The position numbers and the translations under genes were made by a program. Below the pieces are notes generated by a model. The model saw only the letters and a list, made by a program, of their open reading frames with translations. It did not search any database and was not told where the DNA came from. A DNA stretch of 64,000 bases from Erythrobacter sp. 3-20A1M (GTDB lineage: Bacteria > Pseudomonadota > Alphaproteobacteria > Sphingomonadales > Sphingomonadaceae), in the NCBI RefSeq assembly GCF_018636735.1, contig NZ_CP045200.1, forward strand, positions 1,798,001-1,862,000, written 5' to 3'. Of this stretch, positions 1-64,000 are shown piece by piece; the first letter of the stretch is position 1; each line of letters begins with the position of its first letter.

Positions 1-423
1 GAGCGTCTGCTCGTGCGCGGTTTCGGCATATTGCGCCACCGACTCCGCATCCAGCGAAGCGGGATCAATGCCAAGGCCAGTGCCGGGATGTACGAGGTTT
101 GCGACTACAAGTCCGACGATCAGCGCCAGTGTCGAGACGGCGAGGAAATAGACCAGAGCTTTGGTCGCGACGCCGCCCACGCGCGACATGTCCTTCATGC
201 CCGCGATCCCGGTCGCGACCGTGATGAAGATGACCGGGGCGATGATCATCTTGACCAGCGCGATGAAGGCATCGCCGAGCGGCTTCAGCTGGGTGCCGAC
301 ATCGGGAAGAAAATGCCCCAGCAAAGCGCCCACCACGATCGCGGCGACGACCTGAAGATAGAGTTGCCGATACCACGGCTTGCGCTGCGAGGTCGGGGCG
401 GTGCCCGGCACTGGGGATCGCAT
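1..423 (-). CDS. dctA: dicarboxylate/amino acid:cation symporter, N-terminal part (cut by window edge)
   Basis: This is the first 141 codons of a secondary transporter of the sodium/proton:dicarboxylate symporter family (SDF, DctA-like), which imports C4-dicarboxylates or acidic amino acids across the inner membrane. The gene runs off the left edge. The protein opens with a short hydrophilic stretch, then hydrophobic segments at about residues 20-40, 50-75 and 85-110, with the family-like pattern [19 protein letters not shown] in the second. The ATG at 423 is preceded by GGGAGA at good spacing. The substrate cannot be decided because the C-terminal substrate-binding hairpins lie outside the window. 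Family assignment is strong; the DctA versus GltP choice is inference. Confidence 0.85.
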
Positions 424-628
424 CCCGTCTCTCCCATCAAAAACTTGCAGTCTCGTTCCGAGGCTGGCCCCGGATTAGATGCTGACGATGGAATGTCGAA
501 AGGAAATTTCGCCGCTTGTTCTCGGGGAAATCCGCAAGCTTGCCCTCTCGGAGGGGCGATCCCCGCTGGCAGGATGGCTTACGAACTCTCGCGCCGGTCG
601 CGTGTCCAGAAAGCTTGCGAAGAATATC

Positions 629-715
629 TGGTGCGGTCGAGAAGACTCGAACTTCCACGGGCTTTCGCCCACAACGACCTCAACGTTGCGCGTCTACCAG
701 TTCCGCCACGACCGC
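629..715 (-). tRNA. tRNA-Leu (anticodon GAG)
   Basis: An 87-nt class II tRNA on the minus strand. The acceptor stem GCGGTCG pairs with CGACCGC, followed by A73 and an encoded CCA (629-631). The D-arm has the GGTAGAC pattern, the anticodon loop reads TTGAGGT around GAG, there is a long variable arm (TGGGCGAAAGCCCG), and the T-arm contains GTTCGAGTC. The long variable arm and GAG anticodon identify leucine, reading CTC and CTT codons. No terminator is obvious downstream. Confidence 0.95.
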
Positions 716-824
716 ACACAGTCCGCATCGGGGGCGTCGGCCCCCGCCGGTAGGAGCGCGCCCCTAGCAGCGCGGTGGACGGGCCGCAAGCCGGTTTAGC
801 GCGGGCGGCGGGCGAGGGGAGCGC

Positions 825-1676
825 TCAGGACGGGCTCCAGCCGATTTCCGCGAACTTGGCCGATTTCGGCACGTCGCGGATCGCCTCGTTCACGGAGATG
901 CGCTCACCCGGCTTCAGGCTCCGCCGGGTGGGAGGGATCTCCCAGCTGAACACCTTGCGATTGCGCTCGTCGTACAGGACGATCAGCACCGGCGGCACGG
1001 TTCGCGTCTCGCGTCCGACATTGCTGATGGAGCCGGTGACGCCGAAATATTCGCTGCCATCGGGCAGCGTGCCACGGTCCTGTTTGCCGGGCGGGAAATC
1101 GAGCACGAGATCGGGCTGGTCGACACCGAAGGTCGGGCGACTGACCGGCATCCAGTCCGGCACGCCCCAATAGCTGATCGCGGCGATCCCGCACAGCGCA
1201 ACCACGGCGAACGCCGCGGCGGCCATGGTCCAGATCTTCAGCGGATTGCGGCGCGGGCGGAACGGCGGGGCGTAATCGTAAGGCGAGGGTTCGTCCCCGG
1301 AGAAATCTTCGCGACCGAAATCCTTTCGGTCGAAATCATCCTCTCCGAAAGCAGCGTCAGGTGCCGCGCTGCGCACGGGCGAGTCCGGATCGCGAGAGGT
1401 CGCGGGCGCGCCGGAATCCCGATCCTGCGGCACTGCATCCTCTTCCACCGGGCTCGGTGGTGGCGGAGTTTCGGGCGAGGGCACCGGCTCGGGTTGCGGC
1501 GGAGCGACGCTTGGCGCCTCGGAGGCGGCGGGCTCGACCGGTCGCGAAGGTAACGGTTCGCCGTCCTGGAACCAGCTGTGCCGGCATTTGGCGCAGCGCA
1601 CCGTGCGGCCGTCCGTCCCGATGGCGGTATCGGGTACCGCGTAGCGGGTCGAACAGGCGGGGCATGAAATGATCAT
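825..1676 (-). CDS. MJ0042-type zinc-ribbon membrane protein
   Basis: A 283-residue protein of unknown role. It starts with a zinc ribbon made of two Cys-x-x-Cys pairs (CPAC at about residues 5-8 and CAKC at about 26-29), the MJ0042 pattern. A long Pro/Glu/Asp-rich, probably disordered linker follows (about 40-135). A single transmembrane helix lies at about 150-172, and a C-terminal domain follows that resembles the DUF3426 domain often fused to such ribbons. The layout suggests a cytoplasmic zinc ribbon and a periplasmic C-terminal domain. The ATG at 1676 is chosen because it places the first Cys pair right after the start; open frame continues upstream without homology. It is divergent from ftsE, from which it is separated by 141 bp. 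Function is not known. Confidence 0.8.
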
Positions 1677-1817
1677 GGTGAGCCGGTGTGTAGGCCCGGC
1701 TGCGAATCGCTGGCAAGTCGCGGGGGCCGCGCGCGCGTCGCATCGCGCCTTTTTTCCACATGGAAGGGTCGCTATAGCCCCTCGCGCGATGGCGTATCGG
1801 GCAGGGCAATAAAGCGG

Positions 1818-2566
<749 letters not shown>

Positions 2567-2582
<16 letters not shown>

Positions 2583-3517
2583 GGGAAGCGCCCCCGGCCG
2601 GCGATACGCGCAAGGTGACCGGGCTTGCCCGGTTTCGCGGCGCGCGGGCGGCGCAGTTGCTGCCCCGGACACGTCTGGCCGGACCCGTTCCATGGGTCAT
2701 CGCCATCATGGTCGCGCTGACGGTGGTCGCGGCCGCTGCGGCGCTTGCCCTGTCGCATCTGGCGGGCCGCGTCGGCGGCGATCTCGCGGGGGGCGCGACG
2801 GTGCAGATCGTGCAGGCAGATAGGGGCCAGCGCGAACGGCAAGCCGTTGCGGCGCGCGACGCGCTGACGCGAAGCGCGGAGGTCGCCACGGTGCATGTCG
2901 TGCCCGCACAGGAAGTCGAGCGTTTGCTGGCCCCCTGGCTGGGCGAGGACGGCGCGGACAGCGAATCGGTGCCCATCCCGGCCCTGATCGACGTGACACT
3001 GCGCGGGGCCGCCACGCGCGAGCGGCTGCGACGCCTGCGCGTGGAACTGGCCGCCGTCGCTCCCGACGCGCGGATCGACGCCGCATCGCGCTGGCTGGAA
3101 CCGGTCGTCGATACCATCGCATCGCTGCGCTGGTTGGCGATCGCCCTGATCGCATTGCTGGGCGCGACCAGCGCGGCGGCGGTGTTCCTTGCCGCCCGCA
3201 GCGCGCTGGGAGGCAACCGCTCCACCATCGAGGTGGTGCATCTGCTGGGCGGCACCGATACGCAGATCGCCCGGGTGTTCCAGCGCTCGGTACGGCTCGA
3301 CGCCGCCGTCGGAGGCGCCATAGGGTTCCTCGTCGGCCTCATCATCGTCCTGACGCTCGGCAGCCAGTTCGCCGGGCTCGGCAGTGGGCTGGTCGGAGGC
3401 GGCGTCCTGCGCTGGTTCGACTGGCTGCTGCTTGCTCTCGTTCCCCTTGCAATGATCGGGCTGGCGATGCTTACCGCGCGCTGGACCGTCACCGCCGCAT
3501 TGAAGGCTCTTCTGTGA
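2567..3517 (+). CDS. ftsX: cell division permease FtsX
   Basis: Membrane partner of FtsE, 316 residues. There is a cytoplasmic N-terminus, a first transmembrane helix at about residues 35-60, a large periplasmic domain rich in Ala/Arg (about 65-185), and three further helices near 190-215, 245-265 and 285-310, the usual FtsX topology. The GTG at 2567 has a GGAGG Shine-Dalgarno seven bases upstream, which decides it over the GTG at 2579 that would give a four-base overlap. The gene ends in a GTGA overlap with the YdcF-like gene. Sequence conservation of FtsX is low, so topology and the ftsE neighbour carry much of the call. Confidence 0.9.
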
Positions 3518-4046
3518 TCCGTCGTATCCTCGCCGCCATCGCCATGCTGTGGGCGCTCGGCTTCCTCGTGTTCGCCACCACGCTGCCGCGCCCGGCGGGC
3601 GACGAGCGGACAGACGCGGTGATCGTGCCGACGGGGGCGGCGGGCCGGATCGGGCGCGGACTCGAAATCGTCCGCTCCGACCGGGCGCGCCTGATGCTGG
3701 TCACCGGGGTCGATCCGAACGTGAAGCCGAAGGAGTTTGCGACCGGTTCGGCGTGCCGATGGACGTGATGGAATGCTGCGTCACGCTGGGCTTCGATGCG
3801 GTCGATACCCGCAGCAACGCGGCGGAAACGCTCCGCTGGGTGGAGGACAACAAGATCCGCAGCCTGCGCATCGTGACCTCCGACTGGCACATGCGCCGGG
3901 CCGCGGGCGAGTTGCGCTATCGCCTGCCGACCAATGTCGAGATCGTGGAGGATGCGGTCGCGACCGAACCGTCCTTCGCGATCCTGATGATCGAATACAA
4001 CAAATGGCTGGCCAGCACGGTCTCGCACTGGCTGCCGGGCGCATGA
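3514..4046 (+). pseudogene. YdcF-family (DUF218) protein, interrupted by a one-base frameshift
   Basis: Two frames together spell one DUF218/YdcF-like protein of about 177 residues. The first part (GTG at 3514, overlapping the ftsX stop as GTGA) has a membrane helix at about residues 5-22 and the segment TDAVIVPTGAAGRIGRGLEI. The second, in another frame, has TRSNAAETLRWV and SDWHMRRA, the family's conserved Asn and His region. The break is at about 3738-3745. Adding one base near GCGACC would restore a run reading roughly EFADRFGVP. The total length of 533 bp is one short of a multiple of three. The family binds nucleotide-type ligands; its role in envelope biology is not firmly known. The gene is either truly broken or carries a sequencing/assembly error. 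Confidence 0.8.
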
Positions 4047-4729
4047 TCCCCGTCCTTCGCAGCCTGGCCTTCTACCTCGTCTTCTACGGCGGCAGCGTGG
4101 TCTATGTGCTGACCGCCGTGCTCCTGGCCTCGCTTGGCCGTGACAAATTATTCCAGAAGGCGGTTCGCGGCTGGAGCCGGTTCCATCGCCGCTGCGCGCG
4201 CATCTTGCTCGGGATCGAGGTCGTGTCCGAGGGTGCGCCGCTGGTCGAACCGGCGCTCTACGCGATCCGGCACGAAAGCTTCTTCGAAGCGATCGATGCG
4301 CCGATGGTGTTCGACCTTCCCGTGCCCTTCGCCAAGGAGGAGCTGTTCGCCATCCCGGGCTGGGGCAAGGCGGCGTCCGCCTATGGATTGGTGCCGGTCG
4401 CGCGGACCCAGGGGGCCGCGACGCTGCGCCGCATGATCCGCCAGGCGCGCGACCGCGCGGCGGAGGGGCGGCCGCTGATCATCTTTCCCGAAGGCACGCG
4501 GGTTCCCCATGGCCAACGCGGCACGATCCAGTCGGGCTTTGCGGGAATCTACAAGATGATCGGACTGCCGGTGGTGCCGGTCGCGGTGAACAGCGGCCCG
4601 CTCTATCACCGCAAGATCAAGCGTAGCGGCCAGATCACCTATCGCTTCGGCGCGCCGATCGAGCCGGGCCTGTCCCGGGCCGAGATCGAGGCGCGCGTGC
4701 AGGAGGCGATCAACGCGCTCAACGGGTGA
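4043..4729 (+). CDS. plsC: 1-acyl-sn-glycerol-3-phosphate acyltransferase (PlsC family)
   Basis: A 228-residue lysophosphatidate acyltransferase that puts the second acyl chain on phosphatidic acid at the inner membrane. It has an N-terminal membrane helix (about residues 4-30), the catalytic block HESFFE at about 77-82 (the HX4D/E motif, here with Glu), and the glycerol-phosphate binding motif FPEGTR at about 152-157. The ATG at 4043 overlaps the upstream TGA (ATGA), which links it to the ftsE-ftsX-YdcF transcript. Sphingomonads usually carry several PlsC paralogues, so the exact substrate is open. Confidence 0.88.
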   Translation: MIPVLRSLAFYLVFYGGSVVYVLTAVLLASLGRDKLFQKAVRGWSRFHRRCARILLGIEVVSEGAPLVEPALYAIRHESFFEAIDAPMVFDLPVPFAKEELFAIPGWGKAASAYGLVPVARTQGAATLRRMIRQARDRAAEGRPLIIFPEGTRVPHGQRGTIQSGFAGIYKMIGLPVVPVAVNSGPLYHRKIKRSGQITYRFGAPIEPGLSRAEIEARVQEAINALNG

Positions 4730-4787
4730 GAAAACGCGTGCCCATGCCGATGGACGCTGCGCCCGTTTGCACCTAAGGCTCGCGACC

Positions 4788-5519
4788 ATGAGCGAAACGG
4801 TCTCCTTCGGCTACGAGGACGTGGCCCCGGACGAGAAGACGCGGCGCGTGGGCGCAGTCTTCTCCAATGTTGCGGCCAGCTACGACATCATGAACGATGC
4901 GATGTCGGGCGGCATGCACCGATTGTGGAAGGATCGCTTCGTGCGCCGGGTGAAACCGCAGCCGGGCGAGGCGGTGCTCGACATGGCGGGCGGTACCGGC
5001 GACATCGCATTCCGCATGGCGGCGCGCGGGGCCGAGGTGACGGTCGCCGACATCAACCAGGACATGCTCGACGTCGGTATCGAGCGCGCGATGGAGCGTG
5101 GGATCACCGGGCTTTCCTGGTCGTGCCAGAACGCCGAGGAACTGAGCTATCCGGGCGGTGTGTTCGACGCCTACACCATCGCCTTCGGCATCCGGAACGT
5201 CACCGACATCCCCCGGGCGCTGCGCGAGGCGCGGCGCGTGCTGAAGTTCGGCGGGCGGTTTTTCTGCCTTGAATTCAGTACGGTAGAGTGGCCCGGCTTC
5301 AAAGACGTGTACGACGCATACTCCGAACATCTGGTGCCGAAGTTGGGAGAAATGATCGCGAAGGACGAAGCAAGCTATCGCTATCTCGTCGAATCGATCC
5401 GCCGTTTCCCACCCATGCCCCAATTCGAGGGGATGATCCGCGAGGCCGGCTTCGCCCAGACGAAGGTGGAGCCGATCATGGGTGGCTTGGTCGCGATCCA
5501 TTCGGGCTGGAAGATTTGA
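4788..5519 (+). CDS. ubiE: bifunctional demethylmenaquinone/2-methoxy-6-polyprenylphenol methyltransferase UbiE
   Basis: SAM-dependent C-methyltransferase of ubiquinone (and menaquinone) synthesis, 243 residues. The N-terminus carries the UbiE-type pattern VFSNVAASYDIMNDAMSGG at about residues 23-41. SAM motif I is VLDMAGGTGDI at about 64-74, and the C-terminal LVAIHSGWK ending is also typical. The ATG at 4788 is used; an in-frame codon seven residues earlier lacks support. It lies 110 bp before ubiB, the usual order in alphaproteobacteria, and both proteins act in the same pathway. Confidence 0.95.
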   Translation: MSETVSFGYEDVAPDEKTRRVGAVFSNVAASYDIMNDAMSGGMHRLWKDRFVRRVKPQPGEAVLDMAGGTGDIAFRMAARGAEVTVADINQDMLDVGIERAMERGITGLSWSCQNAEELSYPGGVFDAYTIAFGIRNVTDIPRALREARRVLKFGGRFFCLEFSTVEWPGFKDVYDAYSEHLVPKLGEMIAKDEASYRYLVESIRRFPPMPQFEGMIREAGFAQTKVEPIMGGLVAIHSGWKI

Positions 5520-5629
5520 ACAATGAACGGGAGCGGCAGCGACCCAAAGCGCGACTGCGCGCCGCCCGGTAGGGCGAGAGCCAAGCGAACGGATGTGAGC
5601 GCCCGGCGCTTGAGGGGCCTTCAAAAACC

Positions 5630-7195
5630 ATGACCCGCCCCGCGACACATATCTGGCGGCTCCTGAAATGGGGCCGCACGCTGGCGCGGTATGGCGCGCT
5701 GCGCGGGATCGAGCGCGATCCGCATACGCCCGCGCCGGTCCAGCGGCTGGTCCGGCTCGCCCGCTTCGGCACGCGCCAGCCTGCGGTGCCCGACTATGCC
5801 GGGGCCTTCCGCGCCATCGGCCCGGCGGCGATCAAGCTGGGACAGACGCTGGCGACGCGGCCCGATCTCGTAGGCGAGGACGCGGCACACAATCTGCTGG
5901 CGCTGCAGGACGATCTGCCGCCGGTGCCCTTTTCGCAGATCGAGCCCGACATCGCGGCGACCTTCGCCCAGCCGCTCGACACGCTGTTCGCGCGGATCGA
6001 TCCCGACCCGGTCGGCGCCGCCTCGATCGCGCAGGTTCACCGCGCAGTGACGACCGATGGCCGGGAAGTCGCGATCAAGGTGCTGCGGCCCCATATCCGC
6101 GAGCATTTCAAGCGCGATCTCGCGACCTACGAATGGGCCGCCGCGCATGTCGAGGCAATGGGCGGCGAGGCGTCGCGGCTGCGCCCGCGGCTGGTGATCG
6201 CCAATTTCAAGCGCTGGACCCAACGCGAGCTCGATCTCAGGCGCGAAGCCGCCTCCGCCAGCGAACTGGCCGAGGCGATGAAGGGGTTCGAGGGGTATCG
6301 CATCCCCGCGATCGACTGGGACCGCACCAATGGCCGGGTGATGACGATCGACTGGATCGACGGCATCAAGATCAGCCGCCGCGACGACCTGATCGCCGCC
6401 GGGCACGATCTGCCCGCGCTGGCCGAGCGGCTGGTGATCGCGTTCCTGACGCAGGCGATCAGCGCGGGTTTCTTCCACGCCGACATGCATCAGGGCAACC
6501 TGTTCGTCGAACCCGACGGCACCATCGTGGCGATCGATTTCGGTATCATGGGCCGGATCGACCGGCGTGCGCGGCAATGGCTGGCGGAAATCCTCTACGG
6601 CCTGACGACGGGCGATTATCGCCGCGTGGCGGAAATCCATTTCGAGGCGCAATACGTGCCGAGCTATCACTCGGTGGACGAATTCGCGACCGCGCTGCGC
6701 GCCGTGGGCGAGCCGATGCGGGGCAAGCCGGTGAAGGATTTGTCAGTCGGCCAGATGCTCGACGGCCTGTTCGCGATCACGCGCGATTTCGACATGCAGA
6801 CCCAGCCGCATCTGCTGCTGCTGCAGAAGACCATGGTGATGGTCGAAGGGATCGCGACCCAGCTCGATCCCGAGATCAACATGTGGGACGTGTCCGCCCC
6901 CTTCGTACGCGGCTGGATCCGCGACGAGCTGGGGCCCGAGGCGGCGCTGGCCGACCGGTTGCGTGAGGATGCGAAGACGCTGCTGCGCCTGCCCGATCTG
7001 GTGCGCCGGATCGATGCCGCCTTCCCGGCGAAGGGGGCCGCGCCCGAGCCGCCGCCGCTGGCCGATGTCGAACTGATCTGGGAACGCCGCCGCCGCAAGG
7101 GCGGTCTGCTCGCCCGCTGGCCCGGCTATCTGCTCGCCGCGCTGGTCGGCGGCGGGGCCGCGATCGGCGCGATGGCGCTGGGCTGGGTAGGCTAG
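5630..7195 (+). CDS. ubiB: ubiquinone biosynthesis protein UbiB (ABC1/ADCK atypical kinase)
   Basis: A 521-residue atypical kinase-like ATPase needed for coenzyme Q synthesis, membrane-anchored at its C-terminus. Seen: the KxGQ-type motif IKLGQTLATRPD at about residues 64-75, the Ala-rich nucleotide loop ASIAQVH at about 128-134, the ATP-binding Lys in VAIKVL, the catalytic loop DMHQGN at about 284-289, the metal site IDFGI at about 303-307, and a Gly/Ala-rich membrane helix at about 497-518. The stop overlaps the convergent DUF4345 gene by four bases. The gene follows ubiE in the same direction. Confidence 0.95.
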   Translation: MTRPATHIWRLLKWGRTLARYGALRGIERDPHTPAPVQRLVRLARFGTRQPAVPDYAGAFRAIGPAAIKLGQTLATRPDLVGEDAAHNLLALQDDLPPVPFSQIEPDIAATFAQPLDTLFARIDPDPVGAASIAQVHRAVTTDGREVAIKVLRPHIREHFKRDLATYEWAAAHVEAMGGEASRLRPRLVIANFKRWTQRELDLRREAASASELAEAMKGFEGYRIPAIDWDRTNGRVMTIDWIDGIKISRRDDLIAAGHDLPALAERLVIAFLTQAISAGFFHADMHQGNLFVEPDGTIVAIDFGIMGRIDRRARQWLAEILYGLTTGDYRRVAEIHFEAQYVPSYHSVDEFATALRAVGEPMRGKPVKDLSVGQMLDGLFAITRDFDMQTQPHLLLLQKTMVMVEGIATQLDPEINMWDVSAPFVRGWIRDELGPEAALADRLREDAKTLLRLPDLVRRIDAAFPAKGAAPEPPPLADVELIWERRRRKGGLLARWPGYLLAALVGGGAAIGAMALGWVG

Positions 7196-7608
7196 AGCGG
7201 CTCGACCGGCTCGACTGCTTCCGGCTTTACCGGTTTGCGCGCGAGCCACGCTGCACCGAACGCACCCAGCGCGACCATCAGCGCCTCCACCGTCAGCGGT
7301 AACAACACGTCGTGGGTCGCGCCGTCCGCCAGGATGCCGACCAGCCGCCCGAAGAACGCGATCCCGAACAGCGCCATGGGCACTGCGAGCGCGAGCGCCC
7401 GCTGACGGATCGCGGCGTAGAGGAATCCCCCGCCCGCCAGCACGAAGAACGCGGTCATGTCGGCCCGCAATGTCGAACGTCCGAGCGAACCCGCCGCCGC
7501 CAGCCCCAGCGATGCGCCCTGCTGTTCGGGTGCGAACAGGAAGGCAAGGCCGAGATAGGTGAAGAACAGGCCTGCCAAACCCAGCAGGATGCGAAGAAGA
7601 TTGCGCAT
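7192..7608 (-). CDS. DUF4345-type small membrane protein
   Basis: A 138-residue protein with four predicted membrane helices (about residues 4-26, 48-66, 71-93 and 100-121) and a charged proline/glutamate tail. The pattern with LGLAFLFAP near the N-terminus and a helix-rich core fits the DUF4345 family, whose function is unknown. It is convergent with ubiB, overlapping its stop codon by four bases, and divergent from coaBC. No regulatory signal is evident. Confidence 0.7.
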   Translation of the reverse strand: MRNLLRILLGLAGLFFTYLGLAFLFAPEQQGASLGLAAAGSLGRSTLRADMTAFFVLAGGGFLYAAIRQRALALAVPMALFGIAFFGRLVGILADGATHDVLLPLTVEALMVALGAFGAAWLARKPVKPEAVEPVEPL

Positions 7609-7697
7609 GGGCGAAACGATGCCTCCTGGCGTGAAGCACTAGCCTATCGCGCGCCCGCTCGCTAGGCGGGGCACGAGGCAAGAGGCGAGGCAGGCGC

Positions 7698-8948
7698 GTG
7701 GCAACCCATTCCCCCGACGGACCGCATATCCTGCTGATCGTGGGCGGCGGCATCGCGGCCTACAAGGCGTGCGAGCTGGTGCGCCTGATCCGCAAGCGGG
7801 GCGGCACGGTCACCTGCGTGCTGACCGAGGGGGGCAGCCATTTCGTCACCCCGATGACGCTCGCCGCGCTGAGCGAGAACGCCGTCCACACGACGCTGTG
7901 GGACCTCAAGAACGAAGTCGAAATGGGCCATATCCAGCTCAGCCGCGAGGCCGATCTGGTGGTCGTCTGTCCCGCCACCGCCGATCTGCTGGCGAAGATG
8001 ACGGCGGGCATCGCGGACGATCTCGCCACCACGCTGCTGCTCGCGACGGATACGCGCGTGCTGGCCGCCCCGGCGATGAACGTGCGCATGTGGGGCCACG
8101 CCGCGACGCAGGCGAATGTCGCCACGCTGCGCCAGCGCGGCGTCACCGTGCTCGATCCCGACGAGGGGGCGATGGCCTGTGGGGAATTCGGGCCGGGGCG
8201 CCTGCCCGAACCCGACGCGATCTGGTCCGCGATCGAGAGCGCGCTGGGCGGGGCCGATCCACTGGCGGGACAGCCGGACTTTTCCGATGATCGGCACCGC
8301 CCGCTTTACGGTCGCCACGTCCTCGTCACCGCCGGTCCCACGCACGAGCCGATCGATCCGGTGCGCTATATCGCCAACCGGTCCAGCGGGCGGCAGGGCT
8401 TCGCGATCGCTGCCGCCGCCGCCGCCGCCGGTGCGCGGGTGACGCTGGTCGCCGGGCCGGTCGCGCTCGATACGCCGCCCGGCGTCGATAGGGTCGATGT
8501 CGAAAGCGCGCGCGAGATGGCGGCGGCGGTGGAGGATGCGCTCCCCGCCGATGTCGCCGTGATGGTGGCCGCGGTGGCGGACTGGCGCGCGGCGGACAGC
8601 CATCCGCGCAAGCTCAAGAAACAGGGCGGGGCGCCGCCCCCGCTCGAACTGGCGGAAAACCCGGATATTCTTGCCGGCCTCGCCAAGTCCTCGCAGCGGC
8701 CCGGCCTGCTGATAGGCTTCGCTGCGGAAACCGACGACGTGCTCGCCAATGCCATCGCCAAGCGGGAGCGGAAGGGGGCCGACTGGATCGTCGCCAACGA
8801 CGTTTCCGGCGATGTCATGGGCGGCGAAGAGAACGCGGTCCACATCGTGTCGGAACATGGGGTGGAGGAGCTGCCGCGCGCGGCGAAGGGCGATATCGCC
8901 CGCGCGCTTGTCCAGCGGATCGCGGCCGCGCTGGAGGAAAGCGAATGA
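7698..8948 (+). CDS. coaBC: bifunctional phosphopantothenoylcysteine decarboxylase / phosphopantothenate-cysteine ligase
   Basis: Catalyses two successive steps of coenzyme A synthesis: joining cysteine to 4'-phosphopantothenate, then FMN-dependent decarboxylation. 416 residues. The CoaC half (about residues 1-190) shows the FMN-binding [16 protein letters not shown] and the substrate clamp [13 protein letters not shown]. The CoaB half (about 200-410) shows [26 protein letters not shown] and [11 protein letters not shown] start at 7698 is used. The stop overlaps the dut start (ATGA), an arrangement common in proteobacteria. Confidence 0.95.
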
Positions 8949-9403
8949 GCGAGGTCCCGGTGAAGCTGAAGCGGCTGCCGCACGGAGAAGGTCTGCCGCT
9001 GCCCGCCTATGCGACCGACGGTGCGGCCGGCATGGACGTGGTCAGCGCGGAGGACGTGATCATTCCGCCCGGCGCGCGCCACGCGGTCGCGACCGGCTTC
9101 GCCATCGCCATTCCGCCTGGGTACGAGGTGCAGGTGCGCCCGCGCTCCGGCCTGGCGCTGCGCCACGGGATCACCGTGCCGAACGCGCCCGGCACGATCG
9201 ACAGCGACTATCGCGGCGAGGTGAAGGCGATCCTGATCAACCACGGGACCGAATCGTTCGCCATCGAACGCGGCGACCGGGTGGCGCAGCTGGTGCTCGC
9301 CCCCGTGACGCGGGCGGTATGGCAGGAAGCCGACGATCTGGATGCGACCGCTCGCGGCAGCGACGGGTTCGGCTCCACCGGGGGCCACGCCTCGCTGTCC
9401 TGA
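8945..9403 (+). CDS. dut: deoxyuridine 5'-triphosphate nucleotidohydrolase (dUTPase)
   Basis: Trimeric dUTPase, hydrolysing dUTP to dUMP and pyrophosphate. 152 residues, the usual length. All five family motifs are visible in order: AGMD (about 29-32), RPRSGLA (about 65-71), [10 protein letters not shown] (about 83-92), RVAQLV (about 113-118) and the flexible C-terminal [10 protein letters not shown]. The ATG at 8945 overlaps the coaBC stop (ATGA), suggesting translational coupling. Confidence 0.97.
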
Positions 9404-9410
9404 GCGCGCG

Positions 9411-9455
9411 AAAGAAAACGGCCCGCCACCCGGTGGGGATGGCGGGCCGCCTTTG
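9411..9455 (-). terminator. Rho-independent terminator after ctrA
   Basis: A GGCCCGCCA / TGGCGGGCC stem (9420-9428 with 9440-9448) has a GC-rich 11-nt loop. Read on the minus strand it is followed by TTTTCTTT, so it best serves ctrA. Read on the plus strand it lies just after dut but has only a short, interrupted T-run. Confidence 0.8.
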
Positions 9456-9488
9456 GCCCAACAGGAGAGACGGGCACTTAAGAGGTGA

Positions 9489-10184
9489 TCAGGCCGCTTC
9501 GGCCTCTTCCATCGGGTCGCGCAGCACGTAGCCGCGGCCCCAGACGGTCTCGATGTAGTTCTCGCCACCGCATGCATGGCTGAGCTTCTTGCGCAGCTTG
9601 CAGATGAAGACGTCGATGATCTTGAGCTCGGGTTCGTCCATCCCGCCATAAAGGTGGTTGAGGAACATTTCCTTGGTCAGCGTGGTGCCCTTGCGCAAGC
9701 TGAGCAGCTCCAGCATCGCGTATTCCTTGCCGGTCAGGTGAACCCGCGCGCCATCGACCTCGACGGTCTTGGCATCGAGGTTGACCGCCAGCTTGCCGGT
9801 GCGGATGACCGACTGGCTGTGGCCCTTGCTGCGGCGGACCACGGCGTGGATGCGGGCGACCAGCTCGTCACGGTGGAACGGCTTGGTTACGTAATCGTCG
9901 GCACCGAAGCCGAAGCTGCGGACCTTGCTGTCCATTTCGGCGATGCCGGACAGGATCAGCACCGGCGTCTGCACCTTGGCGACGCGCAGCTTCTTCAGCA
10001 CATCGTAACCGTGCATGTCGGGCAGGTTCAGGTCGAGCAGGATGATGTCGTAATCGTACAGCTTGCCCAGATCGAGGCCTTCCTCGCCCAGATCGGTCGA
10101 ATAGACGTTGAATCCCTCGGTCGTCAGCATGAGCTCGATCGCCTTGGCGGTCGTCGGCTCGTCCTCGATCAGCAATACGCGCAT
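9489..10184 (-). CDS. ctrA: cell-cycle response regulator CtrA
   Basis: OmpR-family response regulator, the master cell-cycle and motility regulator of alphaproteobacteria. 231 residues. The receiver domain (1-120) has the acidic pocket Glu7/Asp8, phospho-acceptor Asp51 in ILLDLNLPD and Lys101 in DYVTKPF. The winged-helix domain (about 125-225) contains [12 protein letters not shown] and the recognition region [13 protein letters not shown], near-identical to CtrA of other alphas. The protein ends in Ala-Ala, which in Caulobacter CtrA is part of the ClpXP degradation signal. The upstream region holds a cluster of TTAA boxes that could be autoregulatory. Confidence 0.95.
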
Positions 10185-10250
10185 GGGCGCTCCCCTTCGT
10201 TAGCCCCTGATATGCTCGGGTAACCGTATCGCAGCTACGGTTGCTATCTA

Positions 10251-10304
10251 TTAACCACCCCGTTTCTCACCGAAAAAGGTTAACAAGCGGTTTAACACGT
10301 TAAG
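10251..10304 (-). promoter_or_regulatory. cluster of TTAA boxes upstream of ctrA, candidate CtrA-type sites
   Basis: Four TTAA boxes occur within 54 bp: TTAAC at 10251, 10280 and 10292, and TTAAG at 10300. CtrA of Caulobacter binds TTAA-N7-TTAA(C). Here two boxes are separated by eight bases rather than seven, so the match is imperfect. The position, 65-120 bp upstream of the ctrA start, fits an autoregulatory promoter. Inference from position and partial motif only. Confidence 0.35.
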
Positions 10305-10348
10305 GCTTTTTCATGAGTCTTTAATGCCACACGGCGCAGGCGGGGCGA

Positions 10349-11809
10349 TTATCCGGCCGCGCGCAGCTTTTTCGCGCGTCGGCGTTCCACGCTGGATCCG
10401 ATGCCCGCGGCCTCGCGATATTTCGCGACCGTGCGGCGGGCGATGTCGAACCCTTCCGCTTTCAGCAGGTCGACCAGCTTGTCGTCGGACAGGATTTTCT
10501 TCGGATCCTCGGCATCGGTCAGCGCGCGGATGCGGGCCTTTACCGATTCCGCGCTCGCCCCGTCGCCATCGGCGCTGCCGACGCCGCTGGTGAAGAAATA
10601 TTTGAGCTCGAACGTCCCGCGCTCGCAGTGCAGGTACTTGTTGCTTGTGACGCGGCTGACGGTGCTTTCGTGCATCTCGATCTCTTCCGCCACCCGGCGC
10701 AGGGTCAGCGGCTTCAGCTGGCTGACCCCCTTGGCGAAGAAACCGGCCTGCTGTTCTACGATCTGCGCCGCCACCGCCAGGATGGTCCGCTGGCGCTGGT
10801 CGAGCGCCTTCACCAGCCAGCGCGCATCGGCCAGCTTTTCGCGCAACCAGCCGCGGCTCGCCTTGTCGCGGCAGTCCTCGCGCAGCTCGACCACATATTC
10901 GCGGTTCACCACGACGCGCGGGAGGCTGGCGGGATTGAGCGCGATCTTCCAGCTTCCCGCGCGATCCCGGGTCAGGAGGATGTCGGGCACCACCGCGCCC
11001 GCCTCCGCCGCGCCGAAGGCGAGGCCGGGCCGCGGATCGTAGGCGCGCAGCTCCGCCAGCATGTCGGCGAAATCCTCGTCGTCGACGTCGCACATGCGCT
11101 TGAGCCGCGAAACCTCGCCGCGCGCGACGAGCTCGAGATTGTCGATCAGCCGCGCCATACACGGATCGTAGCGGTCCGCCTCCTTCGCCTGCAGGGCGAG
11201 GCATTCGCCCAGATTGCGCGCGCCGACCCCGGTCGGCTCCAGCGCCTGCACCACTTCGAGCGCGCGTTCCGCCTCGGCCAGCGGCACGCCCAGATCGCGC
11301 GCGACCTCGGCCAGATCGCTGCGCAGATAGCCCGCCTCGTCGAGCAGGCCGATGATGTGGCGCGCGAGGAATTCCTCGCGCACATCGCCCGCCACCGCGC
11401 CGACTTGCGCATCGAGATGTTCGGCCAGCGTTTCGCCGCTGGCGTGTCTTTCCTCGATCCCCGGCAGGTCGTCCGCGGCACCCCCGGGAGCGGACAGCGC
11501 CGTGCCCCAGTCGCCGTCGCCGGTGTCCCGATCGCGGTCGAGCGCGCCGGGATCGATGTCGAGCGCTTCGTCGCCACCTGCGCTGTCGGCCTCGTATTCG
11601 GACGGGGCCTGCGCTTCGCCGAGCTCGTCCCCGCCATCCTCGCGCCGGACCTCGCCCGCTTCCAGCAGCGGATTGGCCTCCAGCGCCTCGCCGATGAAGG
11701 TCTCGATCTCGAGATTGGAGAGCGCCAGCAGCTTGATCGCCTGCTGCAGCTGCGGCGTCATCACCAGCGATTGCGACTGGCGCAGGTCGAGGCGGGGCGC
11801 GAGTGCCAT
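10349..11809 (-). CDS. rpoN: RNA polymerase sigma-54 factor
   Basis: Sigma-54, needed for enhancer-dependent promoters of the -24/-12 type. 486 residues. The N-terminal activator-interaction region has LRQSQSLVMTPQLQQAIKLL (about residues 8-27), followed by an acidic linker (about 50-120), the core-binding and helix-turn-helix region (MHESTVSRVTSNKYL at about 380) and the RpoN box ARRTVAKYRE near residue 462. The ATG at 11809 places region I at the very N-terminus; the frame is open further upstream without similarity. It follows lptB with a 106-bp gap, the usual neighbour pair in proteobacteria. Confidence 0.95.
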   Translation of the reverse strand: MALAPRLDLRQSQSLVMTPQLQQAIKLLALSNLEIETFIGEALEANPLLEAGEVRREDGGDELGEAQAPSEYEADSAGGDEALDIDPGALDRDRDTGDGDWGTALSAPGGAADDLPGIEERHASGETLAEHLDAQVGAVAGDVREEFLARHIIGLLDEAGYLRSDLAEVARDLGVPLAEAERALEVVQALEPTGVGARNLGECLALQAKEADRYDPCMARLIDNLELVARGEVSRLKRMCDVDDEDFADMLAELRAYDPRPGLAFGAAEAGAVVPDILLTRDRAGSWKIALNPASLPRVVVNREYVVELREDCRDKASRGWLREKLADARWLVKALDQRQRTILAVAAQIVEQQAGFFAKGVSQLKPLTLRRVAEEIEMHESTVSRVTSNKYLHCERGTFELKYFFTSGVGSADGDGASAESVKARIRALTDAEDPKKILSDDKLVDLLKAEGFDIARRTVAKYREAAGIGSSVERRRAKKLRAAG

Positions 11810-11915
11810 CAGTGCGTGACCCGGCTCCAGCGGAGCTGTCGCCTCGGAGCGGGCTGGTGCCGGGTCCGGCCGCCAACCCTTGCCCCTCGCGATAGTTTCG
11901 CAAGAGGCCGGATAA

Positions 11916-12713
11916 TCACAACGTGAACCCCTCGCCCAGATAGAGCCGGCGGACATTGGCGTCGGCGACCAGTTCCTCGGGCGTGCCGGCGAACAGCACC
12001 TGGCCGCCATAGATGATGCAGGCGCGGTCCACGATTTCCAGCGTCTCGCGCACGTTGTGGTCGGTGATCAGCACGCCGATGCCGCGCGTCTTCAGATCCT
12101 TTACCAGGTCGCGGATGTCGCTGATCGACAGCGGATCGATTCCGGCGAAGGGTTCGTCGAGCAGCATGATGGATGGCTTCGCCGCCAGCGCGCGGGCGAT
12201 TTCGCACCGGCGCCGCTCGCCGCCCGACAGCGCCATGGCCGGGCTGGTCCTGAGCCGGGTCAGGCCGAATTCGTCGAGCAGACGGTCGAGCTCGGCGGCG
12301 CGCGTATCGGCATCGGGCTCGACCATTTCGAGCACGCAGTTGATGTTCTGCTCCACCGTCATCCCGCGGAAGATGCTGGTTTCCTGCGGCAGATAGCCCA
12401 GGCCCAGAATCGCGCGGCGATACATCGGCAGCTTGGTCACATCCTCCCCATCCATCAGGATGCGGCCCGAATCGGGCTTCACCAGTCCCATGATGGAATA
12501 GAAGCAGGTCGTCTTGCCCGCGCCGTTGGGGCCGAGCAGGCCGAGCACCTCGCCCTTGCCGACGGACAGCGAGATATCGGTGAGGACCGCCCGCTTGTCG
12601 TAGCTCTTGGCGATGGACACGACTTCGAGCCCGCCCTGCGGGATCGGCGGGGCCGCGCTGCGCTCGACTTCCTCGGCGGCGGGCGTGTCGTATTCGGCAT
12701 CCTGTGCGCTCAT
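11916..12713 (-). CDS. lptB: lipopolysaccharide export ABC transporter ATP-binding protein LptB
   Basis: Cytoplasmic ATPase that powers LPS extraction by LptFG and transport across the envelope. 265 residues including a roughly 28-residue variable N-terminal extension. Walker A GPNGAGKTT is at about residues 61-69, then a Q-loop (YLPQE), the signature LSGGERRR at about 164, Walker B IMLLDEPFAGIDP at about 183, and the H-loop ITDHN. The gene is followed by rpoN as in most proteobacteria. lptC and lptA, which commonly precede it, are not here; a small divergent membrane-protein gene occupies that side. Confidence 0.94.
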   Translation of the reverse strand: MSAQDAEYDTPAAEEVERSAAPPIPQGGLEVVSIAKSYDKRAVLTDISLSVGKGEVLGLLGPNGAGKTTCFYSIMGLVKPDSGRILMDGEDVTKLPMYRRAILGLGYLPQETSIFRGMTVEQNINCVLEMVEPDADTRAAELDRLLDEFGLTRLRTSPAMALSGGERRRCEIARALAAKPSIMLLDEPFAGIDPLSISDIRDLVKDLKTRGIGVLITDHNVRETLEIVDRACIIYGGQVLFAGTPEELVADANVRRLYLGEGFTL

Positions 12714-12864
12714 GGGTCAACCTCTAGCATCCGATCGCGCGGTTTGAACCCCCGATCGATCGATTTGGCAGGGTCCGTGCATGCAACGCACGATAGTCGC
12801 AAACTTGCGTCGAACCGGACTCTCTGGAATAAACCTTGCCAAGAGAAGGTGGGAGAAGAGCGTG

Positions 12865-13245
12865 ATGGATCAACAAGCGCACAGGATCGCCAATCGGCAC
12901 GAGGCCGCCATTCCGGCGAAACGCGACTGGCGCAGGAAGATGAGCGATCACGTCGCCAGCGCGCTGCTGGTCTATACCGGCCTGCAGATTTTCGTGACGG
13001 TGCAGGCGATGGCCGAGGGGCTGCCGTCGATGCTGCCCTATCTGGCGCTGGTCATCCTGGTCGCGGGCATCATCCCGGCCTGTCGCGCGTTCGAGCGGCG
13101 CTGGGCGAAGCTGGACGATGCCGCCGCCACCGACCCGGCGATGAAGGGACCGTTCGTGCGCGATGCCATCACCTTGTGGGTGATCGCGATCGGACTGCCA
13201 TTCGTCATCACTTTCGCCTTCAAGCTGGCCTACACGCTGTTTTGA
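12865..13245 (+). CDS. conserved-looking small membrane protein of unknown function
   Basis: A 126-residue protein that I do not recognise. It has a charged N-terminus (about residues 1-28) and three hydrophobic segments at about 30-50, 58-78 and 98-122, so it is probably an inner-membrane protein with three helices. The ATG at 12865 is chosen because AGGTGGGAGAAGAG precedes it. It sits divergent from lptB and just ahead of the BON-MscS channel gene, 38 bp apart, so the two may be co-transcribed. Coding is supported by the strong ribosome site and good periodicity of hydrophobic residues. Confidence 0.65.
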   Translation: MDQQAHRIANRHEAAIPAKRDWRRKMSDHVASALLVYTGLQIFVTVQAMAEGLPSMLPYLALVILVAGIIPACRAFERRWAKLDDAAATDPAMKGPFVRDAITLWVIAIGLPFVITFAFKLAYTLF

Positions 13246-13283
13246 GGCGGAACTCCACGCCGGTTCGCCGCTTGAACCGGGTG

Positions 13284-14693
13284 ATGGGATCGCGGTCTAT
13301 CCTGAAGACATTTCTCTCGGCACTGGCCGCGCTGGTCGCGGTCGTGACCCTGCCGGGCATTGCCAGCGCGCAATTGCCGACCGCGAGTGCGTCGCCGACC
13401 CCCACGGTTGCCGCGCCCGCGATCGATACATCCACCGATCCGAATACCGATACGCGGATCGCGCAGCGGCTGCGCGGTATCTTCGGGGAACTGCCGGCCT
13501 ACACCAATGTGCAGCTACGGGTCAGCGACGGGGTCGTCACGCTGAGCGGTAGCGTCGCCGATGCTGCCGATATCGAACGGGCGGAGGCGATCGCCAGCCG
13601 GGTCGAAGGCGTGGTCACGGTGGAGAACGGTCTCACCCGCGACGCTTCGCTGGGGGAGGGGCTGAACGCTATCGGCGCGCTGTCGGGCAAGCTGCGCGGC
13701 CTGGTGAACATGCTCCCGCTGATCGGTCTCGCGCTGGCCGTGGCCCTGCTGATCGCGATGGTGGGCTATCTGCTCGGCGGGTTCGGGCGGCTCTGGCACC
13801 GGATCGCGCCAAACGGCTTCCTCGCCGAACTGATCGGCAGCGCGGTGCGTTTCGTCTTCGTCCTGCTCGGCATCGTGGTGGCGCTGGACATGGTCGGTGC
13901 AGGCGCACTGCTCGGCGCGGTGCTGGGCGGCGCGGGCGTCATCGGCATCGCGCTGGGCTTTGCGATGCGCGACCTGATCGAGAACTACGTCGCCTCGATC
14001 ATGCTCAGCGTGCGCCAGCCGTTCCGCGCCAACGATCACGTCCTGATCGACGATCTGGAAGGGCGCGTCATCCGGCTGACCAGTCGCGCGACCGTGCTGA
14101 TGACGCTGGACGGCAACCATTTGCGCATTCCCAATTCCACCGTCTTCAAGGCGGTGATCGTCAATTACACGCGCAATCCGCAGCGGCGCTTCGACTTCGC
14201 GCTGGGGGTGGATGCGGACGACGATCCGCGCGCCGCCCGGCGGCTGGGGCGCGACACGCTGGCGGGCCTGCCCTTCGTGCTGGCCGACCCGGCTCCGGAG
14301 GCGCGGATAGAGGAGGTCGGCGATTCGAACATCGTGATCCGCTTCCTCGCCTGGATCGACCAGACCGAGGCGGATTTCTTCAAGGCGCGGTCGAACGCCA
14401 TCCCTGCGGTCAAGGACGCGCTGGAGGCGGCCGGGTTCGGCCTGCCGGAGCCGATCTATCGCCTGCGCTTCGATCCGCGCTCGGCCAAGCTGCCGCTGGA
14501 AACCGAGGTGGCAGAAGCTACGTCCACGGCTGCGGCGTCGCCAACGACATCACCGGCGCCGAAACCCGCGCCGTCAGCGCATCCGGACGAGGATGTGAGG
14601 CCCGCCGACGAGATCGCGGGCATGGTGGCGGCGGAGCGGCGCGCGGAAACGAAGGACAAGGACCTGCTCGATAGCGGCAGGCCGATCGAGTAA
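13284..14693 (+). CDS. MscS-family mechanosensitive channel with N-terminal BON domain
   Basis: A 469-residue envelope protein. It has a signal-type hydrophobic N-terminus (about 7-29, cleavage near ASAQ) and a BON domain (about 55-115, with VQLRVSDGVVTLSGSV), which is known to bind membranes or osmotic ligands in periplasmic proteins. An MscS-like core follows, with helices at about 150-172 and 188-250 and the Gly/Ala-rich pore-lining helix GVIGIALGFAMRDLIENY. The soluble beta domain (about 255-300) contains LRIPNSTVFKAVIVNYTRNP. A Thr/Ala/Pro-rich tail ends it. It probably releases solutes on membrane tension. The BON-MscS fusion differs from the plain MscS at 33108-34193. Confidence 0.85.
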   Translation: MGSRSILKTFLSALAALVAVVTLPGIASAQLPTASASPTPTVAAPAIDTSTDPNTDTRIAQRLRGIFGELPAYTNVQLRVSDGVVTLSGSVADAADIERAEAIASRVEGVVTVENGLTRDASLGEGLNAIGALSGKLRGLVNMLPLIGLALAVALLIAMVGYLLGGFGRLWHRIAPNGFLAELIGSAVRFVFVLLGIVVALDMVGAGALLGAVLGGAGVIGIALGFAMRDLIENYVASIMLSVRQPFRANDHVLIDDLEGRVIRLTSRATVLMTLDGNHLRIPNSTVFKAVIVNYTRNPQRRFDFALGVDADDDPRAARRLGRDTLAGLPFVLADPAPEARIEEVGDSNIVIRFLAWIDQTEADFFKARSNAIPAVKDALEAAGFGLPEPIYRLRFDPRSAKLPLETEVAEATSTAAASPTTSPAPKPAPSAHPDEDVRPADEIAGMVAAERRAETKDKDLLDSGRPIE

Positions 14694-14713
14694 CGCCCGC
14701 GTCGCGCGGCGGC

Positions 14714-15262
14714 TCAGCCGTTCTTCTTCGCCGCCTCGCTCTTCGCCAGTTCGATCGCCTCGAGCACGACACGGCGCGCTTCGGCCGCATCGCCCCACTG
14801 CCCGATCCGCACCCACTTCTCCTTCTCCAGATCCTTGTAATGGGTGAAGAAGTGCTCGATCTGCTGGAAGATGATGCTCGGCAGATCCTTGGTCTCACCG
14901 ACGTCGGAATAATAGGGGAAGGTGGTGTCGAGCGGCACGCAAACCAGCTTCTCGTCGCCGCCATGCTCGTCCTCGAGATTGAGGACGCCGATCGGGCGGG
15001 CGCGGACCACGCAGCCGGGGATGAAGGGACTGCGCGCGATCACCAGCGCGTCGAGCGGATCGCCGTCGGGGCTGAGCGTGTGGGGCACGAAACCGTAATT
15101 CGCCGGATAGCGCATCGGGGTGTGCAGGATGCGGTCGACGAACAGCGCGCCCGATTCCTTGTCGAACTCGTACTTCACGGGCTCGCCGCCGGTCGGCACC
15201 TCGATGATGACGTTGAGTTCCGCGGGCGGGTTGGGCCCGGTGGGGATCAGGTCGATACGCAT
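14714..15262 (-). CDS. ppa: inorganic pyrophosphatase (family I)
   Basis: Soluble hexameric type I pyrophosphatase, hydrolysing PPi to two phosphates. 182 residues. The signature DGDPLDALV is at about residues 66-74, and the Mg-binding and substrate residues KYEFDKESG (about 30-38) and MRYPANYGFVPHT are present. The ATG at 15262 matches the usual MRIDLIP N-terminus, and the upstream codons in frame are not part of the family. It lies downstream of the M61 peptidase gene on the same strand with a 126-bp gap. Confidence 0.96.
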   Translation of the reverse strand: MRIDLIPTGPNPPAELNVIIEVPTGGEPVKYEFDKESGALFVDRILHTPMRYPANYGFVPHTLSPDGDPLDALVIARSPFIPGCVVRARPIGVLNLEDEHGGDEKLVCVPLDTTFPYYSDVGETKDLPSIIFQQIEHFFTHYKDLEKEKWVRIGQWGDAAEARRVVLEAIELAKSEAAKKNG

Positions 15263-15388
15263 GGGGGTCTTTTTTTCCGTATTCTCTAGAAACGAGGACG
15301 CGCGACGGGGCCTAGGCAACCGTCGCGCGCATCGCAACGCATTTTGTGCGGCGCGGCAAAGCCTGCCCCGCCGCTGCGTCGGGCGGGC

Positions 15389-17350
15389 TCAGCCGCCGGT
15401 GCGCGGTGCCAGCAGCCGGTCGAGCCCTTGCTCACCCTCTCCGGTCTTTTCCAGATAGGGATAGCGCAGCCCGCCGTGATAATCGATTTTCACGGTGCGA
15501 TAGGCATCGCCGCGTTTCACCATCAGCTCGATCGGGTCCTTCGTCCCCTTGGCCGCGGTGATCGCGTCCATGATCGCTTCCTTCGAATAGGCGGTGCCAT
15601 TCACGGCCAGGATCTGGCTGCCGTCGACCAGCCCCGCATCGAAGGCCGGCCCGTCCCACAACGTGGAGCTGACCGTGCCGTTGTCAGTCAGGTTGACCCC
15701 CAGCGAGTAGGTAAGGCTGGTATAGTTGTACCCGCCCATGCGCCCCTTGTCGTAGCTGTTGGGCTCTTCCTTCCAGACCAGCTTGTATCCGGCCATGTTC
15801 AGGCCGCGCAGCGGTGCGGGCTGGTTGACCCCGTACAGGCGGGTGGTGAGGAAGGTGGCCCAGTCGTAGGGGTAGACGCCGTTCAGCGTGGAGACGACCT
15901 CGTCGAAATCGTAGGGCAGTTCGCCCCAGTCCCCGTCGCGCACGCCGAAGAACGCCTTGGCGAAATCGTCCAGCCCCTTCGCCCCGTTCGTGCCTTCGCG
16001 GATGATCTGGTCGGCCTCGAGCCAGACCAGCGCGCCCTCGACGTAATAGTCCTCGCTGCGGCTGAGCGAGGAATAGGGCAGCGGCGCGCGCGAATTGATG
16101 ATCGGATCGTGCGTAGTATCCTCGACCGAGCGATAGGCGCGGCCCGGCTGGCCTTCGGCATAGTTCGCGGCATAGGTCGCGAAGGCATCGAGGAAGGTCT
16201 GCTTCTTCTGCAGCCCGCTGCGCGCGGCGAGGACCCAGCCCCAGAACTGGGTCTGCCCCTCGTACACCCACAGCAGCGTGTCCTGCATCGGGGTGCGATA
16301 GTCGGGCGTCCAGAGGTCGGACGGACGGCGGAACTTGCCGTTCCAGCTGTGCACCAGTTCGTGGCTGACGACATTGTGGTCCCAGTCCATCGCATCCCAG
16401 TCGGTCAGCGCGGTCGGCTCGTACTGGTTCTCGGCCGAGCGGTGATGCTCCAGCCCGATCCCGCCCATAGTGTCGGTCATCGCCAGCAGGATGTCGTAAT
16501 GGTCGAAATGGCGCGCGCTGAACAGCGCGTCGGCCTCGTCGATCAGCTTCTCGAAATGCGCGAGGTTTTCCGGCGCGAGCTCGAGATATTTCGGCTTGTC
16601 GGCGATGGCGTCGAGCTTCACCGCCGGATCGAGCTGCCACTGCTTGGCATATTTGCCCGCGAAGATCGGGGAATCGACCAGCGTTTCGTAATCGACGGTC
16701 TGCCAGGTGACCGTATCGCCGCTGCGCCTCTGCCCGTCCAGCGCGGTGAAGGCGGTCCATCCGGCCGGGAATTTCACCGTCGGCTTGATCGCGATGCGGC
16801 GGGTGTAATGGCCCGCGGGGTAGAAGCTCATCTTCTCCCACTGCAGGTTCAGCATTTCGGGCGTCATCGTGATCCGCCCCTCGCTGCCGTCTACCGGCGA
16901 GGTGTGGACGAAATTCGCGACCACGTTCTTCGCCCCCTGCGGGACCGAGACGATGATCTCGTACACGTCGAGCGGATTGCGGGTCCATTCCAGCGTCTTC
17001 CCGCCGGAGGTGAACTGGAACCCGCTGACGAGGTTGATCGGGCCGCGCGCGGCATGATTGCCGGGCAGCCATTCGGGGAACAGCAGGTGCAGCTCGCGCA
17101 TGCCGCCGGTCACCGGGATCGTTTCCGTCACGCGGTAGATGCCCCGCACCGTATCGGTCGCATCGATGTCGAGCGAGATCGTGCCGCCCGGCCACGCCGT
17201 GTCGCTGGGCAGCGGGGTCTGGTCGGCCAGCTGCTGTTCGACCGGCGCGGAATTGCCCGCGGGGCGAATGTCCTGCGCCGATGCGGGGGCGGAGAGAGGA
17301 AGGGCGAGGAGGGCAGCGGCGAGCGCGGTGCCGAGAGAGAGGTGCTTCAT
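15389..17350 (-). CDS. M61-family metallopeptidase with PDZ domain
   Basis: A 653-residue secreted or periplasmic aminopeptidase of the M61 (glycyl aminopeptidase) family. Signal peptide at about 1-26 ending ASAQ; beta-rich N-domain (about 40-220); zinc site HELVHSWNG near residue 330, with the downstream Glu in WVYEGQTQFWG near 365; C-terminal PDZ-like domain (about 550-635) with DGPAFDAGLVDGSQILAVNG. The start at 17350 is chosen because it puts the signal peptide at the N-terminus; an in-frame ATG 16 codons upstream would precede it with a charged stretch. It is divergent from hisS. Confidence 0.9.
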   Translation of the reverse strand: MKHLSLGTALAAALLALPLSAPASAQDIRPAGNSAPVEQQLADQTPLPSDTAWPGGTISLDIDATDTVRGIYRVTETIPVTGGMRELHLLFPEWLPGNHAARGPINLVSGFQFTSGGKTLEWTRNPLDVYEIIVSVPQGAKNVVANFVHTSPVDGSEGRITMTPEMLNLQWEKMSFYPAGHYTRRIAIKPTVKFPAGWTAFTALDGQRRSGDTVTWQTVDYETLVDSPIFAGKYAKQWQLDPAVKLDAIADKPKYLELAPENLAHFEKLIDEADALFSARHFDHYDILLAMTDTMGGIGLEHHRSAENQYEPTALTDWDAMDWDHNVVSHELVHSWNGKFRRPSDLWTPDYRTPMQDTLLWVYEGQTQFWGWVLAARSGLQKKQTFLDAFATYAANYAEGQPGRAYRSVEDTTHDPIINSRAPLPYSSLSRSEDYYVEGALVWLEADQIIREGTNGAKGLDDFAKAFFGVRDGDWGELPYDFDEVVSTLNGVYPYDWATFLTTRLYGVNQPAPLRGLNMAGYKLVWKEEPNSYDKGRMGGYNYTSLTYSLGVNLTDNGTVSSTLWDGPAFDAGLVDGSQILAVNGTAYSKEAIMDAITAAKGTKDPIELMVKRGDAYRTVKIDYHGGLRYPYLEKTGEGEQGLDRLLAPRTGG

Positions 17351-17453
17351 GATCGCATCCCATGCGCGGATCGGCGCATCCATGCAACAGGGTATCATGC
17401 TTTCGCTTCGCCGCCCGCCGCGCTAAGCGCGCGCCCATGAACAGGATTTGGGC

Positions 17454-18728
17454 ATGAGCAAGAACACACCGCAGGCCATTCGCGGCACGCAGGACATTTT
17501 CGGGGCAGAGGCGGAAAGCTTCGCCTTCGTGGTCGAGACGTTCGAGCGCGTGCGCAAGCTCTACCGCTTCCGCCGCGCCGAAATGCCGGTGTTCGAGAAG
17601 ACCGAGGTGTTCGCCCGTTCGATCGGCGAGACGACCGACATCGTCTCCAAGGAGATGTATTCGTTCGAGGATCGCGGCGGCGATTCGCTGACGCTGCGGC
17701 CCGAATTCACCGCCGGGATCGCGCGCGCCTTCCTCACCAATGGCTGGCAGCAGCACGCGCCGCTCAAGCTGGCGACCCACGGGCCGCTGTTCCGGTACGA
17801 GCGCCCGCAGAAGGGCCGCTATCGCCAGTTCCACCAGATCGACGCGGAGATCATCGGGGCGGCGGAACCGCAGGCGGACGTGGAGCTGCTGGCGATGGCG
17901 GACCAGTTGCTGCGCGAGCTGGGTATCTCCGGCGTAACGCTGCATCTCAACACGCTGGGCGATGGCGACAGCCGCGAGGCATGGCGCGCCGCGCTGGTCG
18001 AGCACTTCCGCGCCGTGAAGGACGAGCTTTCGGAGGATTCGCAGGAGCGGCTGGAGAAGAACCCGCTGCGCATCCTCGACAGCAAGGACCGGCGCGACCA
18101 GCGCTTCGTCGCCGATGCGCCGAAGATCGACCAGTTCCTGTCGGACGATGCGCGCGCCTTCTTCGATGCCGTCACCAGCGGGCTGGATGCGGCGGGGGTG
18201 AAATGGACCCGCGCCGAGAGCCTGGTGCGCGGCCTCGACTACTACCGCCACACCGCGTTCGAGTTCGTCCCCGACGAGGGCAGCGACGCCGCGGCGAAGC
18301 TAGGCAGCCAGAGCACCGTGCTGGGCGGCGGGCGCTACGACGGGCTGATGGAGAGCCTCGGGGGGCCGTCCACTCCTGCTGTCGGCTGGGCAGCCGGGAT
18401 CGAGCGGCTGGCGATGCTTGTGGGGGAGAAGGAAGAATCCGCGCTGGACCTCGCCCTGGTTGTGGAGGGCGAAACCGAGCAGCTTCATACTGTATGCGTG
18501 CGGACCGCCATGATGGCGCGAAGCGAAGGCGTGACGGTCGACACGTTTGCCGCTGGATCGCCGCGTAAACGGTTCGACAAGGCCGTAAAAAGCGGAGCCA
18601 AGGTCATCATGGCCTACAGCGAGGATAGCGAAGGCAAGCTCCAGCCGCCGCGTTTGAAAGGCGATGAAGCTGATATCGAACGTGTCGGACATGCCCTGCG
18701 CGGATTTGCCATGAAACTGCGCGGCTAA
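17454..18728 (+). CDS. hisS: histidine-tRNA ligase
   Basis: Class II aminoacyl-tRNA synthetase charging tRNA-His. 424 residues. Motif 1 region IRGTQDIF at the N-terminus, motif 2 [16 protein letters not shown] at about residues 110-125, histidine-binding [15 protein letters not shown] (about 255-269), GGGRYDGL at about 289, motif 3 GWAAGIERL at about 306, and an anticodon-binding C-domain (about 325-420). The ATG at 17454 is preceded by AGGA nine bases away. It is followed five bases later by prfA, then prmC, forming a translation operon. Confidence 0.96.
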
Positions 18729-18733
18729 TCGTC

Positions 18734-19801
18734 ATGCAAGTCCCCCCCGAACGCCTCGACCAGATCGCCAACCGCTTCGCCGAAATCGAGGCGCGGCTGG
18801 CTTCGGGTACGCTCGAGGGCGACGCGTTCGTGCAGGCGAGCCGCGACTATGCCGAGCTGGAGCCGGTCGCCCGCATCGCCGCCGAGGTGCGCGGCGCGCG
18901 CGAGGAGATCGCCGGGCTGGAGGATATGCTCGCTGACCCGGAGATGCGCGCCATGGCGGAGGATGAGCTGGCCGCGATCCGCGCGAGCCTGCCGGAAAAA
19001 GAGCGCCAGCTCGCGCTCGCCATGCTGCCGCGCGACAGCGCCGATGCCAAGCCCGCGATGCTCGAAATCCGCGCGGGCACGGGCGGCGACGAGGCGGCGC
19101 TGTTCGCGGGCGACCTTTACCGCATGTACGAACGTTTCGCGGGTGAGCAGGGCTGGAAGGTCGAGCCGGTCAGCATGAGCGCGTCCGAAGTCGGCGGCTT
19201 CAAGGAAATCGTCGCCAACGTCACCGGCACCGGCGTGTTCGCGAAATTGAAGTTCGAAAGCGGCGTCCACCGCGTGCAGCGCGTGCCCGAGACCGAGAGC
19301 GGCGGGCGCATCCACACCAGCGCCGCGACCGTCGCCGTGTTGCCCGAGCCGGACGAGGTCGATGTGCAGATCGACGCGGGCGACCTCAAGATCGACACCT
19401 ATCGCGCGAGCGGCGCGGGCGGGCAGCACGTCAACACGACCGACTCCGCGATCCGCATCACGCATCTGCCGACCGGCCTCGTCGTCACCTGCCAGGACGG
19501 GCGCAGCCAGCACAAGAACCGCGAGAAGGCGATGCAGGTGCTGCGCGCGCGGCTTTACGAGCAACAGCGCGAGGCGACGCAGGGGGCCGAGGCCGAGGCG
19601 AGGAAGGCGATGGTGGGTTCGGGCGACCGCTCCGAACGGATCCGCACCTACAATTTCCCGCAAGGGCGCGTGACCGATCACCGGATCGGGCTGACGCTGC
19701 ACAAGCTGCCCGAAATCATCGCCGGACCGGGCCTCGCCGAACTGATCGACGCGCTGACCGCCGAGGACGAGGCCAAGCGGCTGGCGGCGCTGGATACGTG
19801 A
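18734..19801 (+). CDS. prfA: peptide chain release factor 1
   Basis: Class I release factor recognising UAA and UAG stop codons. 355 residues. The catalytic GGQ motif lies in [15 protein letters not shown] at about residues 226-240. The codon-recognition domain precedes it, with the beta-strand region [11 protein letters not shown] just before the GGQ domain. It lies directly after hisS and overlaps prmC by four bases (GTGA), a functional pairing because PrmC methylates the Gln of GGQ. Confidence 0.97.
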
Positions 19802-20652
19802 CAACCGTAGGCGAAGCGTTGCGCCTTGCCACGGCGCGCCTGTCCGCCACCTCCGACACCGCGCGGCTCGATGCCGAGCTGCTTATGGCCCATGCGCTGG
19901 GCGTCTCGCGTTCGGCCATGCTGCTGCACCACATGCGCGATCCTGCGCCCGATGGCTTCGCCCCGCTGTTCGCGCGGCGGCTGGGCCACGAACCGGTCGC
20001 CTACATCACCGGCAGCGCGGAGTTCTATGGGCTGGAGCTGCAGGTCACGCCAGCCGTGCTGATCCCGCGCGGCGACAGCGAGACGCTGATCGATGCCGCA
20101 AGGGAGCACTTCGCCGATCGCGAATCGCCGCGGCGCATCCTCGACCTCGGCACCGGGTCGGGCGCGCTGCTGCTGGCGGCGCTGTCGCTGTGGCCCGAAG
20201 CGCAAGGCGTGGCCCTAGACGCGTCGATGCCCGCGCTGCGGGTGGCGCAGTGCAATGCGATGAAGCTGGGACTGGCGGAGCGGAGCCGCTTTCTGCGGCG
20301 CAGCTGGCGCAAGGGCGACTGGCAGCGCGATCTGGGCATGTTCGAACTTGTCTTGTGCAACCCGCCCTATGTGGAAGATGACGCTGCACTCGACCCCTGC
20401 GTCCGCGGCCACGAGCCCGCAGCTGCGCTGTTCGCCGGGGCGGACGGGCTTGCCGACTATCGCGTATTGGTGCGGCAACTGGATGCGCTGCTGAGCCCAG
20501 CGGGCGTGGCCGTGCTCGAAATCGGCGCGACGCAGGCGGGGGCGGTGTCCGACCTGGCCGTTTCCGCCGGTGCCACGGTAGAGGTGGCGCGCGACCTTGC
20601 CCACAGGGACCGCGCGCTTATTCTGCGCTGGGGTCTTGGCAAAGGCGAATAG
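19798..20652 (+). CDS. prmC: peptide chain release factor N5-glutamine methyltransferase
   Basis: SAM-dependent methyltransferase that modifies the Gln of the GGQ motif in release factors. 284 residues. The N-terminal helical domain has the [17 protein letters not shown] pattern (about residues 62-78) and PRGDSETL. The SAM motif is [14 protein letters not shown] at about 117-130, and the substrate Gln-binding NPPY motif is at about 185-188. The GTG start at 19798 overlaps the prfA stop. Its position directly behind its substrate gene is the usual arrangement. Confidence 0.95.
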
Positions 20653-20668
20653 GCGCGCTATTTCGCTG

Positions 20669-20710
20669 TCAAGACCGGCAGGAAGCCGCGTGGCGCTCTC
20701 GCGGTCTTGA
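20669..20710. repeat. 9-bp inverted repeat between prmC and the DUF4167 gene
   Basis: TCAAGACCG (20669-20677) and CGGTCTTGA (20702-20710) are perfect inverted copies separated by 24 bases. There is no T-run, so it is not a standard terminator. It could be an operator for the DUF4167 gene or a 3' stabilising hairpin of the prmC transcript. Confidence 0.5.
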
Positions 20711-20853
20711 TCCAACATTTGCGCAGAGGTTCGGGCGGAAGCCGCTTGTCAGCAACGCAAATGACGGTCGCGCCCTGAGAATGGTGTCGGCGCGACGAGG
20801 GGTCGGGACGGGCACCCCTTTTCTATCAGCCCGAGTGTGAGGAAGATATTTCC

Positions 20854-21567
20854 TTGAACAACAACAACAATCGAAACAATCGGCGTCGCGGTCGCGGGAA
20901 TCGCAATCAGAGCGGCGGCGGCAACAACCAGAATCGCATCGACAGCCGGGCGCGCGGCAACGCTCCCCAGCTGCTCGACAAGTACAAGAAGCTGGCGCAG
21001 GACGCGCAGCATCATGGCGACCGCGTGCAGGCGGAATACTACCTGCAGTTCGCCGACCATTATTTCCGCGTAATCGCCGACAACAAGGCGCGTCAGGACG
21101 AACAGCGCGCCAAACGCGACGATCGCGATCAGTCTAACGACGACAGCGATGGCGACGACGAGGACGACGATCGGCGCAGTGCGCGCCGCCAGCCACGCCA
21201 GCGCCGCGACGACGGCGACGACCAGCAGCAGAGCCCCCGCCGCCGGTCGCGCCGCGACCGGGATGGCGACGACGGCGAGGACAATCGCTCCGACGATACC
21301 GATCGCTCGGCCGATCGTGCTGGCGGTCGCAACTCCGGCGACGATGCGGAGCGGGAAGAAAAGCCGCGCAAGGCTCGCAAGCCACGCACTCCCCGCGCCA
21401 AAGAAGGCGAGAAGGGTGTCGAGGGCGAAATCGACGCGACGGTCCTGCCGCCCTCGATCGGTGCCGACGGGGACGCCGCGCCCGCGCGCAAGCCGCGCCG
21501 CACCCGCAAGGTAGCCAAGGATAGCGACGATCAGGGCGACGATGGCAGGATGAGCGCGGTCGGCTGA
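20854..21567 (+). CDS. DUF4167 domain-containing, highly charged protein
   Basis: A 237-residue protein. It starts with an Asn/Arg-rich run, followed by the conserved DUF4167 core (about residues 30-80) that reads NAPQLLDKYKKLAQDAQHHG and YYLQFADHYFRV. The rest is low-complexity Asp/Arg/Lys sequence, surely disordered and nucleic-acid-like in character. The family is widespread in alphaproteobacteria, and its role is unknown; an RNA- or ribosome-associated function is a guess from composition. The start is TTG at 20854: AGGAAG sits eight bases upstream and no ATG or GTG fits. It lies 26 bp before lnt. Confidence 0.85.
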   Translation: MNNNNNRNNRRRGRGNRNQSGGGNNQNRIDSRARGNAPQLLDKYKKLAQDAQHHGDRVQAEYYLQFADHYFRVIADNKARQDEQRAKRDDRDQSNDDSDGDDEDDDRRSARRQPRQRRDDGDDQQQSPRRRSRRDRDGDDGEDNRSDDTDRSADRAGGRNSGDDAEREEKPRKARKPRTPRAKEGEKGVEGEIDATVLPPSIGADGDAAPARKPRRTRKVAKDSDDQGDDGRMSAVG

Positions 21568-21593
21568 GCGACGACCGCGAGGCGCGCCGTATC

Positions 21594-23168
21594 ATGGCCC
21601 GGCTGACCGATCGAATTCTGCTGCGCTATCCGGCCTGGTCGATGCTGGCGCTGGGCGCGCTGGCCGCAACCGGGTTTCCGCCGCTCGACCTGTGGCCGGT
21701 CGCCTTGCTGGCGATGGGCGCGGCGGGCCATATCCTTCATCGCAGTGGCAGTATGCGGCGGGCCGCCTGGCTCGGCTGGCTGTTCGGCGTCGCGCATTTC
21801 ACCGTGGCGGACAACTGGATCGCCGCCGCGTTCACGCACCAGTCTAATATGCCCGCCATCCTCGGCTGGTTCGCGGTGCCGCTGCTCTCCCTTTATCTCG
21901 CTGTCTATCCCGCACTTGCCGCCGCGGCGGCGCAAAGGCTGTTCGGGCGCACCCGAACGCTGCCCTTCGCGCTCGCCTATGCAGGGCTGTGGACCATTGC
22001 CGAATGGCTGCGCAGCTGGGTCTTCACCGGCTATGCCTGGGGGCCCTTCAGCCTGTTGCTGCTCGGCCCGATGGACCGGACCGGGCTGGCGGCGCTGCTG
22101 CCATTCATGGGGACCTATGCGTTGTCTGCGTGCGCCGTCCTGATCGGGCGGCTGCTGTTCGAACTACTGGAGCGGCGCTATTGGGTGGCTGCCGCCATCG
22201 CTTTCGCCGCCATGGCGCTGGGCATGTATTTCCCCGCGCCGACGCAGCGCGACACGGACCTGCGCTACACGCTGGTCCAGCCCAATCTCAGCCAGGCCCA
22301 GCTCGTCGATCCGCGTGAATACGAGCCCGCCTTCCTGACCATGGCCGGGCTTTCCGCGCGGCAGCAGGATGACGGCCGCCGGATCGTGCTGTGGCCGGAA
22401 AGCGGACTGCCCGACTATCTGCGGCCCGGCTATCCGCAGCGCTATTACGACGAGACGACCGCCGGGCGCGATCCGCGATTCGCGCGCAAGCGTCTCGGCC
22501 AGGTGATCGGCCCGGACAGCCGCTTGCTGACCGGCAATGTCGATCTGGTGATCGACCCGGCGCAGCAGCGGGCCATCGGTGCCTACAACGTGGTGACGGC
22601 GCTCGATCCGGACGGCGACATCGTCGGCAGCTATCGCAAGGCGCATCTGGTCCCCTACGGCGAATATTTGCCGCTGCGCTGGCTGCTGGAGCCGTTGGGC
22701 GCATCGCGCCTGGTGGCGGGGGCGTTCGATTTCCTCGCCGGGCCGGGCGCGCGCACGATCGACCTGGGCGACTATGGGAAGGTCGGGGTGCAGATCTGCT
22801 ACGAGATCGTGTTCTCGGGCGAGGTCGTCGATCGCGCCCACCGGCCCGATTACATCTTCACCCCGTCGAACGACGGCTGGTTCGGCGCCTGGGGCCCGCC
22901 CCAGCATTTCGCGCAATCCCGCATGCGCGCGATCGAGGAGGGGCTGCCAGTGCTGCGCTCCACCGTGAACGGGATCAGCGGCGTGATCGACGCGAACGGC
23001 GTCGTCCGCCAGCATCTGCCGCATGGCGTCGCCGGGCGGCTGACGGGGCTCGTCCCCGCGGCGAAGGCACCCACGCTCTTCTCCCGCTTCGGCAACGCGC
23101 TGGCACTGGCATGGGCGGCGGCGTTCCTGCTCGCCTCGCTGGTTGCCATGCGCCGGAGGCCGCGCTAA
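21594..23168 (+). CDS. lnt: apolipoprotein N-acyltransferase
   Basis: Inner-membrane enzyme that adds the third acyl chain to lipoproteins. 524 residues. N-terminal membrane domain with about six helices (residues 10-205), a periplasmic nitrilase-like domain (about 225-490), and a last helix near 500-518. The catalytic triad is visible: Glu in WPESGLPDY (about 266), Lys in [15 protein letters not shown] (about 348), Cys in [12 protein letters not shown] (about 401). Several lipoproteins in this window would be its substrates. Confidence 0.95.
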
Positions 23169-23179
23169 CAGACCGGGAC

Positions 23180-23195
23180 ATAAAGCTTTCGTTAT
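23180..23195 (+). promoter_or_regulatory. imperfect palindrome upstream of metK, candidate methionine-cycle repressor site
   Basis: ATAAAGCTTTCGTTAT lies in the 46-bp gap between lnt and metK, 19 bases before the metK start. The outer ATAA/TTAT arms are symmetric and the inner bases partly so. It resembles from memory the AT-rich ATAAAG-type palindromes reported for SahR/SamR-like ArsR-family repressors of methionine genes in proteobacteria. The match is by eye only. Confidence 0.3.
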
Positions 23196-23214
23196 ATCCC
23201 TCCAAAGAGGTCCC

Positions 23215-24435
23215 ATGCGCGCCAATTACATCTTCACCTCCGAAAGCGTTTCGGAAGGCCATCCGGACAAGGTTTCGGACCAGATTTCCGATGCCATCGT
23301 CGACCTGTTCCTTTCCAAGGATCCCGAGGCGCGGGTCGCCTGCGAGACGCTGACGACCACGCAGCGCGTCATCCTGGCCGGCGAAATCCGCGGCCAGGGC
23401 ATCATGGACTCGGACGGCAACTGGGCCCCCGGGATCGAGGACGAGATCGAGCGTACGGTGCGCGAGGTGGTACGCGACATCGGCTACGCGCAGGATGGTT
23501 TCCACTGGGAAACGCTCACCTTCGACAACCATCTGCACGGCCAGAGCGTCGACATCGCGCAGGGCGTCGATGCGGGCAGCGATGGCTCCAACAAGGACGA
23601 GGGCGCGGGCGATCAGGGCATCATGTTCGGTTTCGCCTGCGACGAGACGCCCGACCTGATGCCGGCGACGCTCGATTACAGCCACAAGGTGCTCCACCGC
23701 ATGGCGCAGGACCGCAAGAGCGGCGCGGCACCGTTCCTGGAGCCCGACAGCAAGAGCCAGATCACGCTGCGCTACGAGGATCACAAGCCGGTGGCCTGCA
23801 CCGCAGTGGTCGTGAGCACGCAGCACAAGCCCGGCTACGACGAGGGCGAAAAGGAAGCCCAGCTGCGCGACTATGTGAAGGGCGTGGTCTCGGATATCCT
23901 GCCCGACGGCTTCCTGTCGGACGAGACGAAGTGGCACATCAACCCCACCGGCACTTTCGAGATCGGCGGGCCGGACGGCGACGCCGGACTGACCGGGCGC
24001 AAGATCATCGTCGATACCTATGGCGGCGCGGCCCCGCATGGCGGCGGCGCGTTCAGCGGCAAGGATCCAACCAAGGTCGATCGTTCCGCCGCCTACATCA
24101 CCCGCTATCTCGCGAAGAACGTGGTCGCCGCCGGGCTGGCGAAGCGCTGCACAATCCAGGTCGCCTACGCGATCGGCGTCAGCGAGCCGCTGTCGCTCTA
24201 TGTCGACACGCACGGCACCGGCACGGTGGAGGACGAGGCGCTTGAGGCGGCGATCCGCAAGATCGGCAAGCTGGGTGGGCTGACCCCGCGTGCGATCCGC
24301 ACGCATCTGGGCCTCAACAAGCCGATCTATCGCAAGAGCGCCGCCTACGGTCATTTCGGCCGCGATGTGACCGGCGAATATTTCCCGTGGGAGCGGACCG
24401 ACCTCGCCGACGAGCTGAAGGCGGCGCTCGCTTAG
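23215..24435 (+). CDS. metK: S-adenosylmethionine synthetase
   Basis: Makes SAM from methionine and ATP. 406 residues, slightly longer than the E. coli enzyme. Seen: [15 protein letters not shown] at about residues 12-26, the ATP-binding [12 protein letters not shown] at about 127-138, and the P-loop-like [19 protein letters not shown] at about 277-295. The ATG at 23215 matches the family N-terminus and is preceded by AAAGAGG. The gene lies 46 bp after lnt on the same strand. Confidence 0.97.
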
Positions 24436-24444
24436 GCGAGCCCG

Positions 24445-25008
24445 TCAGCCGCCGGGCGCGGTTCCGGGGCGCAGATACGCGAACATGTGGGCGACGTAGT
24501 CGGCCTTCCCCAGTTCGACGCCTTCCTTCCGCAGGATCGCGTATGCGGTCATCAGGTGGAAGTAGAACTGGGGTAGTGCCCAATCGCGCGCATATTGCTC
24601 GCCCGTCAGGTCGAAGATCATGCCCATGGGCAGCGCGTGCGCGATCTCGGCGGGTGCATCGGGCGCGCTGTCCGGCACCGCTTCGTCCAGGAAAGCGAGC
24701 GTGTCAGCAATGCGGGTTTGCGCTTCGGCGAGAGTCCCGGGTCGCTCGCCCGCCTCGCGCCCTTCGTTCAGCAGCATATCGACCACCGGCGGAAAATTGG
24801 TTTCCAGCAGGCGGCACACCCCTTCATAGGCCTGCACGCAAGCGAAGCGGACTTGCGTGGCCAGCGGGAACATGTCCGGCGCGAGCCGCGCGGCGAGAAG
24901 GGCCGCGCCTTGATCGTCCGCCGACTGCTGCTCCACCTTCGCCAGCCATTGGGACAGCGCGGTCAGCATCTGGCGATAGGTCGGGGCCAGCCATTCGATC
25001 GGTTTCAT
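24445..25008 (-). CDS. DUF1993 family protein
   Basis: A 187-residue, mainly helical soluble protein that fits DUF1993, whose fold relates to the DinB-like helical bundles. The sequence has the family-like N-terminal block YRQMLTALSQWLAKVE (about residues 11-26) and C-terminal FHLMTAYAILRKEGVELGKADY (split here as FHLMTAYAILRKE and GVELGKADY, about 148-170). The function is unknown. It is convergent with metK (nine-base gap) and lies just downstream of the CaiB-type gene, so it may be the last gene of that cluster. Confidence 0.75.
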   Translation of the reverse strand: MKPIEWLAPTYRQMLTALSQWLAKVEQQSADDQGAALLAARLAPDMFPLATQVRFACVQAYEGVCRLLETNFPPVVDMLLNEGREAGERPGTLAEAQTRIADTLAFLDEAVPDSAPDAPAEIAHALPMGMIFDLTGEQYARDWALPQFYFHLMTAYAILRKEGVELGKADYVAHMFAYLRPGTAPGG

Positions 25009-25033
25009 TGCAGGTCTTTCCATTGCCCGGGCT

Positions 25034-26191
25034 TCAGCCGTTATCCTCGTGTTCGCCCAGCCGGGGCGACGGGCGGTCGAGCGCCAGTTCGGCGTCGGAG
25101 AACCGGAATGGGCTGCGCACGCCGGGAATGCCCTCCAGCTCCACCTTCAGCCCGCGCGCGCGAACCTGCGGATCGGCGAAGACGTCGTTCAGCTGATTGA
25201 TCGGTCCGGCGGGGATGCCCGCGGCGGCGCAGGCGCGCAGCAGCTCGGCGCGCTGCCAGCCGCGCGTCTCGCCCGCCAGCATCGCGTTCAGCGCGTCGCG
25301 GTTGGCGAGCCTGGCGGCGTTGGTGGCGAAACGCTCGTCCGAGAGCAGGTCTGACCGATCGAGCACGTCCAGCAGCTTGCGGAACAGACCGTCATTGCCG
25401 GGGGCGAGCACCACCTCGCCATCGGCGACCGGATAGACGCCATAGGCGCTCACCTGCAGATGCTGGTTGCCCATGCGCGGCGGGTTTGCGCCGCTGGCGA
25501 ACAGCGCCATCGCCTGATTGGCGAGCAGCGACACCGAACAATCGAGCAGCGCCATGTCGACATGCTGCCCGGTGCCGGTGCGCGCGCGCATAAACAGCGC
25601 CGCCTGGATCGCGTTCGCCGCGTAGATGCCACAGAACAGGTCCGAGATCGCCAGCCCGTGCTTCATCGGTTCGCCCTCGGGCTCCCCCGTCAGCGCCATG
25701 AAGCCGCTCATCGCCTGGATGACGAAATCGTAACCCGGCTCGTCGCGGCGCGGCCCGTCCTGCCCGAAACCCGTTATCGAGCAGTAGACGAGGCGCTCGT
25801 TCGCTTGCGCCAGGGCCGGGTAGTCGAGCCCGAAGCGGACGAGCTTGCCTGGCAGGAAGTTCTCGATCAAGACATCCGCGCCCGCGGCCAGATCCTTGAC
25901 CCCTTCCAGCTGACCCTCGTCCCGGAAATCGGCCACGATCCCGCGCTTGCCCCGATTGCAGGCGTGATAATAGGCGGCCTCCGGCGTGCCATCCGCGCGC
26001 TCGATATAGGGTGGGCCCCATTGCCGGGTGTTGTCCCCGCCGGGGCTTTCCACCTTGATGACGTCGGCCCCCAGATCGGCCAGCATCTGGCCTGCCCAGG
26101 GGCCCGCCAGTACCCGCGCCAGTTCCAGCACTTTCAATCCGGCCAGCGGTGACTGTGGATTGCGCGGATTGTCCAGCCATTCGATGCTCAT
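25034..26191 (-). CDS. CaiB/BaiF (family III) CoA-transferase
   Basis: A 385-residue formyl-CoA-transferase-like enzyme that moves CoA between carboxylic acids. The N-terminal half has LAGLKVLELARVLAGPWAG (about 16-34) and ADVIKVE (about 43-49). The likely catalytic Asp is in GYDFVIQAMSGFM (about 150-162), and GQHVDMALLDCSVSLLA (about 209-225) is also typical. The acid substrate is not readable from sequence. Its ATG overlaps the stop of the upstream hydrolase gene (ATGA), so it belongs to the coupled CoA-transferase/hydrolase cluster. Confidence 0.88.
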   Translation of the reverse strand: MSIEWLDNPRNPQSPLAGLKVLELARVLAGPWAGQMLADLGADVIKVESPGGDNTRQWGPPYIERADGTPEAAYYHACNRGKRGIVADFRDEGQLEGVKDLAAGADVLIENFLPGKLVRFGLDYPALAQANERLVYCSITGFGQDGPRRDEPGYDFVIQAMSGFMALTGEPEGEPMKHGLAISDLFCGIYAANAIQAALFMRARTGTGQHVDMALLDCSVSLLANQAMALFASGANPPRMGNQHLQVSAYGVYPVADGEVVLAPGNDGLFRKLLDVLDRSDLLSDERFATNAARLANRDALNAMLAGETRGWQRAELLRACAAAGIPAGPINQLNDVFADPQVRARGLKVELEGIPGVRSPFRFSDAELALDRPSPRLGEHEDNG

Positions 26192-27087
26192 TGCGAAACC
26201 TGCCCCAGATTGCGTTTCAGGAACGCCACGCTGTCGGCCAGCACTGGGGCCTTGTCGCGAAACGGCGTCGACAGAGCCATCACCACTTCTTCGTGATCGA
26301 TCGGCCCATAATTCTTCAGCTCGACCGGTGCGCCGAGCTTTCGCAGCTTCGCCGCGAGCCTGTCGGCATTGCGGTGCCGCACCGTCTCGTCACCGTTCGA
26401 GGTCACCAGCAACAGCGGCGGGGCGTCGGCGCGGGCATAGGTGATCGGCTGCGTCTCCAGCGGGCGGGGCCAGCGGGACATCGCATCGATCGAACGCTTC
26501 GTGTCGAAGGGGTAGAAGTCGTATGGGCCGGACAGGCCGATGGCGGCCTTCACGATGGCGGGATCGACGCGGGCTTCGCGCAGCCATTTCCCGTCCAGCG
26601 CCAGCATGATCGCCTCGTATGCGCCCGCCGAATGCCCGACGAGGGCGATACGGTCGGGATCGCCGCCGTAGCGGGCAGCATTGTCCCGCGTCCAGCGCAC
26701 CGCCTCGGCCCCGTCCTGCAGGAAGGCTGGGAAGCGCACCGCGGGCACCTTGCGATAATCGGGGATGACGACGAGGAAGCCCGCATTGGCCAGTGCGCGT
26801 CCGGCAAAGGCATAGGCGGCCCGGTCGCCCTTCACCCAGCCACCGCCATACCAGAAGATCACCACCGGCAGGCGGACGGAGGCGGATGTGCCTTCGGGTC
26901 GCCAGATATCCAGCGTCTGGGCGTGGCTGCCGAAGGGGACCGCTTTCGCAACCTTGGTCGCGCCGCGATCGCCGCCCCAGGCCCAGTCGTAGCCGGACAG
27001 CAGGCTGGGCGGGGAGGTGGTCGCGAGCACCACGCCCGCCGCCAGCGCGGCGATCGCCAGGCCCGCGAGCGCGATCCGCCCGCGCAT
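26188..27087 (-). CDS. alpha/beta hydrolase (esterase/lipase-like), membrane-anchored or secreted
   Basis: A 299-residue alpha/beta-hydrolase. An N-terminal hydrophobic segment (about residues 5-24) acts as signal or anchor. The oxyanion-hole motif reads YGGGW (about 80-84) in place of the usual HGGG; the nucleophile elbow is GHSAG (about 151-155), with Ser as nucleophile; likely acid and base residues lie in NGDET and DHEE near 232 and 265. It probably cleaves a carboxylic ester. It overlaps its neighbours by one base (TGATG) upstream and four bases downstream, so translation is coupled. Confidence 0.82.
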   Translation of the reverse strand: MRGRIALAGLAIAALAAGVVLATTSPPSLLSGYDWAWGGDRGATKVAKAVPFGSHAQTLDIWRPEGTSASVRLPVVIFWYGGGWVKGDRAAYAFAGRALANAGFLVVIPDYRKVPAVRFPAFLQDGAEAVRWTRDNAARYGGDPDRIALVGHSAGAYEAIMLALDGKWLREARVDPAIVKAAIGLSGPYDFYPFDTKRSIDAMSRWPRPLETQPITYARADAPPLLLVTSNGDETVRHRNADRLAAKLRKLGAPVELKNYGPIDHEEVVMALSTPFRDKAPVLADSVAFLKRNLGQVSQ

Positions 27088-27737
27088 CAGGCGGTGTAGT
27101 GCGCGGTGGTCTGCGCGGCGACCTCCTCCGCCGTCACGCCCGGGGCCAGCTCCTTCAGCGCAAAGGGGCTATCGTGATCGGGTCGCTGGAATACCGCGAG
27201 GTTGGTCACGATCATGTCGACGACATTGGTGCCGGTCAGCGGCAGGGTGCACTCGGGGATGAATTTCGGGCTGCCGTCCTTGGCGGTGTGGTCCATCACC
27301 ACGATGATCTTCTTGACCCCGGCGACCAGGTCCATCGCGCCGCCCATGCCCTTGATCATCTTGCCCGGGATCATCCAGTTGGCGATGTCGCCGTTCTCGG
27401 CCACTTCCATCGCGCCCAGCACGGTGAGGTCGATATGCCCCCCGCGGATCATCGCGAAGCTGGTCGCGCTGTCGAAATAGGCGCTGTGCGGCAGCTCACT
27501 GATGGTCTGCTTGCCGGCATTGATCAGGTCGGCGTCCTCCTCGCCCTCGTAGGGGAAGGGACCGATCCCAAGCATGCCGTTCTCGCTCTGCAGCGTCACC
27601 TGCATTCCTTCGGGGATGTGGTTGGCGACCAGCGTCGGGATGCCGATGCCCAGATTGACGTAGTACCCGTCCTGCAATTCCTGCGCGGCGCGGGCGGCCA
27701 TCTGGTCGCGGGTCCAGCCGGGGGCGGTATCGGTCAT
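27087..27737 (-). CDS. scoB: 3-oxoacid CoA-transferase subunit B
   Basis: Beta subunit of a family I CoA-transferase (succinyl-CoA:3-ketoacid type) that activates acetoacetate or a related oxoacid. 216 residues. It has [17 protein letters not shown] (about 24-40) and the catalytic Glu in [13 protein letters not shown] (about 50-62), and [14 protein letters not shown] (about 97-110). The alpha subunit is not adjacent, unlike the usual scoAB order; two lipoprotein genes lie between. Exact acyl donor and acceptor are inference. Confidence 0.92.
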
Positions 27738-27740
27738 AGG

Positions 27741-28589
27741 TCAGTCTTTCTGCGGTTGGAGCGGCGGGGGGACGAGGAACCATCCCCGCCCGAGAAGCGG
27801 ATCGAGCGCATGGGCCGCGTTCGGATCCTTGAGATAGTCGAACAGCTGGTCGAAATCGCTGCGGGTATCCCCCAGAATCGCGACCGTGCAATGGCTCGCG
27901 GCGAGTTCTTCGCGCCGCGCCTGCTTGCTGTCGCCCGGGCGGCGCATCAGCAGCAGCGTATCGGTTCCGGCGGGATCGAGGCCGCTTTCTTCGAGCGCCA
28001 TGCGAAGCTCGCCCGCGAAACCCGCGCCGAGTCGCGAGATCCAGGCGATATCCGCCCCGCGGTCGCGGGCATGGGCGAGAACATCGGCAAGCGCGCCATC
28101 GCCGCCCAGCGGCCGGTCCATCCGCAAGGGCTCGCCGGCGGGGTCGAGATCGACCAGCACCGCAGGCGGGCGCGCGGCGCAATCGGCGCGCTCGGTCCCC
28201 ATCGATCCGGGATCGGCCAGAGTCGCGGACAGACGCTCCTCGCCCGGGCCGGTGCGCGTCTGCGCCGCAAGATAGGTGTCGAGGACGGCATAATCCGCCC
28301 GACCGCCGACCGGCTGCGCCATGGCGGGTCGCGCGTCGCTCGCCCCCGCGCCGCCCGGCGCGACGGCGGGAATGCGCGTCTCCGGCACAGTCTCGTCCAG
28401 GCCGACCTTGTCAGCGGTACGCGGGCGCGCCGTATCGGGTGCCGAGCGGGTGGAGCTCCCGACGTCGAGCAAGCCGGTCTCGCGCCCCGCGATCGCACCC
28501 CCGGCTGCGACCGGGATCAGCGCCGCGGCGACGCAGCCCGACAGCGTCGGCAGCACCGCCAGCGCGAGGAGGGACGCGCGCAGCCTCAT
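27741..28589 (-). CDS. lipoprotein, diverged paralogue of e(P4)-type acid phosphatase
   Basis: A 282-residue protein with a lipoprotein signal (lipobox LSGC at about residues 16-19), a disordered middle, and a C-terminal half that lines up with the next gene upstream. Shared blocks: AVLVDLDPAGEP against AVVFDVDETVIL, a TLLLMR-(Arg)-block against TLFLKGDD, and TVAILGDTRSDF against VVALAGDNLGDF; both end in a GRGWF/GNGWF motif near the C-terminus. The HAD motif I keeps both Asp but loses the Thr, and the Asn-rich motif II is not conserved, so it may be catalytically altered or a pseudoenzyme. Probably an outer- or inner-membrane-tethered periplasmic protein. It overlaps the upstream gene by four bases. 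Confidence 0.7.
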   Translation of the reverse strand: MRLRASLLALAVLPTLSGCVAAALIPVAAGGAIAGRETGLLDVGSSTRSAPDTARPRTADKVGLDETVPETRIPAVAPGGAGASDARPAMAQPVGGRADYAVLDTYLAAQTRTGPGEERLSATLADPGSMGTERADCAARPPAVLVDLDPAGEPLRMDRPLGGDGALADVLAHARDRGADIAWISRLGAGFAGELRMALEESGLDPAGTDTLLLMRRPGDSKQARREELAASHCTVAILGDTRSDFDQLFDYLKDPNAAHALDPLLGRGWFLVPPPLQPQKD

Positions 28590-29587
28590 GGGTTGGGCGC
28601 GTCTCCCGCGATGCCCGGCTGCCAGCGCGCGTCGGGCGGGAAGACGTCGCCCACATTCCCCTTGATCGATTCGCCGTAAACGGGGTTGGGCAGCGCGAAC
28701 CAGCCATTGCCCCACAACTGCGCATAGCGCCCCCGCGCGGCGAGTTCGCGGCGGGCCTGCGGAGCGAGACCGCTGTCGTTGAAGACGTCGGCGAAGTCGC
28801 CGAGATTGTCACCTGCCAGCGCCACCACGCAATAGCGTGCGGCGATGGTGGCGCGGCGACCGTCCTTGCGCCCGCCCATCGCATCGTCACCCTTCAGGAA
28901 CAGCGTGTCGAAATGCGTTGCCGGGCCCAGGCCCGCGGCGGCAATGGCGGCGGCGGTTCCCTTCGCATATCGCGCATCGCGATTGGTGTTGTAGACAACC
29001 GCGATGCCCGCCTCGCGCAGGCGGCGCAGACCGGTCACCGCGCCGGGGACGGGTGCCACGAACGGCGCGCCGTTGGCGGCCCATTCATCCCAAGACTTGC
29101 TGTCATAGGGATGGCCGAGCGCGGTCCAGTATTCGAACCCGCTATTGAGGATCACCGTCTCGTCCACATCGAACACCACGGCGGGCTGCTTGGTCGAGCC
29201 GTCGGGCTTGCGGCAATCCACCGTTCCGGTTCCGCCAGCGGCATCGGGCAGGCCCATCTCGACCGATCGCGCGGGCTTCGCGGCGGCCGCGCCGATCGCG
29301 TAATCGGCAAGCATGCGATACGCCTGGATGGAGGCCCCGGCGGCTTCGCCCGAACCATAGAGCCAGCGCATCGAATCGGGCGCGGGCTGGTCGAGCGGAT
29401 CGGTCGCCATCGTCGCTTCCGGACGGGCTCCATCGGTCGTCCCACCCAGCGCGTCGTTCCCGCGCAGGCTCGCAACCGGCTGGCTCGCCGCCGCGCGCGC
29501 GTCGGCCATCAGGCTGTCGCTGGTTGAGACGCAGCCCGACAGGCTTGCGCTCGCCAGCAGCGCCGCGACGACCGCGCGCCGCATCAT
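28586..29587 (-). CDS. HAD-family acid phosphatase lipoprotein (e(P4)/5'-nucleotidase-like)
   Basis: A 333-residue lipoprotein (lipobox LSGC at about 16-19) of the class C acid phosphatase / lipoprotein e(P4) group, which dephosphorylates nucleotides or other phosphomonoesters in the periplasm. HAD motif I VVFDVDETVIL is at about residues 138-148, motif II VVYNTNRDA at about 190, and motif IV AGDNLGDFADVF at about 256. The middle carries the usual EYW block. The first of two adjacent ATG codons (29587) overlaps the scoA stop (ATGA), and its own stop overlaps the next gene. Its place inside a CoA-transferase operon is unusual. Confidence 0.82.
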   Translation of the reverse strand: MMRRAVVAALLASASLSGCVSTSDSLMADARAAASQPVASLRGNDALGGTTDGARPEATMATDPLDQPAPDSMRWLYGSGEAAGASIQAYRMLADYAIGAAAAKPARSVEMGLPDAAGGTGTVDCRKPDGSTKQPAVVFDVDETVILNSGFEYWTALGHPYDSKSWDEWAANGAPFVAPVPGAVTGLRRLREAGIAVVYNTNRDARYAKGTAAAIAAAGLGPATHFDTLFLKGDDAMGGRKDGRRATIAARYCVVALAGDNLGDFADVFNDSGLAPQARRELAARGRYAQLWGNGWFALPNPVYGESIKGNVGDVFPPDARWQPGIAGDAPNP

Positions 29588-30306
29588 GCCGCCTCGCGCT
29601 CGCGCGTGGTCACGAACTCGATCTTCTTGTCGTAGGGCGCGCCCACGATCATCCGGTTCACGAATACGCCGGGCAAGTGAATCTCGTCGGGGTCGAGCGC
29701 GCCCGCGGGGACGATCTCCTCCACCTCCACCACGCACACCTTGCCGCAGGTCGCGGCGGGTACGTTGAAATTGCGCGCGGTCTTGCGGAACAGGACATTG
29801 CCGGTCTCGTCCGCCTTCCATGCCTTCACGATCGAAAGATCGGCGAAAATGCCGTGTTCGAGGATGTAATCCTCCATTCGCCCATCGCGATCGGCGAACT
29901 GCTTCACTTCCTTGCCCTCGGCGACCTGGGTGCCGACGCCGGTCTTGGTGTAGAAGCCGGGAATGCCTGCGCCGCCCGCACGCATCCGCTCGGCCAGCGT
30001 GCCCTGCGGGCAGAATTCCACCTCCAGCTCGCCGGAGAGAAATTGCCGCTCGAACTCCTTGTTCTCCCCGACATAGGAGCTGATCATCTTCTTCACCTGC
30101 TTCGTGCGCAGCAGCATGCCGATGCCTTCGTTGTCGATCCCGGCATTGTTGCTGGCGAAGGTCAGGTCCTTCACGCCCGATTCGCGGATCGCGGTCAACA
30201 GGCGTTCGGGGATGCCGCACAGGCCGAACCCGCCCGACGCTATCAAAAGACCATCATGGAGCAGCCCGTCCAGGGCGGCGGCGGCGTCGGAATAGAGTTT
30301 CTGCAT
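29584..30306 (-). CDS. scoA: 3-oxoacid CoA-transferase subunit A
   Basis: Alpha subunit of a family I CoA-transferase, 240 residues. It has GGFGLCGIPERLL (about 24-36), the conserved SNNAGIDNEGIG (about 51-62), FERQFLSGELEVEFCPQGTLAERMRAGG split over about 85-112, and GIPGFYTKTGVGT. The ATG at 30306 matches the family start (QKLYSDAAAAL). It is first in the minus-strand cluster, so its promoter must lie in 30307-30560. The complementary subunit B lies 1.85 kb downstream behind two phosphatase-like lipoproteins. Confidence 0.93.
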   Translation of the reverse strand: MQKLYSDAAAALDGLLHDGLLIASGGFGLCGIPERLLTAIRESGVKDLTFASNNAGIDNEGIGMLLRTKQVKKMISSYVGENKEFERQFLSGELEVEFCPQGTLAERMRAGGAGIPGFYTKTGVGTQVAEGKEVKQFADRDGRMEDYILEHGIFADLSIVKAWKADETGNVLFRKTARNFNVPAATCGKVCVVEVEEIVPAGALDPDEIHLPGVFVNRMIVGAPYDKKIEFVTTREREAA

Positions 30307-30432
30307 GGGACTCCATCGGTATGGTTCGGCTGGTCGGGGGTGCCTTAGGACCGTTCGACGCATCTGTCATCCGCATCCGGCCCGCATACGGGGTCGGCCA
30401 AAGACCATATTTGTGCATCGCAACATGGTAAT

Positions 30433-30445
30433 GGTAGCGCTATCC
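30433..30445. promoter_or_regulatory. palindrome GGTAGCGCTATCC, LacI-family-like operator
   Basis: A near-perfect 13-bp palindrome centred on AGCGCT (30436-30441). LacI-family sugar regulators in Caulobacter, Xanthomonas and sphingomonads commonly use operators with a central AGCGCT flanked by TGGT/ACCA or similar. It lies 127 bp upstream of scoA and about 110 bp upstream of the candidate small RNA. No LacI gene is in the window. Confidence 0.35.
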
Positions 30446-30550
30446 GAAAAATATGACGTGCAATATCAAAGCATTGCGTTTCTGTTGCGTTTCTTGCAAG
30501 TTTCCGTGTCTATTTCGCACTTGCGAGATACGGTTGTGCAGTGCACTTAG

Positions 30551-30622
30551 AGCGTGCCTTTCAGGCATCCTCTCCCAAACTTTTCAGGCCCGGCCGGTTT
30601 ATCCAGCCGGGCCTTTTTCTTT
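30551..30622 (+). ncRNA. candidate small regulatory RNA with anti-Shine-Dalgarno motif and strong terminator
   Basis: Two stem-loops flank an unpaired run. Hairpin 1 is TGCCT-TTC-AGGCA (30555-30567). Then comes CCTCTCCC (30569-30576), which is complementary to a strong ribosome-binding site, then an A/C/T-rich spacer, then a terminator AGGCCCGGC/GCCGGGCCT (30586-30594 with 30606-30614) followed by TTTTT. No plus-strand gene lies upstream that would need this terminator. The architecture matches trans-acting small RNAs of alphaproteobacteria that expose C/U-rich loops. The 5' end is a guess; a TTGCGA box at 30521 with a weak -10 at 30544 is one possible promoter. Confidence 0.55.
30586..30619 (+). 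terminator. Rho-independent terminator of the candidate small RNA
   Basis: Nine-base-pair GC stem AGGCCCGGC / GCCGGGCCT with an 11-nt loop and a following TTTTTCTTT tract. It is oriented on the plus strand and lies 150 bp before the CDC48 start, so CDC48 needs its own promoter downstream or depends on read-through. Confidence 0.85.
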
Positions 30623-30771
30623 GCCGCGTTCGCCCAAGCGACGTGCGAAGTGATGCCGTATCGTCGGCCATGCCGGACCCATGTTCATTCTCGCTCATTT
30701 GAATGGTGGACGGGCGCTCCCTACCTCGTCCCAGCCGATATGGCATTCAAGCACGAGGAGTTTTCCCGCCC

Positions 30772-33078
30772 ATGGCCGAAGCCGACGTCGCCACCGAAGA
30801 GCGAACCGTAAAATTGCAGGTCGCGGCCGCCCGGCAGGAGGAAAGCGGGCAGGGCATCGCCCGCATGCCCCGCGCCGCCTTCCAGGCCCTGGGCGTGACC
30901 GAAGGCGACGTGGTGGAGATCACGGGCAAGCGGACCACCGCCGCCATCGCCATGAGCGCCTATGACGAGGATCAGGCGCTGTCGGTGGTGCGCCTCGACG
31001 GGCTCCAGCGCGGCAATGCCGAAGCCGGATCGGGCGAGCATGTGAAGATCGTCGCCGCCCAATCGCGGCCTGCCACGCGCGTGGTCTTCGCCCCCGCCAG
31101 CCGCGAGATGCGCTTGCAGGGACCGACGCAGGCGCTGAAGCGCAATTTCTTCCGCAAGCCGCTGATGGCAGGGGATCTGGTCGCGACAACCGGCCAGCAG
31201 CCGGTCCAGAACATGCCGCCGGAGGTGCGCCGCATGTTCAACGCCCCGGCCTATGCGCTCACGCAGATCCGCCTGCGGGTGATGTCGACCGTGCCCAAGG
31301 GCATCGTCCATATCGACGAGAATACTGAGGTCGAATTGCGCGCCGAGTTCGAGGAGCCCAAATCGGGCCGCGCGGTGGTCAATTACGACGATGTCGGCGG
31401 CATCGACGAGACCATTCAGCAATTGCGCGAAATGGTCGAGCTGCCGCTGCGCTATCCCGAACTGTTCACCCGGCTCGGCGTCGATCCGCCCAAGGGCGTG
31501 TTGCTGCACGGCCCGCCCGGAACCGGCAAGACGCGGCTGGCGCAGGCGGTCGCCAACGAATCCGACGCCGAATTCTCGATCATCAACGGGCCGGAGATCA
31601 TGGGTTCCGGCTATGGCGAGAGCGAGAAGCGGCTGCGCGAGGTGTTCGAGAAGGCCAGCCAGAACGCGCCCGCGATCATCTTCATCGACGAGATCGATTC
31701 GATCGCCCCCAAACGGGATCAGGTAACCGGTGAAGCGGAAAAGCGCCTCGTCGCGCAACTGCTCACTTTGATGGACGGGCTAGAAGCGCGCGCCAACGTG
31801 GTCGTGATCGCCGCCACCAACCGGCCCGATGCGATCGACGAGGCGCTGCGCCGTCCGGGCCGCTTCGACCGCGAGATCGTGATCGGCGTGCCGGACGAGA
31901 ACGGGCGGCGCGAGATCCTGGCGATCCACACCCGCGGCATGCCGCTGGGCGACAGAGTCGATCTGAAGGAGCTGGCCAAGGTCACGCACGGCTTCGTCGG
32001 GGCCGATCTCGCGGCGCTGGCGCGCGAGGCCGCGATCGACGCGGTGCGCCGCATAATGCCGATGCTCGATCTCGACGAGCGGACCGTACCGCCCGAAGTG
32101 CTGGAGAACCTGCATGTCGGGCGCGAGGACTTCCTCTCCGCGCTCAAGCGGGTCCAGCCCTCCGCCATGCGCGAAGTCATGGTGCAGGTGCCCGATGTCG
32201 GCTGGGACGATATCGGCGGCGTCGACGAATCGATCGAGAAACTGAAGGAAGGCATCGAGCTTCCGATCAAGAACCGCGCGGCGTTCCATCGGCTGGGTAT
32301 CCGACCCGCCAAGGGCTTCCTGCTCTACGGCCCACCGGGGACCGGCAAGACGCTGCTGGCGAAGGCGGTCGCGCGCGAGGCGGAAGCGAACTTCATCTCC
32401 ATGAAAAGCTCCGATCTGCTGTCCAAATGGTATGGCGAGAGCGAGCAGCAGATCGCCCGGATGTTCCGCCGGGCACGGTCGGTGGCACCGTGCGTGGTCT
32501 TCATCGACGAGATCGATTCGCTCGTCCCGGCGCGCGGTTCGGGTGCTGGCGAGCCGCAGGTGACGGGCCGGGTGGTCAACACCATCCTGGCCGAGATGGA
32601 CGGGCTGGAAGAATTACAATCGGTCGTCGTGATCGGCGCGACCAACCGCCCGACCTTGGTCGACCCTGCGTTGTTGCGGCCCGGCCGGTTCGACGAACTC
32701 GTCTATGTCGGCACGCCCGACCAGACGGGGCGCGAGCAGATCCTGGAAATCCACACCGATGCGATGCCGCTGGCCGACGACGTGTCGCTGGCGTCGATCG
32801 CGCAGAAGACCGAGCGCTTCACCGGGGCCGATCTGGAGGATGTGGTGCGCCGGGCGGGGCTCAACGCGCTGCACCGCGCGGGGGCGGATGTGCGCGAGGT
32901 GAACGCGGCCGACTTTGCCGCGGCGCTGGAGGATTCACGCGCGACCGTCACCGTGCAGATGGAAGAGGAATACAAGAAGATGCGCGGCGAGCTGAAGAAG
33001 CGCGCGGCGGAAGCTATGCCGATCGGCTTCATTCAGGAAGGCATGGTGGAACCTACGCGCGAACAGAAGCACGGCTGA
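30772..33078 (+). CDS. CDC48/p97-family AAA+ ATPase
   Basis: A 768-residue double AAA+ protein of the CDC48/VAT type, usual in archaea and eukaryotes and found in some alphaproteobacteria. It has an N-domain (about residues 10-190) of the double-psi barrel kind, D1 Walker A GPPGTGKT at about 246-253 and Walker B IIFIDEIDS at about 302, and D2 Walker A GPPGTGKT at about 519-526 with Walker B VVFIDEIDS at about 578. Both domains have the ATNRP sensor and the RRPGRFD or LRPGRFD arginine-finger region. It presumably unfolds protein substrates. No C-terminal proteasome-docking HbYX motif is seen (it ends in EQKHG). The ATG at 30772 has GAGGAG 11 bases upstream. Confidence 0.93.
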   Translation: MAEADVATEERTVKLQVAAARQEESGQGIARMPRAAFQALGVTEGDVVEITGKRTTAAIAMSAYDEDQALSVVRLDGLQRGNAEAGSGEHVKIVAAQSRPATRVVFAPASREMRLQGPTQALKRNFFRKPLMAGDLVATTGQQPVQNMPPEVRRMFNAPAYALTQIRLRVMSTVPKGIVHIDENTEVELRAEFEEPKSGRAVVNYDDVGGIDETIQQLREMVELPLRYPELFTRLGVDPPKGVLLHGPPGTGKTRLAQAVANESDAEFSIINGPEIMGSGYGESEKRLREVFEKASQNAPAIIFIDEIDSIAPKRDQVTGEAEKRLVAQLLTLMDGLEARANVVVIAATNRPDAIDEALRRPGRFDREIVIGVPDENGRREILAIHTRGMPLGDRVDLKELAKVTHGFVGADLAALAREAAIDAVRRIMPMLDLDERTVPPEVLENLHVGREDFLSALKRVQPSAMREVMVQVPDVGWDDIGGVDESIEKLKEGIELPIKNRAAFHRLGIRPAKGFLLYGPPGTGKTLLAKAVAREAEANFISMKSSDLLSKWYGESEQQIARMFRRARSVAPCVVFIDEIDSLVPARGSGAGEPQVTGRVVNTILAEMDGLEELQSVVVIGATNRPTLVDPALLRPGRFDELVYVGTPDQTGREQILEIHTDAMPLADDVSLASIAQKTERFTGADLEDVVRRAGLNALHRAGADVREVNAADFAAALEDSRATVTVQMEEEYKKMRGELKKRAAEAMPIGFIQEGMVEPTREQKHG

Positions 33079-33092
33079 CGGGCCGTGGTTTG

Positions 33093-33130
33093 GGGCGGGC
33101 GGGCCTGCTAGATGGTTGGCCCGTCCGCCC
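33093..33130. terminator. strong stem-loop at the convergent end of the CDC48 and MscS genes
   Basis: A 13-bp GC-rich stem with one G-T wobble: GGGCGGGCGGGCC (33093-33105) with GGCCCGTCCGCCC (33118-33130), 12-nt loop. It overlaps the stop codon of the minus-strand MscS gene. No T-run follows on either side, so termination may be weak or the hairpin may protect 3' ends. Confidence 0.45.
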
Positions 33131-34193
33131 GCTCGTTCGCGTGTTCGACTTCCATCCGGCGGCGGATCAGCGCCTCGGGCTGGTTCTCGCGCAGCCAGCG
33201 CAGCATGTGCTCGCGCAGGTCCCAGCCGAGCTGGAACAGGTCGCCGATGGTCAGCGCGCTGACCGACAGGCGTAGCGTGACCGTTTCCGCCCGCGCGTCG
33301 CTGATCACCGCCTTCGCGGTGCGCTGGTCCCACAATTCGTGCGTGGCGACCCAGCGCAGGAATTCTTCGCGGATCGGATCGATATCGGCGATCGGATCGA
33401 GATAGAGGAAGATCGGCGCGGTCAGCTTCTCGCTGCTGCGCGACCAGTTTTCGAAGGTGTTTTCCAGGAACCGGTTGGTCGGCACCACCGCCAGCCGCTC
33501 GTCCCATGTCCGGACCAGCACGTAACTCATGCGGATTTCCTCGACCCGCCCCGTATGCCCGTCGATCACCACCAGGTCGCCGATCCGGATCGGCTCGGTC
33601 AACGCCATTTGTAGCCCTGCAATCAATGACTTGAGCGCCGGCTGCGCCGCCGCGCCGATGGCCAGCGCGGCAAGGCCGGCCGACGCCATCAGGGTCACCC
33701 CGACCTGGCGCACGCCCGGTATGCCGATGAGCACTAGCGCGAGGGTAATGATAATGACCACCACCGACGCGACCCGGCTGAAGATCGAAATCTTCGTCTT
33801 GCGGCTGCGCGCCGCGATCGGATCCTCCCGCTCGTCCAGCCGCTGTTCCATCGCGTCCGCCAGCCCGCGCACCACCGCCAGCGCCAGCCAGCCGAGCAAT
33901 GCGGGGACGACGAAGCGGGCGAGCGCTTCCCACGGCACGGCGACCACGCGGTCGTGCCGTGCCACGATCCCGACCGCGATCGCCACGCCAAGCCAGCGGG
34001 TCGGCTTGTAAAGCCGCTCGATGATCAGATTGTCGGCTTGAGTATGGGTCCCTCGCACCACACGCCGCATCAGCGAGAACGCCAGCCAGTGCAGGGCGAG
34101 CACCACGACCACCGCGATCCCGAGCGCCAGTGCGGCGATCGCCCCCTGTTCGGGCGAGACGTTCCAGTTGCGGGGGTCGAGACCGTCGAGCAT
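33108..34193 (-). CDS. MscS-family mechanosensitive ion channel
   Basis: A 361-residue channel protein. Helices at about residues 18-40, 65-82, 90-110 and 140-162; the pore helix with GVTLMASAGLAALAIGAAAQPALKSLIAG (about 167-195, quoted here only for its Gly/Ala spacing); and a soluble beta domain with IRIGDLVVIDG, EEIRMSYVLVRTWDE and VVPTNRFLENTFENWSR. It probably opens on membrane tension. It is the last of a minus-strand group with the histidine kinase and polA and converges on CDC48. Confidence 0.88.
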   Translation of the reverse strand: MLDGLDPRNWNVSPEQGAIAALALGIAVVVVLALHWLAFSLMRRVVRGTHTQADNLIIERLYKPTRWLGVAIAVGIVARHDRVVAVPWEALARFVVPALLGWLALAVVRGLADAMEQRLDEREDPIAARSRKTKISIFSRVASVVVIIITLALVLIGIPGVRQVGVTLMASAGLAALAIGAAAQPALKSLIAGLQMALTEPIRIGDLVVIDGHTGRVEEIRMSYVLVRTWDERLAVVPTNRFLENTFENWSRSSEKLTAPIFLYLDPIADIDPIREEFLRWVATHELWDQRTAKAVISDARAETVTLRLSVSALTIGDLFQLGWDLREHMLRWLRENQPEALIRRRMEVEHANERADGPTI

Positions 34194-34225
34194 GGTGCGC
34201 CTCTATCGAATGGCGATGCCCCCGA

Positions 34226-35503
34226 TCAAGTCGTGGCGGTGCCAGCCTGTTCGTGTTCGGCCGCGTTGGGGAACGCGATTGCAATTGACATGCCGGTGCC
34301 AGTGAAAGTGCGCTCGATAGTGCCGCCCAGCTGGCGCGCGGAGCCTTCCATCAGCGTTCCGCCGAAGCCCTTGCGCTCCGACGGCTCGACCGGCGTGCCG
34401 CATTCCTCGAGCCATTCGATCCGTACGGTCTCGCCATCTATCCACCAGCTAACCGAGAGTTCTCCCTCGCTGGCCCAGCAGCCATACTTGACGGCGTTGG
34501 TCGCGCACTCGTGCAGTACCAGGCCGAGCGGGGTTACCTGTTGCTGCGACAGCCTGACGTCGGGCCCATCCAGCTTGGGTTGGTCCGCCTCGTCGCGATA
34601 GGGTTTCAGAGTCACTTCGAGCAGGTCGCGCAAGGACGCCCGGCGATGCCCCGGCCGGCCCTGGGTCACTTCGTGCGCGGAAAGCAGGGCGCGAACGCGA
34701 TTGCCGACCTTTTCCAGCACCGGCTTCGCCTCCGGCGAGTCGCGACCGCTCATCTGCACCAGCGCGAGGACGATGGCGAAAATGTTCTTCACCCGGTGAT
34801 TGAGTTCGCGCGCGAGCAGATCGGCACGATCGCGTGCTTCGGCCAGCACCTGGGCCTGCGCCGCTTCGGCCTCTGCTCCGGCGACGCGCGCCAGCAACCG
34901 CATGCCCAGCAGCAATGCGACCAGTAGCAAGGCCAGCAGACCGCCGATCAGCGGAAGCATGCGCGCCTCCACCTGCGCGGTCTTCTCCGCCCGCACTGCC
35001 AAAGCATGCGCTTCGATCCGCTCGAACTGGCCGATGGCACTTTCGAGGCGTTGCATCGCCTCGATACCGTCGCCGGTCAGGATGCGCGTGCGCGCGTCGG
35101 CCAATTCCCGATCGCGCATCTTGCCGATGGTTTCGTCCAGTTCGGCGAACTTATCGTCCAGCGACAGGCTGATCTGATTCAGCAGTTCGCGTTCGGTTTC
35201 AGTGGCCGTGGGGCCGATGCGGCGCTCCAGCCTGCCGAGGGCGGTGCGAGCGCGATCATGTGCGCCCGTCCACGGTTCGAGATAGCGGCGGTCGAGCGTG
35301 ATGTAGTAGCCGCGCTGCGCCGTTTCCGCGGCAAGGGCCAATCGCTCGATATCGCGCAGGTCGTTCATCGTCTGCGTCGTGCGTTCGACCTGGGCGCGCT
35401 CCATCCTTTCGGCAGAAACGGTCTGGAAGATGAGCCAGACGGACGCGAACAGAGCGAGCGCCACCAGCGCCAGCACCAGCCAGCGGGTCGACCGCCCGGT
35501 CAT
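34226..35503 (-). CDS. CHASE3-domain sensor histidine kinase of the HWE/HisKA_2 class
   Basis: A 425-residue membrane kinase. First transmembrane helix at about 8-27, an extracytoplasmic CHASE3-like helical domain (about 35-175, with AETAQRGYYITLDRRYL), second helix at about 183-203, coiled linker, then the H-box RELNHRVKNIFAIVLALVQ (about 231-249; His near 236) and an ATPase domain with LHECATNAVKYG (about 325-336) and GFGGTLM. The ALNHRVKN-type H-box is that of HWE/HisKA_2 kinases, often linked to general-stress signalling in alphaproteobacteria. No response regulator is adjacent, so the partner is unknown. Confidence 0.88.
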   Translation of the reverse strand: MTGRSTRWLVLALVALALFASVWLIFQTVSAERMERAQVERTTQTMNDLRDIERLALAAETAQRGYYITLDRRYLEPWTGAHDRARTALGRLERRIGPTATETERELLNQISLSLDDKFAELDETIGKMRDRELADARTRILTGDGIEAMQRLESAIGQFERIEAHALAVRAEKTAQVEARMLPLIGGLLALLLVALLLGMRLLARVAGAEAEAAQAQVLAEARDRADLLARELNHRVKNIFAIVLALVQMSGRDSPEAKPVLEKVGNRVRALLSAHEVTQGRPGHRRASLRDLLEVTLKPYRDEADQPKLDGPDVRLSQQQVTPLGLVLHECATNAVKYGCWASEGELSVSWWIDGETVRIEWLEECGTPVEPSERKGFGGTLMEGSARQLGGTIERTFTGTGMSIAIAFPNAAEHEQAGTATT

Positions 35504-35523
35504 CGCGAGGGATGTTTTGCCGA

Positions 35524-38402
35524 TCAGTGTGCCGCATCCCAGCTGGAGCCGGTGCCGATCTCGATACCCAGCGGAACGCTGAGCTCGACGGAAGGCAGCG
35601 CGGCCTCGGCCATTACCCGTTCGATGATCGGGCTGGCCGCGGCGATATCGGCTTCCGGCAATTCGAACACCAGCTCGTCATGCACCTGGAGCAGCATGCG
35701 GACTTCCTTCAGTCCGGCATCGGACAGCGCCGGGCCCATCCGCACCATCGCGCGCTTGATAATGTCGGCGCTGGTTCCCTGGATGGGCGCGTTGATCGCC
35801 GCGCGTTCGCTGCCCTGCCGTTCAGCCTGATTCTTCGATCCGATGCGCGGGAACCACGTCTTGCGCCCGAACAGCGTCTCCGAATACCCGCGCTCGCGCA
35901 CAGTCTCCAGGGTCTGCACGATGTAGCGCTGGATACCCGGAAAGCGCTCGAAGTACCGATCGATCATCGCCTGCGCCTCGTCCGGCTCGACGCCCAGGCG
36001 CCCGGCGAGGCCCCAGCGGCTGATGCCGTAGAGGATCGCGAAGTTGATCGTCTTCGCCTGCGCGCGGGTATCGCGCGTGACCTCCCCGTACATTTCGCGC
36101 GCGGTGCGATTGTGAATGTCCTCGCCCTGGGCGAAGGCTTCCTTCAGCGCATCGACATTCGCCATGTGCGCGGCGAGGCGCAGCTCGATCTGCGAATAGT
36201 CGGCGGCCAGCAGGACATTGCCCTCCTCGGCCACGAAAGCCTCGCGGATCTGTCGCCCGATCTGGGTGCGAATCGGGATGTTCTGCAAGTTCGGGTCGGT
36301 CGAGGACAGTCGCCCGGTCTGCGCGCCCACCAGACTGTAGCTCGTATGGACCCGTCCGGTATCGGGGTCGATCGCCTGCTGCAGCGCGTCTGTATAGGTC
36401 GATTTGAGCTTCGCCAGCTGGCGCCATTCCAGCACCTTGTTGGCGATCGGCGCGCCCTGGTTCGACAGCTTTTCCAGCATCGCCTGGTCGGTCGAATACT
36501 GGCCCTCTTACCCTTGCGCCCGCCCTTGTAGCCCATCTTGTCGAACAGGATTTCGCCCAGTTGCTTGGGACTGCCGACCGCGAATTCCTGCCCCGCGATC
36601 TCGTGGATTTCGCCTTCCAGCCTCGCGGTTTCCCCCGCGAATTCTTCCGACAGCTTGGCGAGGCGCGCACGGTCGACCTTGATCCCGTGTCGTTCCATTT
36701 GCGCGACCACCGGGATCAGCGGCCGATCGACCCGCTCGTACACGCGCGTGCCACCCTCCAGCGCGAGGCGCGGATGGAGATGGGCGTGGAGCCGCCAGGT
36801 CACGTCCGCATCCTCGGCCGCGTATTCGGTCGCGCGGTCCAGCGGCACCTCGCCGAAGGGGATCGCCTTTTTGCCCGTCCCGCAGATATCCTTGAAGGTC
36901 AGCGTGGTATGGCCGAGATGTCGCTCGGACAGCTCGTCCATCCCGTGTCCGCCCCCGATCCCGTCCAGGCTGCGCCCGGCGTCGAGCGCGAAGCTGACGA
37001 TCATCGTATCGTCGATCGGCGCGACGTGGATGCCGTGCCGGGCGAGGATCGTGAGGTCGTATTTGATGTTCTGACCGACCTTCAGGACGGCGTCGCTTTC
37101 CAGCAGCGGCTTGAGGACTGCCAGCGCCGTCTCGCGCGCGATCTGTTCGGGCCGTTCGGCGAACATGTCGTCGCCTCCCCCGCCAACATTGAAATGCAAG
37201 AAAGGGATGTAGCAGGCATCGTTGGGGCCGAGCGCCAGACTGACCCCGGTGAGGTCGGCCTGCATCGCATCGAGCGCGCTGGTTTCGGTATCGACGGCGA
37301 CCAGGCGCGCGGCGAAGGCGCGTGTGACCCAAGCCTCCAGCCGGTCGAGCGTCTGGACGCATTCATAGGCGCTGCGATCGACCGCCGGAAAATCGGGCAG
37401 GGGCTGGCGATCGCCGCCGGGCGCGGCGTTCGCACCCTTCGTTTCGGCCTTCGCCGGATTGAGCTGGGTCGGCCGGTCGGGGCTGCCGCTGCCCGCATCG
37501 AGCCGCCGCAGCAGGCTGGTGAACCCGTGCTGTTCGAGGAACGCGGCCAGCGGCTCGGGCGGCACCGATTTCAGCGCCATATCCTCCAGCAGGATCGGCA
37601 GGCCGCAATCCTCTTTCAGCGTGACTAGCACACGGCTCAGTTCCGCATCGGCGCGGTTTTCCAGCAACCGCTCTTTCAGCTTGGACTTCTTCATGTCCGC
37701 AGCCGAGTCGAGAGCCGCGGTAAGCGAGCCGTTCTCCGCGATCAGCTTCGATGCGGTCTTCGGTCCGATGCCGTAGATGCCCGGGATGTTGTCGACGCTG
37801 TCGCCCATCAGGGCCAGCACGTCGCCGACCAGCTCGGGCGGGACACCGAACTTCTCGATCACTTCCTCGCGCCCGATGCGCGCGTTCTTCATCGTGTCGA
37901 GCATGTCGATGCAGCCGCCTTCGCTGACGCCATCCTCCAGCTCGTCGTCGGCGCATTGGCCGATCAGCTGCATCAGATCCTTGTCGGAGCTGACGATGGT
38001 GACGTCCCACCCTTTGCGCGTCGCGGCACGGGCGTAGCTCGCGATCATGTCGTCCGCCTCGACGTCTGGTTCCTCGATCATCGGCAGGCTGAAGGCACGG
38101 GTGGCGTCGCGGATCAGCGGGAATTGCGGGACCAGATCCTCGGGCGGCTCGGGGCGGTTGGCCTTGTACTGGTCGTACAGCTCGTTGCGGAAGGAATGGC
38201 TCGACTTGTCCAGCACCACGGCCAGATGTGTCGGCCCTTCCGCCTTGTCGAGATCGTCGGCCAGCTTCCACAGCATCGTGGTGTAGCCATAGACCGCCCC
38301 GACCGGCGTACCCTGAGGGTTCGTAAGCGGGGGGAGGCGGTGGTAGGCGCGGAAGATATAGGCGGAGCCATCCACCAGGTAGAGATGCTGTTTATCGGCC
38401 AT
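35524..38402 (-). pseudogene. polA: DNA polymerase I, interrupted by a one-base frameshift
   Basis: Replication and repair polymerase. Restored, it would be about 959 residues: 5'-3' exonuclease (about 1-290, YLVDGSAYIFRAYH, IPGIYGIGPKTASKLI), a 3'-5' exonuclease domain (about 340-560, with VAVDTETSALDA), and the polymerase domain with GAQTGRLSSTDPNLQNIP, AADYSQIELRLAAH, and LQVHDELVFE near the end. The frame breaks at about 36503-36508, within a run that should read roughly GKSGQYSTDQAML; one base is missing in AAGAGGGCC (minus strand). The span of 2879 bp is one short of a multiple of three. Everything else is intact and polA is seldom lost, so a sequencing or assembly error is the likelier cause, but a genuine split cannot be excluded. 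Confidence 0.92.
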
Positions 38403-38611
38403 GCGTCCTGCTAGCAGCGGCGGGCGGCAAAGACAGCCACTTGTTTACAAGGGTAGCAGGGGGCTTCGCACAATTAAGGCGAAATTGGGCAGATAGTTCT
38501 TGCCCTGCCACATTCTCGCCATTATTTGTGACTGCGAAGCCGACCCGTGAGAGGGGGTTTCGCCTCGGCCCCCGGGCCAGGCTTGGTTCTCACAATCAAG
38601 GAACTGCCTTT

Positions 38612-38884
38612 ATGCGTAAGATCGTTCTCGCTGCCGCCGTTGCCGGCGCCGCTCTCAGCCTCGCCGCCTGCTCGGAAAAGACCCAGGACGCCGCCGAAAC
38701 GACCGCCGATTCGGCTGCTGCCGACACCAACGCCAACATGGAAGCCGCCGGTGACGCCGTCGACAATGCCGCTGCCGATGCCGGCGAAGCCGTCGAAACC
38801 GGTGCCGCTGCCGCCGACAACGCCGGTGCCGCTGCAGAAGCGACCGTGCAGGACGAGTCGACCGCGGAAGCGCAGGCCGACTAA
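38612..38884 (+). CDS. small Ala/Asp-rich lipoprotein
   Basis: A 90-residue lipoprotein. Signal at about residues 1-19 with lipobox LAAC (Cys20). The mature part is made of Ala, Asp, Glu, Thr and Asn with heptad-like spacing (DAAETTADSAAADTNAN), probably a helical or extended envelope peptide resembling other small alanine-rich entericidin-like or Lpp-like proteins. No function is known. It has its own terminator at 38927 and shares the style, though not the sequence, of the lipoprotein at 53457-53711. The frame is open upstream, but the ATG at 38612 gives the signal peptide. Confidence 0.75.
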   Translation: MRKIVLAAAVAGAALSLAACSEKTQDAAETTADSAAADTNANMEAAGDAVDNAAADAGEAVETGAAAADNAGAAAEATVQDESTAEAQAD

Positions 38885-38890
38885 TTCGGT

Positions 38891-38956
38891 TGCCGCCATC
38901 GCAGGATGGCGGACGACAAAAAGAAAGGGCGCGGTCGATGGCCGCGCCCTTTTCTT
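38891..38956. terminator. two hairpins, the second a bidirectional Rho-independent terminator
   Basis: The second stem, GGGCGCGG (38927-38934) with CCGCGCCC (38942-38949), is followed by TTTTCTT on the plus strand and by TTTCTTTTT on the minus strand, so it can end both the lipoprotein gene and the convergent beta-lactamase-like gene. An extra stem, CCGCCATC with GATGGCGG, precedes it at 38893-38912. Confidence 0.85.
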
Positions 38957-39015
38957 ATGTCCGGTTGCCTTTTGACGCCTTTGGCAGGATTCGCGGAGCG
39001 GAACCGAGGCCGGTT

Positions 39016-40029
39016 TCAATGCCCGCCGTAAGTCGCTGCGGTATAGTGCGTTGCGGGAGAACGGGCTGCGTAGCCATCGTAAAGCGCCCGGGCGATGGAG
39101 GCGATCTTCGCCTCTCGCGCCGAACGCGAGCCCTGGCCGGTGACGTAAATCGCCAAGGCGAAGGCGCGCCCGTCGGGCATGCGGATGATCCCGACATCAC
39201 TCGACGTATTGTTGAGCGAACCGGTCTTGTGCAGCACTTGTGCCGAGGACGGGATCAGCTTCGGAATGCGGCGCGTACCGGTGCGCGTGCGGCTCATCGC
39301 GCCGAGCAACACCTTGCGGCTCTTGTCTGACAGGAAGCGTCCTTGCTGCAAGCCTGTCAACAAATCGATCATGGCAAGCGGGGTGGCGCTGTCCCGGGCA
39401 TCGATCTGGTAGGCGGGATCGAATTCACCGTCGTCGCGCACCAGCGTGGCGATATCGCGCGTCAGGTTGAACTCGCGGATCCCGTTGCGGCGGACCCAGG
39501 CGTTGACCGCTTCGGGCCCTCCAACCGCGCGCAACAGCCCATCGGTCGCGTAATTGTTCGACCGGGTGATCATCTGTTCGATCAGGTCGATCGCGGGCAT
39601 GGCCTTCCCCTCGCGCACGGGGGCGCGGGCACTGGAATATTTGCCCGAGCTGACGGGATAGAGCATCGGAAATTCGCTGTTGAGCGTCCATTTGCCCTGC
39701 TCTACACCTTCCAGGAAAGTGCAAGCAATGGCGATCTTGCTGGTGCTCGCCATCGGGAAGCGTTGCTCCCCCAGAACGGAAATCTGCTCGCCCGTGGAAA
39801 GGTCGACCGCGGCAACCCCGATACGCCCGTCGGACGCATTCGCCAGCTGAGCGATGCGACGCGCGAAATCGGTATCGTAGACGGCCTCGAAGCTGCGCGG
39901 AGCGCGAACCTCGGTTCCCAGCATGCTGTCGAACGACGCCTCGAGATTGGTGGTCTGCGCTGCTGCGGGTACTGTCGCGATAGCGAGGGCGATCCCGGCC
40001 GCCGCGAGCGAAAAGAATTTCGAAACCAT
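39016..40029 (-). CDS. class A beta-lactamase-like serine hydrolase
   Basis: A 337-residue periplasmic protein with a signal peptide (about 1-24, ending AAAQ). It has the penicilloyl-serine transferase motifs: active-site Ser95-Thr-Ser-Lys98, Ser157-Asn-Asn159 in place of SDN, and Lys268-Thr-Gly270. The omega-loop differs from standard enzymes. The usual ExxLN is absent; the only Glu in the loop is Glu202, followed by DARDSATP, with an apparent insertion before it and a shorter spacing after. It may be a slow beta-lactamase or a related peptidase. No ampR-like regulator is adjacent. Chromosomal and isolated, so resistance is not implied. Confidence 0.8.
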   Translation of the reverse strand: MVSKFFSLAAAGIALAIATVPAAAQTTNLEASFDSMLGTEVRAPRSFEAVYDTDFARRIAQLANASDGRIGVAAVDLSTGEQISVLGEQRFPMASTSKIAIACTFLEGVEQGKWTLNSEFPMLYPVSSGKYSSARAPVREGKAMPAIDLIEQMITRSNNYATDGLLRAVGGPEAVNAWVRRNGIREFNLTRDIATLVRDDGEFDPAYQIDARDSATPLAMIDLLTGLQQGRFLSDKSRKVLLGAMSRTRTGTRRIPKLIPSSAQVLHKTGSLNNTSSDVGIIRMPDGRAFALAIYVTGQGSRSAREAKIASIARALYDGYAARSPATHYTAATYGGH

Positions 40030-40292
40030 AATCCCCGTCTAACCCCTGCATGGTTGTCAGAGCCTTAACGGCCCCGCGATCCGCAGGCGCATCATTTTGC
40101 CTCCTTACCCGGATGGCCAACCGCAATGCGACAGGCGACTCCATACACGCGACGAACTGCCGGAACAGGTGCGACCATGGCGATCGAACGGCCCGCTCCG
40201 ATGGGAGCGAGCCGCCGAAATATACGAACTTTTTGGGGGTTCGATCTGCCGCCCTTTTCAGACGTCGGCGGCACGATCACTCATCGATCGGC

Positions 40293-40700
40293 TCAGGCGG
40301 CGACGATCGCCTGCTCGATCTTGGCAAGGGGTTCGCCGGTAAGCGCCTTGTCGATCTCTCCGACCAGCCGGGCTTTCAGTTCCTTGTGATAATGGCGTCG
40401 CATTTCGCCCAGCGTCTTGGGGTCGGCGATCACGAGCAGATCCTTGATCTCGTTCTCGAGCACCTTTCCGTTGAGCCATTCGGCCGCAGCTGCCCCATGG
40501 GCCAGTTCGTTGAGATCGGTTTCACCGGTCCGCTGGCTGGCCGAATCCTGATGTCGCACGCCAGCGCTGAAGTTCGTGCCTTCGATATCGGGCGTATCGG
40601 TCGCGGTAAGCTTGGGTTCGAAGATCGCGCCGCTGTTGCGCAACATCACGAAACGTTGGCCATCGACCAGTGCGACATGGGCATTCTGCGGTAGTTTCAT
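40293..40700 (-). CDS. host attachment family protein (baeRF-like)
   Basis: A 135-residue protein. Its patterns VALVDGQRFVMLRNSG (about residues 8-23), GTNFSAGVRHQDSASQR (about 42-58), LLVIADPKTLGEMR (about 88-101) and HYHKELKARLVGEIDKALT (about 103-121) match the small 'host attachment' proteins known in alphaproteobacteria, a group related in fold to the C-terminal domain of release factor eRF1. The name comes from Agrobacterium; the biochemical role is unknown. The ATG at 40700 has GAGGAGA a few bases upstream. It is located downstream of groEL behind a terminator. Confidence 0.75.
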   Translation of the reverse strand: MKLPQNAHVALVDGQRFVMLRNSGAIFEPKLTATDTPDIEGTNFSAGVRHQDSASQRTGETDLNELAHGAAAAEWLNGKVLENEIKDLLVIADPKTLGEMRRHYHKELKARLVGEIDKALTGEPLAKIEQAIVAA

Positions 40701-40797
40701 CGAGGTCTCCTCTCTTGTTGGATGGTATGTCGTGGAAACGGGTGAAACGCCCCGCGGGTCCATGCGAGCGGTTCGGATGTGCGGAAGAACGCGAAAA

Positions 40798-40827
40798 AAG
40801 GCCCGGCGGATCGCTCCGCCGGGCCTT
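40798..40827 (-). terminator. Rho-independent terminator after groEL
   Basis: A 13-bp perfect stem AAGGCCCGGCGGA (40798-40810) with TCCGCCGGGCCTT (40815-40827) and a four-base loop. On the minus strand it is followed by TTTTTTCGC, so it ends the groES-groEL transcript and separates it from the host-attachment-like gene. Confidence 0.9.
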
Positions 40828-40864
40828 CTTGTCTGTCGGCTGGTAGGCCGGATAAACGGTCGGC

Positions 40865-42541
<1,677 letters not shown>

Positions 42542-42573
42542 TTAGTTGAGGAAGTACAGACGGAGAGATCGGC

Positions 42574-42861
42574 TCAGCCGATGATCCCCATGATGTCGCT
42601 TTCCTTCATGATCAGCAGGTCTTCGCCGTCGAGCTTCACCTCGGTGCCGGACCACTTGCCGAACAGGATGCGGTCGCCTTCCTTGACGTCGAGCGGAGTG
42701 ACCTTGCCGTCTTCGGCCTTGGCGCCCGAACCGACGGCTACGATTTCGCCCTCGCTCGGCTTTTCCTTGGCGCTGTCGGGAATGATGATCCCGCCGGCGG
42801 TCTTTTCCTCGGCTTCGATGCGACGGACCAGTACGCGGTCGTGCAGCGGACGAAATGCCAT
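42574..42861 (-). CDS. groS: co-chaperonin GroES (10 kDa)
   Basis: Heptameric lid of the GroEL chamber. 95 residues, with [27 protein letters not shown] (read over about 3-29), the mobile loop EEKTAGGII and the C-terminal ESDIMGIIG. The ATG at 42861 is preceded by GAGAGG on the minus strand. A promoter at 42931-42959 and a CIRCE operator at 42897-42923 lie directly upstream, which points to HrcA-controlled heat-shock expression. Confidence 0.98.
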
Positions 42862-42896
42862 GTTGTGACCTCTCAGATTACGTTGATGAATATCCG

Positions 42897-42923
42897 TTGG
42901 CACTCACCGGTGGAGAGTGCCAG
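42897..42923 (-). promoter_or_regulatory. CIRCE element (HrcA operator) of groES-groEL
   Basis: TTGGCACTC, nine spacer bases, GAGTGCCAG. This is the classical CIRCE inverted repeat (consensus TTAGCACTC-N9-GAGTGCTAA) with one changed base in each arm. It lies between the promoter and the groES start, as expected for HrcA repression. hrcA itself is not in the window. Confidence 0.92.
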
Positions 42924-42930
42924 CAGGGCG

Positions 42931-42959
42931 CATATGTGTGCGACCCACATGGTCGTCAA
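42931..42959 (-). promoter_or_regulatory. groES-groEL promoter
   Basis: On the minus strand, TTGACG (42959-42954) and CATATG (42936-42931) are separated by exactly 17 bases, a good sigma-70-type promoter. The predicted start of transcription falls at the upstream edge of the CIRCE element, so bound HrcA would block it. Confidence 0.7.
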
Positions 42960-42999
42960 GCTGTGTTCATCAAGAAATTAGGGGCCGGTCGTGCCTCCT

Positions 43000-44409
43000 C
43001 TACGCCGGGTCGGCGGGCGCGTCCGTCACGGTCAGTCCAAGGTCCCGGCGTCGCGCCCAGCGCCATAGCAACAATGCGGCCGCGACGCCCAGGCCGGTCG
43101 CCAATCCGATCCACACGCCCGTACCCCGCAATGGCGTGTAGAAGCCGAGGAACAGCGCCGTGCCAAACCCCGGAACCCAATAGGCGAAGGCGGCAATCGT
43201 CATCGGTACGCGCGTGTCCTGCAGACCGCGCAGCGCCCCGGCGGCGACCGCCTGGATGCCGTCGACGAGTTGGAACGCGGCCGCGACTTTCAGGAATCGC
43301 AGCGCAAATACCACAAGGCCCGCATTCGCCGCTGCGAAGGGGTCGATATAGATCGCCAGCAGCGGCACGGGTGCCAGCAGCATCGCCAGCGCGGTCGCCA
43401 CCATGAAGCCCGCGCCCAGCGCGATCCCGCTCCACCCGGCGCGCCGGATCCCGACCGGATCGCGCGCCCCGTAATGATAGCCGACGCGAATGGTCGCCGC
43501 CTGGCCGATCCCGAACGGCACCTGGAAGGCAAGAGCTGCGATCTGCAGGGCGATGGTATGCGCGGCGAGCTCGGTCGCGCCGATCCGCCCCATCAGGAAC
43601 GCGGCGGCGCCGAAGATCCCCGCCTCCGCCGTGATCGTCAACCCGATGGGCGTCCCGATGACCACGATCTGGCGCAACCGCTGCCAGTCGGGCCGCCAGA
43701 CATTGCCGAAGATGTGATAGACATGCAGCCGCGGATCCAAACGGATGGCAACGATATAGGCGAGCGCGGTCACGACACCCGTCGTGATCGTCGCCACCGC
43801 CGCTCCCGCCAGCCCCAGTGCCGGGGCACCCCAGTTTCCGAATATGAAGGCGTAATTCGCCAGCGCGTTCACCCCGATCCCGCCCGCGGTGATGACGGTC
43901 GCGAATAGCGGTCGGCCCAGGGCGGAGACGAATGTCCTGAGCACGTTGACGATCAGCATCGGGATCATCGACCAGATCAGCACGCGGTTGTACTCGTTCG
44001 CCAGCGAGATGATCGCGGACTCCTGTCCCGTTGCACGCATCAGTGCGGGGAGAGCGAGACACGCGGCCATGCCCAGCGCGCCGGTGATGACAGCCAGCCA
44101 CAGCGCCATGCGGGTCGCCCGGCGCACTATGCGCAGCGCCGGAGCGCGCGCGCCCAGCGCCTCCGCGATCAGCGGCGCGACGGCGCCGGTCAGGCCGGAC
44201 AGCGCCCACAGCACCAGGCCGAACAGCGCCACCACGATCGCCGACGCGGCCAGCGGCGCCTCTCCCAGCCGACCGATGAAGATCACGTCGACCGCATAAG
44301 TCAGCATCTGCAGCAGGTTCGCCGCCGCCAGCGGCCAGCCGAGCCGCAGCGTCGCCGCGAGCTCGCCGCGCCATGAAGGCGTTTCCACGATGGATGAGGA
44401 TGGTCGCAA
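43000..44409 (-). CDS. MATE-family multidrug/toxic compound efflux protein
   Basis: A 469-residue inner-membrane exporter with about twelve helices, of the NorM-like MATE family that expels cationic compounds in exchange for sodium or protons. Seen: LGWPLAAANLLQMLTYAVDVIFIGRLG (over about 23-49), the second-half repeat IGTPIGLTITAEAGIFGAAAFLMGRIG (over about 249-275), and QVPFGIGQAATIRVGYHYGA near 295. The first codon is uncertain: TTG at 44409 gives the full-length N-terminus, and GTG at 44388 is the alternative; neither has a clear ribosome site. It is divergent from the PEPxxWA pair. Confidence 0.9.
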   Translation of the reverse strand: MRPSSSIVETPSWRGELAATLRLGWPLAAANLLQMLTYAVDVIFIGRLGEAPLAASAIVVALFGLVLWALSGLTGAVAPLIAEALGARAPALRIVRRATRMALWLAVITGALGMAACLALPALMRATGQESAIISLANEYNRVLIWSMIPMLIVNVLRTFVSALGRPLFATVITAGGIGVNALANYAFIFGNWGAPALGLAGAAVATITTGVVTALAYIVAIRLDPRLHVYHIFGNVWRPDWQRLRQIVVIGTPIGLTITAEAGIFGAAAFLMGRIGATELAAHTIALQIAALAFQVPFGIGQAATIRVGYHYGARDPVGIRRAGWSGIALGAGFMVATALAMLLAPVPLLAIYIDPFAAANAGLVVFALRFLKVAAAFQLVDGIQAVAAGALRGLQDTRVPMTIAAFAYWVPGFGTALFLGFYTPLRGTGVWIGLATGLGVAAALLLWRWARRRDLGLTVTDAPADPA

Positions 44410-44648
44410 TGGTCGATCCGATATCGGCTGGGCAACCCGTTCCCGCTACGGGACGCGCGTCGCCCAGGTCCGGTAGGGCGTGCTGGCGAGGTTGAGAACC
44501 CGCAAACCGGCATTTCCAGCGAAGCGGCCGGCCCTACTTCTTGGACCCATCCGGTTCGATGTATTGTTTTGGAACAATTCTTGGTGGACCCCCAAAAAAA
44601 CCGTATCCAGCCATCGGAAATACCGTTATTGGTTAATCGGAGTTTAAC

Positions 44649-44702
44649 TATACTGCCACGCTGGGACGGCTTTTCCCGATACTACCAAGTGGCAGTATCG
44701 GG
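44649..44702 (+). promoter_or_regulatory. overlapping inverted repeats before the PEPxxWA-CTERM pair
   Basis: Three arms: ATACTGCCAC (44650-44659), CCCGATACT (44675-44683) and GTGGCAGTATCGGG (44689-44702). The third can pair perfectly with the first over ten bases or with the second over nine, not with both. In DNA terms ATACTACCAAGTGGCAGTAT (44679-44698) is a near-perfect 20-bp palindrome and ATACTGCCA recurs as a half-site at 44650. TATACT at 44649-44654 could be a -10 box. The gene's ribosome site (GAGGGG at 44708) starts six bases after arm three. Confidence 0.6.
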
Positions 44703-44720
44703 CGGATGAGGGGAAACGAA

Positions 44721-45281
44721 ATGAAGCTTGCTTACGCGGTCGCACCCACGTCACTCTTTGCCCTCGTCGGTATGGCGGGGCCGGCTAGCGCTGCCACGAC
44801 GGTGGATGTGGATTACGCGCCGACCGTGGATGGCACGCCCATTACGATCGGCGGTGCCGCTGCCCCGCAATACACCTTCAAGCTCGATGTGCCGACGCCG
44901 GATGAGTTCGGCGGTGCCGGACCGACCAAGACGCGTATCTACGCCAATGGCAACGCTAAGATCGGTTCTCCCGGGGAACCCGCGAACTATAGTTCGGTCG
45001 AGACCAATCTGGGCTTTGGTTACGGGGGCGACGGCATTCCCTTCCCGATCTACACCAATGGCGAATTCTCGTTGCGGTTCGATATCGGTGATACCCGCTA
45101 TTCGGGCACAGCGACCGTCGATGGCGCGGGGAACCACATCTCGCAGATCAGCTACGAGGCCTTGGGTGCAGGCGGCGTGCCGGAACCGGCGACCTGGGCG
45201 CTGATGATCCTGGGCATGGGTGCCGCCGGCGCGGCGATGCGCCGCCGCAATCAGGTCGCCCCGCGCCCCGCGATCGCGTAA
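44721..45281 (+). CDS. PEPxxWA-CTERM sorting domain protein, copy 1
   Basis: A 186-residue exported protein. Signal peptide at about residues 1-24 (ending ASAA), a beta-rich mature domain with repeated T-V/I-D-V-D-Y and GTPITIGGAA elements, and a C-terminal sorting tail VPEPATWALMILGMG followed by a short hydrophobic stretch and MRRRN. This tail is the PEPxxWA variant typical of sphingomonads, thought to be processed by an exosortase-type system linked to exopolysaccharide; no exosortase gene is in the window. The ATG at 44721 has GAGGGGA seven bases upstream. It is paralogous to the next gene. Confidence 0.85.
   Translation: MKLAYAVAPTSLFALVGMAGPASAATTVDVDYAPTVDGTPITIGGAAAPQYTFKLDVPTPDEFGGAGPTKTRIYANGNAKIGSPGEPANYSSVETNLGFGYGGDGIPFPIYTNGEFSLRFDIGDTRYSGTATVDGAGNHISQISYEALGAGGVPEPATWALMILGMGAAGAAMRRRNQVAPRPAIA
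45144..45281 (+). repeat. direct repeat, unit 1 (3' end of PEPxxWA gene 1)
   Basis: The last 138 bases of this gene reappear without gaps, 520 bp downstream, as the end of the second gene (45664-45801), with only scattered single-base changes. The repeat encodes the sorting tail and the segment before it, and shows recent duplication or conversion. Confidence 0.85.
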
Positions 45282-45309
45282 CAATATTCAGTTAGAGGGG
45301 AACTGTTTC

Positions 45310-45801
45310 ATGAAAGCTTCGACGATCGCCAAGCCGGCCGCTCTCTTCGCATTAGCGGGCATGGCGGGCCAAGCCCACGCCGCGACCACGATCGACGTGG
45401 ACTACGACGCGAGCCCTGACGGCACTCCGATCACGATCGGCGGCGCTTCAAGTGCACAATACACGTTTTTTAGTCCATCCGGGGGTTTTACAAAAGCATT
45501 TCTGGCGGCGAACGGCACGGCTAGAATAGGCTTACCCGGGGAGCCTACTGACCGCGGGGGTGTTTATGTGCAGGACGATAAGACCTACTCGCTTCTCTTC
45601 GATATCGGCGCTTCCCGTTATTCTGGCACTGCCACGGTGGACTCCACTGGCTACAAGGTCACCCAAATCAGCTACGAGGCACTAAGCGCGGGCGGTGTGC
45701 CGGAACCCGCGACCTGGGCGCTAATGATCCTGGGCCTGGGTGCCGCCGGCGCGGCGATGCGTCGCCGCAATCAGGCCGCGCCGCGCCCCGCGATCGCGTA
45801 A
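45310..45801 (+). CDS. PEPxxWA-CTERM sorting domain protein, copy 2
   Basis: A 163-residue paralogue of the gene 28 bp upstream, with the same plan: signal peptide (about 1-24, ending AHAA), TTIDVDYDASPDGTPITIGGA, a shortened variable middle, ISYEAL, and the VPEPATWALMILGLG tail with MRRRN. The middle (about 45470-45530) is clearly poorer in G+C than its surroundings. The ATG at 45310 has GAGGGGA upstream. It is probably in one transcript with copy 1. Its last 31 bp overlap the convergent GNAT gene. Confidence 0.85.
   Translation: MKASTIAKPAALFALAGMAGQAHAATTIDVDYDASPDGTPITIGGASSAQYTFFSPSGGFTKAFLAANGTARIGLPGEPTDRGGVYVQDDKTYSLLFDIGASRYSGTATVDSTGYKVTQISYEALSAGGVPEPATWALMILGLGAAGAAMRRRNQAAPRPAIA
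45664..45801 (+). repeat. direct repeat, unit 2 (3' end of PEPxxWA gene 2)
   Basis: Second copy of the 138-bp unit at 45144-45281, in the same frame and of the same length. The repeat also contributes the end of the convergent GNAT reading frame at 45771-45801. Confidence 0.85.
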
Positions 45802-46670
45802 TAGTAATTCTCTTCCGTCGATAGATGCTCGGCCCCGGTCCTGCGGGCCAGGCCGAGCGTGTCGCGGTTGTCGTGCGCGCAATCGAACAGGTACCAGTCG
45901 CAGGTCGATTCCGCGCCGGTGCGGGTGGTTTCGGTCAGCACCAGGACATTCGCCCAGCCACCTCGCACTTCGGGTGACACGACGGTACAGATGATCTCGC
46001 TATTGTCCCCGTCGGCAAGACGCCGGGTGAGCACCGCGCCCGCGACCACACCGTTGATTTCGAGTACGCGGCTGCGGTCGAGATCGATCGCCGAGCGCCG
46101 CGTGGGGTCCTTCAGCGCTTGCGCGATCCATCCGCCGATCGCGGGGGACGCGCCGCGCACCTCGCGCCGCACCAGCGCCGCGACCGCCGCTGCATTGTTT
46201 CCGTCCAGCCGGACGCATGTCGCTCCGTCGGGAATGCGGTCGTGACGGCGGAGGCGATCGAGAATCGAGACGAGATGCGCGTACAGCCTCTGCGCATCGC
46301 CTCGGAAGCGCAACTGGCGATACCGGGGCTCCATCCCCATGGCTTTCGCGAAGGCGGGGGCGGGCTCCCCCTCAACCAGCGGGCGGATCGCCCACAGCGC
46401 CGGTGCCTCCCCCTGCGTCCGCTCGATCAGCGCACGCGCCAGCGCGCGGCCCACGCCCGCCCGGCGATGATCGGGCATGACATGAATCCACGCCGGGAAG
46501 CCGGGCGGGTCGCCCCAGCTCTGCCAGCCGATGCCGCCAGCACCCAGCATCGCGCCATTTCCGTCGCGCGCGACGAATGCGACGATCTGCGTTCCGGCAA
46601 GCGGTGCCAGCAGGGGCAGAATCTCCGGCATCTGAGCATCGCCCGCGCGTTCGATCGAGACATCGTTCAT
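45771..46670 (-). CDS. GNAT-family N-acetyltransferase
   Basis: A 299-residue protein with a GNAT domain in its N-terminal half: the acetyl-CoA loop VMPDHRRAGVGRALARALIE (about residues 64-83) with the preceding FPAWIHV strand. The C-terminal half (about 120-295) looks like a second, diverged GNAT-like or unassigned domain, with SAIDLDRSRVLEINGVVAGAVL. The substrate is unknown. The gene is convergent with the PEPxxWA pair and overlaps its end by 31 bp; it is divergent from the phosphatase-fold protein. Confidence 0.8.
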   Translation of the reverse strand: MNDVSIERAGDAQMPEILPLLAPLAGTQIVAFVARDGNGAMLGAGGIGWQSWGDPPGFPAWIHVMPDHRRAGVGRALARALIERTQGEAPALWAIRPLVEGEPAPAFAKAMGMEPRYRQLRFRGDAQRLYAHLVSILDRLRRHDRIPDGATCVRLDGNNAAAVAALVRREVRGASPAIGGWIAQALKDPTRRSAIDLDRSRVLEINGVVAGAVLTRRLADGDNSEIICTVVSPEVRGGWANVLVLTETTRTGAESTCDWYLFDCAHDNRDTLGLARRTGAEHLSTEENYYYAIAGRGAA

Positions 46671-46693
46671 CGCCGCCTGCTATCACGGTTGTC

Positions 46694-48295
46694 ATGAGCG
46701 CAAAACTCCTCGTTATGGGCCTCGCCGGGCTCGATCTCGATACGCTCGACGCGGCGATGCGGCGCGGGGCGTTGCCCACCCTGGCCCGGCTGGCCGGGCG
46801 GGCGCAGGTGCGACCGCTGGTATCGCCCGTCCCCCCGCTCTCGATCGCCGCCTGGGCCACGCTGTCGAGCGGCGTCATGCCGGACGAACACGGCCTGCTC
46901 CTGACCGAAGAACCCGGTCCCTCCGGGCTCAGGCCGGCTGGCAAGGCTTCTTGGCGGATCGCGCCTGTATGGGAGCGGCTGTCCGATGCGGGTATGCAAA
47001 CCGCCAGCCTCGGTTGGCCCGGCACGCTGCCGGGCGCGACATGGACGGGGACGCATATCGACCCGCGCTTCGGCGAGGCGGAAGGGCTGGGGCGCGACGA
47101 CTGGCCCCTGCCGCTTGACGTCGCGCCGGATGCGTTTCGCCAGACGCTGCGCGAATTGCGCGTCCACCCGGCGGAGCTGCCGCGCCAGCTCCTCGCGCCG
47201 CTGCTGACGGAGGCGGACGCCGATCCCGAGCAACGCGCGGCGCGCGAGCGCAAGGTCGCACTCGCGATCGCGCGACTGGCGTCCCTCCATCCGGTCGCGA
47301 CCGAACTGCTGGAAACGGCGGGGGCCGAAGCGATCTTCCTGTACCAGGACTGGTTCGAGGCGGCATGCGCCGCGCTGGGGGTCGAAAGCCCCGCCGATCT
47401 CCCCCCCGCGGCGTGGTTTCTGTTCGACCAGACGCTGCAGCAGATCCTGCAATTGGTGTCGGACGACTGCACCGTGATGGTGCTGTCGCCCGGAGCGCGA
47501 TCGGCCGGCTTCCTGATCGCGCGGGGAGAGCGCTTTCCCCCGGGAACGCGGGCGGCAGGTCTCTCCACGCTGGGGGTTCCGGATTTGGTCCTTGCCGAGT
47601 TCGGTCTCGACGCATCGCGCGGCGGATCGTCCGGGGCCGACGAGAGCGCGGCTGCTCCCATCACCAGCCGCAGCCTCGACGATTTGCTCGCGCTGGCCCC
47701 GCTGCATCAGCCGCAGGTGCGTGCGTGGCATATGCGCTACCGCCTTGCCGAAGCGGAGCTGGCGCTGGCGCGCGACCCGGCGCGGGCGGCGGAGCTGGCG
47801 CGCGCCATCCTGACGGACGAGCCGGACAACATCCTCGCCTGCGGCATCCTCGCCTCCGCCCTCGTCGCCTTGGAAGACGGCGTGGCTGAATTGCCGGAGC
47901 TGGCGGCACGCATCGCCCGACAGGCGCCCGACCATGTCTGGGCCGACCTGATCAACGGGGCCTATTACGCGGCCAGGGGCGATGCGCGCCGCGCGGAACC
48001 TCACCTCGAGCGCGCGGAGCAAAGCCCCTCTCCCGACGATCGCCTGCGCGTGGGTCTCGCGCGGCTGATGCTGGGTCAGGGCGAACGCGCGGCTGGGCTG
48101 TTCCGCGCCGTGCTCGACGAAGCGCCTTACAATGCCGCCGCACTGCAGGCCCTGCTGGCCACGGAACTGCCCGATGCGGACGAGGCGGAAACCCTGCTCG
48201 CGCGCCTGCTCGCGATCATGCCGGACCATCCGCAGGCGCGCGCCGCTTGGACCCAGCTGGCGCAGGCGCGCATGGCGAGGCCGATACCCCGCTAG
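46694..48295 (+). CDS. alkaline-phosphatase-superfamily protein with TPR-like C-terminal region
   Basis: A 533-residue protein. The N-terminal third resembles the type I phosphodiesterase / nucleotide pyrophosphatase group of the alkaline phosphatase superfamily: VMGLAGLDLDTLDAAMRRGALPTLARL and PPLSIAAWATLSSGVMPDEHG (each shown over about residues 6-32 and 45-65). The metal-binding Asp/nucleophile pattern is only partly kept. The second half (about 345-530) is Ala/Leu-rich helical repeats of TPR type. No signal peptide is seen. A role in handling nucleotide or phosphate groups is inference; the substrate is unknown. It starts 23 bp from the divergent GNAT gene. Confidence 0.65.
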   Translation: MSAKLLVMGLAGLDLDTLDAAMRRGALPTLARLAGRAQVRPLVSPVPPLSIAAWATLSSGVMPDEHGLLLTEEPGPSGLRPAGKASWRIAPVWERLSDAGMQTASLGWPGTLPGATWTGTHIDPRFGEAEGLGRDDWPLPLDVAPDAFRQTLRELRVHPAELPRQLLAPLLTEADADPEQRAARERKVALAIARLASLHPVATELLETAGAEAIFLYQDWFEAACAALGVESPADLPPAAWFLFDQTLQQILQLVSDDCTVMVLSPGARSAGFLIARGERFPPGTRAAGLSTLGVPDLVLAEFGLDASRGGSSGADESAAAPITSRSLDDLLALAPLHQPQVRAWHMRYRLAEAELALARDPARAAELARAILTDEPDNILACGILASALVALEDGVAELPELAARIARQAPDHVWADLINGAYYAARGDARRAEPHLERAEQSPSPDDRLRVGLARLMLGQGERAAGLFRAVLDEAPYNAAALQALLATELPDADEAETLLARLLAIMPDHPQARAAWTQLAQARMARPIPR

Positions 48296-48376
48296 TAACG
48301 GGCGCGCTTGCCTCGTCACGGGGTCGCGCTAGGAAGGCCAAACCGCGGGGCGCGGGGTAGCGGCGAAAGAGCACGC

Positions 48377-50119
48377 ATGGAACACGGCGAACAATCGATG
48401 CTGGCGAGCGGGCTGGTGCTGCTGGCGGCAGCGCTGGTCTTCGTGCTCCTGTTCCGCAAGCTGGGGCTGGGCGCCACGCTGGGCTATCTCGTCGCTGGGG
48501 CGGTGGTCGGCCCGCAGATGCTGGGCCTGGCAGGCGACGGCGAGGACATGATCGGCTTTGCCGAGCTCGGCATCGTCCTCCTCCTCTTCATTGTCGGGCT
48601 GGAGCTGGAGCCCAAGCGGCTGTGGCGCATGAAGGAGGCGATCTTCGGCCTCGGCCTGGCGCAGGTGGCCCTGTGCGGCGCGGCGCTGGTGGCGGTGATC
48701 TGGCTCGCGGCGGCCTATCCGCTTACGGCGGCGATCGCGCTCGGCCTGCCGCTCGGCCTCTCCTCGACCGCGCAGGTGCTGCCGATGTTGCAGAGTGCGG
48801 GACGGCTGAGGACTCCGTTCGGCGAGCGCGCCTTTGCGATACTGCTGTTCCAGGACCTGTCGATCATCCCGCTCATCACCATCGTCGCGGCATTGGGCGC
48901 GCAGGGGGCGGAGACCGGGCCGCCCGGCTGGCTGCTGGCGGTGGAAAGCGTGGTCGCCATCGCGGTGCTGATCCTGGCCGGGCGATACCTGCTGCGCCCG
49001 CTGTTCCGCCTGATCGGGCGGCTGGGCGAGCGCGAGATGTTCGTGGTCGCGGGCCTCTTCACCGTGGTCGCCGCCGCTGCGATCATGGAGGCGCTGGGCC
49101 TCTCCGCCGCGCTCGGGGCCTTCGTCGCGGGGGTCATGCTGGCGAGCACCCCCTACCGGCACGAGCTGGAGGCGGATATCGAGCCGTTCCGGTCGATACT
49201 GCTCGGCCTGTTCTTCCTTTCCATCGGCATGATGCTGGACCTGGCGGCGATCGCGCGCCAGCCGCTGTTCGTGGTCGCCATGGCGCTGGCGCTGGTGACG
49301 GCCAAGACCGCGATCATCACCGCGATCGGGCTGGTCCTGAAGATGCGCTGGCGCAGTGCGTTGGCGCTGGGCCTGCTGCTGAGCCAGGGCGGGGAGTTCG
49401 CCTTCGTCCTGTTTACGCAGGCGCGCACGGGCGGGGTGATCGATGCCGACACCGCCAGCCTGTTCGGCGCGATCGTAACCCTGTCGATGGCGACCACGCC
49501 GTTCCTGATGATGGTCACCGCGCCGCTGCGCCGGGCGGGGGCGGACGAGCGCACGCGTGAGGGGCCGAGCGCGGACGGCGCGCGGGCGCTCGTGATCGGT
49601 TTCGGCCGGTTCGGGCAGACGGTGGCGCAGATGCTGCTGCTGGGCGGCATCCGGGTCTCCCTGATCGACCGGCAGGTGGACCAGATCGACGTCGCGGAAG
49701 AGTTCGGCCATCGCGTGTTCTTCGGCGACGGCCTGCGCATGGACCTGCTGCGCCAGGCCGGGGCGGACGAGGCGGCGCTGATCTGCTTCTGTATCGACGG
49801 CGACCAGTTGCAGCCCGATTTCCTCGCCTCGGTGAAGGAGGCGTTCCCGGATGCCGCGATCATGGTACGCGCCTTCGACCGGCGTACGCTGATCCGCCTC
49901 GCCCCGGTCGAGATGGCACATGTGGAGCGCGAGGTGCGCGAGGGCTCGATCGCGATGGGCCGCGCCGCGCTCGATTGCGTGGGGCTGGGCGGGGAGCAGA
50001 TCGACCAGCTGGTCCAGACCTTCCGTGAGAACGACGCCGCGCGGCTGGCGGCGCAGATCGATGCTGGCGACCTGCATGCCGGGAACGAGCGAACCCTGCG
50101 CGTGACGGCCCCGGAATGA
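48377..50119 (+). CDS. CPA2-family cation:proton antiporter (KefB-like) with TrkA-N domain
   Basis: A 580-residue inner-membrane antiporter, probably K+/H+. About twelve helices fill residues 10-390, with LLFIVGLELEPKRLW (about 73-87), the ion-path segment GLSSTAQVLPML and FQDLSIIPL, and FFLSIGMMLDL. A cytoplasmic Rossmann TrkA-N/RCK domain follows (about 400-530) with ALVIGFGRFGQTVAQMLL binding NAD(H). No KefC-type glutathione regulator is next to it. The ATG at 48377 gives the usual N-terminus; longer in-frame starts exist. Confidence 0.92.
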   Translation: MEHGEQSMLASGLVLLAAALVFVLLFRKLGLGATLGYLVAGAVVGPQMLGLAGDGEDMIGFAELGIVLLLFIVGLELEPKRLWRMKEAIFGLGLAQVALCGAALVAVIWLAAAYPLTAAIALGLPLGLSSTAQVLPMLQSAGRLRTPFGERAFAILLFQDLSIIPLITIVAALGAQGAETGPPGWLLAVESVVAIAVLILAGRYLLRPLFRLIGRLGEREMFVVAGLFTVVAAAAIMEALGLSAALGAFVAGVMLASTPYRHELEADIEPFRSILLGLFFLSIGMMLDLAAIARQPLFVVAMALALVTAKTAIITAIGLVLKMRWRSALALGLLLSQGGEFAFVLFTQARTGGVIDADTASLFGAIVTLSMATTPFLMMVTAPLRRAGADERTREGPSADGARALVIGFGRFGQTVAQMLLLGGIRVSLIDRQVDQIDVAEEFGHRVFFGDGLRMDLLRQAGADEAALICFCIDGDQLQPDFLASVKEAFPDAAIMVRAFDRRTLIRLAPVEMAHVEREVREGSIAMGRAALDCVGLGGEQIDQLVQTFRENDAARLAAQIDAGDLHAGNERTLRVTAPE

Positions 50120-50610
50120 CGGCCCGGTAACGACCAAGGTGGAACACCGAAGCGGGTGCTTTGCAAAATAGCGCGCGGCTGGGAAAAAGTGTAATTTCAG
50201 AGAGTTGACGGTCGATTCACGTCGCGAAGGGTCAACTTCCGCGTTTCTCGCGCCGCGACGTGCTTCGGCGACACGCACGCTACGAACGAAGCAGCGTTGC
50301 CGCAGGTGGCGAGCCAGGCAGACGATAGGAAAGAGCGACGCGAGCGTAGTCGATCGCTGCGACGTAGGAAATCGCGGGCGCGGAGGAAGGTTGCCGTCGT
50401 TCTGGATCGTCTCTCGGTGGCTTCGATCTCGGCTAGACGAAGAGCATGCGCCAGCGATATGCTTCGGCGCGTATCCGACCCCCGACTATGTCATCCCGCC
50501 CCTTTGCGCGACTTCTTCGGTAGCCGCGGCGGAATGCTCCCATCGGTTGGAGGAACCGACGCACGCCAGGAACATTTTACAATGCCTGCATATATTTGGT
50601 GCGCTGTTCC
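50120..50610. other. 491-bp stretch without a recognised gene
   Basis: Open frames here have no recognisable protein character (Arg/Cys-rich, no periodicity). An inverted repeat AGTTGAC (50203-50209) / GTCAACT (50231-50237) and several GCGACG-type repeats suggest regulatory or structural RNA content or a decayed gene. The 3' part must contain the marR promoter; TATATT at 50591 is a possible -10 box. Confidence 0.5.
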
Positions 50611-51111
50611 ATGGCGAACAAGAAAACCGACGTACGCGAATTTGCTCTTACCGTATTCGCCACCAATGTAAGGCTGATCGCCACCGGAAATGAGCTGGTC
50701 GCGCCACTGGGGCTGACCAGTGCCTGGTGGCAGATCCTAGCTGCACTGCGCTACTCGCCGGTGCCGCTTCCTATCGCCTCGATCGCAAGGAACATGGGGC
50801 TAACGCGGCAGGCAGTGCAGCGAATCGTCGATTTGCTGGCCTATCGCGAGCTGGTGGAATTCCGGGATAATCCACATCATCGCCGCGCCAGGCTCGTCGT
50901 TCTGACCGACGCGGGCATCGCAGCCGTCACCAGCGCCGACCAGGCCGCAGCAGCGCTGGATGCAGAGATCGCCAATCGGGTCGGAACCGCTCGAATTGGT
51001 GAGATGGTGCGAACGCTGGAAGCCATTAATACGATCCTTGCCGAGTGGCTCGACAGCGCCACCGCGTCTCCGGTCCCCATCCGAAATCGTAGAAAGCAAA
51101 TGATCTCATGA
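50611..51111 (+). CDS. MarR-family transcriptional regulator
   Basis: A 166-residue winged-helix repressor. The HTH lies at about residues 55-75 (IASIARNMGLTRQAVQRIVDLL) and is followed by the wing RDNPHHRRARLVVLT. The ATG at 50611 is chosen (MANKKTD), although the upstream ribosome site is weak. Its stop overlaps the ATG of the NmrA-like gene (ATGA). MarR proteins usually repress a neighbouring gene and respond to small phenolic or oxidising ligands; control of the adjacent oxidoreductase is inferred from coupling. Confidence 0.88.
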   Translation: MANKKTDVREFALTVFATNVRLIATGNELVAPLGLTSAWWQILAALRYSPVPLPIASIARNMGLTRQAVQRIVDLLAYRELVEFRDNPHHRRARLVVLTDAGIAAVTSADQAAAALDAEIANRVGTARIGEMVRTLEAINTILAEWLDSATASPVPIRNRRKQMIS

Positions 51112-51965
51112 TCCTGGTCTCAGGTGCAACCGGCGGAATCGGGGGTGAAATCTGCCGGATATTCAAGGAAGCGGGGACGCCGTTTCGCGCCCTTTGCCGC
51201 AAGGAACAGCAGGTCGAAGACTTCGGCCACAGGGGCATGGACGCTGTGTTGGGTGATTTCGACCGGCCGGAGACGCTGCCGTCCGCGATGCAGGGCATCG
51301 ACAGCATGTTCCTCATCACCCCGCCAACGCAGCGACAGGTGGCGCAGGAGACCGCGGCGATCGATGCGGCGAAGGCGGCGGGTATCGGCCGGATCGTAAA
51401 GATCTCCGCCTCCGACAGCAATGCGCGCTCGCCCGTTCCCTGGGCCAAGGCGCATGCGCTGATCGACCATCATCTGCGCCCGTCGGGGATCGACTGGACG
51501 ATCCTGAAGCCGACCGCGTTCATGCAGAATTTCCTGTGGTTCAAGGACCCGATCGCTAAGGGCTTTCTGCCGCAGGTGACGGGCAGCGGTTCGGTTTCCT
51601 GGATCGACACGCGCGACATCGCCCTCGTCGCGGCCAAGGTGCTGACCGAGGAAGGGCACGCGGACGCGACCTATTTCCTGACCGGACCGGAAACGCTGGA
51701 CATGAAGGAAGCCTCCGCCCGCCTGTCGAAGGCGTTGGGCCACAAGGTCCGCTATCTCGATCTGCCAACGTCGGTGTTCTGGGCGATCCTGCGCCTGACC
51801 AACAATTCGCAGTGGATGGCGAAGGGGCTGGTCGTCCAGTTCGACGATGTCGTCGCCGGGCACCACGATATCGACCCGACATTCGAAGTCGAGCGCCTGA
51901 CCGGCAAGCCGCCCCACAGCTTCACCGATTTCATCGAGGACCATCGGGAGCAGTTTTCGCAATAG
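51108..51965 (+). CDS. NmrA-like NAD(P)-binding protein (atypical SDR)
   Basis: A 285-residue Rossmann-fold protein. The dinucleotide loop is VSGATGGIGGEIC (about residues 4-16). It has no Tyr-x-x-x-Lys active site of classical SDRs, and the patterns WTILKPTAFMQNFLWF (about 126-141) and WIDTRDIALVAAKVL (about 164-178) are those of the NmrA/HSCARG group, many of which are quinone reductases or redox sensors. It is coupled to the MarR gene through an ATGA overlap. Confidence 0.85.
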   Translation: MILVSGATGGIGGEICRIFKEAGTPFRALCRKEQQVEDFGHRGMDAVLGDFDRPETLPSAMQGIDSMFLITPPTQRQVAQETAAIDAAKAAGIGRIVKISASDSNARSPVPWAKAHALIDHHLRPSGIDWTILKPTAFMQNFLWFKDPIAKGFLPQVTGSGSVSWIDTRDIALVAAKVLTEEGHADATYFLTGPETLDMKEASARLSKALGHKVRYLDLPTSVFWAILRLTNNSQWMAKGLVVQFDDVVAGHHDIDPTFEVERLTGKPPHSFTDFIEDHREQFSQ

Positions 51966-51985
51966 GCTACTCGCACAAAAGAAAA

Positions 51986-52016
51986 GGGCGGCACCTCGCG
52001 GTACCGCCCCTTCTTT
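51986..52016. terminator. bidirectional terminator between the NmrA-like gene and rplL
   Basis: Stem GGGCGGCACC (51986-51995) with GGTACCGCCC (52000-52009), one mismatch, TCGC tetraloop. It is followed by TTCTTTT on the plus strand and by TTTTCTTTT on the minus strand, so it can end both converging transcripts. Confidence 0.85.
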
Positions 52017-52077
52017 TGGTGCGAGACCCGGATCGGCTCCGGGGTAACGGTGGCGAGCCTGTGGCCCGCCCGATCCG

Positions 52078-52452
52078 TTACTTGAGCTCGACCGTGCCGC
52101 CGGCGGCTTCGATCTTGCTCTTGATCTCTTCGGCTTCGGCCTTGTTGACGCCTTCCTTGAGCGGCTTCGGCGCGCCTTCGACGAGACCCTTGGCTTCGGT
52201 GAGGCCCAGGCCGGTGATGGCGCGGACTTCCTTGATGACCTGGATCTTCTTGCCGCCGTCACCGGTCAGGATGACGTCGAACTCGTCCTTCTCTTCGGCG
52301 GCGGGCGCATCGCCCGCGCCACCGGCGGCAGGCATCGCCACCGCGGCCGCGGCGGACACGCCCCACTCTTCCTCGAGAGCCGAGGCGAGCTCGGCGGCTT
52401 CGAGGACGGTCAGCTTCGACAGTTCTTCAACGAGAGCCTTGATATCGGCCAT
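52078..52452 (-). CDS. rplL: 50S ribosomal protein L7/L12
   Basis: Stalk protein of the large subunit that recruits translation GTPases. 124 residues: N-terminal dimerisation region ([26 protein letters not shown] at about 5-30), Ala-rich hinge, and C-terminal domain with [44 protein letters not shown] (shown only as the block 81-124; key residues are the Gly-Leu-x-Glu-Ala-Lys and the final GGTVELK). It follows rplJ with a 72-bp gap. Confidence 0.98.
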
Positions 52453-52524
52453 GATGCATTACTCCAAATTTAGGCGGGGTGCGTGCTGCGCCCCAGTTGA
52501 ATGTTTGCGTATTGGAAAAACCGC

Positions 52525-53040
52525 TTACGCCGCGTCCTTGGCGCCATAGGCACCGAACACGCGGGCGAGCTTGGCGGCGGGGGCGTTGACCACCTGGGCG
52601 ACCTTGGTCGCCGGGGCGTTGACGAGACCCACCAGCTTTGCGCGCAGCTCGTCGAGGCTGGGCAGCGCGGCGAGCGCCCTGACCCCTGCTTCGTCGAGCA
52701 TCTGCCCGCCCATCGATCCGCCGACGATTTCGAGCTTGTCGTTCGTCTTGGCGAAATCCACCGTGGCCTTCGCCGCGGCGACCGGGTCTTCCGACCAGGC
52801 CAGCGCCGTCGGGCCGGAGAGATATTCCTCCAGCCCTTCGTAATCGGTGTCCTTCAGGGCGAGCGTGGCAAGACGGTTCTTCGCAACCTTGTAAGTCGCA
52901 CCCGCTTCGCGGACCTTGCTGCGCAGATCGGTGGATTGCGCCACCGACAGGCCGAGGTTGCGGGTGACAACCACCACGCCGACCTCTTTGAAGACCGCAT
53001 TGAGCTGGGCGACCGCTTCGGTTTTCTGCGAACGATCCAT
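52525..53040 (-). CDS. rplJ: 50S ribosomal protein L10
   Basis: Base of the ribosomal stalk, anchoring L7/L12 dimers to 23S rRNA. 171 residues, with the N-terminal rRNA-binding domain (KTEAVAQLNAVFKEVGVVVVTRNLGLSVAQ, over about 5-34), the core VAKNRLATLAL and a C-terminal helix that binds L12. The ATG at 53040 is preceded by AAGGAG. The downstream rplL is co-directional. Unlike the usual layout, rpoB is not downstream but lies on the opposite strand 2.1 kb away. Confidence 0.98.
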   Translation of the reverse strand: MDRSQKTEAVAQLNAVFKEVGVVVVTRNLGLSVAQSTDLRSKVREAGATYKVAKNRLATLALKDTDYEGLEEYLSGPTALAWSEDPVAAAKATVDFAKTNDKLEIVGGSMGGQMLDEAGVRALAALPSLDELRAKLVGLVNAPATKVAQVVNAPAAKLARVFGAYGAKDAA

Positions 53041-53384
53041 GCCGTACTCCTTCACTAATGGCCGCACCTGCCCGGCATGGGCACGCACGACCGGCTCACA
53101 CGTCCCGCGCCGTAGCCGGCACGGGGCTTGGTCCGTTCGATCAGGGAAGGAGGAGTGCGATCCCGGGACATGGCCGAGGGATGCGCGGTGGCACCGGGCA
53201 GGGCGGGCCGAAAATCTCGTTTCCCCGTCTAGGCCGGAAATTAAGAGGGACAGGTTTCCCTCACCAGCTGTCTCGGACGGATGACCGCCGAAGCGATCGG
53301 GCGCGCCTTTCGCGCAATGGCGGGGGAATGTCAAGGCAGGGCGCGGGCATGCGCCGCCCGGACCTGTCGTTCCCTCATACGAAA
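53041..53384 (-). promoter_or_regulatory. rplJ-rplL leader region, likely with promoter and L10 autoregulatory leader
   Basis: There is no gene between the terminator at 53385-53408 and rplJ. A TTGACA box on the minus strand (53334-53329) is a candidate -35, with only a weak -10. The remaining 270 bp of 5' untranslated sequence is rich in potential pairing, as in the L10 leader family in which L10(L12)4 binds its own mRNA to repress translation. The RNA structure was not computed, so this is inference. Confidence 0.4.
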
Positions 53385-53408
53385 AAGGCCCGCCATTGGG
53401 CGGGCCTT
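53385..53408 (-). terminator. Rho-independent terminator after the 53457-53711 lipoprotein gene
   Basis: Stem AAGGCCCGCC (53385-53394) with GGCGGGCCTT (53399-53408), loop ATTG, followed on the minus strand by TTTTTCG. It separates the lipoprotein transcript from the rplJ leader. Confidence 0.88.
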
Positions 53409-53456
53409 CTCCGGACGATCGATCCCCGCCGCTGGGACGGGGAAGGATCGAATGGC

Positions 53457-53711
53457 TTACATCGCCGCGTCGGTCGAAGCCGTGTCGGTCGGGGTCGCGC
53501 CGTCGGTCATCGCGCCGTCGGTCGGGGTCGCGGTGTCGGTCATCGCGCCGTCGGTCATGGTGCCGTCGGTCATCGTGGCGTCGGGCATCGCGGTCTCGGT
53601 CGGGGTCGCCATCGTGGTGTCGTCCATCGCGGTCGTGTCTTCGGCCGGCTTCTCGCCGCAGGCGGCGAGGGCGAAGGCGACGGGCAGGGCGGCGATCAAA
53701 AGCTTCTTCAT
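53457..53711 (-). CDS. small Thr/Asp/Met-repeat lipoprotein
   Basis: An 84-residue protein with a lipoprotein signal (MKKLLIAALPVAFALAAC, lipobox LAAC). The mature part is made of degenerate pentads and decads such as TMTDG, AMTDG and ATPTD, probably disordered. At the DNA level these appear as GTCGGTCAT-type direct repeats that could slip. Function is unknown. It has its own terminator and lies 96 bp beyond the HTH regulator gene on the same strand. Confidence 0.8.
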   Translation of the reverse strand: MKKLLIAALPVAFALAACGEKPAEDTTAMDDTTMATPTETAMPDATMTDGTMTDGAMTDTATPTDGAMTDGATPTDTASTDAAM

Positions 53712-53807
53712 AACGAATCTCCTAGGTGAGGTTTCAATGCCTCAATGCGGCCATAATTCGATTCGTTCCGAATTGGGAGCGAAAAATTCATCCGATGGAA
53801 AGGTTGG

Positions 53808-54011
53808 TTACGCTTTTTCCGGGCCGTAGGCCAGCAGGTCGCCGGGCTGGCATTCCAGCTCGCGGCAGATCGCCTCGAGCGTGGAGAAGCGGATCGCCTT
53901 CGCCTTGCCGGTCTTCAGGATCGAGAGGTTGGCGAGGGTCAGGCCGACGCGATCGGCCAGCTCGGTCAGGGTCATGCGCCGCTCGTGCAGCAGGTCGTCG
54001 AGCTTTACCAT
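53808..54011 (-). CDS. Cro/CI-type (YozG-like) transcriptional regulator
   Basis: A 67-residue single-domain DNA-binding protein. The helix-turn-helix covers about residues 13-42: MTLTELADRVGLTLANLSIL and then KTGKAKAIRFSTLEAICRELECQPGDLL, the pattern of small regulators paired with DUF2975 proteins. The start is ATG at 54011 because GGAAGGAG lies eight bases upstream; an in-frame ATG at 54038 overlaps the DUF2975 stop (TGATG) and is an alternative. Such regulators act as dimers on short palindromes, and it is the natural candidate to bind the four TATCG-N5-CGATA sites at 54771-54852, which would make the cassette autoregulated. Confidence 0.85.
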   Translation of the reverse strand: MVKLDDLLHERRMTLTELADRVGLTLANLSILKTGKAKAIRFSTLEAICRELECQPGDLLAYGPEKA

Positions 54012-54037
54012 GATGTTGGCTCCTTCCTCCGCGGGCA

Positions 54038-54592
54038 TCACACGGTTCCTTCCAGATCGGCGCGCATGGCGGCACCTTGCCGGAACACGCGGGCGAGGAT
54101 GAACAGGACGACGACCATCACGATGCCGCTGAAGTCCAGGCTGGCATCGACATGGATCCAGTCCGTCTGCGAACCCTCCGGCCGGGGCATGTCGCCTGCG
54201 AAGAGCATCCCGATCGCGCCGATCGGCAGGGCGAGCAACTGCACCGCCAGCATCTGCCACGCCATATTGGTGAGGCGCGTCGCGTTGACGGGCAGGAACG
54301 GATCGCCCTCGCCCACCGTGTCGATGATGCGGCGCAGATTGCGCAGGAACAGGTAGAGCAGCACGAACGCGACCAGCGCCAGCAGCAGCACGGCGATGGC
54401 TGGCAGCACGGGGAAATCGGCGGTCGGCACGCCGGAGGCGGTGCGCAGCTTTTCCTCCACCGTGTCGCCGACGAAGGGCAGGATGGCCGCGACCACCCCC
54501 ATGGCGAGGATCGCGATCGCCATCAGGGTTTCCCCGATGACCACGACGATGCGCGCTATGGTGAGCAGGGGATCGGACTTGGTGGCTTTCAT
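54038..54592 (-). CDS. DUF2975 four-helix membrane protein
   Basis: A 184-residue inner-membrane protein with four helices at about residues 9-40, 62-90, 112-135 and 148-170. The block LRNLRRIIDTVGEGDPFLPVNATRLTNMAW (over about 83-112; the key part is GDPFxxxNxxRL) is the conserved centre of DUF2975. Members occur with small HTH regulators throughout bacteria, and its function is unknown; sensing a membrane or envelope signal is inferred. The ATG at 54592 is chosen over longer frames because it begins the usual MKATKSDPLL-type N-terminus. It lies between the small peptide gene and the regulator. Confidence 0.85.
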   Translation of the reverse strand: MKATKSDPLLTIARIVVVIGETLMAIAILAMGVVAAILPFVGDTVEEKLRTASGVPTADFPVLPAIAVLLLALVAFVLLYLFLRNLRRIIDTVGEGDPFLPVNATRLTNMAWQMLAVQLLALPIGAIGMLFAGDMPRPEGSQTDWIHVDASLDFSGIVMVVVLFILARVFRQGAAMRADLEGTV

Positions 54593-54629
54593 GATGGCGA
54601 ACTCCGGGTGAAGGGCGGGGCGGGTGGGC

Positions 54630-54752
54630 TCAGGCAAGCTGCCCGGCGGCGGGCTGGCTCGCGACAGGCGCGGCGGGGATCGCGGCCACCTGCTGGAACG
54701 TGGCGAAGGTCAGCAGCACGGCGGTGGCGAATGCGAAGAGGCGAGCGGTCAT
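54630..54752 (-). CDS. 40-residue secreted or membrane peptide of the DUF2975 cassette
   Basis: A short frame of 40 codons with a hydrophobic core (about residues 4-24, LFAFATAVLLTFATF) and a Pro/Ala-rich C-terminal half, ending QPAAGQLA. It has the look of a signal peptide plus a short mature tail, or a single-span membrane peptide. The ATG at 54752 is preceded by AAAGGA at good spacing, and the frame ends 37 bp before the DUF2975 start. It is the first gene after the operator array. I do not recognise a family; coding is supported by the ribosome site, composition and position. Confidence 0.65.
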   Translation of the reverse strand: MTARLFAFATAVLLTFATFQQVAAIPAAPVASQPAAGQLA

Positions 54753-54770
54753 GATTATGTTCCTTTCATG

Positions 54771-54852
54771 TATCGAATCACGATGATGTCGATATCGCTA
54801 ATCGATAAACAAAACCGCCCATATCGTCAATCGATAATATCGAAAAACGATA
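54771..54852 (-). promoter_or_regulatory. array of four TATCG-N5-CGATA palindromes with embedded promoter
   Basis: Sites: 54771-54785 (TATCG-AATCA-CGATG, one mismatch), 54793-54807 (TATCG-CTAAT-CGATA), 54822-54836 (TATCG-TCAAT-CGATA) and 54838-54852 (TATCG-AAAAA-CGATA). The arms are exact in three. On the minus strand TTGACG (54830-54825) and TATCGA (54807-54802) are spaced by 17 bases, so a -35 sits within one site and the -10 within the next, ahead of the peptide-DUF2975-HTH genes. Confidence 0.8.
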
Positions 54853-55170
54853 ATCCATTGATACCGCTCGCATTTGCCCGCCCCGTGTCCGCCCTCACCC
54901 GTTGACTTCGCGCGGCCTCCCGCCTATCTCGCACCCAACCGCCGGCTTCGAGCAAGGACGGTCCTGCGCGGGGATCGACCTAGGAATGGAAGCGGCGCGC
55001 TCCATAATCGCGACGTTCTGACTGGCTGCAGCTGTCCACCGGACCGGTGGGCGATTCGCTGCGGCCTTGCAGCGTCTGCGGTGGAGCCTGTCCCGCACGC
55101 GAACATCACGGCGATCCGGCGCGCGCGTCCCGCGGCGTCCGGGAACACGAAGAAAGAGGTACTCTCCTCC
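54853..55170 (+). promoter_or_regulatory. rpoB upstream leader region
   Basis: A 318-bp stretch between the operator array and rpoB with no recognisable gene; it must contain the rpoBC promoter. A perfect palindrome CCACCGG-A-CCGGTGG lies at 55036-55050. The closest ribosome site is AGAGG 15 bases before the ATG. No classical promoter stands out by eye. Confidence 0.45.
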
Positions 55171-59337
<4,167 letters not shown>

Positions 59338-59405
59338 CGATGGCGCGGGCGGCTCCGGTCGCCCGCACCTTCGCCCAGGATTTCTCCCCCCAAGGGATTT
59401 GAGAC

Positions 59406-63749
<4,344 letters not shown>

Positions 63750-63779
63750 GCCGTTCGATCCGTCGAACCGAAATGAAAG

Positions 63780-63813
63780 GCCCCGCCGGAGCGATCCGGC
63801 GGGGCTTTTTCTT
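63780..63813 (+). terminator. Rho-independent terminator after rpoC
   Basis: An 11-bp GC-rich stem from GCCCCGCCGGA (63780-63790) to TCCGGCGGGGC (63795-63805) with a GCGA loop, followed by TTTTTCTT on the plus strand. Confidence 0.92.
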
Positions 63814-63961
63814 ACCGGCCTTGCCGGCGGCGCTTCCGGGCCGTCGACCTGGGCGCTCATCCTCGCCACGGGCTCGCTCGATTGCGCGCGATCGCCGCAC
63901 GGCGGGGCATTCGGTCACGCTCTTCTCGCAATGAGGCGGGCGCCGCGCTAAGCGGCATGGC

Positions 63962-64000
63962 ATGACCATCACGCGCTTCGCCCCTTCGCCCACGGGGCGC
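63962..64000 (+). CDS. glutamyl-type aminoacyl-tRNA synthetase, first 13 codons (cut by window edge)
   Basis: From ATG 63962 the frame reads MTITRFAPSPTGR and runs off the right edge. RFAPSPTG is the N-terminal signature of class I glutamyl-tRNA synthetases (GltX) and of their shortened paralogue, the tRNA-Asp glutamyl-queuosine synthetase (GluQ). With only 13 residues the two cannot be told apart. Confidence 0.7.
   Translation, partial: MTITRFAPSPTGR

Follow-up and report, generated by a model that had tools for sequence, protein, structure and literature searches.

How is the small gene cassette that lies back to back with rpoB in Erythrobacter sp. 3-20A1M regulated, and what reads the palindromes in front of it? 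The window, the whole stretch of 64,000 nucleotides that was analysed, contains upstream of three minus-strand genes, which likely form one operon, a cluster of four sites of the form TATCG-N5-CGATA. With good confidence we propose that this four-site array lies on the predicted operon promoter, that the HTH_26 regulator encoded by the operon itself binds there and autorepresses the peptide-DUF2975-HTH genes, and that the DUF2975 protein is the likely antagonist of the regulator.

The regulator gene is found on the minus strand at 53808..54011, and the original prediction of a 67-residue protein of the Cro/CI type at this place was correct in length and position. The protein matches Pfam HTH_26 (PF13443) with 78.7 bits against a gathering cut-off of 22 (E 4e-22) and is the predicted binder of the array. 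In the model of the protein the recognition helix comprises about residues 26-34, limits that are approximate since the pLDDT is only 75.9. Directly before it on the same strand stands the gene for a protein of 184 residues (54038..54592, minus strand) that matches Pfam DUF2975 (PF11188; 46 bits against a gathering cut-off of 27, E 6e-12) and has the C-terminus -LEGTV. Its hydrophobicity predicts a membrane protein, and its model (pLDDT 90.2) consists of four long helices, the last of which reaches residue 183; a fold search against the PDB gave a best E-value of 1.8 and no confident match. The first gene of the likely operon is a 40-residue hydrophobic ORF resembling a signal peptide (54630..54752, minus strand). 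Downstream of the regulator gene a lipoprotein-like ORF of 84 residues (53457-53711, minus strand) consists largely of imperfect MTDG-type repeats and has no match in Pfam or NCBIfam. The neighbouring genes at 52078-53334 (minus strand) and 55171-59337 (plus strand) are, as we recognise them, rplL and rplJ and rpoB, respectively. The usual gene order is rplJL-rpoBC. Since rplL and rplJ point away from rpoB in the window, this order is interrupted, with the cassette lying between the two parts.

As originally described, three exact copies and one copy with a single mismatch of TATCG-N5-CGATA lie within 82 bp (54771-54852), and a pattern count finds the same number. In the direction of the operon, on the minus strand, site A (54838..54852, TATCGTTTTTCGATA) is exact, conserved in relatives and centred at about -50 of the predicted promoter; site B (54822..54836, TATCGATTGACGATA), also exact, follows after 16 bp and contains the predicted -35 element; site C (54793..54807, TATCGATTAGCGATA), the third exact copy, follows B after 29 bp and contains the predicted -10 element; and site D (54771..54785, CATCGTGATTCGATA), with one mismatch, follows C after 22 bp. 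Within the entire genome of 3,116,220 bases the exact pattern occurs only in these three copies, A, B and C, all within 60 bp, and the pattern written backwards, used as control, occurs exactly once. Relaxation to TATYG-N5-CRATA adds three scattered sites in the genome (backwards control, two), and exact, relaxed and array-pattern scans found no second array there. When up to two mismatches are allowed, the window contains 25 matches against 20.4 expected, a number reached by 23 of 100 shuffles; one-mismatch matches occur at four places in the window besides site D. As loose matching thus stays at chance level, loose single matches are uninformative, and the strength of the array lies in its exactness and clustering. 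Site D, weak by itself, is credible because its 22-bp offset, shared with relatives, is among the commonest in the family (39 pairs); in several relatives the ribosome-binding site falls inside the corresponding site. In several relatives (for example at loci L057, L063 and L064) another site, the fifth and a weaker one, precedes A by 22 bp on the rpoB side; none is seen there in the window.

Is the array tied to this gene set? A search for DUF2975 in 60 relatives, the genome of the window counted, found it in 19, and at 19 of 19 loci the HTH gene follows directly after the DUF2975 gene. Upstream of these pairs lies a multi-site array, with fewer sites at two loci (L021, L022) and in the TATTG/CAATA form at another (L009). 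In 199 genomes of the family the array pattern CGATA-N1-2-TATYG-N5-CRATA was found at 50 places in 49 genomes and its backwards version at none, and a search for the HTH protein in the same 199 genomes gave 113 matches in 101 genomes. No fewer than 46 of the 50 array places stand 567-1350 bp upstream of an HTH match; three of the other four are isolated, and one lies at a contig end with the HTH gene on another contig (G223). All 67 HTH matches without the strict array pattern were retrieved as well and their upstream DNA was inspected for exact sites. For HTH proteins with at least 69% identity, exact TATYG-N5-CRATA was present upstream in 86 of 89 cases (46 plus 40 of 43), the three exceptions being two loci without the site and one cut by a contig end, and the reversed motif was present in 0 of 43. 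Counting single sites was rejected as evidence, as 48 of the 60 relatives have an exact site at some place and the backwards control is likewise present in many of them; arrays and their position were taken as evidence instead. The array, not the single site, is the locus-specific feature. The comparisons below use 83 family loci after deduplication, of which 19 had been collected through DUF2975, 19 through the array pattern and 45 through the HTH or as regions; the array is present in 80 of 82 of them, a proportion not counted as evidence because the array pattern was partly used in gathering.

Moreover, the site is not confined to the family. Named loci were selected by the HTH peptide patterns ILKTGKAK and FSTLEAIC, not by the operator, and comprise the best 80 of 580 listed confirmed stretches, 25 of the 80 being Sphingomonadales by title; four were dropped for short upstream DNA. 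They come from many phyla and include Lysobacter, Prevotella, Spirosoma, a planctomycete, an Opitutae bacterium and Meiothermus, as well as Bacillus, Geobacillus, Paenibacillus, Streptococcus and actinobacteria. Among these best 80 of 580 listed, exact TATYG-N5-CRATA lies within 1.5 kb upstream of the HTH gene at 66 of 76 loci, that is at 25 of 25 in Sphingomonadales and 41 of 51 in others, against 0 of 76 for the reversed motif, 0 of 72 for downstream DNA and a shuffled expectation of 0.20; eight of the ten loci without an exact site have a site with one mismatch and two have none. A search of the class gave 67 HTH matches, and of the 26 outside the family that were examined 14 have an exact site; it is missing at 12 of 26, one of these having only 403 bp of upstream DNA. 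The tight A-B pair was discarded as a marker outside the family, since it occurs in 13 of 372 class genomes (11 outside the family) and its backwards control in four. The check that had been suggested for the original prediction, whether relatives carry the motif upstream of DUF2975/YozG-type HTH pairs, thus gave a positive answer within the family and beyond. The motif is neither absent from orthologous loci nor randomly scattered, 46 of 50 arrays standing upstream of the HTH gene, and the proposed link between regulator and array at the peptide-DUF2975-HTH cassette is supported by the conservation in family and cross-phylum loci.

What would binding at these sites do? It had been claimed that the best promoter falls inside two of the sites. 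The element pair and its spacing are indeed present, with a predicted -35 TTGACG (54825..54830, minus strand; five of six consensus positions) within site B and a predicted -10 TATCGA (54802..54807, minus strand; three of six) within site C, separated by a 17-bp spacer; the resemblance to consensus is weak, and a strict scan of 53700-55200 for sigma-70 -35/-10 consensus found 0 promoters, missing both elements. Of 80 family loci, 54 have a TTGACR-like element paired with TATYGA (spacers 15-20), and in 45 of 80 the spacing is 17 bp, with the -35 in B and the -10 in C. The offsets between sites peak at 29, 16, 22 and 45 bp in the family and at 16 and 22 bp in the named set (best 80 of 580 listed, sphingomonads included); in non-sphingomonads such as Lysobacter pairs of sites lie 22 bp apart, about two turns of DNA. 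The recurrence of 16, 21/22 and 29 bp hints at cooperative binding. Judged from the predicted elements, the first of the four sites would be centred at about -50, the next two would cover the -35 and the -10, and the last would fall in the start region of the transcript.

Such an arrangement would suit a repressor. The HTH_26 regulator would bind each 15-bp site as a dimer, and the occupied array would block RNA polymerase at the operon promoter, resulting in autorepression. A distant sequence relative of the regulator is VanUG (E 9e-4; structure PDB 3tyr), which we take to belong to HTH_26. The regulator is not itself a VanU protein by the NCBIfam equivalog model (NF000090), as its 27.7 bits are below the cut-off of 150. 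In the vanG operon of Enterococcus faecalis, VanUG is an autorepressor that acts via two inverted repeats lying side by side over the -35 and also represses a second promoter, and its partner genes encode a two-component system (PMC4405338), in contrast to the DUF2975 partner of the regulator in the window. Repression is preferred over activation because -35, -10 and start are all covered by sites and because the relative VanUG autorepresses. Alternatively, the regulator might bind the array mainly as an activator, with site A recruiting RNA polymerase and the lower sites limiting the response. Promoters were inspected at 16 chosen distant loci, and in four of them (Streptococcus, Tepidanaerobacter, a Clostridia bacterium and Spirosoma) the site lies 23 bp upstream of the best -35, much like site A here, which would fit activation; at one of the 16 it lies 28 bp upstream, and four of the 16 gave no promoter match. 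This activation is nevertheless unlikely, as three of the four sites in the window cover the -35, the -10 and the start region, as in one Meiothermus and six Firmicutes loci the site and the -35 (spacer 17 bp) overlap, the six Firmicutes sites themselves providing the -35, and as VanUG, though distant, is an autorepressor.

Could the array instead serve mainly the divergent rpoB gene, so that the level of RNA polymerase is tuned to a membrane signal? The distance of 318 bp between array and rpoB given originally is right when measured to the rpoB ATG at 55171, and the facing arrangement recurs: of 83 family loci, 58 have rpoB as divergent neighbour, in 52 cases at a distance within 500 bp. A predicted divergent rpoB promoter, TTGACT-N17-TATCTC (54902..54930, plus strand), likewise missed by the strict scan, has its -35 at 49 bp from site A, and 51 of the 52 loci with rpoB within 500 bp have TTGAC-N16-20-TA on the rpoB strand at a distance of 19-151 bp from the array, against 0 of 52 on the other strand and 4 of 52 in reversed text. 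Against rpoB as the main target, the system is retained at 25 of 83 loci where no rpoB was detected in the DNA covered (upstream DNA being short at two of these), the sites lie on the predicted promoter of the operon and not on the predicted -35/-10 of rpoB, and 19 of the 83 loci were collected by the array pattern. Control of rpoB as the chief function is therefore improbable, and any effect of the array on rpoB is speculative; the synteny is explained most simply by common ancestry. Autorepression of the operon by its own regulator remains the preferred explanation.

Is the HTH_26 protein the reader of the sites, or does another protein bind the array and the link with the regulator merely reflect conservation of the operon? 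The genome does encode further regulators, including a second HTH_26-like protein, a paralogue 45% identical to that of the window (G000:C1:871983-872174, minus strand). In 24 aligned proteins with 64-89% identity to the regulator, N28, L29, S30, L32 and K33, which make up much of the recognition helix, as well as K36-A39 behind it are invariant, although this near-identity of the helix is in part a selection effect because the scan patterns required these residues. In the paralogues of the family, with 46-61% identity, the recognition helix begins with TEAN, TESN or similar, and LLKSGKVKG mostly stands in place of ILKTGKAKA. TATYG-N5-CRATA is found upstream of only 6 of 24 of them and the reversed motif of none. 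Instead, five of the 24 (L102, L103, L105, L106 and L111) have an exact TTCTG-N5-CAGAA upstream, which has the same 5-5-5 layout and occurs in 0 of 56 orthologous loci; this second motif was found by a search in the very loci in which it was then counted. The contrast between orthologues and paralogues is strong, and since 6 of 24 paralogues keep the site it is not absolute. That an altered recognition helix goes along with an altered site supports the HTH protein, not a third protein, as reader of the site. Furthermore, the site accompanies this clade of HTH proteins from phylum to phylum, whereas most proteins with a different recognition helix lack it or have another palindrome in its place, and DUF2975, the second gene that the loci share, shows little conservation (17-51% identity to the protein of the window), all of which makes a different binder very improbable. 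That the palindromes arose by chance in an AT-rich promoter can practically be dismissed, for although loose matches are near expectation (25 versus 20.4) and 48 of 60 relatives contain an exact site somewhere, the genome has no exact copy besides A, B and C, and conservation upstream of the HTH gene in relatives far exceeds every control.

If the regulator represses its own operon from the array, how would repression be relieved? The DUF2975 protein is the likely antagonist, a role suggested by its linkage to the regulator and by its C-terminal tail. Identity to the DUF2975 protein of the window drops to 17-19% in the most distant partners; the Pfam DUF2975 domain is matched in 8 of 10 distant loci, the exceptions being one Prevotella and one actinobacterial locus, and its matches range over Bacillus, Streptococcus, Spirosoma, Barnesiella and sphingomonads. 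At 78 of 83 family loci, 13 of 24 class loci and 64 of 78 named loci (best 80 of 580 listed), the product of the gene before the HTH gene has [GL]T[VIL] as its last residues. None of the 24 proteins paired with HTH paralogues has such an end; theirs are other hydrophobic ones, for example -FV or -IV. The -[GL]T[VIL] tail is thus common in the partners of the HTH clade and absent from those of its paralogues, and may be a docking tail for the matching HTH protein. DUF2975 probably holds or releases the regulator depending on a signal from the membrane or from a peptide, so that capture of the regulator at the membrane would switch the operon on.

The short peptide might modulate DUF2975 or act as the signal, which is a guess. 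A short hydrophobic ORF, mostly of 36-46 residues, lies between array and DUF2975 gene in 51 of 80 family loci (53 were found, and two of 9 and 17 residues were discarded); in 24 of 80 the DUF2975 gene is next to the array, and three of 80 were left unassigned. Seven loci of the genus of the window have two tandem, differing peptide ORFs (L008, L010-L015). In ten close pairs of peptide ORFs the differences at codon positions 1, 2 and 3 number 22, 16 and 86, and 50 of 52 peptide ORFs have a C-terminal alanine. Owing to this excess at the third codon position and to the C-terminal alanine it is very likely that the sphingomonad peptide is translated. A profile search found 61 database proteins, including that of the window; those with a name are hypothetical proteins, and none of the 61 has a Pfam domain.

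Among known systems, the one in the window would, by analogy, work most like CylR1/CylR2 of the E. faecalis cytolysin locus, which combines a suspected membrane protein with a tiny HTH repressor and responds to a peptide (PMC3709268). The same source gives CylR1 three predicted helices, compared with the four long ones of DUF2975, and CylR2 a separate toxin operon as target; no toxin gene was recognised in the operon of the window. CylR2 and the regulator have a similar fold at 16% identity. In the window, the DUF2975 gene beside the regulator gene encodes a putative membrane protein, judged by hydrophobicity and four long predicted helices, and a peptide ORF is present. The DUF2975-HTH pairs of Bacillus, which we take to be of the YoaS/YozG type, consist of the same two kinds of genes, with the site upstream in Bacillus, Geobacillus and Paenibacillus loci; they differ from the window in having one exact site, on the -35, instead of three, and in that no peptide gene was seen before DUF2975. 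Phage 434 Cro and SinR, further comparable regulators, are not known to have a DUF2975 partner.

Systems of this kind are thus already known. Literature searches found no published operator for DUF2975-HTH pairs, and neither the palindromic site nor its spread nor the C-terminal tail was found in print; DUF2975 itself is scarcely mentioned in a full-text search. As the same site lies upstream of DUF2975-HTH modules across bacteria, the finding is larger than a local array: by comparison of the sequences, the array is the sphingomonad multi-site form of a site common to these modules. A more far-reaching proposal, which we consider rather doubtful, would be that DUF2975-HTH is among the most widespread membrane-to-DNA switches of bacteria, with one operator (TATYG-N5-CRATA) and one recognition helix preserved in different phyla and a -[GL]T[VI] tail by which the membrane protein captures the repressor, to which sphingomonads would have added a membrane peptide of their own as signal, four to five sites and a position back to back with rpoB that makes the output of RNA polymerase follow the switch. 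In Erythrobacter sp. 3-20A1M the lack of a second array in the genome suggests a self-contained switch, the output of which would be DUF2975 and the peptide. For DUF2975, a domain of unknown function, the site together with a candidate binder and a partner-specific tail amounts to a testable signalling module, and the site allows the targets of the regulator to be hunted in any genome that carries the module.
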